From Jaapia argillacea MUCL 33604 (Eukaryota > Basidiomycota > Agaricomycetes > Jaapiales > Jaapiaceae): 64,000 nt of DNA. Location of the stretch: NCBI GenBank assembly GCA_000697665.1, contig KL197771.1, positions 25,980-89,979 on the forward strand, given 5' to 3'. Positions within the stretch are counted from its first letter, which is position 1. Every line of letters starts with the position of its first letter. Below the pieces are notes generated by a model. It was not told the DNA's origin. It made no database searches and was given only the letters and a program-made list of their open reading frames with translations. Both the position numbers and the translations under genes were made by a program. Shown here piece after piece: positions 1 to 64,000 of this stretch.

Positions 1-362
1 TCCAGCGAGTAACTCATTCAGAAGAAGTGGGTTTGGATGAAGGCCATGTGAGAAAGACACCTCCGACCGTGGGTGAGTCACTCGCTGAAACGACGAGTGA
101 GTAACTCATTCCTTTCTAACCATGTCCCTCACTTCCTTGCCAGTACGGTACTCATTCGATGTGAGGGTCCAAGTCGCGTGAGGTAACGTAGCGAGGGTCT
201 TTTGCTGTGAGGTCGTCGTAACCAGGGTCTTCATATCTTTACAATCATACACTTGCACCTGTACACGGACCCCACTTGCTTTGATACTCAGCCGATAATG
301 CCATCTCACGCATCGAGTCATCCCAACCTGAGCTAGTTGGGATCCTCAAATGAATGAATTAC
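1..362 (+). repeat. Interspersed repeat R, 3' end (third copy)
   Basis: The first 362 bases are identical, as far as I can compare by eye, to positions 43917-44278. The match begins at the window edge, so the copy continues to the left, and it ends after 'tgaatgaattac', where the two copies pass into unrelated sequence. A 71-residue reading frame on the minus strand (106-321) lies fully inside the repeat and recurs unchanged in the other copy. I do not recognise it and regard it as unproven. No terminal inverted repeats or transposase are visible, so R is unclassified and probably non-autonomous. The identity suggests very recent duplication. Confidence 0.85.
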
Positions 363-2043
363 GGCGCATACAGTGGTCAAGAGCGGATCGGGGATCATGG
401 ATGTAAAGTTGCGCATGCGCTGGAACTTGACCTTGAACAGGAAGCAGAGAGCTAACCCGGTGACAAAGCTCTCCGTGAATGCGAAAGACATAAGGCCCGC
501 GCCCATCATTGACAGAATTATCAATGTCAACACCTAGCGATGTGAATACAAGGGCTGCATTATTTTGGCGAATATATATTCGCTCGGAACTCCCGAGACT
601 GCTCATCGTTAGCAACAAATAGTCGTCGTAGATTGTCGGGAATATCTTCCAAAGGTGGCAGTCGGACCTTCCCATGGTCGCAGTATATCCCAAAACGCGG
701 TGCATAGAGAGGAGATCTTGCAACTCTCTCGTCCATCCAATGGAAGGCGTTGCAAAGCGAGCATTTGATGTTCATTGGTCCCGCATCGTGACGTTCGACC
801 GGCTCTTTGTAGGGTCGTCGAGCGAGGGGAATATCATCGAATGGGAAGAAGCGAGGCAGCCTAACATGCCATGATCAGCACCAGTCGCAGGAGAACCATC
901 TCGACGGCGAGAACGACGACGTTGATGGCGGGAAGTAATACCTGAGGCAGGTCAAGTCATCGCAGACATAGGTTCGCAACATGAGATCACATACCAGAAT
1001 CACCCACGGCTTGCCACTGTTGATTCCAGCTACCACACTGACGTTGTGTCAAAACTGAAGCAGGGCGAGAATGTTGGGTTGAACTTGAGTTGTCTTCTGC
1101 CTGGTGGGGTGATCCTGAGGTGGGAAGTAGGTGAGATGAGGTGGATAATAAGTAAAGAAAGGGATAATAATCAAACATACTGGATCGGACATTATACCCA
1201 ACGTCAGTTCCGAGTCCTCGTTGAGAGTGAGAAGAATCATGGGGACTCGTCGGAGCTTGTTGGGACGTAGTGTGTTGACTTGGAGGACCACTTGATTCTT
1301 CACCACGGGCGGATAGCGTGGGCGACCGAACCGGAGGCCGGATAGGAGCATGTAACATACCAGGTTGCTGAACACCGTATGATGCAGCTGGTAGATTACG
1401 ATGGGTCAAGGAGGTGGGCGTTATCGATTGCTGACCTGATGAACTCGTTGATGGAGTTGGCTGCGGGCGTTGACGACCCACGATTGCGAGGGTATTGGGA
1501 GTGTTGCAGCTCGCGTTTGGCACGCTCTCGCTCCCTCCGAAGTCGCTGAACAATGCATCGTCGACTCGGTACCTCGCTGAGCGTATGAGATGGCCGTGCG
1601 ACACGCTGGCGCTCGCGACGTGCACGCTGGGCAATCGAGCGGTTCTTCCGCGGAATCGAGGTTGGGGTTGGAAGTTGGAGCGGATTCACCGAAATGTAGC
1701 TGTCTTGAAGAGCATCTTGCTCACTGCATGACCCTTCAGCAAAGCGAGGTGGGGACGGACTGAAAGGGTCCTGATCATGGGAGGTGGCAGAAAGGTGAGG
1801 AGTGAAAGAGGCCGTGTTCCTCCGAGGAGGCAGGTCAAGAGGGATGGGACCACCAGGGCATTAAATTCCGATGGAGACGTCGCGGCGACGCTGTGGTGAA
1901 CCAAGTGCTTGCTCTTGACAAAGCCGGTCCTGCATGCGACCTCGCATTCGCGAACGTTCAGGCGAAGCGATAGTTACGTCATCAACTTGCCCAATTTCTT
2001 GCGTGCGGCTGCGACTTGTTGTGTTGAGGATTTCCGTGAGCAC
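363..2043 (-). pseudogene. Helitron helicase-like protein, N-terminal part, truncated
   Basis: This is the N-terminal half of a Helitron Rep/helicase protein, the rolling-circle transposon family. The conserved helitron-like N region is spread over several frames: 'IKCSLCNAFHWMDERVARSP' then 'HGKVRLPPLEDIP' then 'NDEQSREFRANI' (775-560), followed by 'NNAALVFTSLGVDIDNSV', 'GRGPYVFRIHGELCH' and 'YIHDPRSALDHCMRRN' (555-366). Upstream (1689-1396) lies a basic, Arg-rich stretch with 'RSIAQRARRERQR', usual in fungal Helitron N-termini. The Rep catalytic motifs and helicase domain are missing, because the gene stops at the junction with repeat R at 362/363. Frame changes between blocks may be introns or decay. 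The family assignment is firm and the exon structure is not. Confidence 0.75.
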
Positions 2044-2806
2044 GGGCAGCTATACAATGAGTGAGCTTACGCGAGATAGGTGAGTTTGATAGAAGTGGCG
2101 TACGCAGGACCCATACGCAGGCTGCTTACGCCGCGATGGACTTTCCACCTCGCGGCCCTCTCTGGAGGGGTTTCGCACTGGAATTTCATCTTGAGAAGGT
2201 GGGTCAACGCGATTCATGCCTCGGGAGCGACGGGAGGGCCTTTGTAGGTCGGAGTTCAGACCAACTTGTCAGGGCTGAAGAAAAGGAACTCACAATTGAA
2301 AATTGAGTGATAAAGTCTGCATGGATTATAGGAGAGAGTAGTACAGATAGTGATTGGTGGAGGAGAACTGGGTGTTAAGGACTGTGTGACGACGACCTAC
2401 GCGAGTCAGGCTTTGATACGCGAAGAATGATGTCACACGATTTTGAAGTCAAAACAGGCAGCTTGAACGATATCAGGAGAACGTCATATAAATTATTGAT
2501 TATGAAAATACCGAGAGGTCTTTGGGAGTACAGGGAGAGATGGATGAAGGACCCAGAAGGCTCAGCCGCTCAACGTTCAACGTTGGAAGGCAAAATAGCA
2601 TTGGACTTGGAAGTGACGTGACACGTTTGTGTCGTGACAAACGTCAGTCACACGCGATTTGTCACCACCTTCGATTGTTATAGAATGATATAGATAAGCA
2701 CCTTCCAAACCTTCGACCGACTCCCCGAGCACCAAAAACGGCAAAATTAGCCTAACTTATTCCTCCCACTACATAATCAACACCGTTACAAAGGATACGT
2801 AGACTA
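2044..2806. other. Intergenic, no supported gene
   Basis: This stretch holds the presumed 5' side of the Helitron relic and the 3' flank of the gene that ends at 2807. Short reading frames exist but show no recognisable domain and no consistent splice signals. Confidence 0.4.
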
Positions 2807-4385
2807 TCATACCAAGCCCTCCATAATCCACTCGCCCTCCATGTCAAGCTTCCCCAGAGATCCATGAGGCCTTTCAATCGTGACCAAGGTGCCACACGAG
2901 CGACACCTCACAACAAAGTCCTTCTCAAAACTAACAACACCCTTAGATTTCCAGTCTCGAATGTGGCCGCAATGGTCACACTGAATAGGCATGGGTTGCC
3001 CGTGGGGATTTAACTTGGGGTGAAACCAATAGTAGCGTATAGCTGAGAGTGGTTTGTCATCCGAGCGAGCAGAAATCACATAGATGGGGATGTGAGAGAG
3101 GGTGGCCGTTGAACCAACTATAAGCTTGTGGATGGCCTTGTCAAAAGCCTCTCCGCCAATGATAATATGATCAATGAAGGCGATCATAAAGGAATTGAGC
3201 ATGCAAGGGAAAAACCCTGCAATCCCGACTCCAATGATCCTTTCGATGCCGCGTCTGAAGCAGTCGGTGAGTCAGTGAACAGAAATCAAATGAGGGAGCA
3301 TACTGTTGAGCTTCAGAAATGAGATCGGTGCGACTGGTCCCAGCTGTCATCATTGGGCCACAGGTGAGGAGGAACCATGTCGTATCCCAAGATTTGGCAA
3401 GGGAAATCAAGTCATCTCCGATAACAAAATCAAAGAACTATATTTATCGTAAGTTAGTAGATCTCCCATCTGGTTTCAAGAATTTACGGATACGTACTTC
3501 TTTGAACGAACAATGTCCATTGGTCTCAAAGAATGGCAAACCATTCTCATCGTTTGCATGGGTGAGAATGAGGACTATAGCTTTTCGAATAGATTGCCTT
3601 ACATTTGCTTTGAGAAAAAGACCAGGCGGAGTCAACAATACACATACTTTTTTAAGTTTTTGACGACAGCTCGCATTTTCTTGATGTGGGCGGAGACGAC
3701 GGCATTTCCACCAACGAGATCAAAAACAATCTCATGGGCTACAAGCGTATCATTTGCGCCATAATAATTTCGAAGCTGGGTCAGGGCAACGTCGTATGGG
3801 GAACCACGAATAGAAAGGCCATGGAGGGCGAGAATAATGACGGCAAGAGGCTCGTTGGAGACTCGCGATCCGAGAGTAGTGACCTTTTTTGCAGAAACTT
3901 TTAGACCTTCCTTGAGGAATGGTTGGTCATCGTCGCAGTAAAGACCCTGTATATCCATATGAGCCAACTTACATCAATGTTTAGAGGCAAACTCACGACG
4001 TATGGACCTGGGCGCTTTGTGGAGTCACGTTGGTGACATGCTGGACAGAGGAAACTGAGTTTTTCAAGCTCATCTAGTGGAATACGGGTGAGTTGGGGGA
4101 TGCAACCACCACATATTGCACGGCTACACGAATCACAGTCAAAAAGTTGACCTCCATTGGAACAGAGAGCACAATACTGAAGTATACCACCATCAATATA
4201 TGTTCAAACGATCACGGAAAATCGCTCACAGTCTCTTGTACCTTTGGAGGAGGCAGAGGGGAAGTCGATTTGGACTGGCGAGTTCCAGGGCGCACAGCTG
4301 GGAGCTTTGCGGCTGATCCGAGGATACTTTTCTTCGGAGCACTCCCTCCTGTGCTCTTGCGAGGAGTTTGTTTAGTACGAGCCAT
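2807..4385 (-). CDS. Histone H3-tail mimic with PHD-like finger, predicted caspase/CHAT-type peptidase domain and zinc ribbon
   Basis: Six exons join in frame: 4385-4242, 4176-3997, 3946-3648, 3597-3498, 3437-3304 and 3254-2807, with introns of 49-65 nt, giving about 434 residues. Residues 1-14 read MARTKQTPRKSTGG, the canonical H3 tail except A7 to P; R2, T3, K4, K9 and S10 are kept, and K14 is S. A Ser/Pro/Lys-rich linker reaches residue 48. Residues 49-97 hold a CxxC finger (YCALC, CDSC, CGGC, CPACH) of PHD type. Residues ~140-300 have alternating hydrophobic strands, 'ALHGLSIRG', then a His in 'VLILTHAND' (~220) and a Cys in 'WFLLTCGPM' (~267). This His-then-Cys order at strand ends is the clan CD (caspase/CHAT) pattern. 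A zinc ribbon (CDHC, CRSC) lies near residue 390. Domain calls are mine by motif; peptidase activity is inferred. All exons are open and phases agree, so the gene looks intact. Confidence 0.75.
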
Positions 4386-4944
4386 GTCGGAATTGAGTGA
4401 CAGCTGGCGATGAAGACGACACAGACAGAATGTCAAATGCAAGTTTCATATAAACTGGTTTTTAGCCGAGCTTCCACGTGCCCCCCGATCACAGGTACAA
4501 GGATCAACATCACCAAACACGAACACAACACCGAAAACCCGCCGCCGACCTGAGGATAATGTTATCCAGAAACCCCAGTTTTTTCTGGAAACCCGGGTTA
4601 CAACTGTTTGTATATCACAGCATTTTTCAAAACGATAGTCAGGTCGTAGAAAGATACACTGACAGAGCCCGCCCTTAGCCGCTACTCAATCGGCCCCTAA
4701 AGGGCAATTGCGATAAATTCCAAGTCGCTTGAGGGCGAGAAGGCACAGACTCCTTCCCACTCCCTATTCCGAGTTGATAGGGAATACGAGTGCGAGATTG
4801 ATATGTTTTATCAGAGAAAACATATGTGCCACATCACACAAACATACGCAGCCCAAATTCAAACACCGCAACTTGGCTTGACTCTCCTTAAGGCTTAGGG
4901 GCTGGTACAACATGTAAACTCCCACACCACTCGCGAACGCCCGA
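4386..4944. other. Intergenic; carries one copy of a dispersed terminal-like motif
   Basis: This is the upstream region of the H3-mimic gene. At 4563-4605 it has a motif of the form GAAACCCCAGTTTTTTCTGG followed by AAACCCGGG. It recurs near 36105-36140 in the same direction and near 6407-6445 in the opposite direction. No gene is seen. Confidence 0.4.
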
Positions 4945-5346
4945 ACGCTTTGGACTCTGAAATCGTCATGTGGTCAACGCGTTAAGATGCGCGTCGTTGA
5001 TCTTCCGCTTCGCTGCCACGGACAGGGATTGAACAGTGCTGTTGATTGAAGTAGGAGATATGGACAACCCGATGCGTGCAAGAACGTCAATGACCTTCTC
5101 TGGTGTATTTGCCGCATGGACAAACAATCCAAACACTGCCGGGACGGGGTTGCATCGGCTATTCGAGCTCACCAGCCACATGCCACAATTTGCGACCTTA
5201 TTCTGGTGGTTGATCTGAGGGGTTTCGATGGGAGTAACCAAGGGAAGTGACCTTAAGCTTACGACGGTGAGCAAGTCCCAACTACTCCCATGTGCCGTAA
5301 TTGCCTGACTGTCAGATTCTTCGTCCTCCGGTAGACTCCTTCTCAC
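4945..5346 (-). pseudogene. DUF6589-type protein fragment
   Basis: The minus-strand reading contains 'CNPVPAVFGLFVHAANTPEK' and 'VIDVLARIGLSISPTSINST' followed by 'VQSLSVAAKRKINDAHLNAL'. This resembles the middle of the large DUF6589 proteins expanded in Agaricomycetes, in which a 'YDNFD' block normally follows. Here the frame ends at a stop (4966-4968), and a shifted frame just after it reads HDDF, suggesting a frameshift at the point where that block should begin. Only about 125 of the roughly 1000 residues usual for the family remain. The function of DUF6589 is unknown, though copies often sit near transposons. The family call rests on recalled motif similarity. Confidence 0.5.
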
Positions 5347-5649
5347 CGGCGCCGTCTCAACAAACCCATCGTCATTATTTCACCCCCTCTCTTCCGGCTC
5401 CCTCCCTCTCTTTCCTCCGAAGCTAACCTCTTATCGCCAAGAAAACAGCATCGAGGAGCTCCCGGATCCCAGGTGCAAGGGTCCGGGTCTTCGTTGCCAT
5501 CTCTCCGATATCGAAGCCCTCCAGCTGTTCCGCCGTGGTGTGGCTTGCGTTGAAATGTCAATCACTCTCGCCCTCGTATTCCCTCTCAACTCGGAAGAAG
5601 GAGTGGGAAGGAGTCTGGGACCTCCCTAACTTTTCTCAGCTTTCGTTAA

Positions 5650-6395
5650 CTTGGCGGTAGTGCTGTCCGAAGGTCCGGTTACATACGGTTATGGGAACAA
5701 TTACTACGATTAGATACAACTATCATAGAGGCACTGAGATAATAAGCCATAACCGTAACTGCTGCGAGGTGGGAGGGCACGGATACGATTACGAACTATT
5801 ACAGAGGTGAGCATAACCGCATGTAAGCTCAGGCTATGCCATGAGTGAATTGGCTGAACTGGGCCGTCTCGATCTCCGCAGGTGGCGCGTACCAACCTAC
5901 CGACAAGTTTGATTGGCTCCCGAAGGGATATCGGATGGAGAACACACCTACCACACGCCAAATTCCGGCCACTGGGACCACTTTTCCATTCGTGTTGATG
6001 CTTTCATGGCAGCCCCCACAGCAATGGGAGAAGACCCAAGCATCTCGAAATTTATCCCTCTGTTCAACTTGTCGAAAACCACTTTGACTGATTGATGACC
6101 TCATACTCGAGACCGACATGCTCCAGCCGCTAATGAAGCCAACTTCCTCATCCTTTCTCTCATCACGCGCAACATACTCTGCATTCCTGGTACTTGGAGT
6201 GAGTTGGACTTCCTTGGGGGGTCCGTGCACACTTGATTTCGGGTACCTACAGTTATGATACGGTTACGATACAATTATAATACATAGCTCCTTCGGTTAT
6301 GGTTATATTAGACCTTTCTCATGTCCGTATTATTACGATTACAATACCATACGACGAAATTTTTATTATAACCGTATTACGCCAGCACTACTTGG
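5650..6395. repeat. AT-rich repeat with imperfect inverted ends (MITE-like)
   Basis: Both ends carry runs of the type 'tacggttat' and 'gattacgat' in opposite orientation. The left end has 'cttggcggtagtgctg' (about 5651) and the right end has 'cagcactacttggcgg' (about 6385), a partly inverted pair. The centre (5845-6230) is less AT-rich and has overlapping short frames without recognisable domains. Classification as a MITE is inference; I could not define a target-site duplication. Confidence 0.4.
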
Positions 6396-7035
6396 CGGTT
6401 TCTCGTCTAGCCCGGGTTTCCAGTAGAAACATGGGTTTCTCAATAGCATTATCCACCAATCTGCAATCGAGCCAACTCTGCTCACTACCTCGGTGAAGAC
6501 CAAATTGGTCATCGGTCTACCACCGACCTTCTCGTCGTCCACCCGGCAACCACATTTCGGACAAGTATAGTCTGGATGTGGTTCACTCCCCAAGTGGACT
6601 GCCAGATGGCACCTTCAAGGCATTTGTCACTCCCGGGAATCATTTGAAGGGTGCTGTCAGGGGTGAATATTGGTCCGAATCTGATCAGGGATCAAAACGT
6701 AGTCCTAGGCGACGAACTGAAGATGGAGAGAGAGAGACCACAGCAATGCCGTAATATATACCAGTCCATCTTTGGAGTTCAATTTGGCCGTGCCATCATG
6801 GGCCAAGCCGCAAGCATAGAGAGCATTCCTCAAAATCATCCAAGTATCCCAGTACGTATTGTACAACATGTGCAAATAGATTTTTCAACACGGGGGTCGT
6901 GGAATGTGGAAGGAAAACCGATGAGAAGGCAATGAGTCGGATCCCATGTCGAGACCGAGGAAGTATGTCATAGATCGTATAATAGATGGACCGTGCAAAG
7001 CTGATGAAACTAAGTACTGGAAACGCGAAACACAT
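6396..7035 (-). pseudogene. Decayed copy of the RING gene at 34 kb, RING core deleted
   Basis: Positions 6463-6712 match 34117-34370 and positions 6715-7000 match about 34980-35230, in the same orientation. The first block encodes the C-terminal zinc region ('EPHPDYTCPKCGCRV', 'MTNLVFTEVVSRVGSI'); the second is the promoter and 5' part. The roughly 600 bases between them in the intact copy, which encode the coiled coil and the RING cysteines, are absent. The frame now runs into the dispersed terminal-like motif at 6407-6445, giving a spurious tail 'RNPCFYWKPGL'. This is a non-functional relic of a segmental duplication. Confidence 0.65.
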
Positions 7036-7052
7036 GGTGGAAAAGGTAGGTG

Positions 7053-7797
7053 TCAGGCAACGACGCCTTCATCAACCGACGTTATCACATCGCCATCAGC
7101 GCCGCCCTCGTCGCAAGTCACATCACCTCTAAGCAGGTCAACTAGTGTCGCCAACTTCCCAGCCTCAGCTTGAGCCCTGTGACACTCAGAAGTCTCCTCG
7201 GCCAAGATGTCTTCGAGCTTTGAATTCCAATTTCTCGCGTCATCCAATGCGTCCTGCAACTTATGCACCTCCTCTTGAAGTGTCCCAGCACGCCCCTCGA
7301 GCCCTTCCACCTGTTCCTCAAGTTCAGCGACAAAGGCCCTAAGCTTGTTTCTGGCCTGGGTCCCTTTGGACACCTTTGCATGCAGCCTCTCGATATCTCC
7401 TCTCATCTGGCAAGCCTCCTTGTCCATCTCCTTGACTTTACATTCCAACTCGTACACTTCCTGAAGGAACAAGATGGGTTAGAAAAGAGGCCCCTCGGTG
7501 ACTGCCACAGAGATGAATCGAAGTAGAACGTACTCCTTCCGCCTTCAGAGCAGCAGCCTTCCATATCCCCACATCTAATCCCTCATCAGAGCTCACATCT
7601 CCATCATCTCCCATCGCGACTTCAACGCAAGTGCGGTCTCCACCATCTAATCCTTCCGAGTCCGACGCACCGGTGGAATTTGTGCTTGATCCCCATGCAA
7701 TTTTGGTGGACGATGGAGACGATGGCTGTATCGTCGTGCTCCTACTAACACCGCCATCCGATAATTGCGATCGACGATATCCAACAGCAACTCCCAT
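7053..7797 (-). CDS. Coiled-coil protein, 223 residues
   Basis: Two exons, 7797-7534 (88 codons) and 7460-7053 (135 codons plus stop), join in phase across a 73-nt intron with GTACGT and TTCAG borders. The first exon is Ser/Thr/Asp-rich and looks disordered. The second is almost entirely coiled coil, with heptad-like runs such as 'LRAFVAELEEQVEGLEGRAG' and 'LQDALDDARNWNSKLEDILA'. It ends in an acidic tail. I do not recognise a family. The architecture resembles the second coiled-coil gene 1.4 kb away and the N-terminus of the RING gene at 34 kb. It lies directly beyond the promoter half of the decayed RING copy. A role as a scaffold or dimer partner is only a guess. Confidence 0.65.
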
Positions 7798-8489
7798 GGA
7801 AAGGGGTGGAGGTGGGTGATGCTGGGTGTGAAGTGTTGGGGATGATTTGCTAAGGAGGGAGTAAAGCGAAGGCTTATATGCCTGTGACTTTCGGAAGTTG
7901 AAACACTCTCCTCGCCTGCTCAGCGAATAACACCCCAGACAGAAGTTAAAATATTCTGTGAACCATCCTCACTTTCCAAGCTACGGCGACCAGAAATGAA
8001 GGGGCCGCAGCTGTCTACGATGAACGGACGAACCGCCATCTTTCGTGCGGGTTCCATCACTTGGTTTCCAATTTTGTGCTACCAGGTTCGTTGACTCGCC
8101 GTTCTGGATGTCGGTGAGATGGGGTTGTGTTCTTAGGTATCAAAGTACACCAATATGTACTATAGAAGATGTATCTACATTCTTTTAGTGTAGAAGTACT
8201 TATCTGAAGCAAGTATCGAATTTTGAGTCAAAGTAACTATTTTAACGCTTGTACGTCTGAGTTTCACCTTCCGGCACCGCATATCCATCAACTTAACTTC
8301 AAGGACATTGGCTCGTCGTAAAATGATATATGTTATTAGGAGTTGATTCAAGCCCTGCGCTCTTTAAGTGCAAGTACGTTTCAATGCCAGGACAAGAACC
8401 GGTTTCTATAACCTATCTATTGCATAAATCTCGGCGGTTCTGCCATATTTCCTGAAATCCTTTCCTCATTTTGCTCTGGATCATAAGCA
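7798..8489. other. Intergenic, no supported feature
   Basis: This is the upstream region of the coiled-coil gene. It is moderately AT-rich after 8130 with a few weak hairpins (for example near 8170-8200). No coding region or repeat was recognised. Confidence 0.4.
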
Positions 8490-8910
8490 GTGCTGGGATC
8501 CTTGGAACTGCCTTCCCCGGATGGCAGGCCCGCCCTGAACCAACCCGACGTCATTCATAATGAGGGTACCGAGTTGATCCCATCAGGGCGGCCTTCCCCG
8601 GACGGCAGGTCCTATGGTCACCATATTGAACGAACGGACGGCAAGTATTTCAAATTGAGGATACCAAGTGTTGTCGATTGGCACTGCCTTCCGAAGATGG
8701 CATGGCAGGCATGCCCACACGTCGCTTCTAGCAACTTCTGTCAGCACATTAGCGCTGCCTTCTCCAGAAAGCACCCCCACCATCCGCCATCTTGAACGGA
8801 GCAGATGTTATTGCAAATTACTTACTGTCGAGTTCATTGGCACTGCCTTCCCTGGATGGCAGGCTAACAGGCCCACTCTTCCAGTAGTTTCAACGAACCG
8901 GACGTCATTC
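8490..8910. repeat. Degenerate repeat built on a 'gccttccccggatggcagg' motif
   Basis: The motif or close variants occur at about 8510, 8592, 8687 and 8849, and again near 35533. Around it, 'cacacgtcgcttcta' and 'gccatcttgaacgga' (8717-8800) recur at 35255-35315. The block therefore belongs to the same duplicated segment as the RING gene copies. Some 100-residue frames cross it, but they are compositionally poor and unlikely to be genes. Confidence 0.5.
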
Positions 8911-9237
8911 ATAACGACAGAAAGAATGTGGGGAGAAACTACCCTGGGAGTTTCAAATCGAAGAGAGTTGCAAACCCGCGACCAGAAAACGAGTGATAGC
9001 ATTCAGGGAACCCGTGACGATGATGTCCAGTGTTTGCCAAAACACACCCCAACATAGGGAGGTTTGCTCATGGGCCTGGTCCAATACGGTGACCAGGAAA
9101 GTCTCGCCGCTCGAAGGATAATCGCACAGCTCTGGGGAAGGCAGTCGTTTGTTGCATTGGGTTATAAGCCAGTAATAGATCATGATGCTCGATGATCGAG
9201 TCAAAAGTCGGGTATGGTGACAACTGTAATTTAACAA

Positions 9238-9801
9238 TCAACAACCACCCTTCAGATCCTTCACCCTGGGGGCTAATTCGTATATCTCGTCCCATGCGTG
9301 CTGACAGTCTATCTTCTCGTCCTCCAGTTCATCCTCCAGCCTCAGCCTATCCATCCTAGTGTTGGCCAAATCATCCTCCACACACTCCAACTCTTCTCTC
9401 GCACCCAGATTCATACCCTCCTCGTGTTCAATCATATTCTCAAGGAGCGTGATCTGTTCCTCCAAGGTCTGAATCTGGCGGAAAGCGTCGTCATTCCACT
9501 CAATGGCCTCCTTCTTTTCCTCCCTTAGCGCAACCACCTTTTCCTTGAGACTCGACCATGCTTTGTTTTGCTTCTTCCAGTCAGATCGGAGTAGGCGGAC
9601 GTCCTAGGCATTTTCACCGTCAATCACAAATGTCAGATGATAATGCAAGACACTTACCCGCTCCAGGTCGTGGGCTTTCGCCTTCAAATTGGCGAGCTCT
9701 CGTACCATATTCTGGTTTATGGTAGCGGCGGAGCCCAAGATACCGCGATCTGCAGATGTGTAATGGGTGGCTTGGGCGGAGGACGTATTGGAAGCTGGCA
9801 T
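9238..9801 (-). CDS. Coiled-coil protein, 169 residues
   Basis: Exons 9801-9658 (48 codons) and 9603-9238 (121 codons plus stop) join in phase across a 54-nt intron (GTAAGTG to CCTAG). The start MPASNTSSAQ follows typical fungal context. From about residue 30 to the end the protein is a continuous coiled coil ('VVALREEKKEAIEWNDDAFR', 'IQTLEEQITLLENMIEHEEG'), strongly acidic in its second half. No enzymatic or zinc motif is present. It lies on the same strand as the coiled-coil gene at 7-7.8 kb and may be its paralogue or a product of the same expansion. No function can be assigned. Confidence 0.65.
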
Positions 9802-10264
9802 GGAAGATATTTGGATGGGTAAGATGGCGAAATCTGAAGAGGGTGGACGTGGGCGAATGCGGATGGATGAGATGGAGCTGAGGATCCGCGTTTATACACA
9901 AGCCCCTCGGGGCGGAACTCCAAAATCCTACTTTTTCCACACAGCAGTAAAGCAACCGACCCACTTACCGAGTCATTGCCTCCAGAAAGAGGAAGCGGTA
10001 TGGCGGCCAGATGTCAGGGGCCCGTCCCTGAACGTTGCAATCGGAGATGCTGCAGAACATTTTCATTTTCAGCGGCCATCTTGATGGTATTACGTTAATG
10101 TATTGAGAGCGCGTTGTCGGGGAGAGCACAAGCAAAACAGAAGGCCTGAACCCTGGTACACTCATCTCATGTATCATTAGACAAAAGTTCAGGAGTAGGT
10201 CTATAGGGTCCACTAGCGTTGATGACACATAGCTCCGCCAATCAAAAAATTTGGAGGGAATAAG

Positions 10265-10271
10265 GTATAAA
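10265..10271 (+). promoter_or_regulatory. Candidate TATA box
   Basis: A 'tataaag' lies 52 bases before the ATG at 10317, a plausible promoter element for the acidic-protein gene. Confidence 0.35.
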
Positions 10272-10316
10272 GGAAATCAACAGAAGCCAGCCCACTCCAG
10301 CTCCCTCACATTTGCC

Positions 10317-10920
10317 ATGCCTAGAACCAAGGACATCTGCGACGAGGCTGATTGGGACATGCCCGACCTTGCTGATCCCTTAGATCTAGAAGATTCAGAA
10401 GATGGGGACGACGACGAAATAGTGGTCGGTGTTGTGAGTACTATACCTCTAGTTAACTCAAAACCTGACGTTGGTTATTCATGTATATTAGGCAGGGGGA
10501 TTGAGCGAGGAAGGGGCAGTGCGATGGTCCGAATACGTGACAAAATTGATGACGGGTTGGCATGAGGGGCGAGGCGCACTGGCACAATCGACCCCCGAAG
10601 ATGTTTCGTTCACAGGACCATATGGATGGCCGGTCTGGCCAACAAATCTCAGGGACAAGGATGGGGAGGGAAGTTGGGTAACGGAGGGTGATACTATGGG
10701 GGAGACAAATGAGGAGCGGGATACGGGTGAACGCAATCCATTCGCAAATTTCTTGAAAATAACGCAACATCATCTCGGGGACAAGGATGGAAAGGGAAGC
10801 GAGGCAAAGAAGAGGGTGGGTGATAATGTGGGGGACTCGGATCAGGATATAGGAGGGCAGGACTTGAAGCGTGAGGAGGGACCATCAATGCTCGATGTGG
10901 AAGGATGTGGGTCGAAATAG
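10317..10920 (+). CDS. Small acidic hypothetical protein, 181 residues
   Basis: Exon 1 (10317-10433, 39 codons) begins MPRTKDICDEADWDMPDLAD and is very rich in Asp and Glu. A 58-nt intron (GTGAGT to TTAG) leads in phase 0 to exon 2 (10492-10920), which reads 'GGLSEEGAVRWSEYVTKLMT', then 'GPYGWPVWP', then a charged hydrophilic tail with two 'GDKDGKG'-like repeats. The open frames, the intron borders and the upstream TATA box support a real gene. There are no membrane segments or signal peptide, and I do not recognise a family. The R copy starts about 90 bases downstream. Confidence 0.6.
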
Positions 10921-11009
10921 CGTCGTCTCGGTAGCGAACAGCACTGGTTATTCTGAATTGTTTTTTGATAGACCAGTGGGTACGAGTCCATTGCCATTTG
11001 GGACCACGA

Positions 11010-12880
11010 AGATGTATGTAGATCGCCATTCAAGGATGTCAGGCATGAGCGAGCGCTGATTGAAAATTTGATGCATCGTGGAGGGACGTGTGCCTGTCTA
11101 GGACGTCGACCTTAAGCGCGGGCTGAATTTTAAAAGAAATCCGACACCGGCAGAGAGATGCCGTTCGACTTCCTTGTACGTCAGGCTCGGACATGCAAAT
11201 TAAGTTCGCTGGGATGCGTGTAGATCGCCGTCCTTGGACGTCAGGCTTCCGCGAGCACGAACTAAAAGTTTGACCCCTCGTGGAGAGATGCGCTCTCCTT
11301 CCTGTGAACACCGCTACACAAAGTATGAGTAAGTACTATTGTCACCACACTTGTGAATCGCACGTGACGGATGATCCATTGACTTGCAGCTCGCTCCATT
11401 CGTTGGACACCCCCCGTAGAAATACATAGTAATGTCTTCACATTATCATTGTCGTGAAGTCCAATTATTACAAAGGGTGTGGTTGGGGAATGGGTCTAAA
11501 AGTGAGGTGGCGTAAGTGACTAGACCTCCCGGATCCAATGGATCCCATTATCCCATCACCACGATGTTTCGGGGATCAGAAATACAGCCCACAACGATGA
11601 CCCATGGAATTTCTCGACGTCGCACGACTGGATGGACAAGAAGATTGAAACCCTCTACCAAATCCGTGTCATGGGTGTGACTTGTCCCCTGCTTGAATCA
11701 CGAATGGTCACACGCTGCGAAATGGTCGAGAATCTAGATGTCGCACATGACACCATTTGCCTGGTCGTCGCATCGGTCGATGAAGTTCGGGGGAAAAGCG
11801 AGACTTACGAAGAGGCCTGAGTGGGTCGACGTAGCTGTCAATGCCAGAGATTAAACAGAGGGCAGAAAGAAAATATACCTCGCGGTAACTCAACCCTGAG
11901 CGAAGAAACGACAAATAAGGAAGGTTTGAAATGAGTCCTCGCATTTCCCAGGAGCCAGACTTCACCTTCTTGACACCCACTCACCGTGCGCCCGACACGG
12001 GACTCAGTGTAAGCCCACCTGGGACGCGTGGAGGAAGGCGATATCCCTCAGTACCCAAGTGTCACTCAACACCGGCTCACCGTGCTTCTGACACGGGACT
12101 CGGTGTACGCCCACCTGGGACGCTTTGAGGACCGCGATGTCCATCAATACCCAGGTATCACTTTCTCAACACCTGCTCACTGTGCATCTGACACAGGACT
12201 CGGTGTATGTCCATCTGGGACACGCTGAGGAGGGTGATGTCACTCGAATAATCGGGATCTATGCCCAACCACCCACTATGAGCATAAAGGTGATTTAGCA
12301 ACCAGATAGAACGAGCTTGGAGTAAGTGCGGATAATGTAGCATGCGGTGAGAACCAAGACAAACATTCATTTGTCAGATGAAAATAGCGACTCATGGGCT
12401 ATCTATCAGGGAGATTTGTATAATATTAGCGACGCGTAACCCAGAAAACGGTTGGCAAGCGAGAAAAGGACTGAGAACGCACCTGGAAGGTCTGAAAACG
12501 CGAAGACTGAACGTCGACAGCCTCCGGACGGAGTGGGGACATGGCTGATGGCGAGTAGGCTTGTAACCGAGCCTGAACGAAGCAGAAAGCAAGGCGGGGG
12601 AGGTGGCATAGAGATGCGACATGGGTTGAGGGGCTGCCGAGAGTTGCACTCAAGGGAGCTGGAAAATATGCAAAGAGGAGAAAGCCAACAAACGCTTCAA
12701 ACGCCGTGAGAATTAGAGTGGATGAAACGAGCCTAAGCGAACTTGATCATCCCGCCATCTCAACATTCTTTTGCTGATGACGTCACAGTCCAGGACTCAT
12801 GATCAGTGGCGCATCTCATCTACCCCGCACACAACCTCTGAGGAGTTCAACTCCCAACAGGTCTTTGCTGCCCTCACCGC
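11010..12880 (+). repeat. Interspersed repeat R, diverged copy
   Basis: This aligns with 41806-43850. Shared blocks include 'agcgctgattgaaaatttga' (11056 and 41852), 'ctacacaaagtatgagt' (11313 and 42098) and a stretch from 12390 to 12730 that differs from 43316-43650 at only a few percent of sites. Similarity fades after about 12760, and the end corresponding to 43917-44278 is missing. The copy is older or more rearranged than the copies at 1-362 and 41806-44278. Short frames inside recur in both copies because the DNA is duplicated; they are not evidence of genes. Confidence 0.75.
11975..12235 (+). repeat. Minisatellite inside R, three units of about 100 bp
   Basis: Units begin near 11982, 12079 and 12178. 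Each has the core 'gacacgggactcggtgtacg' followed by 'cccacctgggacgc' and a 'tacccaggtatcac' spacer. The other full R copy has four units. Confidence 0.7.
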
Positions 12881-13534
12881 TTTCTGGGATTCAAATGCAT
12901 AGAGGTCGAAGGCGTGGAAGTCGAAGGCGATAAGCGGCTGATTGTATCATCCAAGTTTTCAGGCTCAAAGAACTCAGGTGGAGTGGGTGAACATAAGGGT
13001 CGGGATTAATCGCCCGCAATCTATGGAAGCGGGATCCATAAGCACGACGTTCGAGTGAGGCTACGTGGGGTAACGGGGTCCGAGGCAGGAAAGGGAAGAA
13101 CGTACTTGTACTTGATCCGTCGCACTGGGTGTTCCGACTTGGAAGGGGAGTGACATTCGCTCGCTGTTGGCGTCAGGCGGTTAACGAAGGAGAGGGAAAA
13201 CGTAGCGAACAGCCACTCACCTGAATCTCCCAATGGTACCGAAGTACTGACCTGTGACTTCTGACCGAATCGCTAACGGCTTTGCTGACACTCAGTCAGG
13301 CGACCCTACCACCGACGACGCCAAGAACGGGATTGAAGCCGCGAGGGTAGTTGAAAGCAGGTTGGGAGGAAAACGCTGGTCGATTGAACGAAGTCAGGTG
13401 CAAAGCTTACAAGAAAGAGAGAAGAGGAGTGCTTACCAAACCAAAACGCCAATCGCAGTCCAGCTCCACAGCCCAAACCGATTTACCCTCACGCATCTCC
13501 AGCCCAGAGACTCTCAACGCGCCACCGACACGAT
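12881..13534. repeat. Non-coding stretch leading into an inverted-repeat region
   Basis: No supported gene. From about 13407 the sequence is the reverse complement of part of 15300-15470: 'ttacaagaaagagagaagag', 'gagtgcttaccaaaccaaaa' and 'cgccaatcgcagtccagctc' match inverted positions 15390-15462. Confidence 0.5.
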
Positions 13535-14774
13535 CAACCATTCTCTCCGGGGGAGCCTGATGATTCAGAAAGTAGAGTATGAGCTTTCAAGGCGACAGAA
13601 ATGATAGTGGGAGTTACTTACTGACTGCTGACGTTCCTCCCCTCGACCCAACCGAATCGTCCTCATGCGTTTCCCGTCCGAAGACTGTCAACGCACTACC
13701 GACGAACTCACCCATTGCTAGCCCACAGGGCTATCAACGGGCTACTTGTTCGGCCGAAGAAGGTGAGGGGTGGACTGTGTAGTACCGGTCGTCACCTACG
13801 ATAGGTGCAGAGATCAACGAGGATGAAGTCGCCTGTTCGAATCGACTTGTGAGCCATCTCCAGCAACCAGCCTAGCCAGCCGGAGACAAAGGTAAGGAAA
13901 GTGGCGGTTATACGGTAAACCTGGCTTCTAGTACGCAGGGATTGTCGAACAAAGGAGAGGGTCTCACAGCATAGGGAGTCCCCGTCAACATAAGATCACA
14001 AAGTAACTGAGCTTGAGAGATAATCAATACCAAAAGAAAAGCGAGGATGAGGCCTGCGAGCCCATTTTCAGCAAGGTTGTTACAAAGGCCAGGATGAGCA
14101 CCGTAGTCTGTGAAGATGCTGGGAGAGAATGCTTACCTGGACCTCGGTGGTTTGAGTAGAAGTTGATCCATCATTGAAAACGCACGGATACGCTCCCGGA
14201 ACAATCGATGTGCGCCAGGATCTGGGCAGAGAAGGTTCTCGTCAAGATCTGACTGTGATGAATGGCCAGAGACGGTAATCATCGCTGGGATGTCGAGTAA
14301 GTATGAACAATGGTGAAATAGGGTGAGAGGTGACTAGTGATTGACTGAAACAAATGAAGGGGAGATTGGGCTGCCACTTGCAGTCTCGAACAAAGACATG
14401 GCACTGCGAGAGGGGCTCGGCGTCTAAGCAAAAGTGCGAAGGCAGCATCGATTGGATCTGCTTCCCCCACATAAATATTAGCTTGTCGACTGTTCTGCAC
14501 CTATCGTAGGCGACGACTAGTAAGTACTGCACAGTCTAGCCCTCACCCTCTTCGGCTGAACAAGTAGCCCGTTGATAGCCCTATGGGCTAGAAATGGGTG
14601 AGTTCGTCGGTAGTGCGTTAACAGTCTTCGGACTAGAAATGCATGAGGACGATTCGGTTGGGTCGAGGGGAGGAACATCAGCGGTCAGTAAGTAAATCTC
14701 GCTATCATTTCTGTCGCCTTGAAAACTCATATTCTACTTTCTGCAGCATCAGGCTCCCCCGGAGAGACCGTTGG
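13535..14774. repeat. Large inverted repeat, arms of about 280 bp around a 680-bp centre
   Basis: The left arm 13535-13812 and the right arm 14490-14774 are imperfect reverse complements. Examples are 'ccgggggagcctgatgattc' against 'cagcatcaggctcccccgg', 'gagttcgtcggtagtgcgtt' (14601) against its inverse near 13695, and 'ctgcacctatcgtagg' (14494) against 'cctacgataggtgcag' (13795). Mismatches are scattered over the arms, so the structure is not brand new. The centre shows no gene. The arms also carry the sub-repeat seen at 14930-15470. Confidence 0.7.
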
Positions 14775-14929
14775 AATAGCCAGAGGTGACCCTAGAGCCG
14801 AATCGCGAGGCTGAGGGCAGAACACAGTGATAGTAGTAGAATGTAGCTACAAACAGGGTGAATACGCTACGACTAGGCCCTGCTTACGTAACATCGGCTA
14901 GGAATCCCTACTACACCGTACTTGTCGTC

Positions 14930-15470
14930 GCAGAGAACTCATACAGTACGTGTTTCGACGACCTCTCTGCGACCCCACGAATATGTAGCCTCTTGATAGC
15001 CTTATGGCTAGAAATGGGTGATCTGCGATTAGCGTTGGTTCGGTAAGCACTCCTCTTCCCTCTTTCTTGTAATCTCCTCATCTAACTTCTCACAGCATTC
15101 ATCAACCTCATTTCTCCCTCCCATGACATTGCTTTTCGCTGGTCATCTTGCGTTCGATTTCGTATTCTCGTCGTCGGCAGTTGGGTCGATGATGGTGATA
15201 ACGATTCGATTGGGTGCGTGGCTAGCTGGTTGCTATCTTTTGTCTATCTCCCGCTACCGCCTTGCTTCCAACAGCAAACGAAGGTCATCATTTGCCCCAT
15301 CCTCAATCGGCACTTCGACGACCTCTCTGCGGCCAGGCGAGTGTGTAGCACGTTGACAGTCTCCGTGTCGGAGGTGCGTGGGGGCTATTTGGCTTGGGCT
15401 GCAGAGCTGGACTGCGATGGGCGTTTTGGTTTGGTAAGCACTCCTCTTCCCTCTTTCTTGTAAGCTTTAT
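14930..15470 (+). repeat. Two further units of the 13.4-14.8 kb repeat family
   Basis: 'cgacgacctctctgcg' occurs at 14957 and 15317. 'ggtaagcactcctcttccct' plus 'ctttcttgtaa' occurs at 15041 and 15434. 'ttgatagcc' or 'ttgacagtc' blocks precede a variable 'atgggtg' box in each unit. Spacing between units is about 360-395 bases. The splice-like 'ggtaagca' at a constant place suggests a decayed exon or captured gene segment, but no protein family is recognisable. Confidence 0.55.
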
Positions 15471-16701
15471 TCTAGTTCTATGTTGGATCTACGGACATCA
15501 TGTGACAACATCAAACACAACGAATATTTGGGCCGTTTTCGGAGCACAAACACCCCCGTCGAGGCCACCCACTGAAGAGGTGCCTTTGCAGCATGCTGAA
15601 TGGGCGCTACCCACTCTTACACCACCATGGAGGTAGTATCTAGCTTTTGTAAGCATATTTAAGCATATTGCACAATTCTCACATTGTTCCACAGGTTGAC
15701 GCCCTCGCCTCAACGCAACAGCATCATTTTAGCGCCACCCAATCGCAGCGACCGTTATCAGCTGTCTTTTGTAGATCAGTAGCAGGATTTGTGCCAAGGT
15801 TAGCTAGAGTTGACTCGTCCCATTCACACACGAATCATGTCGTACGGTGTGGTGTACATACAGTCATGAATAATATGCGTGTACTTCTGACCTTTTGTCT
15901 GATGACACATAAATGCACCAGGGTCCAGGCCTGTTTTGCGCCCCGATTAAATTTGAGGGCAAGGCAAGCAATTTTGCGAATCGTTTCGATTGCAACTCAC
16001 TAAACGGCAATAGCACAACATGTGGTCATGAGACTGGAGCGCCGAGGTCTTCTGTTGCATAGCCCGCGTCACATTTGGTGCGAGCTGCTGTTTACAGACC
16101 AATCGTCAGCCCGCAAAGAGTTGGAGCCGTTTGGCGCCATAATCTGGCGATGCATCGGACCTAACGCAACGGCACAGTCTGAGTCGCAACCTCGCATAAC
16201 TAAATGAGGTTTCAGGAGTGACTCGTCGTACGTCGAGCACTTAGGGTGTCAAAATGAAGGATTGATGATCGCTGGGGCGACGGTAATTTGTCGAGGCGAC
16301 GGCACGATCCGAGGTTTTTATCCGTGGCGAACCAATCGGTGGGGTCTCTACAAAGCTTCCGACTAATTTATACGGTCGTGGCTATCCTAAGTACTGAGAC
16401 CTGTTGGGCCACTGGGAGTCACTCCGAGTAGACCCGCCTGCTGGTTTCACTCGCTTGACCCGAGTCTATTCTGCCAACCCCAACCGAGTTTTTCGACGCT
16501 ACCTGGAGTCACTCCGGGTAGAATTTTCCCGTCTTGCTTGCGCTACTGGCCTCCAACGTTCTTCCAAGTGGCCTCGACGTACCCCTCTACGGTGCTCCAC
16601 TCCTTTTAAACCGCCGATCAGACAGCCATCTCTCCAAACCTTTGTTCGCACCCTTGACCACCATTGCTGTACGAAGACCTTCTCACATACCCATGTACAC
16701 A
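15471..16701. other. Intergenic, no supported gene
   Basis: Contains the short direct repeat 'ggagtcactccg' (a/g) 'gtaga' at about 16409 and 16505, in the promoter of the next gene. Other short frames lack recognisable content. Confidence 0.4.
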
Positions 16702-18356
16702 ATGGACTTCCAAAGGGTTCTGTCAATCCATGAACTCCAGATGGGCATCCTCAACCTTTTGCGCGACAATGGTCAGGGCTGGAAGTCCGACATGATTTCG
16801 GTCGCCTGCTCTGGTCGGTTCTGGAATGACGTTGCGATGGATATGATTTGGGAGGAGCTCAATTCCGTGAACCCTCTCTTGAAACTGATCCCTGAAGTGG
16901 AGCTTTTTAGTGACGGGATTCTGGCAAGTCCTATCCGCTGCTTCATCCTTGGATTGATCTGACGGACACACATTTCACCTTGCAGAAGCGGAGGGAGGCG
17001 AGGCAAGAAAAGCATTGTCACCAACGTTTCGATCTTTACGCCGGTCGAGTGAAACGGTTAACCGTGAGATGCGATAAAGATCTGCTATCCCTGCTTCGCC
17101 GCTGCGGCGAGCTTCGATTGCCCAACCTTAGGTCCTTCGTTTGGGATTGGAGCGCAGAGCGGTGGGTTGATGGGAGGTGGTGGGTTGATTGGACGCCCAC
17201 GGGGCCTGATGTGGAACATGCCGCAGTTGCCCTATCCAGGTTGCTGATGGACAAGCTGGAGCGGTTTGAAATTACCGGGACGGTACCGACGACACTCCCC
17301 GAGGAATTGACGGAGCTTTTCAAGTCTCTGTGCGACAAGTGCGGATCCCTGAAGGCGATCAAACTCTCCAGCTCCAAGTTTTGCCGTCCTTCTACGATCA
17401 TCGAACCACTTGCACATATGCCGGGGTTAGAATCATTGTGGTTGTATTCCGGACCTCTGTACCAGGATGGGTTGGAAGTGGAAGGTGGTTTCCAATCGCT
17501 ACGTTCGCTGCGTCTGGAAACTCTCTCCGTGGATTCCCCCTGGTTCCTCGACAGCATCGTAAGAAGCTTGAGAAGCTTCACGGTTACCATCCATCCAATG
17601 CCCGATGAAGCGAGCATCCCAATCCAAATTGCCTGTTTGGCCAGGTTGTCCAACCTTACGAGATTATGGATATTCTTGGACACGACTACAGGTGGTAGCG
17701 AGTTGTTGACACCCCTGCTCGCTCTCAATTCTATCAAAGAGTTGAGAGTTGCAGAGTCGGGTCGTAGGGGGGCTACGCATTTTCTATCCACGGATGTGGC
17801 TATAATGGCACAGTCTTGGCCATGGCTCAGGAGCCTCATCATTGCCCACCATTCACTTACTTTCGACCTCCGCGACCTCCGCGCATTTGCTGCGTTTGCA
17901 AATCTGATGGAGCTACGATTAAACATACGCATTGGTGCCGGGAGCTTCGACGTGGATCCGGAATGGAAGTCGACCTCGCGTGTGGTTATTTTTGACATGG
18001 ACATCTCAACCACATATCGGTGGAATGACAGGAATAGGGGATACCAGAACCTGGCAAAACACGTCCACAGCGTTTTCCCTGGCCTACAACCCATGATCGG
18101 CGGGTTTTCTCACAACGGCTGGAGTGGACTTCCTGGCGACGAATCTTTACAACGGGCGCTTTATGAGGAAATATTCTCGAGGTCTCCTCCCCGGAGGGGG
18201 GGAAATTGTTGGGGGAAAGGCGGGCGTCCTGTTGAGGAGGTTCGTGTCGAAAAGGGTCCCAAATATGAGGACCCTGACGAGGGGAGCTACAGGGAGAGCG
18301 ACATTTTTGATGTCGGGTATGCGTCCGTGTATCACCACTGTTGCTGTTGTTGCTGA
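16702..18356 (+). CDS. F-box-like protein with leucine-rich-repeat-like C-terminal region
   Basis: Exon 1 (16702-16923) encodes 74 residues with an F-box-like block ('RVLSIHELQMGILNLL', 'DMISVACSGRFWNDVAMDMI', 'WEELNSVNPLLKLIP'), the usual Agaricomycete substrate-receptor layout for SCF ubiquitin ligases. It joins in phase 0 to exon 2 (16986-18356). The intron begins GCAAGT rather than GT, a rare GC-AG intron. Exon 2 has repeated hydrophobic units such as 'GLESLWLYSGPLYQDGLEV' and 'LSNLTRLWIFLDT' typical of LRR-like solenoids. The total is about 530 residues. The annotated end is odd (HHCCCCC); a GTATGC donor at 18319 could remove that tail. The substrate is unknown. Such F-box genes are hugely expanded in mushrooms. 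Confidence 0.75.
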
Positions 18357-19990
18357 CTCCCATATCGTGTTCCTTAGCTTTGCCTTGGGTTGGTGATGAT
18401 TGATCGTACTTTGTAGACGGATTTTTATTACTATTGATGCTCCCATGGCACCGTAACAAGACCTTAGGGTTTACTACTGATGCTACCATTCATCGAAAAG
18501 CTCATTGGAGGTTACTCGATGGCTGCCGTTGTTGGGTTTATAGTTGATGTACTTAGGGTTTGCATGAACGATGGGATGCAAACCGAATTCAACTCTCTTG
18601 TTTCAGCACTTAATCCCGCACGTTCGGTACTTGCAGCCAAGATTAGGGATGATGCTATTGGGAAACCTGTTGTCGCCTGTTCCTTGCTTATTTCTTGTGT
18701 TCCATCACCGGGCCTCATACCTTCTCCTTGTCTAGTCGCTACTCCACCGCGGCGCTCGTACGTCGGCGCTGTGGCACAGACCTTCTCTTGTCGATGATTA
18801 ATGGTTGGACGTGGTCACGAAGGTATATCAGGAGACAGCTAGCCGAGTTATACCACCCAAAACCTCTATACCAAAACACTGGTATGGAGCTGGTATGTGC
18901 CTTCTTGATCTGGAAGGACATCCTATTTCGGAGGAACGACGACTTAGTGATGGAGAGACATGTTATCTCTCAATACAAAAATATACATCTGCCGACAACC
19001 ACCGATAACCCAAATTTCAACAAGCTTGCAAAACTAATGCGCGGATTCAACGCATGCAGAGAGAGGGGGATGAGAATAAATTTCGGTCTCGGATCTAACT
19101 GAAACAAAAGACCGAACCAACGCTCGCCTCAGCGGAGACGAAACGAGGGTGCTACAGAATACCAGAATGCCCAACCGGAACGGGAGGCAAAGAGGGTCAG
19201 TTTGGGCAGCTTGGTAAGGGTTAGCAATATCGTTGAATGATTGTTAGTGCATCGCATATGAGTGGCGTACGGGATGGACAGAGTGCGTCAACAGCAATAA
19301 CAGGGCCGCCGATGGTGTAGAGTTGCTGCGGCAATAGCATAGAACTGGCCGGCAGAGATTAGCAGTAGCCATCACGAAAAAGTCCGCATTTGCGACGTCG
19401 GTGGAGTCGTCGGGGCACATCTTGTCAGCTTTGAGGGGAAAAGCTGAGACCGAAGGAACACGAGGAGCAAGCGGAAGATGGTGTCGCACTCGCCCCGAGT
19501 TAACAGCCTGGGTAAAGGAGCTCGAGAAGAGGGAAACCTCTAGCTCAAAATCACAGCGATTGCGCTTTGCGTAACACCAGGAGCAACCAAGTTCGAAGAC
19601 GACTGTGGTCAGAGGAGGTGTTGCCAGTGTGCTGAGGGAGTGTTCCTAAAATTCGACAAGTCTGAAGTTGCAGTAGGAGCGCAGTTTCAATAATCCTTAT
19701 CCTCTCCATTGTACGTCTTTTCATTCCCCCTCCGTCGACGACCTTATCACCATGCACACTCCATCCTAGGCGACTCAACACTCAACCATCAGCAGGGCAT
19801 CGCACCCCTTGTGTGGGGACCATGCCACAAGGTCAAAGGAGTGCTAACCTAAACCAGAAATGGCACTGGGGGGAAATGACTAACGTTCTGATGCCGAACA
19901 TGACAAACAAACGAAAATAACATTGGTCAAACGGCGGCACATTCAAGGCATAGTTATGAGTCCCACACCATGCCAGAGGATTTTGGTATC
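18357..19990. other. Intergenic; no convincing gene
   Basis: Frames of 105 and 135 residues on the plus strand (18480-18797 and 18695-19102) overlap in different frames. They lack recognisable domains and a consistent splice path, so I do not call them genes. Confidence 0.35.
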
Positions 19991-21215
19991 TCAGGTCGCC
20001 CATCTAGTGCCTTCCTCGTAGTAATCCGTGAAGTGGAAGTCTTCAGAAGGTTGCTCCAAATGGGTGATGGTATCAAAAAGCAAGGCCTTGACAGCCATAA
20101 TCTCGGCTTCCGTGGACAAAGCCTTGAGGGCTGCGATCAGAGCTTTTGGTAGCGCTGCAGGTTGATTTGCAAGAAGTATTCGTCAGCTCTCGTGAAACAA
20201 TCAAGTATGAATCAGCAGACTTACGACCACTGGAATTCAATAGAGAACAAGATTCGGATGATTCAGCATCCAACCCGGACTCAAGCTCTCTCAACATGGA
20301 TCGGAGGGTCTTGAGATACTTGTCCGCCAGCTCCATATCTTTCTCGTAGCAATGTCTGCAACAGAGGAGGTAGAACTTTTCCACCTCCTGCACTAAATGA
20401 TGGATGGACTTCGGCGTTGGTTTGGCCATGTCGTTTTCGAAACTACCTGAGAGGCGAATTGTCTGGCGTGAGCAAATGCGAGATCATTATTTGTTGAGAT
20501 GCATACCTTTCCAAAGAAATTGCAGCCGATCCTTGGAAGCAGCGATGGTCTTTCTCTCCCCTTCGAAGGATCGCCGTTGCCTGTTGAGCTGACTGGCCGC
20601 GATCGTCACGATAAAGTTTCGCACTGGCGGCTTGGAAGATGTCGGGTACAACGGATTCCAAAGACCATCTTCTCCAAACAAAGCGGGAACGATGTAGGCC
20701 AAATATGTGTCGATCCTGTGGTCCTTGACGTCTGGGAACTATCAGAGAGAAAGTCAGGACATGTTGCCGGTATCTGTCATAAGGGGGAGTCTCACGTGAT
20801 GATTCATTGCATAATATTGGGAAGGGTGACCGCCTGCGGCAGTAATCACCCTGTCCCAAGTGGAATTGATAGACCACCGAGGCCAAAATTCTCTGACCCA
20901 TTCTATCCAAGCTTTTCGCCCCGTATCGTCATCGTCGCCTTTTGAAGCGAAGTACCTTGCTTGGTCCGCGCGGGCAATCCTGGGAGGATTACCTTGACCC
21001 AACTGCCAATACCGGTGAGTAAATACCTGAAGGGCCGCCAAGACGCCCGCTGGAATCTTCGCCGACGGTACCGCCCCTTTATAGCAAGGCGGGAGCGATG
21101 ACTGTGTAATGGCGACGAATGTTGGCCAGTACCATGGGCCGTTTGCAGGATCTCCATTCCAGGCGTGGGGGTCCGAGAGCGCTAACAAGGCTTCAGCATA
21201 TGTGAGCGATGGCAT
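19991..21215 (-). CDS. Hypothetical protein, 345 residues, four exons
   Basis: Exons 21215-20796, 20738-20507, 20446-20225 and 20154-19991 join in frame across introns of 57-70 nt with GTGAG/GATAG, GTATG/CTCAG and GTAAG/TGCAG borders. The start MPSLTYAEALLALSDPHAW was chosen because the exons read openly from it. The first two exons are rich in Trp and Pro ('GDPANGPWYWPTFVAI', 'WIEWVREFWPRWSIN') and look globular. The third and fourth are mostly helical ('FYLLCCRHCYEKDMELADKY', 'LIAALKALSTEAEIMAVKAL'). I see no catalytic, zinc or membrane motif and do not recognise the family. The intact multi-exon structure argues for a functional gene. Confidence 0.7.
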
Positions 21216-24200
21216 ATTGGGTCGGAGTTGGGGGGTCGGAGGTGGCACGTGAAGAGTACAGTGGAATCCAGTAGTGTGGGGACACTGAGAGGGTGGAAAT
21301 GAAGATAGTAAGGGGCTGCGGATGTAGAAAGGAGTAGCGACGGCGAGTGACTCGCCGATGTTGGTTCCAGAATGGAGGGTAAATGGATGGGGGACGGAAG
21401 AGAAATCGGCTGAGATTGACACTATTTATAGTCGTCTCTTACATACTGGCAGCCAATCGAATGGGATGTTCCCGGAAAGTGGCAGGATGCATGGGGTCAG
21501 GGTCGTCTGTGTCGTCAACGGCCGACATCGAAACATTTCCAGTGGAGTATGCTTCCCGTCTCTAATGACTCTACTTCCAGGGCCTCCGCACGATTTCTGA
21601 GTGAGAAGCCGAGGTAAAATAAAAATTTCAGGTGTAATGGAGGTCGCCGTGTCTCAACGCTACCATGAAGAGTCCTTCCATTCACTGACCCATCTCCGGT
21701 TTAATTGGGCGGAATCGAAAATCGCAGATCGTCCCATTTCAACAGGAAGGAAAGCGAGCGTCGTTGCTTCAGCGGCAACATGTCATTGTACACTCAGAGT
21801 TGTCTTCGCGGGTGGACGGCGAGGCAGTTACAATCTGACAGAGATGCGACGGAAGCGCGGAAAGACAGTATGTGTTGTCAGGGGCAACGACGGCGTGATT
21901 TCTGAGCAAGGAGAAAGAAGCAGAGACTGTGCACGAACTAACTCTGCGGGGTGGCTGACCCTGCCCACAACGCCAGCGAATTAAAATTGTGCAATTACAT
22001 TGCTAATGCCTTTCCCTGGAGCCTTGCTCAGTAATGCGAAATTGACACTGAGCCTCACATCCGACGAATTGCCCACCCGCGGCGACAAACAGAACCGAAT
22101 TATCGGATGGCTTGCACAACAGGCGATATTGTGACTCAGACCGTGTCGCGCGACAACAGTTCCATCAATTCAATCATTGGATGGCCCATCGCTAAGACGG
22201 GCGCGTGCCTTGTTTTCCCTGAAACCTTGTTCAGTTATGCGAGGTTGCGACTCGGACTGCGCCGTTCCGTCAGGTCCAATAAATCGCCCGATCACGGCCA
22301 TAAACAGCTGCAGCTCCATGCGGGTCGATCGTGGGGTCGTAGAAAACACTAAGACGCTGAGAACTTATTTCCTGCCCTTAGTGTGACACGGGCTGTGCAA
22401 CAGAAGCCTTCGGCGCTAACGCTCGGGTTTCCTAGTCTCATAACTACTACCGTTTAATGAGTTGGCATCGAAACGACCTGCAAGATTGCTTACCTTTCCC
22501 TCAATCGCTGCGTCGTTCACGCACGACTCCGGCTTGACAATCTGCTGACTTCGGGCTCGGAATTGGAAGTGGTATTGGAGGGGCCATCGGCGACGGCAAT
22601 GAGGTATACCCTAGGCAACTTCGAGGGACGAAACGAACATCATTTGAATGGCTCGACGTGATGCAGGGTATCAGAGTTTACATGGGCGCTCCATTGAATG
22701 GTATAGTTCTTGGTGCGCATTTGTTGAGCAACACCTCTGACCGATTGCCGCCTGTTATGATCATCCTTTTCTTCCTACCTGCCTCACCATATGGTCCGAA
22801 TGGTACAGATACAGGGTTATGGTGTGTAAGTGGGAATCAGATGCCTCCTGGAGTTAAAACAAGGCTTCTCACTCCATTGTCTCATGTTTCCCCACTCCAT
22901 TGCCATCAGAAGAGCAGTGTCAAGATTTCAGACAGATCGGAGGGCACAGTATGAATTGGCAAACACGTTGCATAGCTAGATACATGAATACAACTGCCCG
23001 TCCCAGATTCCCTGCCTCGGGCAGGATGGTACTCCTAACGAACCACCTAACGCAAAGAAATATCAGCCATGTTAGAACATTTAGTAAATGACGGAGGGAG
23101 TAAGTGACACAGCCGGGCAACGTATAGCAGTGGCTGGTGTTGTTGTACAAGGGCGGTGAGGAGATGGACAATCGGATGGACAATCGTATCGATTGCATAC
23201 GGTGAGTTAGCTAATGAAAAGCGGTCACAAAGCATCAGCACCGTTACCTGGCATGAAGCGGCGGATGGTGACCTATGTTGATACGAGATCCAAGTTGTTG
23301 TCGGTTCGTAATCGGCAACGTATGCCCGTGAGGAAGTTGGACGGTCGCAAAAAGCCCAAAGCTGAGCGGAGCGTCATTGAAGTTGACGGAGTAATGCCCT
23401 GTAAGGAGTTGAACTCCTCAGAGGGTGAGTGAAGATTGCAAAGCCCAAAGTGGTTCAACGCTGTGCTGCTACGGAAGGAACCGGCGGGCCTGGAGTGTGA
23501 CGTCACTTGCAACACTGTGCCTTGGGAGAATGTTGAGATGCTGGGATGATGCCCTTTGCCTTCCTCGGCCAGTTGTCATCGGTCTTACGTCATTCAGTCG
23601 GGCTTACGCCAAGCACTCGGCCACTTATTTCCGAAATATTTTTGCCATCCTTCGACGGAATCTTAAGCAGTCTTTTCTGCATTCAGATTCATGTACAAGC
23701 ACCAAGAGGATGATTTTTAAGTGAGATGAAAAAAGGCTACGAATATTTTTGCCAGAGGAGTCACAAAATGTGCTGTGACCGTGTACTCCGCCAAGCGTCA
23801 CACCTGGAGGATATGGAGGTGCTGTTTGGGCTCGTAGGCATCATAGTGAAGCAGTGGACATTGTACAGGAACAATTAAGACATGTTTAGAAGGTGGGGCT
23901 GTGAACTGAGAAGGCAAAATCACGGGAGGAGGGGTTCAAGGAGGGGTTATGGCAGAATAAGGGATGCCATAGAGCGAGAAGCTATCCAAACAGGACTAGA
24001 AGATATTGTCGTGGTCCCAGGATGCGGTAGAATATGCTGAGAGGTGATCTGAAGGGACCGGAGGACGAGAGCCAGAGGTCTGCTTTCGTGAATGGGGGTG
24101 GAGCAGAGAATATTAATTTAATGGTGGCCTCATCACGATAGGCTTCCCAAGTATCAACAGTATATGGAAAAAATCTGAAAGGATGGCTGTCAGATACTCA

Positions 24201-25022
24201 AAGATAATAGATGAATTCATGGTAAAGAAAAGGTCACTCCCACCCAACCTCGGCCCGTCTCCACCCCCCTCTCACAGGATACTGGGATCGTTGTGAGGAC
24301 TTCTAGTCCATCGGTGCATTTTGACTGAGGATGGTTAAACTACATCGCCCATACGACTCGTCGGCACTACGGTGCCATATACCTGTTGATTATCACCATC
24401 GAGCCACCAGACACGAGTACCATTCTGCATAGAGTTGTGAACGGTGATGGCAGGTGGTGCCGATCATTACTCACCAAAAACAACATGCGTACGTCGACAG
24501 CCGTCGGTGCTAGCGTGGGTATTTGATAAACGATTGGCGCTGGCGCAACAATCGGAGGTGGTGGGACAGGTGAATTAACCACTAGACGGAGCATGAGATC
24601 CTGGGCACAATAGTCTAATGCAAGCTCACCACTTGTCGGTCACATCGGTCGCGTCCCCTGTAAAACATTAAATCCGAGGGGTTCACTCAATCCCATCGTC
24701 CACAGCATCTAGCTTTCCGTCACATACATTAACTGCCACCACAAATCGCGATTGTGAACCCAACTAGATACGCACCATTTTCTTGCCTGTACTTCATAGA
24801 TATCCGCGTCAGACTGCCTGATATACGAACAAAGTTACTTGTGTGGTCGTATCCATACTCCATAAGTGCTCAGTTACGACTCATCACCATTATAAAAGGG
24901 ACGCTTAGATATCGCCAGTCACGGCGTATCTCCTCACATTGAAAAGCCGAACATCTCACCAACCACCCTCGAACCACTCTCTCCAAAACCCCCAAATTCC
25001 CCACACAAAGTTTTCACCAAAG
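21216..25022. other. Long gene-poor interval
   Basis: No supported coding gene. Positions 21995-22130 and 22200-22335 look like a diverged tandem duplication: 'tgcctttccctggagccttg' with 'ctcagtaatgcgaaattg' against 'tgccttgttttccctgaaac' with 'gttcagttatgcgaggttg'. A 72-residue basic frame at 23214-23432 and several others have no recognisable content. From about 24750 the region is probably the promoter of the JmjC gene. Confidence 0.4.
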
Positions 25023-28000
25023 ATGAAACTTGAAGGCCCAACCGATGGCTTCTCAGCCTGAGCAGTCAAAAACCTATGCCGTTTGAAGGAAGGTCCTGAA
25101 GTCCATCAAGTTCCGGAATCTATAGTCAAGTGGCTTCGAAGTCTACAATAGGAAATTGAACTCTAACACATAGACTTCGCGCGAAATTCAACTTGAGCGG
25201 AGCATCAACGGTCAGCGCCTTCCTACGCCCGAGCTGCTACTACAGCCACAGTATGGAGGTACGATTTCGTCATACGTTTGAGGCATTTAATGAGGTTCTT
25301 ACAACTTCCGCGCCGACGTGTCTCCGCATCCCAACACTCAAGCGCTACGCTCAGATTTATACTTGCACCTCCTTGAAATCTCGGATCAAAAAGACCTACA
25401 GAATCACTAAAGTGGATTCGTGCCTCAGATGTGAGAGCAAATCCAAGCTCCAGGACGATGCTTGTCGATTCAAGGGTGAGTACGTTGTATTATAGAGCGA
25501 TCTTGCCTGAAAGTTGGTTCCACCAGACTTTCGCACTTTGTTGATTGAGGGCTCCGAGATAGTTGGAGTCGAATTTAATGAACAAAAACGTTCAGTCGAA
25601 GCACAATATCCTTCGATGTTTAATCGGAAACACGATAGACAACTTCTGGTTCAGAAACAAGTAGGTTCTCAGCTGTGATACTTGATACTCCAGGTTTGAC
25701 TTTATTAGATACGTCTGGCTCGATATCTTCTCCCCATATTGAAGAAAGAACATGCGCATGGGCTGCACCGCCTGGTCATCCGACGGAATAGGGAGCTTAA
25801 ATTTCGAGTGTCATGTGGTGAGTCCCATGCCAGGTATTCTCAACAGATGCTGACAGTGTCCAGATCGATGCGCTACGACCATCTTCTCAAGCGGCTGGAT
25901 GTGCAAAATTTGTGGTTTTGAGATCTGTCCGGACTGCTTTCTTGTGGGTGAATAATTCGCTATCTTCCGTCCAATTTTCTGACTAGCCACAAGTCTCGTA
26001 AACATGGCCACGGTTGTGGTGATGACCAGACGTTCTTGCCAGTCACTCGTTTCCACCAAAACGAACTCTGGGATATCATTACACGCATGGAGGTGGTTGT
26101 GCAAGAGAATGAGAACACTTTCGTGTCCCTCACAAGATATGAGCCGGCAAGTTTTCATCCAGACGTAACGACCGAAAGGAACTGCGCATTACAGACCCCT
26201 TTATTCTCTATCGAGGACCTATGCTTGCAGAATTTTCAGGATTTGTGGGCCTCTGGTACACCTCTCATCGTAACGGGGTTAGATCGCCAATTCCAACTCC
26301 CCTGGTCCCCACAATATTTTATTGACCACTTTGGCTCACAAGTATGTGAGATTGTGGATTGTGGGACGGATGAAACACAACGATCTACCGTTAAGGAATT
26401 TTTCCTTGGATTTTCGAAGGACCCTGACTCCGTTGTTGATTGTATGAAATTGAAGGTACTCCACAAACTCTCGGAGCCAACTCTGTCTGATACCTCCCAG
26501 GATTGGCCTCCTTCTGCCACATTCCAGACAACGTTTCCGTCTCTCCACGAGGACTTCATTCGCGCGGTCCCTTTCGCTGATTATACCCGTCCCGATGGAT
26601 GCCATAATCTGGCCGCGCATTTCCCGCTCAACGCTCTTCGTTCGGATCTAGGTATTATTTTTAGTTATTCTGGAGATCTCGCAATTCAGACGTTGTATAG
26701 GTCCGAAAATGTATAATGCCTACGCTGATAAGACGCGACAGGGCACCACCGTGTTGCACCTAGATGCGGCCGATGCGATCAATATTCTGCTCTACGCTAC
26801 TCCATTTGCGAACGGGCTGCCAGGTGGGGCGTTATGGCATATTTTTGCGGCAAGAGATACCCCAGCCCTTAGATGTTATTTGAGAGAAAGTACTGGGCAC
26901 GAAGACGTGGGGGATCCGATCCATAGTCAGAGTCTCTATCTGACTTTGGATATGCTTGAGGAGCTGTACAATCGACATCACATCCGCCCTTACACAATTC
27001 ATCAGAGAGTGGGGGATACAATATTTATCCCAGCTGGATGTGCTCATCAGGTGCGTCCGTTGGATCCCGGCTCATTTGATCAGATACTAAACTGTCGGCC
27101 GAGCAGGTGAGCAACGAGACACATTGCGTCAAAATTGCATGTGATTTCGTGAGCACCGAGAATATCGAAGTTTGCCAACGCCTCACCAACGAATTCAGTG
27201 CCGAGAACGTGGTCAGCGAAACCCCTTGGAAGGACGATATCCTGCAATTAAACCTTGTGCTCTACATGCTTGGATTTCTGTGTGCAACCTTCTCGATGAG
27301 TTGCCAATTTATGAAGACCGGAGTCCAATACCATCTCAGGCTGCTCATGATTCCCCCATAGCCTCCGACATTACACGATTGCCTGACTCCTCCCCTTCTA
27401 TATGCCCCATTGATACGGATCAAACTGAGACACCACCAAATGAATCTATAGAGACTGTTTTGGGAGTCGCTACTAGTAGTGAGGTTCGTTGCTGATTGCC
27501 TGTCGATACCCCGTGTTGATTTTGAGTAGGATCCGGCTGATCAGGAACGCAAGGCGTCTGGATCAGACATGGACATTAGCGATGGCGAAGACGATCCTCG
27601 TCACTTCCAGGCGGTCCAACCGGTAAGTGGACAATATCCCTATCTCAGAAATGCTCGATTCATCTGCTACTAGCCACACCTATTGCCCGATGGGAGGTCC
27701 ACGGTGCTTCCCGAAAGCGTACATCAGCCAGTGGCATCGCATAGAGGGAGGACTAAACGCAGAAATCGAGCAAGGCAAACTTTGCCTTTCCAGAATCCAG
27801 TTGCTGAATCGGGTCGCTCATTTACCTGCCCGCTCTGCCCTTCGCTGAAGCCATTCTATCATGATGGTTTACTCGGTCATCTGAAGTACGTTTATCTTTT
27901 CCAAAGAAGGTCCCCTACTCATGGTATTCGACTTCAGACATAAACACGGTCTGACCTTGGACTCAATTCAGATAGATTATCTTAGGTCTTGTCTCCCTGG

Positions 28001-28067
28001 TCAATTTTCAGATGCGGTGCTCGAGATTGCTCGACCCAGAGGTGCTCGGGATGTTCCCTTCAGATAA
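25023..28067 (+). CDS. JmjC-domain histone demethylase, KDM3-like, with N-terminal zinc fingers and C-terminal C2H2 finger
   Basis: JmjC proteins use Fe(II) and 2-oxoglutarate to demethylate histone lysines; the KDM3 branch acts on H3K9. In order: a Cys finger 'SCLRCESKSK' (25430), a helical 'LLPILKKEHAHGLHRLV' (25724), a finger with 'WMCKICGFEICPDC' (25893), and a cupin region from 'TPLIVTGLDRQFQLPWSPQY' (26259). The Fe-binding 'TVLHLDAADAINILLYA' (26748) supplies His and Asp, and 'GDTIFIPAGCAHQ' (27012) the second His, so the metal triad is present. The conserved 'CVKIACDFVSTENIEVC' follows an intron (27125). Later exons carry a disordered stretch and a C2H2 finger ('CPLC', 'HLKHKHG') to the stop at 28065. 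About ten introns are inferred. The extreme N-terminal frame from 25023 contains stops at about 25059 and 25150, so the 5' end is either mis-modelled or decaying. Confidence 0.75.
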
Positions 28068-28342
28068 TATTTGTTGTTGTCCTATATACACTTTCTGTCC
28101 TTGGGTCGGGTAACTACATTTGAGATGGTTTCAATTGTTGTCCCAGCCATCCCCTTATTCTTCCAAAGAATCAAAGTTGTTTTGTGACTCGAGAAAGTCG
28201 TGAAAATACGTGTGGACGGAACCGAGACAAGCATGATATAGACGACGACGATTATTATCGTTCTGGAGCACATTTTATAATACACCGCCGCCTTTGATCC
28301 ATCATTTCGAACGACGCACTGCAAAGTGATATCAAGGTCACG

Positions 28343-28920
28343 ATCATCCTTCATGTTGGGCGAACGGGTAGCCGCTGATTTTTATCGTTGGCGGAGACGG
28401 TGATGGCGCCGGGGGTGAAGAAGACCGTTCGCCTTGAGAATGAAAGTGAGAAATTGGGGTCAGATGGAGGGTCAAGAGTGGCGCTGAGGGGTGATGGATA
28501 CTGACTCCAATGCGTTGATCTGGTATGAGGGGCTCTCGAGAAGGAGAGGGGTTTAGGAATGCAATTAAAGCCCCTGTCAAACGAACGTAGGAACGCGTGG
28601 ATGTCTACGAAATTACGACGAGCCTTTAGGAGATGTGGAGCTGTGAGTATAGAAAGGGATAGAAACAGATGTAAGTACTTGGGAATAGGATATCTGCGTC
28701 GATTGGCGCCTTGGGAGGATCACTGTACCTTGACAAGCCATGGGTTGGTGACGACTGCGTTAAAGTGGATGGTATCCCAAGAAGGTTCTCTCAAGGCGAT
28801 ACACGAATAATCAAACATACAGATATCTTCCCAGATTAACTTACCAAGTACGTCAGCATGTGCCATCCTACAGTCACAAACAGGGGTGGTGGAGAAACTC
28901 ACAATCAATCTTCTCTTCCT
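28343..28920 (-). other. Possible minus-strand gene remnant
   Basis: Two pieces look weakly coding on the minus strand: 'LREPSWDTIHFNAV' (about 28780) and, past a plausible intron, 'ARRNFVDIHAFLRSF' (28600) leading to a Pro/Ser-rich tail ending at 28353. The first faintly recalls the last loop of STE3-type pheromone receptors, but no transmembrane helices are seen and I do not claim the family. Confidence 0.2.
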
Positions 28921-29239
28921 TGTAAACCTAATCCTCTGGGTGGTGTTGATTCGTGAACATTATCGTCGGTCGACGTTTAAAGGGCTGGGTTTGTTTGGCG
29001 ATTCCGAGTGGGACATGCGATACGTTGCGGTGAGACGATCCACTACGAACTAACCTCGAAAAAAGTCAATAAATATACAAGGTGGGAGGGCCAAAAGCTC
29101 ACCTCTGTCCACTCTGAGCTCACTCCATCGGACTGTCCTTTTCCCAAGGAACTGGCTTCAAATTCGTTGGAAGAAGTAACACCGATTACCCAGCAAATTC
29201 TGCCGGACAGAGAAAGCTGGTTAGCAGACGACGGACATG

Positions 29240-30300
29240 AGGTGAGATAAAGTAAAGAAAGGGTTGTCATCATTATCAGAACAGCTGGCCTCACCTCCTT
29301 GTGGCGATACCACACGGACGTTACGCTCAAGCAGGTAATTGAGAGCACGCACTGAAGATAGAGGAAATTGAGAGAGGAACCCTTCCATGAAGCTAAAAGT
29401 CCAAAGAAAAAAGGTTGGTCATGATGTCACGACAGACGGCCTCACCCCGCGGCTATGCCATACGGACGCTACGCTCGGAAAGTAGCTCATACCTTACAGG
29501 CGACACGACCACACGGGCAATGTCTGTAGTCTAAACTACTTTATGGTCCCGAACGCGGCCAATAGTTCACATCGAGCACGGTGATGATGATTTTGGACAC
29601 TCTGCCTCGAAAAAATCTTGGTCATCATGTCGGAACACATGGCCTCACGTCCCTGTGGCTATGCCATACGGACGTTACGCTCTAAGGGAGGAACACGCAC
29701 TGAAGGTAGACAAAAATGAAAAAGGAAGACCAGAGTTGATTTATGAAACTGGAAGTTCGAAGGAAAAAAAGTGGCCTCACGTCCCTACGGCTGTGCCATA
29801 CGGACGCTACGCTCAGAAGGTAGCTCATACCTGGCAGACGACATAACTAGATAGGGAACGCCTGCAGTCCAAACTGCCCAATGGTCCTGAACGACGCGAT
29901 GATGACCTCGGACTGTCTGCCTCAAAATGTTGGTCATAATGTCGGAACGGAGGGCCTCACGTCCCTATGGCCATGCCATACGGACGTTACGCTCAAAGTG
30001 AGGAACACGCACTGAAGGTAGAACAAATTGGAAAAAAAGTACCCTAGAGCTGATTCATGAAGCTGGAAGCCGGAAACAAAAAAAGCGGCCTCACGTCCCT
30101 GCGGCTGTGCCATACGGACGTTACGCTCAAAAAGTAGCTCATACCTTGCAGACGACACAACTAGATAGGCAATACTCCAGGCCAAACTACCTGACGGTCG
30201 GACGTCCTGAACATCGCCGTTCACATCGAGCGTGTCGATGCCGACCTAGGTCACATCCGTATAACTATGCCATATGGACACCATGGTCACAAACTAGCCA
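29240..30300 (+). repeat. Alternating tandem repeat, about three copies of a 310-355 bp two-part unit
   Basis: The box 'ggcctcac' followed by a short spacer and 'gccatacggacgttacgctc' occurs at 29287, 29438, 29641, 29773, 29953 and 30087, with a worn seventh at about 30242. Odd boxes are followed by 'gaacacgcactgaaggtaga', even boxes by 'gtagctcatacc' and 'gcagacgacacaactagata'. The spacing of like boxes is 354 and 312 (odd) and 335 and 314 (even). The unit is therefore an A-B pair amplified in tandem. Short frames within it are by-products. Confidence 0.8.
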
Positions 30301-30874
30301 GGCTGCCAAGCATGGTGACTTGGATATCCTCAGATGTTGGAGGAGATCGCGCTGAGATGCAGGTAGGATGTAGGATGGGGGTTGTGGGATGTGGGGATGT
30401 GGAAGAGTTGATCCGTCACGCGTGACCACTGTAACTTGTTGCCCTCCAGCGCGGCAGGCGCCCCTTACTGTCATCACCCGGTCCTTCGTACACCACGTGT
30501 CCTCTGTACACTCTTGTATCCGCCTTGCAGCCAGCTCTGCTTGGAATTTCAGCATCTAAATTTCTCCAACATTGTTCATATACATGTAAGGAACATATTT
30601 CACTAAGGAGCCAAGCCCACAGATGTTACTGCTGCTGGGGAATCGTGGTTGCAAGCAAGGGGCATTTTCGCAAATTGCCGGCCTGGTCCTCTATACACAC
30701 CATTTTCGTCTGTCACGAATCAATATTCCATTTTTTCCCCTCTTTGTTTTGTAGGATAGGTCTCCGTATATGCTACGGACGTTCTGTCTCCTCAGAATTT
30801 TATTAGAGTGATGTTGCCGCCCACGGGAGAGAAAATGAATTTGAGTGTACAGACGACCGGGTGATGACAGTATG

Positions 30875-32642
30875 ACTATGACGATTCGTTTGCACAAAAA
30901 TTAGTTACAGTACCGCGCCCCGCGTAATAAATCCCACGCGCGCTCTATGAACTCTGGCGCGCTGTTTCGGATACACCATAAATTCTTGAAGTCTCTATCC
31001 TCGGAGACACATCTGACCCTTTGGGAGGTCAATTTAGGCCGATAATCTGTCTCAAATTTGAAATAAATAAATGTTTTCTCATTCATAGGTATTTGTGAAC
31101 CGACGGCTTCTTTCGGCTCCTGAAATGGCAATTTCATGTCTACAGTCATCACGGGGTCCTTGATACGCTCAAAATAATATCGAGGTTTACAATCTCCGTT
31201 GATCTTCCTGAAATTTTTGACTATCTAAGACTATTGTACAGTATCTAAAGCTACTCAATGGAAGGTTTGAGGGTATGTGGTCGACTACTCGTTGAATGCG
31301 AGGCAACTCTCGGAGGAGGGTCATTTTGGGTCAATTCGGGTCCTTGAGACAGTCGGTCACAGTGACCGTGACATTGCCGTATTAGGCCAAATCTGAAATA
31401 ATCGCGACGCGAGTTTGAGACACGGCCATCTTATGGAACTAGTGTTGACGATGTCGGACACGACACAGAGCGTGTATCGACCTATTTTTTGCTTGATATC
31501 ATGCATACATCTTGTGGCAACAGAGGGACACCAAATTTACAGGAGATCAACCAATTTATTGCTCTCCAGAACGGCAAAAAATTCCAGTGTCTCAAAAATC
31601 TGAGTGCCTCCCGAAAGATAGCCCATTTTCTTATGCTCCAAGGGTAGTATTGGGACCAGAATTGGATGCATAGGTAGCTAGTAGATAGTTGTATCAACCT
31701 CCCATCACTTTATTTCCAGAAGACAGAACAAACCGCCTGCAAAACAGTCGAAACGTTGAGTGTCTCAAGGACCACGTGTGTCTCAAGGACCCCGTGATGA
31801 CTGTATCTTTGGAAGTTCAATTAACGGCCGAACCTTTCTCACGATCTAGCTTCTCGTTCGCCTCCAAGCCCAACGCTTGAACGTCAATGCTCATCCCTGC
31901 TTGTTTACCAACCTCTCATCAATCTCATCTCTTATCGTTCGACTATTTCCCCCTGGTTTTCCTGATATGACAGACACTCGTTCTCGTCGCCCTCCGGGAT
32001 TGGGTCCTGCACGGAGCATGTTCACTGAGATGGAGTCGAATTCGCAGGAGGAGCTTGAGACTTGCATTGGTATCACTCAACCAATCTGGTATGTCCCATT
32101 CTGTCCTGTCCTATCTCCTTTTGAGAGATGTTTATCTCCTGCTCGCCCATTCTCCCCACCGCTCACCCACCTCCTTCCCATCCATTCACCTATCCACCCA
32201 CCCATCCTTCTCCACCCCTTCCCCTCCCCATATTCCCCCTCCCTCCTCAGCCCCATCCTCCTCATGCTCATGCTCATCCCCCTCCTCCTCATGCCCATGC
32301 CCATCCTCCTCATGCCCATGCCCATCCTCCTCCCCATCCCATCCTCCCCTCATACATCACCCTCCCACTCCAACAATCTGTCTGTTAATTTCAATTATCA
32401 TATGTATTATTGTGCAATAGATATCATGCCACTCTCAATTTTAAGCTTATACAAGATCTATTCAAATTCAAGAGAGCACATCAGCCTGAATTGACTATCC
32501 AAGGGTCAGCCGTGACTCGGTTGACGAGACTTCAAAAATGTCTAGTGTATCGGAAATAGCGCAGTTGAGTTCATACAACGCGCGCGGGTTTTATTACGCG
32601 GGCCGCGGAAACTATTTTTTGTGCAAATGAACCGTCATACCT
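30875..32642. mobile_element. DNA element with about 120-bp terminal inverted repeats, no transposase
   Basis: The left end (30875-30997) and right end (32520-32642) are imperfect inverted copies. Shared blocks are 'tttgcacaaaaa', 'cccgcgtaataaa', 'gcgcg', 'tatgaactc', 'gatacac' and 'ttgaagtctc'. An inner inverted pair, 'caaggaccccgtgatgactg', lies at 31143-31166 (inverse) and 31781-31801. The body encodes no transposase. It holds a gene-like start at 31968 (MTDTRSRRPPGLGPARSMFT) with an intron-like donor, then a C-rich tract at 32130-32360. This looks like a captured 5' gene fragment in a non-autonomous element. The superfamily is not determined. Confidence 0.65.
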
Positions 32643-33915
32643 GTCCCGCTGAGAAGAAACCAGAGTGCGAAAAATGCCGATGTAACCGACCCGGTCCTCC
32701 TCAACACGTCAAAGAAGGCCCTCCAATCTTCTGCGAAAGGCTGATGGAAAGCATCGAGCCAATTCCTGTACTCCTGCTAACAAACCCGTCTAAGGCGCTT
32801 GCAAACCGATCCCAGGATGATGAGCTGATGGATTGATAAATTGACGGCGACCATGGCCAGAACTCTGGCCACAATATAGGATAGAGGATGTGTAGACTCC
32901 GGCATCCCGCGGATAGTTGAAATGATTCCTAAGGCAGAGGAAAACCGATGTAGAGTAAACAGAGGTCGCCCCGTTTAAAGATATACTCACCGTAGTCCTT
33001 CGGCAACGAGCAAGCAGTGGTGTATGCAGCTCCAGTCGCAAACCACAGCGAAATATATAGCAATACAATTCCCGAGACGCCGAGGTTCGAAGCGGTTTTC
33101 ACTACCGCCGACAACCAGGTCGCCCAGACTACTCCATGATGTCCACATCAAATGACTTGGAAAAGTTTCATCCTACATCAAACCCCGTTAGTCCTCAAGC
33201 CCGACTCAGATGGACACCAAACACCCAACTGATCGCAACAAGCTGAACCCGCCGCAACTACATCACCAGTCCCATACAGCGTGCCCCAGGAACTGAATCA
33301 ACTCCGGATCTAGTCTCCAAAGCCGTGTCACAAGAGAATCCCCGACTCCGATACGAAGTGAAGGAGAGGGTTTGGATACCTGCAAACGTCAGGCACATGG
33401 TTCGTTTCGTCCTCGTGGGAGAAATGACGTATCATTCACGGAACGTTCTTAGTTTCAAGTTGAGGCCTTGAGGGCTTGAACATCGCGTGGATGTGACATT
33501 CCCAATGCCTCAAGTAAATATGTAAGCACCGAGGTCAAGGGACAGAGAAGAGGAAAAGATAAGGCAACTCGAAGAACGAGAAATGCTGTAGAGTCGCCAT
33601 TGCACAGCGGTGTCTTGGTGGTGGACATTACTTACCCGGAGACTATCATACTATCACGCAGAGTGTCCTTAATATTTGTCTTGGTTCGAACATAAATCGG
33701 AGTCGGGGACTCTGGCATATTGTATAAAGGCCGGGGCAGAGAGTATTGTGACATTGGTACACAAGTAACTATCCACAACCATAGGTTGGCAGCCAGTCGT
33801 TCACGGCTACCACACAGGCAATCAGTGCCCAAACAGTTAGACAAAAAGAAAATTGTCGATTCACAATGTTTGGAGGATATTGGCAGGATGTTCGGAGGTA
33901 TGAAACTGAACATCT
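32640..33915 (-). pseudogene. Putative membrane-protein gene, cut by the adjacent inverted-repeat element
   Basis: Minus-strand exons read 'VWALIACVVAVNDWLP' (about 33835), 'VVKTASNLGVSGIVLLYISL' with 'WFATGAAYTTACSLPKDYG' (33110-32995), and after a GTGAGT intron 'IISTIRGMPESTHPLSYIVA' with 'RVLAMVAVNLSIHQLIILGS'. Past one in-frame stop at about 32789 the same frame continues 'EYRNWLDAFHQPFAEDWRAF' and 'SVTSAFFALWFLLSGTG', and runs into the right end of the element at 32642. Several hydrophobic segments suggest a multi-pass membrane protein of a type common in basidiomycetes. The family is unrecognised. The stop and the element make it a likely pseudogene. Confidence 0.4.
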
Positions 33916-34033
33916 CAAGCTGTGCAAAGAACTGAAGCCAGTTTGAAATATCTGTGGCCTGTACGTAGCTTCAGTGATATACGTGACAGCATGAGCAATA
34001 TTTCACAAAACCTCCGAACCCATCTGTACAATC

Positions 34034-34953
34034 CTAGTCCAAGAGACTGGTCCAAAACTCCTCCCAGGGACCTTTTCCAACACCGCCATCATTGATCTTC
34101 CTTATAGGCCGACGCCAACCTGCAATCGAGCCAACTCTGCTCACCACCTCGGTGAGGACCAAATTCTTCATCGGTCTACCGCCGGCCTTCTCGCCGTCCA
34201 CCCGGAAACCGCATTGTGGACAAGTATAGTCTGGGTGTGGTTCACTGCCCAAGTGGGCTGCCAGGTGCGCCTTTAATGCATTCGTCACCCCCCGGAAATC
34301 ATTCGAAGGGTGGTGTAAGTGGTAGATATTAGTCCGAATTGGATGAGGTATCAAAACATAGTCACGCTGTTTGAAGACGTGCGCTGCCAGGAGCTCCCGA
34401 AAATGGCGCTCTATACAGCTTCCGCACATAGTATCACCACAATTTGGCAGGCTAAATGCAAACGGGTCGCCGGTCATGTGTACGTCGGTTATCAGACGGG
34501 GCAGGGCTTACATGTAAGGTTCCCACATCACCTTCCTACACATCTTGCACGACACTGCTTCCCTCAACTCGTTCGCCACCTGTAAGGCTTGGTGAGAAAG
34601 GAGCGGTGCAAATGCCTATTGTCTTGCACGCTGGAACAGATGACGCACAACTTCTTCAGGTTCAAACCCCAGTTCCTCGATAGTTTCCTGTAGTTCTTCC
34701 ATGTCTTCCTGCAACTCTCTCACCATGTCCTCCAACTGGCCTATCCTCACCTTACGCCTTGCAATCTCCAGATCTCTAGTCTTCAATGTCTGCCTCATCT
34801 GCATCTCATTGAACGCAGCCAAAAATCTGTTTAATGAGGAGTAACGGACATGAATATAATACTCACAGAATCAAGAACGCCTCCTGCTGACTTAGAAGAT
34901 TGGTCAGGATCTATCAAAGTAGATGGAATGTCCCCGAGCAGCGTCGTGTTCAC
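34034..34953 (-). CDS. Coiled-coil RING-type zinc protein (putative E3 ubiquitin ligase)
   Basis: Minus-strand exons give a short N-terminus (MSLASVNTTLLGDIPSTL, from 34953), a coiled coil ('RRKVRIGQLEDMVRELQEDM', 34755-34695), and after a 51-nt intron the RING start 'REAVSCKMCRKVMWEPYI'. After a further 63-nt intron come 'LPNCGDTMCGSCIERHFREL' and finally 'HPDYTCPQCGFRV' (34234). The Cys pattern is C3HC4-like, but the usual 'CGHTFC' His is Asp (CGDTMC). The final exon ends at 34034. The join between the first and second exon does not keep frame in my model, so the true start may be an internal Met at about 34804. RING proteins of this layout usually act with a ubiquitin-conjugating enzyme. 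A broken duplicate lies at 6.4-7 kb. Confidence 0.6.
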
Positions 34954-35239
34954 AGAGGCGAGAGACATGTAGGGGCGACGAATTGGAGATGAAGAAAGAG
35001 AGGCACTGCAGCACTGGCGGAATATATACCCAGCCCATCCTCATAGTCCAATTCGCCTTCGCCGCCGTCGCAAGCATAGAGAAGATTCCTCAAATCATCA
35101 AGTATCCCAGTACGTATTGTAGAACACGTGCAAATGGATTCTCCAAGACGGGGACCAATGAGATCATTGAGTCGGCAATCCCACATAGAGCGTATGTCAT
35201 AGATGGTATAATAGATGGACCGTGTAAAGCTGATAAAAC

Positions 35240-35700
35240 TAAGTCACGGTCACACGTCGCTTCTACAGTAACTTCAGCCCCTGCCTTGCCCAGCCAACAT
35301 TGACCATCTTGAACGGACCGGATGCTATTCGCAATGACCCCGTAAGTCCACAGCTCAGTGTTCACAGGAAAACGGAGTCTGGCATTTAGAAAAGGGGGAC
35401 CGGGTCCCCTTTCTAGACCTAAAGTCGTCCCAAATACCTCGCTTAGACCACACTTGACTTCTTTTTCCCTGCACCTTTCCTTATCCGGCCTGGTGTATCA
35501 GACTCCCAAACTGTCCTGAGTTGAGTCCATCCGCACTGCCTTCCCCGGATTGCCAGGTGAGGCAGGTCCACTCGGTCACCTTCTCGACCCCATCTCATAA
35601 TGACAGCAAAGAGTAAACCCATCAGGAGAAATTTTCTTCGAGAACTCCTCCAGAGAAATTTCCGCGCCAGAGATGATCCCATCTCATGTTGGGCCGTAAT
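35240..35700. repeat. Segment shared with 8.7-8.95 kb; includes a hairpin
   Basis: 'cacacgtcgcttcta', 'catcttgaacgga' and 'actgccttccccggat' link this stretch to 8717-8860. At 35389-35418 a near-perfect hairpin is formed by 'agaaaagggggacc' and 'gggtcccctttct'. No gene is seen. Confidence 0.5.
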
Positions 35701-36181
35701 CAACCATGCTTCAACGCCTTTGTATACCTACTATGCCGAGACATTGAACACGATCAAATGTTTGTGAGAAATCGATGGCATACACGGGTGTGGGAAAATC
35801 TGGACAGCAATCACGATGAAGCAGGATTTTTTTCAAAGGAGGAGCGAATGCCGCCGCACTGAGGCGCTTCCCTAGTAGAGCTAGTCTGGGCGTGCTCTCG
35901 ATCACACCGACTTCGATGGCTGGCACTTTCATCGTCAATCTTATAATCACATTCAGGGTTAGGTTGACTTCTTCGTAGGAAAACAAGCCTCAAGCATTTC
36001 AATGCCGGCGCATACGGCGTGCCTGATTGTTCCCGGTGGCGTGACTCTGGGTTCCAACGACTTCTTTCTGGCGCAATCAACCTCAATACGCGGAATAATG
36101 CTGTTCGGAAACACCAGTTTCTGCTGAAAACACGGGTTTAGCGAGAAACTCAAGTGGAAAAAAGCTTTGACGGGCACTATC

Positions 36182-36635
36182 TATGACGGACCGTATCGGA
36201 CAAAATTATTAGTTCGTAAGGCATCCAAATTTTATTGAGCTGGCACCAGCACTGTTTTTAGCAAATCCTAGGTAGCTCAAACTGTTGCAAAACAACTCTG
36301 GTCGATGAGGTTTGTCTGAGACTGGTTACACAAGGGCTCGCAGGGGTTTCCTAGCTTTGTCTTAAACCAGTGCGGCAGTTGGAACCAACTTAAGAAGGGC
36401 TCCCTCAGGAAAACGAAGCTGAATAGAACTGACTCCAATTGAGTGGCCAGTTAAACCAAGCTGGATAGCGCTGCATGGTCATAGGCCACAGCAGGCCTTC
36501 CACCAAGGTTAATTATCCCACGTCGAGTTGAGTCGATGGAATACAATTCAGAATGATTTGAAGCAAAGAAAATCGATTCAGAGCTGCTCAGAGGGCAAAA
36601 CATGCCCATTTTGTCTGATAGTTTTGTCCGTCATA
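36182..36635 (+). mobile_element. MITE with 'tatgacggac' ends, TA-flanked, 454 bp
   Basis: The element starts 'tatgacggaccgtatcggac' and ends 'gttttgtccgtcata', an inverted pair with TA at each end as expected for Tc1/mariner-derived MITEs. An inverted relative lies at 58636-59081. Shared inner blocks are 'aggtagctcaaactgttgca', 'aacaactctggtcgatgagg' and 'cgagttgagtcgatggaat'. It has no coding capacity. Confidence 0.65.
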
Positions 36636-37041
36636 GAAAGCTGACGAAAGTCAGGGAGGGTTGTTGATCCTCGAGTCCAGGGATTTCGGGCGGCGTCAAG
36701 CCCGAGGGTGCCTTGGTTCTAGTTAGCGAAGATTGATGCCGCATAGCTTGGTCCTTGGGCCATACCCGTAATATCCTTACAGGTATTCTTATAATATGTT
36801 ATTTCGACACAGATAAGTGGTATATTTCGAGACATAGTTTCAATTCTGCCGTGTGGCCGGGGCACTTAGCAATACTCGAGGTATAATTAAACTATCTAGT
36901 CAGCCGTGCTCCGCGCCACAGGCATTCAAATTTGGATGGCCAACAATATGTCCGTGGGGTTTACCCTCACCCGTCTGCAGTGTGAGCGTCAAAACCCCGC
37001 ATCCTACTATATATCCAGCGTGCCACCAAAGTGATCCCACC

Positions 37042-37201
37042 ATGAGTTTGTAGGCTGGGACAATAGTTTGCACGAAAAAGGTGACTTACAGTTTCTAGCA
37101 AGCCCCTCGCCCTTGTTATTCTCGCCCTCGCTGGGCTTCACTCCGTTGGAGCTAAGAATCAGACTCTAGATATCCCCACCTCCCCAAAGAGGGAGGCCTA
37201 G
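37042..37201 (+). CDS. Candidate short secreted peptide
   Basis: An ATG at 37042, an 8-base first exon, a 49-nt intron (GTAGGC to TCTAG, 37050-37098) and a second exon to a TAG at 37199-37201 give 36 residues. These begin MSFKPLALVILALAGLHSVG, a textbook signal peptide, then AKNQTLDIPTSPKREA. The 'KR-EA' near the end resembles a Kex2/Ste13 processing site. A 'tatatat' lies about 32 bases before the ATG. The frame may be only the first part of a longer decayed gene. This is a model built by eye with no family match. Confidence 0.35.
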
Positions 37202-37605
37202 TCTTTGTACAATTTACCTTCTTCTTTTGGCAAGACGTTCCCATTCCGATCGGTTCTGCTGCTGTCTCGTCGAGCATTCGGTCCAGTGAATTATGCAGTG
37301 TATTCGCTGAGCTGTAAATCGTAACCCTTGATGCAATCTGAAAGTTTCGCAGGTTTGATTTGAGATCAGTTTCGTGCATCCAATAGTCTGAACGTTTGAT
37401 ACAAATGAGTCAGAGACCAGTGCCGCTACTATCATCGTAGTACGTTGTTGTGTCTACTGACGACTCGAGTGTACCTCAAGCATATTGTCCACAGTGTTCA
37501 AAGGGAGATTCAGGTGTAGGTTTTTAACCATCATGCTCCGTCATGATTATCACGATCTAAATGTAAGTGTATATATCAACTCCTGTGGGGCGAGAATGAA
37601 ATGGT

Positions 37606-37890
37606 GTGGTAGATATCAAATATTGCAGGGTCCGGATTCGAAAGATCCCCTCTGCTAAATGCGAATGCGATACTACTGAGGAGACGGTCCATCACTTTTT
37701 ATTCGATTGCCCGTTGTACCGACGGGAGCGGTGGAAAATGGAGAGAAGGATAGGACGGGATGCGAAGGACTTGAAATACCTACTGGGAACGAAAGAAGGC
37801 ATGGTGGAGACACTTTTATTTGTGGGAGACACTGGGAGATTGCACAGACAATTCGGTGATGTTCACCTTTCTATTCCAATGGATGATTAA
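37606..37890 (+). pseudogene. LINE (non-LTR retrotransposon) ORF2, C-terminal end
   Basis: The frame contains 'CECDTTEETVHHFLFDCPLY' followed by 'RRERWKMERRIGRDAKDLKY' and 'LLFVGDTGRL'. This is the zinc-knuckle-like tail found after the reverse transcriptase/RNase H part of fungal LINE ORF2 proteins. Upstream, no reverse transcriptase motif is found, so only the 3' end of a 5'-truncated insertion is present, as is usual for LINEs. An A-rich run near 38394 could mark its tail but is 500 bases away. Confidence 0.65.
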
Positions 37891-38579
37891 GGATATCTCA
37901 AAACATGTTGCTCGGCAGATCATCTGGAGCTAGGATACATCACGCGGTGAGGTTTCGAGTTGCTCTAATAGACCACTTGGATGGGTATCCACTGCAGAAA
38001 CATTTAGATGCTCCAACCCTCAATCGCTGCATATTCCCAAAACCACACATACACCACCGCTTGCGCTCGAGGGGCTCGGATTCTCTTAGGGGAGGAAGTG
38101 GAGAGTTTACTTACTTTCTCAATCCTGTCTAGCGTTCCCCCCACTCGTGCAAGATCGCTTCGGCGACCAAGCACTTAATAGCCGAATTACCACAACACGA
38201 GTACGCATACACACCGAGCGACTGGGAACGCATGCTCCACACGTAGGAGCCAGCCGTGGTATCCCTGGGGGGCTTTGCCTGAAGGGGAGAGCGCATGGAA
38301 GCTCGGGGCGCAGGAGTAAATGGGTGGAGGCCCATATTATGCTACATATTGTAAAGTCTAACATGGGGTGACCTGACGGACAATAAATTGGACAAGAAAA
38401 AAAATATTGCAGGGTATCAAAATGACGAAAGATGACTCTTACTAGAAATACTTGAATTGCTTGACATATAACACCAAATACGCTACAAGTAGCTCAGGGA
38501 ATACCTATTTGGTCGACAAGAGAAAGAAGAAGAGAATGAGCGCAAATAAAGACAAAAATAGTGTTACAGGAAACCCACG

Positions 38580-40838
38580 TCATTGGAATGGCTTGATGCG
38601 ATGATGATGCGCAGATATAGATTTAAACTTCTTCTTTGCATCATCCCACCTCTCCTTTCCAGCATAATCACTGAGGAGATCCAGTGCCCACTGGCGCTCG
38701 TAGTGCATACCTAAGTCAATTCCTGAGACGCAGCGCTGATCGGATGCAGCCTTTAGAGGCTTGGCCTGGAGGACGCAAACAACGCCAACTGACTGCCACC
38801 TCTTATTAACACCCTTTTGTCTCCTGCCCGTCTCCTTCATATGGTCCAAGTAGTAAGGATCCAGTGTTGTGGTGTGCAAATCGGAATCAGACCGCCAGAA
38901 TGTCATACAAGGCGTGGAGATCCTCACGCACACCTGAAGATTCTGATGTCAAACCATGTCGTCCGTAAAGGGGGCCAAATCAACTTACTCGGAACTTCGG
39001 AATGACCATCGCAGAGGCATATGGGGTACTGACGTTGGGGTTTTGCTCGAGCGTTAGAGCCGCCGAGAATCCCATGTCGTTGGCATCAATATGTAACCCT
39101 GAGATATACCCAACTCCAGCGAATTGTGTGCAAGCGGTTCCTCCAGGCCCGCGAGGAGCGGATGCATTGCAAGTCGTGGCTTTCCATGCAAGCACAAGGT
39201 TGGGCCAGATTGCCTCCATCACTGTGTGGCAATGCCAGGCGGCATCTACGCATCAACCTTTGAGACTTGGATATTAAGCAAGAGTATAGGCACCGTACCG
39301 GAGGTCGCCAAATGAACCGCCTCTCTCTCGTGGGCTTGCTTTAGCTCTTCTTCGTTAGATGGTAGGTGGGCGTAGTCGTAGAGGTAGGCACTAGATATCT
39401 TGTCCTTGGATGCCGCCGACTTGGTGAGCCGACGGTTCGCTGGTTTCCATTCAGCAAGGTGTTGTTCCTTGCGTAGGATCTTTGAACCGCCTGCCCCAAT
39501 CAACGTCCCTTTGCATTTGCCGTTACCCCGAGCGGTTATAGGACCTCGCAGTCGAGACGCCGTCCTTATTTGCTCTGCATTTTCCCTACATAACTTCTGG
39601 CCGTCCTCAGACTTGGTATATATATTGTAGGCCGCGACGCAGACCTGTCAAAGTTGGTCAAATTTTTGACAGCATTTGGCTCGCCGCGGAATCGCAGACT
39701 CACGACATGGTCGATATCAACTTCATCAAGAGATGCGGGCGCCCACTTCGGGTCTTGTAAGCCAGGATGGGACTGGCTTGACTTTTTCACCTTGGATCTA
39801 TCCACGACGATGTGGAGCTGGGGCTCTTCACCTTTGGGTTCTACTGTTGTGAGGTCTTCGATATTGACGACGCTGATCTTGTGTGGTATACTTGCGCCGT
39901 CTGGTATGACCGTGTCTTTGTGAAGTTTTCTGTCAGCATGGAGGAGCCGATGAAGCGATTGTTTCCTACCAAGCATCACGAAATTACCGACAGGTATATC
40001 CGTCCTGTATTCATTAACCCAATGCACGTGTATGTTTTGGAGACATTTCTTGGAAATCCGTGAAATGAATTTTTTGGTGTGCTTGCGCTGAATGGTAAGT
40101 TTGTACAGGGAACTCGCATAGCTGAACTGGTCTCCGCGATCTACGAGAGTCTTGATGAAGATCGAAAAGAGATTCTCGCATTCGACCTGTTTGAGAACGT
40201 AAGAAATAGAGAGCTGCCAATACAATGGATCCCACCTTTGTCCTTGGTTTAGGCGCTGTTCCTGGTAGTGCCCTGGAAGCGATGTTAAGAGCAAAATCCA
40301 TCGCATTGAGAAAGCCTTCCCGTAGATAGGTGATGCTGCCGTCAGGATTAAAATATACATCTGCCAGGTGCTGGTCAAGCCAGATCAGACATTGGAGCGC
40401 AATCAATCTTGAGGAGCTGTTGCCCTGGGCTAGTTCCCTCTTGACGAATCTCTCAGTGTGATGAAGGTGGCTTGTACCTGCTTTGCCTTTGAGTCGACTT
40501 CATTCAACGGTGAGATCGTGTTGCAGGGAGCAAAAGAAAAAGGTTCTCACTCCGTACGGTGGAGGCGAGTTATGTAGGCGTCGGTTGGGTTGTGAATCAA
40601 GTGACTCGCGGAGTTGTGACCCCGCAATGTATCCAGGGCTTGGACGACCATCGAATAGACTCTCTCGTGGTGGTTGTCGCTGTTGATTGCTTCCATTACC
40701 TTCAGGCAACGGAAACGTTAGCAACACTGTTGCATAGACAGGACGCGAAGCGCTTACATGCTTCAGTAACCGATCCACATTACTGTGCTCTTTGACGCTA
40801 CGCGGAGCCTTTCCAGGTTTTGAAGTGTCTTTAGGCAT
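38580..40838 (-). CDS. JBP/TET-family 2-oxoglutarate/Fe(II) dioxygenase
   Basis: Seven exons read by eye from the ATG at 40838 to the stop at 38580 give about 630 residues, all in phase, with introns of about 50-60 nt. The C-terminal part has the double-stranded beta-helix signature: 'GVGYISGLHIDANDMGFSAA' (about 39085) with the HxD iron ligands, then 'VIPKF' and, past an intron, 'CVRISTPCMTFWRSDSDLHT' (38930) supplying the distal His. This pattern fits the fungal 2OG-FeDO JBP1/TET domain, which oxidises 5-methylcytosine or thymine in DNA. The N-terminal 400 residues are basic and hydrophilic, with a helical start ('RLIALQCLIWLDQHLADVYF'). Substrate is inferred from the family. The gene looks intact. 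In mushrooms such genes occur with KDZ transposons, and a KDZ-type gene lies 12 kb away. Confidence 0.65.
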
Positions 40839-41805
40839 GACGTCCAATGTTACTTCTTGGAGGTCAAATGGGATTGTCAGAGAGCGATCTTGTCGTTGGA
40901 AGATTATGATTGGGGGGAACGACAGGAGGACGACTCACCAGTGGACAGATAGTGCCCAGCTACAGACGCTCGACACAAATGATCAGTTGTGAAGATAATC
41001 GAAGCCAAAAAGGTTGAAGAACACGGTTTGGATGGAGAAGATACTGTGAAAGAGGGGAGACAGTGAGTTGGATTCCAGGAATACCCAAGAAAGATTATGG
41101 ATTATTAACAACCGTGAGACGTTGGAGAACAATAAGGACGTGAAGTGAAGAATGTCGAGGGCAAAGATTGAAAAGAGTGTCGAAGAAATGAGAGGAGACA
41201 AGAGGAGAGACCAGGAGTTGGCTCTCGGAGACTGAAGTAAAAATCGTGGATAACGACCCAGAGAGAGTAACGCTAAAGGTAGAGGGGATGTTGGAGTGGT
41301 TGGGTGGAAAAGAGACGATGTTCGCCTATATCGGAACTTGAATTCGACATTTGCCGTTATGTAATGGGATATTCTATTCGGCGCCCCAGGCCTGGAAATC
41401 GTGTTTCGGGAGGGTGTTTCAGAGGTATGGAGCCCCCAAATTTAGTGAGAGAAAAGTTAATTCTGATCCACTTTTTCGCAATATTTGACTTTGATGCGAC
41501 TCATTCCAGCCATTGTGAGAGCCACGCTCCACTACAACGACACATTACACAACCTACCTATCAGTCGCGGCGAGCCACCAACCAAATATTGCACAGCCAA
41601 AGGCTGCTACTTAACTCGGAATTACCTTGCCCTCAAGTTCAACGGAACTGCCATCCTCTCTCTCCAAATCATGACGAATTACTTCACCGATACACCCACC
41701 CAGGACCTTACCAGCTTCACGTTCGTCACCCCGCCCACTCTCGAGCGTGGTCTCCGTCTGATCAACCAGCTACCATCACTTTCATAGCTACAGATTGGGG
41801 CGCAG
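40839..41805. other. Intergenic between the dioxygenase gene and repeat R
   Basis: Frames up to 183 residues (41304-41855, plus) cross into R and overlap another frame at 41485-41787. None has recognisable domains, so no gene is called. Confidence 0.35.
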
Positions 41806-44278
41806 AAATGAATATAGATCGCCTTCCTAGGAAGTCGGGCGTGAGAGAGCGCTGATTGAAAATTTGATGCTCCGGAGAGGTGCGCCTTCCTAGGAAGTCA
41901 CCCTCAAGCGAGCGCTGATTAAAAAATTTCCGACTCCCGGCTTCATTGGACGTCAGGCTCGGAGACGCAATCTAATTTCCTTGAGGTTTGTGTATATCGC
42001 TGGGACGTCATGCTTCCGCGAGCACGGACTAAAAATTGACCCCTCGTGGAGAGATGAGGTTCTCTTTCCTGGAGACGACGTGCCACACTCAAGACCGCTA
42101 CACAAAGTATGAGTGAGTACTATTGTGGCCCCACTTGTGAACCATTAACTTGCAGCTCGTTCCATTGGTTGGGCACCCCCTATATAAATTCACGGTTATG
42201 CCAACATAGTGTACAAACATTGTCGTGAAGTTTAATTATGAAAAGAGGGCGTGGTTGTGGAATGGGAAGTCAAAAGGCCTTTTGGTGTCAGTGACTGGAC
42301 CTCCCAGATTCTACGTATCCCATCACCTCATTCTATCGGGAGTGGATACAGCTCAAAAAGATGCCCGAAAAAATTTCTCCGACGTCCTACGACTGGAAGG
42401 TATGGATGGACGAGACGTCTGGCAAATCTGCGTCACGAATCGTGACTTGTCGCCTGCTTGAGTCACGGATGGTCACACGTGGTCCAGATGCCGCACACGA
42501 CACCATTTGCCTGTTGTCGCCTCGGCCGATGCTCACTTATCGAAGAAAAACAGGATTTACGAAGAAGCCTGAGTGGGTCGACGTAGTTGTCAATGCCAGA
42601 GATTAAAAAAAGGGGAGAAAGCAAATATACCTTCTGGCACACAAATCAGCCCTGAGTCAAGAAACAACAAATAAGCAAGTCTTTGAGAGGCGTCCTCGCA
42701 TTTCCCAGAAGCCAGACTTCACCTTCTTGACACCTACTCACCGTGCATCCGACACGGGACTCGGTGTACGCCCACCTGGGACGCTCTGAGGGTTGTGATG
42801 TCCCTAAATACCCAAGTATCACTCTCTCAACACTTGCTCACCGTGCATCTGACACGGGACTCGGTGTACGCCCACCCGGGATGCTCTGAGGGTTGTGATG
42901 TCCATCAATACCCAGGTATCGCTTTCTCAACACCTGCTCACTGTGCATCTGACACAGGACTCGGTGTATGTCCATCTGGGACACGCTGAGGAGGGTGATG
43001 TCACTCGAATAATCGGAATCTGTGCCCAACCACCCACTATGAGCATAGAGGTGATTTAGCAACCAGATGACACGATATGGGAGCACCCAGGTATTACTTT
43101 CTCAACACCTGTTCACTGTGCATCTGACACAGGACTCGGTGTACGCCCATCTGAGACATGCTGAGAAGGGTGATATCACTCGAATAATCGGGATCTGTGC
43201 CCAACCACCCACTATGTGATTTAGCAACCAGATAGAACGACCTTGGAGTAAGTGCGGATCATGCAGCCTGCGGTGAGAACCAAGACAAATATTCATTTGT
43301 CAGTTGAAAATAACGACTCATGGGCTATCTATCGGGGAGATTTGTATAATATTAGCGACGCGTAACCCAGAAAATGGTTGGAAAGCGAGAAAAGGGCTGA
43401 GAACGCACCTGGAAAGTCTGAAAACGCGAAGACTGAACGTCGACAGCCCCCGGACGCAGTGGGGACATGGCTGATGGCGAGTAGGCTTGTAACCGAGCCT
43501 GAACGAAGCAGAAAGCAAGGCGGGGGAGGTGGCATAGAGATGCGACATGGGTTGAGGGGCTGCCGAGAGTTGCACTCAAGGGAGCTGGAAAATATGCAAA
43601 GAGGAGAAAGCCAACAAACGCTTCAAACGCCGTGAGAATTAGAGTGGATAAAACGAGCCTAAGCGAACTTGTTCATCCCGCCATCTCGACATTCGTGCAG
43701 CTGGTGGTGACGTCACGGTCCAGACCCTGGTTCATTTCGGTCGTCCGTCCGAGTCTGTGCTTGTCGAGCCCCTCCTTCAACCCGTACCATCTGTCATCTC
43801 CCTGGAGTGCAACTCCTGGCAGATCTGCTGCGTCTCTCTTGGCTCGATACCAAATCCGGGCACATTCCACTATGAGGAGTAAACTCACTCAGGCTGAGCG
43901 AGAAAACAACTTCAGATCCAGCGAGTAACTCATTCAGAAGAAGTGGGTTTGGATGAAGGCCATGTGAGAAAGACACCTCCGACCGTGGGTGAGTCACTCG
44001 CTGAAACGACGAGTGAGTAACTCATTCCTTTCTAACCATGTCCCTCACTTCCTTGCCAGTACGGTACTCATTCGATGTGAGGGTCCAAGTCGCGTGAGGT
44101 AACGTAGCGAGGGTCTTTTGCTGTGAGGTCGTCGTAACCAGGGTCTTCATATCTTTACAATCATACACTTGCACCTGTACACGGACCCCACTTGCTTTGA
44201 TACTCAGCCGATAATGCCATCTCACGCATCGAGTCATCCCAACCTGAGCTAGTTGGGATCCTCAAATGAATGAATTAC
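41806..44278 (+). repeat. Interspersed repeat R, most complete copy (about 2.47 kb)
   Basis: The left limit is set by where similarity to 11010 begins ('tagatcgcc' box), the right limit by the end of identity with 1-362. Near the left end the box 'ccttcctaggaagtc' followed by 'agcgctgatt' is repeated. A 'tatataaattcac' at about 42181 looks like a promoter. A four-unit minisatellite lies at 42735-43160. No transposase, integrase or reverse transcriptase is encoded, and the ends lack clear inverted repeats. R is mobile or recently duplicated because its last 362 bases are identical at two loci with unrelated flanks. Confidence 0.75.
42735..43160 (+). repeat. Minisatellite inside R, four units
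   Basis: Units with 'gacacgggactcggtgtacg' or close variants start near 42740, 42840, 42940 and 43112. Spacing is about 100 bases except before the last, which is preceded by a partial duplication of the 'gtgatttagcaaccagat' segment. Confidence 0.7.
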
Positions 44279-44490
44279 TGGGCTGTTAAAGCTAAAACGG
44301 TCCTGGGTGGCCACATCAGGGAAAACTCGATTCGACAATTGGATCAAATTGGAGCTTATTAGGATTACTTATGTCTAACGGCTGCTAAGAAATGCCAATG
44401 ATCGGACCGAACTACTTATGCAGTCTCAGTCTCTTCGTGCAATTCAAGAACGAGAATGGTGTGTGAAGTACATTCATGTGTCTCCAGAAG

Positions 44491-47400
44491 CTAGAAGACC
44501 GTCACGAAAGCATGTGAATCCATGTAATTATCTACATAAAAATCTTCGGCTTCTTCGAGGACGCTACTCTGTGTCCACTCTCTAGAAACTGTAGGTCCAA
44601 ACTTTGGGAACAGAAGGATACTTCGACGAATGTTGGCGACCGGTATGATGGCCGCGACACGTACCCCGTCCTTGTATGTTCGAGAGACCTTGTACATCAA
44701 GTGGTTCGGCTCCGGTGACTTGAAGGTGGAAAACCACTCGACGTACGCGAGGTATCCAACATCTTCGTGTCCATTGGGAAAGAGTGATTGGAGGTCAGTG
44801 GGTCGGAGACGAAACACAACCCGGACTTGAGCGACACGACGGCCTAGCTCAAAGAGGTCAGAACAAGCTCCAAGTCTGGGAAGGATCGCAGATGACTGAC
44901 CTTCGATACCAATTGTGGAGGATGTCTCATCACCAAGATCAACAAGCACAGTATCAAATCGCGCGGGAATGGGGCGACCCCGCTTATCCTTTCGGACTCG
45001 ATGAATATGAACAACATCCATGATGTCAGGGGCATTGGCGAAATCGTGAGGGTCTGGGTTCCATAGCTTGATTTTGTGGTAGATGGGTATAGACCGAAAC
45101 GGAATGAAGATGTTTGCGGCGGCGCGCTTGGTTTGAGCTGCGGAATACGATGGATTTCGACGACGAGCAACGAACATTGAGAGGGCATTGCGAAAGTCCA
45201 CTGCCCCGTAGTCATTCGCAAGATCGTCGAAGTTAACAGCGGGGCATGACGGGTTGCGTGTCATCTGGATGTGTTGGTGCTCGACCTTGTTGAGAGTTTG
45301 GGCGAGAACGGAAGGGCACCCAGCCTTTCTCCATTTGACGAAACTCTCGTGGCGGTGGATTTTCTCTTTCCGTTCTAGCCACAAGGTCATTTGAGGGTAC
45401 TCTTCCTTCCTATTCGTCGACACATACGCATCCTTGGCAAAATCGATGTGGAGACGTTCGGTGGCTTCAGTATTGTAGTTGTCGGTCGTCCCAAAAAGCT
45501 CAATGGAAGTCCGGTAATGCTGCGCATTGTGCAGTTTCGGGAGGTTGAAGTGGGCTCGAATACCAAGATCGATGAAAACATCCTTATTGAGATGGAATTC
45601 TGACAGGGATTCGTCGAGCCGGTCTAAAGTACGCGCATTGTGACTTGGGTACTGAGCGATATAGAGATAATCGAGCAGGGACCGAACAGCCCTGACGAGA
45701 CGGGTGGTGGACTGGTTATCGGGAAGGCGAAGGTCGACAATAAGGCCAAGTAGAATCCGGCACATGTCCTTGTGTTCCTTTCCGGAAACACGGGAAAGTG
45801 TTGTAATCCCTTTGGAAAAGTGTCGAATATTGTGGTTGGGAGGCATTCGTCGACATCGAGCGTCGATTTCGCTCGCCCCGAAGGCAGAAGTCAGCCACGT
45901 GAGTAGATGCTTGATTAAACCTTGGTAGAGCTGATGGAGGATGTCGGGAGTGATGGACTGAAACACATCGGCGTAAGGGAGATCTTCCCAGAAAGGATGA
46001 AAGACCGGTTCAATCCCGGCGTCGGCACATGCACGAGCAAACACCATAGGATCTTCGTCGTCGATCTTGTCCAACGCCTCCAACACCTCAACAAAATCCC
46101 GGGCCTCATAAAGCACACCATCACCCAGCGCTTCATGCGGGACATGGCAAGTTGGACACTCTCCATTCTTGGTACATGTTACAAGTAGCTGTTCGGGATA
46201 GTCGCCGACATACACTGCGAAGATGGGGTGGCAACGCCGAGTAACGCCGTCGCCGCTGGTCATGTGTACACCTGTGATGCCAGCCTCCTTCAAAGGTGCC
46301 AAAACTCGACGCATGCACGCATGAAAGAGGTTTGCTAGTGCGCGACGACGAGCTGCCTTATTTGTCATGTGCTCCAATCGTGTTGTGGGGAGGTATGCGA
46401 GTAGGATTTGTCCTCGCCGAGAGGGCTTGCGTCGCACTTCCTTGGGTAGATTTCCGATGGTTATGTAGACAGGATAAGCAGTCTTGTTCCGGAAGAGGGT
46501 GAGCTGGGTCTTGTCGGAGGAAATGATGATAGGCAAAATCGTAGCACCAGGAGATTCCTTCTCAATTGCCACCTGGAATAGAGATAAGTTGAGTCCGGGT
46601 ACTCAATAGCCTGGAATTTGGATTGTCGACAAACCTGTGTGCTCCACCACCACTTTCCGGTATGCATATCATGGTAGAGCCTATCTGTCTTGTCTTCGTC
46701 AAGATAATGCCGTTCAGGGGAGAATACAAGAACAGGCGAAAAGTCAGGCTCGCCCCACAGTGCTTTAACACATTCGATCACGTCTCGGAAGTAAACATCA
46801 AAGGTTTCACCCGCGATGACTATCTCCTCGCGTTTGAAATGTGGACGACCTGGAAGCTGTTCGTCGACAATCTTGTTCAGTTCCCGAGAGTTCTTGTATG
46901 ATAATCCAAGAAGCTGAGAGAGCTAAACAACCACCGATCAACGAACGCACAACAATGAGGCCAGATAATGACTTACCCCTTCGATACCCAGCAACTCCGT
47001 AAAGGCAGTGGAGCCTGCGCCACGAAGCTTCCCCCATTTTGCCACGTCCCAGTCGGTCTTTGAGGTAAAAGGTGCATAGATATTATTCTGGTCTCCTCCA
47101 CCAAGCGATCGTTGATACTTGAGATAAGTTGAGCTAGCAGCATCTTTCTCGACAACAGCTCCCGCACGCCCTCCAAAACGGACAACGAATGGTCGCACTG
47201 CAGGGCGCTGCTCGGATTGGCGGCGTTCCTCACGATTCGGGGGTGGTTCATGGTCTTCTTCCATAGGCGCAGGTGGCGAATGTGATGGCAGTGAATGCGA
47301 AGGTGGTGAATGTGAATGCGAAGGTGGTGAATGTGAATGCGAAGGTGGTGAATGTGAATGCGAAGGTGGTGAATGTGAATGCGAAGGTGGTGGCTCCCAG

Positions 47401-47783
47401 CCTGGGGCATCATCCTCATCAATGTTCCCCGGTAGCTCATTTGGGTCACATTCGGAGTCACTGTCGGACTCTTCGTAGTTCCCTTGTGGATATTCTCGGG
47501 ACCCTTCAGGCCCTGAATGATCCTCTGGATCACCTTGCCAGTTAAAATCCTCCTCTCGATAATTATCCCCGAAAAAATCCCCTTGAAATCAGAGTGGTGA
47601 ACCCATATCCTGCTCATCTTCATCATCATGGTAAGTCGGCTGTGTAAGACCAGGCATATGAGACTCGAATGCGTCCCGTATTGCAACACAACGGACATCC
47701 TTGGTGGTGGCGAGATGATGAGAATATCCACTGTGAGTGAAATATTGGGCACAGCCCGGACAAGGGGTGTTGCGTATGGACAT
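44491..47783 (-). CDS. Plavaka-type transposase (CACTA-like DNA transposon)
   Basis: Exons 47783-46977, 46922-46635 and 46572-44491 join in phase across 54- and 62-nt introns, 1058 residues in all. The N-terminus has 'CPGCAQYFTHSGYSHHLA', the Cys/His finger usual for the family. A low-complexity linker follows with four to five 'SPPSHSH' units. The core reads 'GWWWSTQ', 'ILPIIISSDKTQLTLFRNKT', 'YPVYITIGNLPKE' and 'PDILHQLYQGLIKHLLTWL' (about 45935), the Plavaka hallmark blocks containing Asp residues of the presumed RNase H-fold active site. One in-frame TGA falls at codon 65 (about 47590), so the copy is probably inactive or has a small mis-assembled intron. Plavaka mobilises DNA by cut and paste. 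I could not identify its terminal inverted repeats. Confidence 0.8.
47276..47395. repeat. 21-bp tandem repeat within the transposase gene
   Basis: The unit 'gaaggtggtgaatgtgaatgc' is repeated about four and a half times and encodes the 'SPPSHSH' linker on the minus strand. Confidence 0.85.
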
Positions 47784-47978
47784 GGGAAAGGAGTTGGGCG
47801 AATCTGAGGGAGAGTCGCACAAAAACATTGGACTTCGTGCCGGACCTTGACTCGTCCGGCGGTCCAAGCGGAGTGCCCGCAAATCGGCTCGGAGTAGGAT
47901 GACAAAATGAACGCCGCGCCAGCATGGCCTTGTCCGTTCACCTCGTCCCATTGCTCCCTCCTCATAATTGTTTCGCTC
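47784..47978. promoter_or_regulatory. Shared bidirectional promoter region
   Basis: The Plavaka gene (minus) and the DUF6532 gene (plus) start 195 bases apart and head to head, so this interval probably drives both. No specific element is identified. Confidence 0.4.
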
Positions 47979-50543
47979 ATGTCACGCAATACTCGGTCCA
48001 AGAAAATCGCTGAGAACAGCAATGCCCAAGCCAAGGAGGACGCAAAGAAATTGATGTACAAGGAGCGTGGCCAAAAAGCTGCAGCAACGCGGAAGGCAAA
48101 TGCTATGGCCAAAACCCAACCAGGTGAGTTTCATCATCGACTAAAATCGGGCTATGGACAGTAAAGCTTTGGCGTACCGATTCACAACCGCTAGCGCCAG
48201 CAGTAGCCGAGCCACAAGGTCAAGCTGAGATGCATGATGTGGGTCAAGTTAAGCCAACAAATAGTTCTATGGGTGAGTTAGATGCTTGCTATCTCTTCGT
48301 CTTGGGGATTCACGCGATGGTCAACAGTTGAGGACGAAGCGACTCGCAAGCGCGCGTTATCTTCGGTCGTCACTGCTCAGCAGGGCAAACGTCTCAAATC
48401 AGGTAATGGCCTTCCCACGACTGTTTGTTGGCACTCACAAAGTATCCAGACAGAGACAAGCTGGTCGAGGAGGCTAACAAATCAGATGAGAAGGGGAATC
48501 AGAAGCGTCGTAAGTGTCATGAGTGGCGCGATAAGGATGATATTGACTGAAGGACAGGACATGGACCAGCCCGAATCCTTTCGGATAGCGAACTTGATGC
48601 GCCTCCAGTCGAATCATCCCGCAAATCAAGCCAGCTAAAAAAGGGTGAGTGTCTTCAACTTGAATCAAATGGCAAATTTGTTACTCACCTGTTAATTGGA
48701 AAGGGGGGTCTGATAAATCTGGTAAAGATGTCTTGGACGTTGATGAAGGCTCCTTCAACGAGGAGGGTGAGGATGCAGAAGTGGGGTTCGTGGGATCGGA
48801 GAACGAAGAGGAGAGGGATGCGCGAGAAGCTGAAATTCCCGAGCAAGCCGATGATTGGTTGTACGAGAGTGGAGTCAAGCCCTCAAAACGCCAAGAAAAG
48901 TTAGATTTTGAGGTCAGCCTAAGATGCTCGGTGAAATACTCTTGCTGACTGTGAGCATTGTTCGTAGAGGCCTTACTTCCCCCAAACTAATCCCAGGACG
49001 ACAACTCCTGCCTCCAAACTTCCGTTGCCAGTGCGCATCGGCAGCAAGTCTACTCCTCGGCAAACCCCAGCAACACCGTCAGCTAAGCCTCCTCGCCATC
49101 GGAGGAACCGTTCCAGTGTGGATGTCAAGGTGCACCCCGTTACTATCCCTGTTGCTAGTCGGCACACTCCATCAATTGCGAGCAAATCCTCCACACATCC
49201 CCCACCAGACAGTTGCCCACGCCAGACTGCACGTGGTACAAGTGTGGCCCAGCTTGATGATGTGTCGGATGTTGACGACAACAAGGGGCTTGGTTTTACT
49301 TTGAAGGTGTGCCATGCTATCACAACTGGCCAGTTTCATGTCCTGAGTGCCCTTCTTTCCTCGAGACGGAGATGAGCTGCGATGAAGACGTCAAGATAGG
49401 TATTATGGCCGCTGTAAATTCAAGTGTCCCAAACTATGCCGATCTGAAGCTAGGAGAAACGGGCAAGATTAATCTCGGTCAGCAGTCTGAGGAAGTACAG
49501 GACGTGATGCGAAGGTCGATCCCGCGATTGTTGCTGGAGGCTTGCTTCGAAAACACATTCCCTATCAAGAAGGAGCTTACAAACCTCACTACAGATATTT
49601 TGCTACACGTTGCGCATGAAATTGGCTACACGGAAATTGTCAATCGGTTGAATCAGAGGGCGGAAAGTGCTGAGGTGAAAAAATACCGAAGGAGATTTGC
49701 ATCTGTTGTACGTGGTATTTCGATATCGTTCGAGTTAATATTGGCATCACCTCTGATCCTCCTTTATAGCCCGAATCCCGTTTCACCCTCGCTCGCGGTG
49801 ATTTGAAGGATACAGCATCGAAATGTGTTGCTTCCTACCATGCCCTACCAAGTGACCGCGACAGCTGCGAGAAGCGGGTTGAGACTCTCAAGGCACGCAG
49901 CCCCCAATACCCCTTCATTTTCCCTGAGGGCCGCAATGTAGGCTACCCACTCCGAGGTTTTCTTTCGAGTGGATGTAACATTTCACTTTGCAGGGCAAGG
50001 GCCTCCTTCGTGACAAGCCATTCCTTCACCCCATGATCATCTACGTTCTTCGAGAAGGTTTCTTTGGTGATGATTCCATTGTCGCTAACTTCCCCGGTGC
50101 ATTCATCCCAAAGAAAGGTGCCGATCCAGAAGTCCCACCGCCCATGCTTGCGTTAGTAGCAACTGCGGTGCGTTCGCTTCTTCCAGGGCAGCTCCACGCA
50201 TACTTACTTTTCTCCTCCCCCCGCCACAGGTTTTCGCGGCCCTGGATGAATGGACGTCTGGCACTCACACAACAATCAAGTTCGAGGCTAACAAGTATGC
50301 CAGTATATACCAAGATCATATCCACACCCGTTCCGATCTCGAAGAGCTGCCAGCTACGGCTGGTACTTACCACCCCCTGATGGCTAAGATCTTCGCTGAT
50401 GCTCAGTAAGATCCCACATCCTTTCCCTCCTTACGGTTGCTGACGTCCATCTACAGGTGTGGCTGTCGTCCAGTAGCTCGTGTCCGTCCAGCGTCTGAAA
50501 TGATTCAACATATCAATCTTGAGGATGACAGTGATGAGGAGTA
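47979..50543 (+). CDS. DUF6532 domain protein
   Basis: The start MSRNTRSKKIAENSNAQAKE opens a basic, disordered N-terminal half spread over several exons (to about 49300, with 'RRNRSSVDVKVHP'). The C-terminal half is the conserved DUF6532 region: 'VMRRSIPRLLLEACFENTFP' (49508), 'YHALPSDRDSCEKRVETLKA' (49839), 'KPFLHPMIIYVLREGFFGDD' (50016), 'FPGAFIPKKGADPEVPPPML' and, after an intron, 'VFAALDEWTSGTHTTIKFEA' (50229). It ends 'INLEDDSDEE'. Introns are about 50-75 nt. The family has no known function, is expanded in Agaricomycetes and is often beside transposons. Here it is divergent from Plavaka, suggesting a cargo or accessory role. The frame appears open throughout. Confidence 0.75.
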
Positions 50544-50869
50544 GTGTAGTCTCAGGCTCTCGGGTGCATCCCCATCTCGATTGTGTTTCGTTCAACTCTG
50601 TGTCATTCGTTTACACGTAATATGATCTGCTGCCTAATGCTCCTAACGCTACCTGGCAGCCTGAATATCACCTGAAAATGAATCTCCAACGAAATGAAAA
50701 TATCCTCTTACCAACGACCAACGGGTTGACTCTTAACGATAATTAGTCGATAATTGGTGACCAGCCCATCGCCAGCCTGGCGCAGGATTATTTTGGACTT
50801 AACTAAAATCTGATAATTGGTGCCAAAGGCTAATTAGTTCTTATTAGAGACAATTTTATCTTATTATCG

Positions 50870-51000
50870 AATAGGCTTTTCCCTGATGCAACACACAGTT
50901 AACCAGGATGCACGTCATTGCACCGAAATGTTTCACAAAATACTCCAGAGACCATGGAGTCTGTAAACAACACGACACATCCTGGATGACGATGGGAATG
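50870..51000 (-). pseudogene. JmjC-protein fragment
   Basis: The minus-strand frame reads 'VDIPIVIQDVSCCLQTPWSL' followed by 'EYFVKHFGAMTCILVNCV'. This matches the cupin-entry part of the JmjC gene at 25-28 kb ('TPLIVTGLDRQFQLPWSPQY', 'FIDHFGSQVCEIVDC') in spacing and key residues (P, PWS, YF, HFG, C). Nothing else of that gene is recognisable nearby, so this is a short captured or decayed piece lying between two transposon-associated genes. Confidence 0.5.
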
Positions 51001-52936
51001 TCAACGACAGACCGCTGGACAGCGAACGAAGAGGCACAGATGGATCTTACACTACGCGAGGTGAAACAGAAAGGACACACCGAAAAATCCTGCAATTATA
51101 CTGACAAGTGAGCAGAAGAAGTATAGTTATGACATATCATGAAGACGCACAACGATAGACTTCACGCAGCGGCACAAACGCCAGTTGAGCAACGAAATAC
51201 GAACCAAGGGCACAAGGACTCAGACAGGATTGACGTGGCAGTATAGCACGAGACAGACACGCCGAGACTGTTGCTATTGGAGAGAGCGGGCGAAAGTTGG
51301 ACTGAGCGTTGACGTAACCCCACTGATCGGTCCGAGGGTGACAGCGATAGCGAGGCAAATGCAGAGTTCTCACTGCGCACTCTGAACTGACCAGCAAGAA
51401 GCGAAAAATACCGTTTGGCGCATTCAGTCTGTCGACGTCGTTCGTCGGTTACTGCACGTCACCAACCAGCTTCAAAAAAATGTTCCCAAATCAATAAGGG
51501 AACTATGACGTGAGGTGGCCGTCACAACGTCTGCTCTTTTGTATTGAACGTGTTCATTTCCCCTCGCCAGAACCCTCCTTTGAGTTGGGGATTTCGCTAT
51601 ATAAGGCGCAAGGCCGCATGCGCGGCACGACCCGCTACATTTTGCCAGACACCGGAGTTGTAGAGAAACATGAAGCAGGTTGTCGTCGGTAATGATATTG
51701 TACAAAGATTGGTACAGGTCAAGTACAGGTTGTTACGAAAAAGCAGCAGTCGAAGAGCTCGGACGGTCAGAGGCTCGTCTCACGTCGCTTCTACCACGTC
51801 CCTTACATAGCCTCACTATCCAACCATTGCTTGAGCCCTTGACGACACTATCGCAACCTGTCTCGTCAACCTCGAAGTCTTTCATCCACACCCATAGTCT
51901 CGGAATGAATCCCACAACTTAATCTCTGAGTCGAGTGTCTTCGACTCCCGACAATTTCCAGGCAGACTCGGCGACAATGGCATCTGACGAAGGTGATTGC
52001 TAGCGGATAGCGAGATGGCTGTCGGGCAAATATGGCGCTCATACGGATGATCAAGACATACCTCAATGACCTTTGAGCAGGAAATGCAAAACACTACCAC
52101 ACTGGCATGTCACAACTGTATTTAGATGCCGCATATGAACAATTCGAGTCTATTCCGGTCCGTGTCGCATCTTGGTCGCGGCATCAAGTGCTGCGCATGT
52201 AAGTCCGTACTTGTTAGCATAGTCATTACCTGACAACAAATCTTGATTGGAATCGGGAATATATGTTCGCGATTGAGTTTCCAAGGCAGATTTCTTTGGA
52301 TTACCTCTTTGAAGCCCCAAAATCCTCAAATAAACCCCCAATGAATCGAAATAAATTCAGAGAAAAATTCAGTTGTAGTTATGTGTTTGTTTTGGAGTGG
52401 CCAAACCAAGTGGGAGAAGTTTGTAAGTGATGGGGTGTGTTTAGGGCTGGTTCACCGAGAATGTCCGACCCGCGGGGACTTTTGCCATATAGCAATTGCC
52501 ACATGTAAAGCAGCAAAGCAGAAAACTAGTGTTCTGCTAGATTGACTCTCCTAAGAAATTTGCTATTGCGACTATCTGGTGGATTTCTATGTCCCTCTTG
52601 GGCTCTAGTAATTTGCTCGTCCTTCAATATAGTAGTTTCCTCCAAGCGACTTGTGGGAATTTACTATTTTACGACGACACTTCCCGAGTCCCGATGACTT
52701 CAGGCTTGCATAACGCGTTTTGCCAATGTCTCCCACCACCCTCATCATCACTGTGCACGTCCTCCTCCCCTCTGAGCAGTCTTCCTAGGCAGCACGAGGT
52801 TGGATAGGTCTGCTCTTTCGGATGGGTTTCGCGTTGCCCTTACACGCCATCTCAACGCCTTTGACATGCGGCCTTCTCATGGCCTCCCTGGACATCAAAT
52901 AAGTCGAAGGCCGTTTCAAAGCACATCCTCCTACCA
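51001..52936. other. Gene-free interval inside the cassette
   Basis: No supported gene between the DUF6532 and KDZ-associated genes apart from the JmjC piece. Immediately before it, 50700-50880 is AT-rich with 'gataattagtcgataattgg' and related short repeats. Around 52350 a few 'aaattcagagaaaaattcag' boxes resemble the repeat at 59.1-59.9 kb. Confidence 0.4.
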
Positions 52937-55132
52937 ATGGCTTCCGCACTCCTCCAGGCCTTGAGCTCTTGCCCGGAAATACTGGATACCTTGTCGCTTC
53001 ACAAAATCTATCTATTTCTCAGTCTCGTTCAACAGCTACGCCCCCGCATTGGTCGAGGGATCGCACCCCACGTTCCTGAACCTCCTTTGATTCTTGAAGA
53101 CGACGTGGCAGGATTTTTGGGGAGTGTACTGGGTGTTAATCAGACTATTGTCTCGAGATGTTGGGAGACCTTTCGTGTGTATGCCTGGGATGCAACGGGC
53201 TGGGGGGCTGATGGCCTCTTGGGGAACCCAGCTAATCTGGAGCTCTTTCTCCACCATGGTCTTCTCTATAACATTGGTGTGTCCATGCTTTTGTCCGACC
53301 TTTGAATCCTCAGCCTTACCGCCCTTCTCAGGCTTTCATGACCTTGAACCCCCAACTCGAATATGCATGGACCCGCGCTGCATACGTCCAGATGGCGCCC
53401 AGCCCGAGCTTGTGGAACGACGTTGCCACCCTGTCACCCTCTTTACGTGTGACGTTGGTGCCGTTCCAGTTTGGTCAAACTCTTTATACTGTCGTGGTGA
53501 GTCGTTATTGCTTGGGCATGGCTGTGGGTGTTCTAAACGTGATTACCTCAGGCTGTAGGACACGTTATCACCACAATTATTATGTCCACGACAGTGCAAC
53601 CCAACGCACATACTACCCTGGCATCCCTTCCATCCTACAGGGATCAAAACGTTTCTACTTTGAGGCATTGCTTTGCGAACGATTTCGCAACATGATGGTT
53701 TGCTCCTGGTGAGTCTATACATTGGATGTCATTGGGTTTTGACCCCCACTCACAACCATTGTGATAGGACTTCGGCAACAAATTGTGCAAGGATCTACAA
53801 CCTTGAGACCCCAAATGCAAGCTCACGACCTCAAATTCGGTGGCCTATCAGCCTGAAGATGGACTGCGAGAATGTTTGGGACGCGTTCTTCATGTACAGC
53901 CTGCTGAAGGATCACCACGAGCAAGGAGCTGGTCTCACTCTCGAACACAAGGTCTCGTCTCATGCCGCTCGTCTTTTTCCTGCGCTTGAGACTCGGAACA
54001 AGGCGATGGTGGGACCGGGCCAGCCTCGATGGAGCCATGCTTGTGACCTCTGTTGTGAGATGCGAACCACGCCCGATGGTGAGACATGTAAGTTATCTGT
54101 CAGATTTGTCTCTCTTATTTGGTTCTTATCCTTGACTCGGTGTAGGGGCCCTTCGTGCTGTTGTGACAGATGGCGTAACCCTCGGTCATCCATGCTGTCG
54201 TGTTCATGATTGCAAGACACCCCTTGAAAGCCAGCGGGATACATATTGTCCCCATCATGATGCTTTAAAGAAAAAGTGCGCTGTTGATACATGTGTCAAC
54301 GAAATTGAAGCCGGCTTTCAGACATGCCCCCTCCCCGATCATCGCACACTTGAGGATAATCATCGAGAACAAAACCGCGCGATGTTTCAACTGAAGCGAC
54401 GGCTCGAGAACCTGAAAATCTCCCAGACGGAAGATTCTCTTCGAACAGAGGATGGAGGCACGGTTGCAGGAGACGAGCTCGATGATGTTCAGTGTGAGGG
54501 CAAGCCGGAAGAGGGTAACCGGAAGTATCGAGCCCAATTTGGGCGGAGACGAACACATAACGAAGAGCTATGTGTTGCAACATGTGGAGTTATCCTTGGT
54601 CGCGCGACATTTTTCGGGTCGGAGGGTCCAAATGGTGTTCGAGTAAGTTCGAACCCATCTTCCATGTGATAGGATGCTCATTTCTTTGCAGGTCTTTCAT
54701 CGAACTTTGTTCCCCACTCCACAATCATTGCCTGGGTGCATATTTCACGACAATAATTGCAATGTGAAGAAGGTTCTTGAATCTTTACGCGATGATTATT
54801 TCTGGAGGTGCGCTCTACCAGTGGATGTCTTTCATATGAAGACCAAGCACAAGGAATCTGATCAATACTGCAATTCCCGGTGTAATCCTGCAAACTGGCC
54901 AAGCCTGATGACTGTCGATGGGAAGTGGCGTTTCAACTCGTCTGCTGCAGAGATCACGAACGCATGGTTTGGAGGATTCCAGTCGATTGTACGAGAGATG
55001 CGAGTTGAGAGATATAACTTTTTTCTTGACGAAATGATCAAGATACGCAATGAATTGATTGTGGAGGATCTCGAACAGAAGGGTGCTCGTCCATATAATA
55101 TTCCTCGTGCTGTATTACTTGGATCTACATAG
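52937..55132 (+). CDS. CxC5/CxC6 cysteine-cluster protein with KDZ-transposase-like C-terminal domain
   Basis: Exons start at 52937 (MASALLQALSSCPEILDTLS) and run through introns at about 53278-53314, 53495-53552, 53709-53768, 54089-54145 and 54642-54691 to the TAG at 55130. The first half carries a CxC5-like cluster ('RICMDPRC', 'LFTCDVGAVPV', 'LYCRGCRTRYHHNYYVH'). The middle has the CxC6-like cluster ('HPCCRVHDCKTPLESQRDTY', 'CPHHDALKKKCAVDTC', 'FQTCPLPDH') and a helical linker. The last exon has 'IFHDNNCNVKKVLESL', 'DVFHMKTKHKESDQYCNSRC' and 'NSSAAEITNAWFGGFQS', whose Asp and Glu fit the C-terminal acidic residues of the KDZ RNase H fold. The first intron (37 nt) is unusually short. The frame is otherwise open, so it looks intact. 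It is probably part of a DNA transposon or its cargo. Confidence 0.75.
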
Positions 55133-55312
55133 TCAACTAGTTGCTAGTACGGGATATCATGTTTGTAAAGTCATTAAGGAGGAACTAGTCAAGAAGGAAT
55201 GGACGTGTAGGCATTATCACCATAGAGGGGGGAGTAAAGGTAGAGAGCATGAATATACGTGAACAATCGGTGATGGGATGGAACAATAGTGTGTGGTAAA
55301 GGAAGGGTGCGG

Positions 55313-58003
55313 TTAATCATCAATAATTATAATGTCAGAGTCCTCTGTGAGGCGAACAGGGCTCTCCTCGAGCTTCACTGCAGCCTTGGTGGGTTCAACG
55401 ATGTGGTCATCCTCATCATCAGGGAACATGATAAAACCATATGTGTCACTAGCCTTCTTCGTCTTGATCGCCTGGTCCCGCAACAGGTTAAGGTCTGCTT
55501 GGATAAGTAGGATGGCGACCTCTGGGACTAAGACTCGGTTGACAAAAATATTGCCAGGTACGTGTATTGGCTGGGGTTCTGAGCGATTATTACGGCCAAT
55601 GTACCTGATACCATTTGTCTTGAGGTCAGGAAAGGCTTCGAGAAGGGATAGATAGATGGTTTGATATCCCTTCGGCCCATAACTAGAGGGGGTCATTCGG
55701 AAATTGAGAACGTAATGATCTAGGAATTGGTGAAAAAACGTACTATCCAACACCAATGCTCTTCATCACTCCATATTCGCCATTGAGATAGAAGGTCTGC
55801 ATGGTGCCGTCCTCCTTAACACTCTCCTCAAGCTTCTGAAAGTACGAATTGGTGTCTGGATCATGCACAATGTGCGAGAGTGTGGGGAGAAGGCTCTTGA
55901 TACGCGACGGAATTTGAGAAAGGTTGATATCTGTAGGCCAGTGTTCCCGCGATGCCTGAGCGGCAACTGAACTCTCGAATCGATGTCGTTCACAATGCTG
56001 TGCAGCGGCGGTGGCGGGGATGATTCGGAGATGATCTTTATTTCGTGTGATTGCGAGATCAGGAGCTGGGGTGCTGCGAGCCTTGAGTTCATCACATTGG
56101 TCGCGGAGACATTGAGAAGGCCTGAGGGGATAGATTTCGTCGCAGAAGGGGCAGAGAAGTCGAGAGTCGAGAGCCATGAACCCATCATCCGATGAATCCG
56201 ATGAATCATAGTCATCATCAACAATCACACGGCTCATTGGCTTTGTAACCGCGTGGGGCATCTCTTCATCTGTTACGGTCGCCGGAGGATCCAGAGAGGG
56301 AGCAAGAACAGGTGCCTGTTGCCCAGACTCGATGTCCTTGAAAGCGGCCACGAATTCAGGCCATTTCCCATCTTCACTCGCTTCAAGACGTTTGAATTTG
56401 GAAATGAGGTCTTTTCCAAGAGTTTTGGCACGGCCATACACTCCCCAGTGGACAGAAAAGGTGGACTGGACGAACCGAGCACCGTCAAAGGCAGCGCAGA
56501 AGGCGTTGGGAATGCGGAGTTTCCCCTTGGAACGTTGGGCCAAAAGAAGATCCATCTTCTCAAAACCTGCGAGAATGTATGCGGCAGAGTATGATGTGGG
56601 CCAGATTGAAACAAGGTCTCCCTTCCGAGAGCGCCGCTTCCGTGACTGAAGTATAGTTGTTCGAGAGCTTCCTTCGACAAATGAAGGAGGAGCATCGCGC
56701 TCCTCAACCTTCGGGAGAAATTGAGAAATCGTAGACGGTAACTCGTCGTCACTTTCGGAGTCCAAAGTCAAGTCGATGATGTTATCTTTTCGGCGACGTT
56801 TTGGAAGTGGTTCAGAAATTTGAGTTTCGTCGTTGGGAACACTAATTGAATCGCAGGGCCATTCTCGTTTCTGGCGAGTGGAGGATGACGATAAAGGACT
56901 GCGCCCTGCACGGCCTTTGCCCTTCCCAGGGATGGGCCCATGCTTCCGGATATAAGTGTCCAGCCCAGGGCATTCGGAGTCACTAAGATGTGGACCTTGT
57001 AATCCAGATGGTAATGCCCGGTAAAGGAGAATGTCGCCCTTGGCAACTGTTCGTGACGTAGCTCTCGTATGTCGCTCCCAGCCGGCATCGTAAGCCTCGA
57101 GGTAGATCTGATCGTTGAGGAGCCCAAACGAGTCAGAGATGGCGGGGTAGTGGGAGAGCGAGAACTTGGGGAAATGTTCAACGTCGACCGGAAATGTTAC
57201 CGCCGGTTCGTTAGGCTAACCAGAATTATCAGCTTTGCTTGATTCGCACTCGCACTCGCCACACCGAAATAGCTGACCTTTGACCAATACATTATCTTGA
57301 CCTGGATCTTTGTTGCGAGCTCAGAAGCACGTTGCTTCTTGTTAATCACCGAATCTTGCTTGGACGATGCTAATTGGTGTTGCTGTAACCACTCTGGACT
57401 GACATTTTGCCACATACTTGCAAGGGGAGCCGCATGATGGGTTGATGGAGCTGTGAGTGGCTGGCTCGAGGACGACGTCGTCTGCGGTACAAGGGGTTGT
57501 TGTTGTATGCCCGATCCTAACGGGGATGCAGTTCTGGTTGACGCCGCAGACAATCCACTACTGGAAGGCGAGATGACGTGGCGCTCCGTGGGCATGGTAT
57601 GGCCATGTTGTTTGCTCAGTCGCGTCGAAAGAGCAGCGATGTCAGTTGGGTGAACACCTGTGGCGACTCGTTTCGCCAACAGCTCTTGGACAACGGCCGT
57701 CGAAAGTCGATGTTTATTGTATGCGCAGGCGCGTTGAGGTATTCCGGCTGCGATCTGCGACTTCACCAAGCTCTGGCAACAGGAAATACACTGCTTTCCG
57801 GAACATTGAGTACTGCCCTTCGTCCTCGTGCCCCCCTTAGTGACGCATGTCACCGTTGCACAATGAACGGCAGCGGCGGATCTCGTAGACGTCGACAGTG
57901 ATGGCGTCGTACTTGGTTCAGATAGGAGTTGAGCATGTGGGGGGTTACGGGGTTGGTGTGATACGACGTGGTTTGTGTTAGGTAGATTTGCGAGGTCGTC
58001 CAT
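55313..58003 (-). CDS. RTC4-like domain protein with N-terminal Cys cluster, transposon-associated
   Basis: Exon 1 (from 58003) is Ser/Thr/Pro-rich with a Cys cluster 'STQCSGKQCISCCQSL' and 'RACAYNKHRL'. After a 63-nt intron comes 'FSLSHYPAISDSFGLLNDQI' and 'DILLYRALPSGLQGP', a basic disordered stretch, then 'FVQSTFSVHWGVYGRAKTLG'. The C-terminal RTC4-like region starts 'LLCPFCDEIYPLRPSQCLRD' (about 56155), continues 'QHCERHRFESSVAAQ' and 'REHWPTDINLSQIPSRI', and ends with 'YGPKGYQTIYLSLLEAFP' and 'VLVPEVAILLIQADLNL'. RTC4 was named in yeast for telomere capping, and the mushroom copies have no proven role. The frame shifts by one base at about 55743-55756 between 'KSIGV' and 'LDSTFFHQF', a frameshift or missed feature. 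It is convergent with the KDZ-type gene, 180 bases apart. Confidence 0.65.
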
Positions 58004-58635
58004 AGATAGCCGTCCTGATATAAGCGCCTTGACTATCTGCGGCGCTATGTCGTTGTGTAAAACGTCTGTGAGGAATAGAACGTAACGACACCACCGATTG
58101 GTGCACTGTCAGAATGAGTTCAGTCAATGCAGAGGGGAACGGTCAACAATCGGACATACCGTGCGGTGTATACGGTTCCTGTTCAACGAGTTTCCTGTGC
58201 CCTTGTTGACGGAGGGCGGATTCAGCTGATTATGACACCGAGGGCACGAATTCAAAGCAGAATAGAGGAGCATATAAATATTAGAGCACCATGGGCATGC
58301 TGAGGTGAATATACGATAGGGTAACAAAGAGGAGAGAGGAGAGAGGAGAGAGGAGATCGTCACTCGTGCCAAGTCATAATTTTTTTTGACACTCCGAGAC
58401 AACCAGAGGGAAAGCGGCGGACCAAACAGCCAAATCGAAGACAGACTTGGGATAATATAGCATTTTTCCAGATTATTAGAGGGCGCTGAAGGCAGCGTCG
58501 CGCCAGGATGTTGACGCAGCAATCTAGCAATTTAGCAGCTTGCCGGTTTGCCACATTGCTACCGTAAATTGCCATATGGGGGCAGTCCCCGCCAGCCGTA
58601 CTTTTTGGGTTCACCACAAATTCTATGCTTTCTTC
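58004..58635. other. Upstream region of the RTC4-like gene with a GA-rich simple repeat
   Basis: At 58327-58354 the run 'gaggagagaggagagaggag' is a (gagagga)-type simple repeat. No gene is seen. Confidence 0.45.
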
Positions 58636-59081
58636 TTTGACGGGCGCTATCGGACAAAATGTGCTTATTTTGCCCGCCGGAGCAGCTCTGTATTGATTTG
58701 CCTTGCTTCAAATCATGGTGAATAGCATTCCATCGACTCAACTCAACGGGAAATGATTGGTCTTGGTGAAAAGCCTGCTGCGGACAAAGGCCAAGCAGTT
58801 CTATCTAGGTCGAGTTAACTGCCCACTCAATTCGAATCAGTTCCATTCAGCTTCGTTTTCTTAAAGGAAATTTTGTTAACTTGGTTCCAACTGCCAAACT
58901 GGTTTGAGCCAAGGCTACGAAATCCCTGGGAGCCCTTGTATAACCATCCTTGGACAAACCTCATCAACCAGAGTTGTTTTGCAACGGTTTGAACTACCTA
59001 GGACTCGGTCAAAACGACGGTAGCCGGTTCTAGCTCAACATTGCACACTCAGGTTAATTTTGTCCAATACGGTCCGTCATA
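58636..59081 (-). mobile_element. MITE, inverted relative of 36182-36635
   Basis: The right end 'ttttgtccaatacggtccgt' plus 'cata' is the inverse of the left end of the other copy. The left end 'gacgggcgctatcggac' is worn. Inner blocks 'aaccagagttgttttgcaac' and 'gtttgaactacctagga' match it inverted. Many differences imply an older pair. Confidence 0.6.
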
Positions 59082-59099
59082 TTCTTCCCACCTTTTCAA

Positions 59100-59930
59100 G
59101 CCTCTTCCAGTTGGATGTTGACTTGAATAAATCAAGGAAAATCAAAATAATTTCAGAGATAATTTCAGAAGCAGTTCTGTATGGTTTTGATTGACTATAT
59201 CAAGTTTGAGGCTTTGTGGAAGAAATGGCATGAGTTTTGGACATACTGTACCATTTCGATCAATTCAACAAACTCGGGACTTTTTGATTTCTCCGACAAA
59301 TCTCAGAAAACCCGAAAAATCGAAATTAAATTATTCCAGGGGTTAGGAGGAATCGGCTGTGACGCGTGGCTGTCGAATTGATCGAAATGGTACAGTAATA
59401 TTTTGCTTTTCTTCTGCTTTAGAGCTTTAAGAGACCCAAATAAATTTGGAGAAACTCAGGGAAAATACCAGGGCCTTTTCTAAGTGGTCTGGAGGATCAA
59501 GGTAAGTTCTACCACAATATGTTGCTTCTTCTTTTCTGCTTTGGAGCTCAGAGAGACATGGATAAATTCAGAAAATTCAGAGAAAATTACAAGAACAGTA
59601 GTCTTTGGATATCTCTAAATAACCTGAATGCCAGAGTTTCTAAGGTGAATGCCCCCTTTTTGCCCATTTGAAGCCTAACAAACCATGAGTAAATTGCAGT
59701 TAATTGAGAGAAAATAACAAGGGTAGCTCTCTGTGGGTTTTTAGCTATGTAACATATTTGTTCTATATATAGAGACAAAGCACCTAGAATGATCCTTACT
59801 ACACAGATGTGCGACTTTGCAAGCCTTGGCAAGCAATGGAGCACTTGCACTACACATAGGCTGCCATAAAAAAGTCATCAGTAAATCAGAATCAATGGAG
59901 AGAAATTCTAAGAAAGGTCTTCATTGGTGG
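59100..59930. repeat. AT-rich degenerate repeat
   Basis: Boxes of the type 'gagataaattcagaaaattc' followed by 'agagaaaat' recur at about 59135, 59435, 59560, 59690 and 59890 at uneven spacing. No coding potential is seen. Confidence 0.45.
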
Positions 59931-60289
59931 AGCTTGCAACACCGGATTATCAAGGCAGCCTCGAAAAGTTTAGCTTAGTCAGCTGAGCGAGTGTGCCGTA
60001 TTTGGTCGTGGGCACCCCGTGAGAAAAACATAACCATGAGCATCCCGTGGAAAGAAAACATAGCTGCGCGTGGTGATGTCGGCAATGTCCGAGCTTCGTG
60101 TTTGGCCTCACCATCCCCGACTTTCGGGTTACCTCGATGTTGCCTCCAAAATTCAAAGGCCCTGCTTCCATCCTGCAGATAATATATTGTATATTTTGAA
60201 CCACAATCTGGAACATCCTGACATTCCCAAGTATCCCTCAACTCACAGCATGTCCTGGCCAACTCAGCCTCAGTTTCTCAAAGGTCAAA

Positions 60290-60860
60290 CTTGTTCCCCT
60301 TGCTCTTTTCCCCCTCTTTCCCCCTTCTTCTTCCCTTTCCTCCCTGCACCCTGCTGTTTTATCCATTCCATTCCCCTTCATCTTTCCAACCACTAACCCT
60401 CTCTTCTCCTCCTCCCAACTTCCTCCCTCCCTACCTTGATGCTGTTTGTTCTGTTCCTGTCCCCTTCACCCTTATCAATCACCAATCCATTGCCCCTCTA
60501 CGCCTCTATTCCAAGAACACTCCCTACCTTCCCCCCTCTATCCTACCTTCCTACCTTCCCCCCTTCCTCATTCCAACCCCTCCTTCTCACTCCCCCCTCT
60601 TCCTTACTCCCCCCTTCATCCTCCCCTCTTCCTCCCTCCATACATCCCCACCTTTATTTTCCCCTCCCTCCCTCTGCCCACCTCTCTTTTCCTGTTCCCA
60701 CTCCCCCTTTCCCTTCCCACCTCCTCCTTTCCCTTCCCACCTCCCCCTCTTCTCTCCCCACCTCCCCCTCTTTTCACCTCCCCCTCCCCCTCCCCACTTC
60801 TCCCCCTCCCTTTCTGCTTCCCTACTCTGACTTATTTCCCTCCTACTTTCCTAATTTTCT
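60290..60860 (+). repeat. Polypyrimidine (C/T) tract of about 570 bp
   Basis: The plus strand is almost only C and T, with runs such as 'ttcccacctccccctcttct'. The Pro/Ser/Leu-rich frames of up to 186 residues are low-complexity by-products. Confidence 0.85.
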
Positions 60861-61473
60861 GATCTTCTCCATCTCATTTTCTCTCCTTGCTTCTACTTTT
60901 TTCTTGTCCCTTCAACTTCTCCCTCAGATTTGTTTTGAACTTATTACTTGGGATGTATTTACCTCTTTTGTGATGATCGCTGGTCCTCACATATGATAGA
61001 TCAAGTATCCAAAGGAAAATCCATGGCCATCAGCCCTAACATAATGGCTTGAATGCCAAGCTCCACCAAAATGAGGGTTCACCCTCATAAAATACATAGT
61101 TTGGTTTGAGGGATTGAAACATGTTTCTGTATTCCCATGTATAATAAGAGTGAGTGCCTGGAAAATTTCTGATCAAATAATACTAATATACAGACGTACG
61201 ACTTTGCAAGTGTTAGTGAGCAATGGAGCTTCCACACTGAAATGCATAACTTTTAACCCTTGACAAACAATGAAGCTCCCCAATTGTTCTCAAATATTCT
61301 CCAATGTTCTGATTTTCTGAGCCTCTGAAAAGTCATAAAAAATCCAAGATTGTGCCACTTTGGTCAAAATCATACAGTACCTGTTTGCTCTGATGGATGC
61401 TCTGATTAAGCATCACATTTCCAGCTAACACTAAACATTGCACTCCCAACTAAGATTAAGCATTGCATTACCC
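60861..61473. other. AT-rich intergenic stretch
   Basis: No gene or clear repeat; AT-rich with scattered short runs. Confidence 0.4.
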
Positions 61474-62045
61474 CCCATGGTTGCCACGGGTCCCGACACT
61501 CGTCCTATCAATAGTTAATGGGAGGACGTTCTTTGTAGTTGTTTGCTTCCCTCAAATTGGTCAGCATTCAGAATTAGTCAGCATTTAGAATTAGTCAGCA
61601 ACCAACCTCCCTTTAGAGGACGAGACGGGTCGCGGAGTGACCCGCCGATGGACTTCCTTACTCACGCCTCCCCCGTGGTGCCACGGGTCCAAACAGCTAG
61701 TCAATAGTTAATGGGAAGACAATTCTTTGTAGTTGTTTGCCTTCTCTTAAATTAGTCAGCTTTAGTCAGCAACCCTCCCTCCCTTTAGAGAACGACGAGA
61801 CGGGTCGCGGAGCGACCCGCCGATGGACTTAGTTACTCACGTCTCCCCCCGTGGTGCCACGGGTCCAAACAGCTAGTTAACTATTGATGGGAGGATGTGT
61901 TTGACGTTGTTTTGAAATTAGTCAGCGGAGAGAATTAGTCAGCTTTATGTCAGCAACCAACTTCCCTTTATAGAACGAGACGGGTCGCGATGGACTTAGT
62001 TACTCACGCCTCTCCCCGTGCCCTGGGTCCAAACAGCCACTTATT
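61474..62045 (+). repeat. Tandem repeat, three units of about 180-190 bp with a palindromic core
   Basis: Units share 'gccacgggtcc', 'atagttaatgggagga', 'gtagttgtttgc', 'attagtcagc', 'cctccctttagag' and 'gacgggtcgcggagcgaccc' (variant 'gagtgaccc'), ending 'gatggacttagttactcacg'. Starts are near 61482, 61675 and 61850. 'gggtcgcggagcgaccc' can form a hairpin; the third unit has lost half of it. Confidence 0.75.
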
Positions 62046-62383
62046 GAGATAATGGACGAGATAATGGACGTTCCGACTGGAGCCTTACATAATTTGTGCC
62101 TGACCTCAATAGGACCAATCGAACACCTGTATTGTCATCACCAAGATCGATTCTCATTCCTCCCGTTCTGAACAATTGCGATTGTTTTTACGATTGCATC
62201 ACGGTACATAGTCTCCCTACCTCCTCTAGGACACCGTCTAAACATTCCTACCAGATTCGATTTGAGTTCCGCCCTTGCCTCTTTCAATTTAATTCGACCC
62301 CCCGCTCAAGGTTAGCTTTCTGTGCCACCCACCCTCTTCGACTTCGTTCACCCCTCGTTAGCAAATTCCAGTTTCAAAAAACC

Positions 62384-64000
62384 ATGTCTCAGCTACTTCG
62401 CTGGTGCTATGTCGACTTGCATGGTCGAGTTTTTATGTCTCCAAATACAACACAACCCCCTCCGGAAGTTGACTTAAACCTCTTCCCCACCCATAATTGG
62501 GGATTCCGCGCATTGGCTGAGGCACGACTCTCATCCAATATCTTCCCAATGCTGCCTTTTTTGTTTAAGCGACCCCTCCGCCATGGCCCACTGTTTGCTA
62601 GGCTCAATTATCGCTACGACGAGATACCCATCATCTTCGAAGACGGCGGTTGGTGTCTGGAGCCATTGATTCGGGACTCGTGGTGGGTCCTCGAAACTAT
62701 GTTACGGCGTCTCGTGGAGGTCGCTGCAGGAGCTTCGGGAAGGCGGACTTTCCCACTGGAATCATCCCGCCCGAATCATCCTTCGGAGGGAGGTTATGGG
62801 CAGCACTTCCTGAGGCAGGCTGAAGCACGCAACGCTTGCGCTGCTTGCATCCATAGCTTCGATCTCCTGATTGCCAATGCATCCATGTATTTGGCTTCTT
62901 GCAGCAGAGACTCTTGCACCTGGAGAGAGGAGATGACAAGATACGATGCCAACTATGCTGATTTGCTGTGCTCATCACCCATCAATCGATGGGAACCTAA
63001 CACTCGGGTCGGTGTGGTTGTTAACTTGCAAGATTGCAAGTGGCTCCGTAATCTGCCCACACTCTACCATTGCAACATCCCCATCTGGTGTTGCTGGGGT
63101 CACATTGACAATATCATTGCACCACGGGAAGATTTAGATTTTCTAAACCCCCCTCCTTCTCAAGTCGAGGTGGATCAGGCAATCCACCGTATAACTCTCC
63201 CAACCCCCGCACCCCTCCGTCGTTCCATTCATGATCCTCTCCCTGGAGAGACTTTTTCCGATTTCTTTGCAAGGCGCAGAACTCGCTCTGAGGAGCGTAT
63301 TGCGGCACCTGGAGGCGAAGGTCTCCGCGCAAGGATGACCAATAGTTTGTCGTTTCAGGAGCCTGAGAAGTCAGGAGCTAGGGTCTTCCGGTGGGAGGAG
63401 GAGGATGAAGGGGTCCTCGTCAGGGTGCCCGTTCCGCCGAAGGAAGTTCCAGGCATATTGAGTCGCACCAGGACGACTCACCTCGTCTATGACCCCTACA
63501 CGAATCAGTGGGATATATGTCCTCCTTTAGATCCAATCCCTTCTCCTCGTGACACTCCAAGCCGAGACCGAACACCGTCTCCGCATCCTGCCCCTTTAGA
63601 CGTTGTTCAGACCTCACCAGGTTATCGGTCACCGAACTCGCCACACCCACCATGCCCTTCTACACCACGTGGCTTGGACCCCGAAATCATGGGACGTCAC
63701 TTTACAAAGCGGCCAGACAAACGACTGATTGCAGCTGACTTCGCTCGTATCGGCAGCCGTCTTGTTGCGTCGACGCCAGCCTCCGTCGCATCCACGCCTC
63801 ACTTCGATTCCATTGAGACCAACCTTTATCAGCGATATGGTTTTGATATCCAGGCAAACCTACCAAGCCCACCTGCTTTGGTCACCTCTGGTTCTTCCAA
63901 TGCGTCCCACACTTCCAGCGGAGCTCAGGGGCGCAGCTGGAAGACCATCGAGCGGATATTTGGCTATGAAGTAAAGAACTTTGTGATTCCAAACCTCGAC
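62384..64000 (+). CDS. Large hypothetical protein, open to the end of the window (539 residues visible)
   Basis: The frame opens at ATG 62384 (MSQLLRWCYVDLHGRVFMSP) and has no stop up to 64000, so the protein is at least 539 residues. An N-terminal Trp- and Arg-rich part (residues 1-240, with 'EDGGWCLEPLIRDSWWVLET' and 'GVVVNLQDCKWLRNLPTLYH') ends in 'IPIWCCWG'. A proline-rich, charged middle carries 'VYDPYTNQWDICPPLDPIPS' and 'TPSRDRTPSPHPAP'. The last visible part is 'HFTKRPDKRLIAADFARIGS'. I recognise the general look of Agaricomycete multi-copy hypothetical proteins but no named domain. The long intron-free frame differs from the intron-rich genes elsewhere and could mean a mobile-element origin. 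Confidence 0.65.
   Translation, partial: MSQLLRWCYVDLHGRVFMSPNTTQPPPEVDLNLFPTHNWGFRALAEARLSSNIFPMLPFLFKRPLRHGPLFARLNYRYDEIPIIFEDGGWCLEPLIRDSWWVLETMLRRLVEVAAGASGRRTFPLESSRPNHPSEGGYGQHFLRQAEARNACAACIHSFDLLIANASMYLASCSRDSCTWREEMTRYDANYADLLCSSPINRWEPNTRVGVVVNLQDCKWLRNLPTLYHCNIPIWCCWGHIDNIIAPREDLDFLNPPPSQVEVDQAIHRITLPTPAPLRRSIHDPLPGETFSDFFARRRTRSEERIAAPGGEGLRARMTNSLSFQEPEKSGARVFRWEEEDEGVLVRVPVPPKEVPGILSRTRTTHLVYDPYTNQWDICPPLDPIPSPRDTPSRDRTPSPHPAPLDVVQTSPGYRSPNSPHPPCPSTPRGLDPEIMGRHFTKRPDKRLIAADFARIGSRLVASTPASVASTPHFDSIETNLYQRYGFDIQANLPSPPALVTSGSSNASHTSSGAQGRSWKTIERIFGYEVKNFVIPNLD

Follow-up and report, generated by a model that had tools for sequence, protein, structure and literature searches.

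Why would a fungal protein begin with the N-terminal tail of histone H3 and carry, a short way down the same chain, a PHD-like finger? This question is raised by a gene found in the 64,000-nucleotide stretch of Jaapia argillacea DNA analysed here (the window), whose product runs from an H3-like tail through a basic linker of ~40 residues to a PHD-like finger, an uncharacterised domain and a zinc ribbon. The initial annotation read it as an H3-tail mimic joined to a PHD-like finger and to a caspase/CHAT-type peptidase. By sequence, the mimic and the finger stand, whereas the peptidase finds no family or profile support. We tentatively favour, as the best explanation, a chromatin-associated protein that may be regulated by intramolecular (or subunit-to-subunit) histone mimicry.

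The gene occupies positions 4385-2807 of the minus strand (Table 1). Splicing of the six predicted exons, as had been called for when the gene was first annotated, gives a single open frame of 438 aa with zero stops, and its five introns (53, 50, 50, 60 and 49 nt) all follow the GT-AG rule. In the list of open reading frames the ATG at 4385 is the first of its own frame after a stop; an out-of-frame ATG lies 64 bases 5' of it. The codon score of the spliced CDS is 33.8 in frame versus -4.9 or lower in the five other frames, the score having been trained on five other ORFs of the window and the gap being widened by stops in the other frames. Taken exon by exon, the predicted frame has the top score in exons 2, 3, 5 and 6 and comes second in exon 4 (-0.3, behind 2.5 on the other strand), and exon 1 is without codon signal, its predicted frame (-4.0) ranking fourth of six. 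Support for exon 1 consists of the H3-like peptide, the start codon and the in-frame splice. Intron 1 has another in-frame donor as well, 12 nt farther upstream; its use would shorten exon 1 by its last four residues, VQET, E51 and T52 among them, and would leave the join with exon 2 in frame. Judged from the sequence, the H3-like start, the PHD-like finger and the exon join between them are real anatomy of the gene.

Table 1. Positions in the window of the exons of the H3-mimic gene, of its zinc ribbon and of a decayed second copy.
Feature	Position	Strand	Content	Evidence
Exon 1	4230..4385	(-)	aa 1-52: H3-like N-terminus MARTKQTPRKSTGGSAPKKS (residues 1-20 = 4385-4326) and basic linker	spliced model, tblastn, shuffles, ORF list
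Exon 2	3997..4176	(-)	aa 53-112: PHD-like finger, C54 C57 C66 C69 C74 C77 C96 C99	spliced model, Pfam, PDB phmmer
Exon 3	3648..3946	(-)	aa 113-211: uncharacterised domain, part one; coding signal highest of the six exons	splicing, codon score
Exon 4	3498..3597	(-)	hydrophobic run with H225 (codon 3560-3558)	splicing, motif search
Exon 5	3304..3437	(-)	hydrophobic run with C271 (codon 3362-3360)	splicing, motif search
Exon 6 and stop	2807..3254	(-)	remainder of uncharacterised domain, then zinc ribbon	splicing, codon score
Four-Cys zinc ribbon CDHC...CRSC	2894..2980	(-)	within exon 6	Pfam ribbons below cut-off, sequence
Decayed partial second copy (end of exon 2 and start of exon 3)	37015..37153	(+)	stop and frame shift	tblastn, DNA and protein alignment

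The protein begins MARTKQTPRKSTGG and is identical to H3 at 12 of its first 13 and at 16 of its first 20 residues; by sequence, this near-exact H3 peptide in a non-histone protein is a histone mimic. The alignment of MARTKQTPRKSTGGSAPKKS with H3 scores 82, the best of 5000 shuffles of the 20 residues reaching 44. When the window was searched with the H3 tail by tblastn, the start of the gene was matched at E 6.8e-9 and the next place at E 0.14, in agreement with the annotation of an H3-like start encoded by its own first exon and joined in frame to exon 2. A chance likeness of this start to H3 was rejected on the tblastn value and on the absence of any shuffle above 44 among the 5000. Beyond residue 20 the likeness to H3 becomes marginal, and 286 of 5000 shuffles equal it. 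The possibility that the gene is itself a histone was likewise rejected: Pfam gave no histone family at E up to 10, and no histone fold follows the tail.

Alanine at position 2 should permit the removal of Met1, by which the N-terminus would become ARTKQTPRKSTGG. Residues A1-T6 of the mimic are then identical to those of H3, and A7 is changed to Pro and K14 to Ser. The first residues of H3 are the part held by PHD fingers, as described in PMC5663869, PMC3471955 and PMC3214078, and for binding by the Cbx3/HP1 chromodomain an Ala at the -2 position is reported as strictly required (PMC3325965). Pro7 removes this Ala, so that the pattern of changes, seen here in one sequence, suits reading by a PHD finger or another K4-type module more than reading of HP1 type; the changes should spare the former and spoil the latter.

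The finger itself was sought among solved structures. With exon 2 and the last five residues of exon 1 as query, phmmer found PHF21A/BHC80 nearest in the PDB at 1.3e-6 (3e-5 with the whole protein), which bears out the description of exon 2 as a PHD-like finger, although Pfam remains below its cut-off. In all, 42 distinct PDB sequences match this query at E up to 1, and the top twelve belong to PHF21A (two), AIRE (two), TRIM66, CHD4 (two), SP140 and TIF1alpha (four). TAF3, which is a K4me3 reader, was matched only at E 0.22. We call the finger PHD-like because the Pfam PHD family (PF00628, cut-off 24) gives 20 bits (7e-4) with exon 2 alone and 12 bits (0.23) with the whole protein. Its eight cysteines align in register with those of PHF21A and AIRE, Cys74 standing as the fifth zinc ligand where a canonical PHD finger has His. 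In the PDB alignments A72 occupies what we take to be the place of the K4me3-cage Trp, and the cage Trp is absent. The role of this Trp in K4me3 readers is described in PMC3214078.

Other residues of the binding surface can be compared in a numbering register, set in this analysis, that relates the finger to BAZ2B, UHRF1 and BHC80. The Arg2-site Asp is kept, since D67 aligns with BAZ2B D1950 and UHRF1 D334; loss of D1950 costs BAZ2B 100-fold in H3 binding according to PMC5663869. E51 aligns with BHC80 E488, reported as a contact of K4 (PMC3214078), and Q62 lies in a GQL motif as in BHC80. Thr52, at -2 from the first zinc Cys, replaces the usual K4-site Asp (AIRE D297, BHC80 D489), and Ser70 replaces the second Arg2 Asp (BAZ2B D1953, UHRF1 D337), a Ser being found there in BHC80 too. 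UHRF1 is described as reading H3 without a K4-site Asp before its first zinc Cys (PMC3214078), and the H3K4me0 subfamily as given in PMC3471955 comprises BHC80 (= PHF21A), AIRE-PHD1, CHD4 and TRIM24 (= TIF1alpha). By alignment, the nearest solved relatives of the finger are mostly readers of unmethylated H3K4, and its residues are mixed for such a class. Kinship with this class makes the suggested latch, in which the tail occupies the finger, chemically sensible, though Thr stands in place of the K4-site Asp.

We would thus picture the mechanism as follows. Freed of Met1, the tail may enter, on its linker, an H3K4me0-type PHD-like finger, most simply that of the same chain (in cis) or of a second copy of the protein. 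Once docked it would compete with nucleosomal H3 and lower the finger's hold on it, and the docking could gate the C-terminal domain. Methylation of the mimic K4 by H3K4-methylating enzymes would be expected to release the tail. The preservation of A1-T6, the part that a PHD finger holds, beside the changes at A7 and K14 counts for self-docking, as do A72, D67 and E51 at reader positions, and the identity of the nearest solved fingers (PHF21A, AIRE, TRIM66, CHD4, SP140 and TIF1alpha) counts for docking of the H3K4me0 type. Thr52, Ser70 and the sub-cut-off PHD score count against it, and so do the alternative donor of intron 1, with which E51 and T52 would be lost, and a decayed copy of the gene in which no H3-like exon is recognisable.

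A tail of this kind could also work in trans. It might draw or occupy other H3 readers or modifiers, for which an LSD1-type demethylase (as with SNAIL1), COMPASS/WDR5 or the PHD fingers of other proteins are candidates, while its own finger holds nucleosomal H3, and the protein would then bridge chromatin and an enzyme. Mimics acting in trans are known from G9a, SNAIL1 and influenza NS1 (PMC5663869), and a JmjC domain is encoded in the same window (26652-27107). We nonetheless regard this explanation as somewhat unlikely, for a candidate reader of the same peptide lies ~40 residues off in the same protein, and Pro7 should block readers of HP1 type. The JmjC gene (25952-27110, plus strand; Pfam 7e-8 for the domain) is by eye of KDM3 type and lies ~22 kb from the H3-mimic gene.

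The decayed second copy reads PACHQ, KKVT and then VSSKPLALVILALAGL, with the order of the gene kept across two frames. It was recovered by tblastn as two pieces, each at E 0.11. Its protein alignment scores 56, a value that none of 1000 shuffles and none of 606 tiles of the window attains, and at the DNA level it gives 35.6 bits versus 33.7 for the best of 100 shuffles. No H3-like exon is recognisable near it by tblastn, the nearest candidate, RTKLLVRKAS (36197-36226), being at chance level (E 24). To judge by these alignments, the gene had a relative in this window; they say nothing firm about the tail. Adjoining the copy, at 37600-37890 on the plus strand, an open frame with a CxC...H...C pattern resembles by eye the end of a non-LTR retrotransposon polyprotein.

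Repeats and transposon-like sequences were recorded elsewhere in the window. The region 4554-6454, which starts ~170 bases 5' of the ATG of the gene, may be a non-autonomous transposable element of ~1.9 kb: its ends, 4554-4600 and 6408-6454, are inverted repeats of each other over 47 nt (83%), and a second such pair of 64 nt (88%; 4739-4802 and 5561-5624) is nested between them. A Plavaka-type KDZ transposase (44491-46602, minus strand; Pfam 1.6e-91) and a CxC6 cysteine cluster linked with KDZ transposases (54136-54669, plus strand; Pfam 2.1e-26) are probably pieces of two KDZ elements. Elements of this kind point to a fungus, most likely an Agaricomycete. Two tandem arrays 30 kb apart (11966-12241 and 42730-43002) share nearly the same unit of 96-100 nt and constitute a dispersed minisatellite.

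Another explanation would give the H3-like exon no role, as an N-terminus captured or arisen by chance, or would see in the gene a family member in decay. The decayed partial copy and the possible inverted-repeat element just 5' of the start codon would agree with this, as would the fading of the H3 likeness past residue 20 and the missing codon signal of exon 1. The six exons nevertheless form one open frame whose codon score stands far above that of the other frames, and the H3-like peptide starts exactly at the first ATG of the frame, as a working mimic would need, so that we consider the explanation improbable.

For the C-terminal domain, a His-then-Cys pattern on hydrophobic strands had been noted. 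H225 and C271 do each follow a hydrophobic run, 46 residues apart, but shuffling the region 20000 times reproduces this pattern in 573 cases. It is found in none of the 31 ORFs in the window that are at least 150 aa long, none of 34 CHAT domains and one of nine C14 domains; given these counts it is neither a family mark nor very rare. A rough motif search of the 34 CHAT and 9 C14 domains found a His-Cys pair in 32 and 8 of them, spaced by 41-58 residues in 20 and 6, respectively. The motif context is HA and TC here and usually HG and AC in clan CD. No match above the cut-off was obtained for the domain in Pfam (used alone, it met only Ribosomal_L22, at 0.058) or for the protein in NCBIfam (two weak, unrelated matches), and PADLOC gave zero matches for the protein.

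Comparison of profiles was no more favourable. With a CHAT profile built from 34 domains the query obtains 0.3 bits, and 9 of 500 shuffles do better; with a C14 profile built from nine domains it obtains -2.6 bits, and 116 of the 502 other entries outscore it. An animal-caspase profile of eight segments, five of them provisional, gives the query 1.1 bits, a score matched by 124 of 2000 shuffles and exceeded by 3 of 72 ORFs of the window. The probabilities given by hhalign are 0.4% for CHAT and 0.1% for C14, with 21 and 72 of 100 shuffles as high. As controls, six of the nine C14 domains reach 3.5 to 8.9 bits with the CHAT profile. In hhalign against that profile the C14 domains score from 12.7 to 36.5, six of nine exceeding 21.7, the highest value among 100 shuffles of the query; the query itself scores 15.6, with two of the nine below it. 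Against the C14 profile the best shuffle reaches 19.5 and is beaten by eight of nine CHAT domains sampled from the 34, whereas the query, at 12.2, falls below. Animal caspases score no higher than -0.4 bits against the CHAT profile and 2.2 bits against the C14 profile, and the caspase profile gives at most 1.6 bits for bacterial CHAT and 2.2 bits for C14 domains. These tests have moderate power to relate CHAT and C14 to each other and little power to reach animal caspases. That the domain belongs to CHAT or C14 is consequently less likely, as most of the controls beat the shuffles and the query does not; a distant third branch of clan CD could be missed by profiles nearly blind to animal caspases.

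One hint of a distant caspase relation comes from phmmer, in which caspase-3 matched the His region at E 1.4. This alignment, non-significant and fifth of five PDB matches, brings H225 into line with the His of caspase-3 to within a gap of one residue; it is lost with a shorter query and ranks after four matches, to beta-lactamases and a phage tail protein, which are also non-significant. Single-sequence folds of fragments had a mean pLDDT of 38.4 (exon 4-intron 4-exon 5) and 40.9 (exon 3), values too low to inform on the fold. With nothing in its favour from Pfam, NCBIfam, PADLOC, the CHAT, C14 and caspase profiles or hhalign, the caspase/CHAT-type peptidase of the initial annotation is unsupported. 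It is quite improbable that the domain works as a clan CD peptidase of caspase/CHAT-like type, with H225 and C271 as its active pair, and that the tail serves it as pro-segment, pseudo-substrate or H3-tail address: the His-Cys spacing and the caspase-3 alignment would suit such an enzyme, and the empty family searches, the shuffle-like scores and the HA and TC contexts argue against it. The zinc ribbon announced after this domain is there, with four cysteines and a Zn_ribbon_RPAB4 match in Pfam of 1.6e-4 when the C-terminal 77 residues are used alone (0.2, below the cut-off, with the whole protein).

We tentatively keep to regulation by mimicry within one protein or between its copies. A fuller scheme, in which a near-perfect H3 N-terminus docked in its own H3K4me0-type finger would silence a clan CD peptidase, and unmethylated nucleosomal H3 or methylation of the mimic K4 would switch this Agaricomycete enzyme on at chromatin, seems highly improbable.

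Relatives were sought in three collections. A degenerate DNA pattern for the H3-like start matched 0 places in the viral_contigs collection and seven in genome_contigs, on contigs that lie in bacterial genome bins (L062-L068). Five of the seven open into the H3 core in the same frame, L063 reaches the core after an intron, and in L067 the contig end stops the H3 tail after 36 residues. These H3 sequences are of eukaryotic type and probably represent eukaryotic contamination of the collection. No relative of the protein itself was confirmed in viral_contigs or genome_contigs, and tblastn of the plasmid collection gave a single match, at E 8. The predicted proteomes of Agaricomycetes may contain other unnamed proteins with an H3 start and a Cys-rich finger; if so, the gene would be a member of an undescribed family.

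The combination of H3-tail mimic, PHD-like finger and predicted peptidase had been put forward as not known from any described system, and no description of it was found in the open literature, among the matches listed. As far as we have seen, a near-exact free H3 N-terminus and a K4me0-type finger in one chain are apparently new; histone mimicry and intramolecular mimicry are already known. If the tail binds the adjoining finger, one gene would supply both reader and ligand, with the free N-terminus that PHD fingers hold, as a natural counterpart of the PHD-H3 fusions built for structures. It would also offer a ready test of whether the threshold at which such a protein binds chromatin is set by self-mimicry, and by modifying the copied K4 a histone methyltransferase could bring a protein that is not a histone under its control.

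Comparison with known systems places the protein among several partial likenesses. With the caspase, CHAT and C14 domains of clan CD it has in common that a His and, at a comparable distance, a Cys follow hydrophobic runs, but no significant sequence relation to them was found here. The finger shares GQL, CD(S/T)CSR and a Glu at the E488 position with that of PHF21A/BHC80; where the latter has D489 and the zinc-ligand His, the fungal finger has Thr and Cys, and its second half is longer. G9a, SNAIL1 and influenza NS1, listed as histone mimics in PMC5663869, resemble the fungal protein in that an H3-like peptide is carried by a non-histone protein. To our knowledge, none of these mimics has a PHD-like reader next to it in its own chain. 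An artificial parallel is the engineered fusion of a PHD finger with the H3 tail from which the BRPF2 PHD-H3 structure was solved (PMC3192050). The known analogue is BAZ2B, whose linker is reported to resemble H3, to compete for its own PHD finger and to lower the affinity for H3 almost ten-fold (PMC5663869); by analogy it is a precedent for the competition mechanism. The PHD-linker-bromodomain part of BAZ2B, like the fungal protein, has an H3-like basic segment in the same chain as a PHD-type finger, competition with H3 being shown for BAZ2B, whose finger recognises unmodified H3, and proposed here. As described in that source, however, the BAZ2B mimic is an internal lysine-rich linker placed after the finger, with Lys for Arg2 and no free N-terminus, whereas the fungal mimic precedes its finger and forms, at the true N-terminus of the protein, a near-exact copy of the tail.
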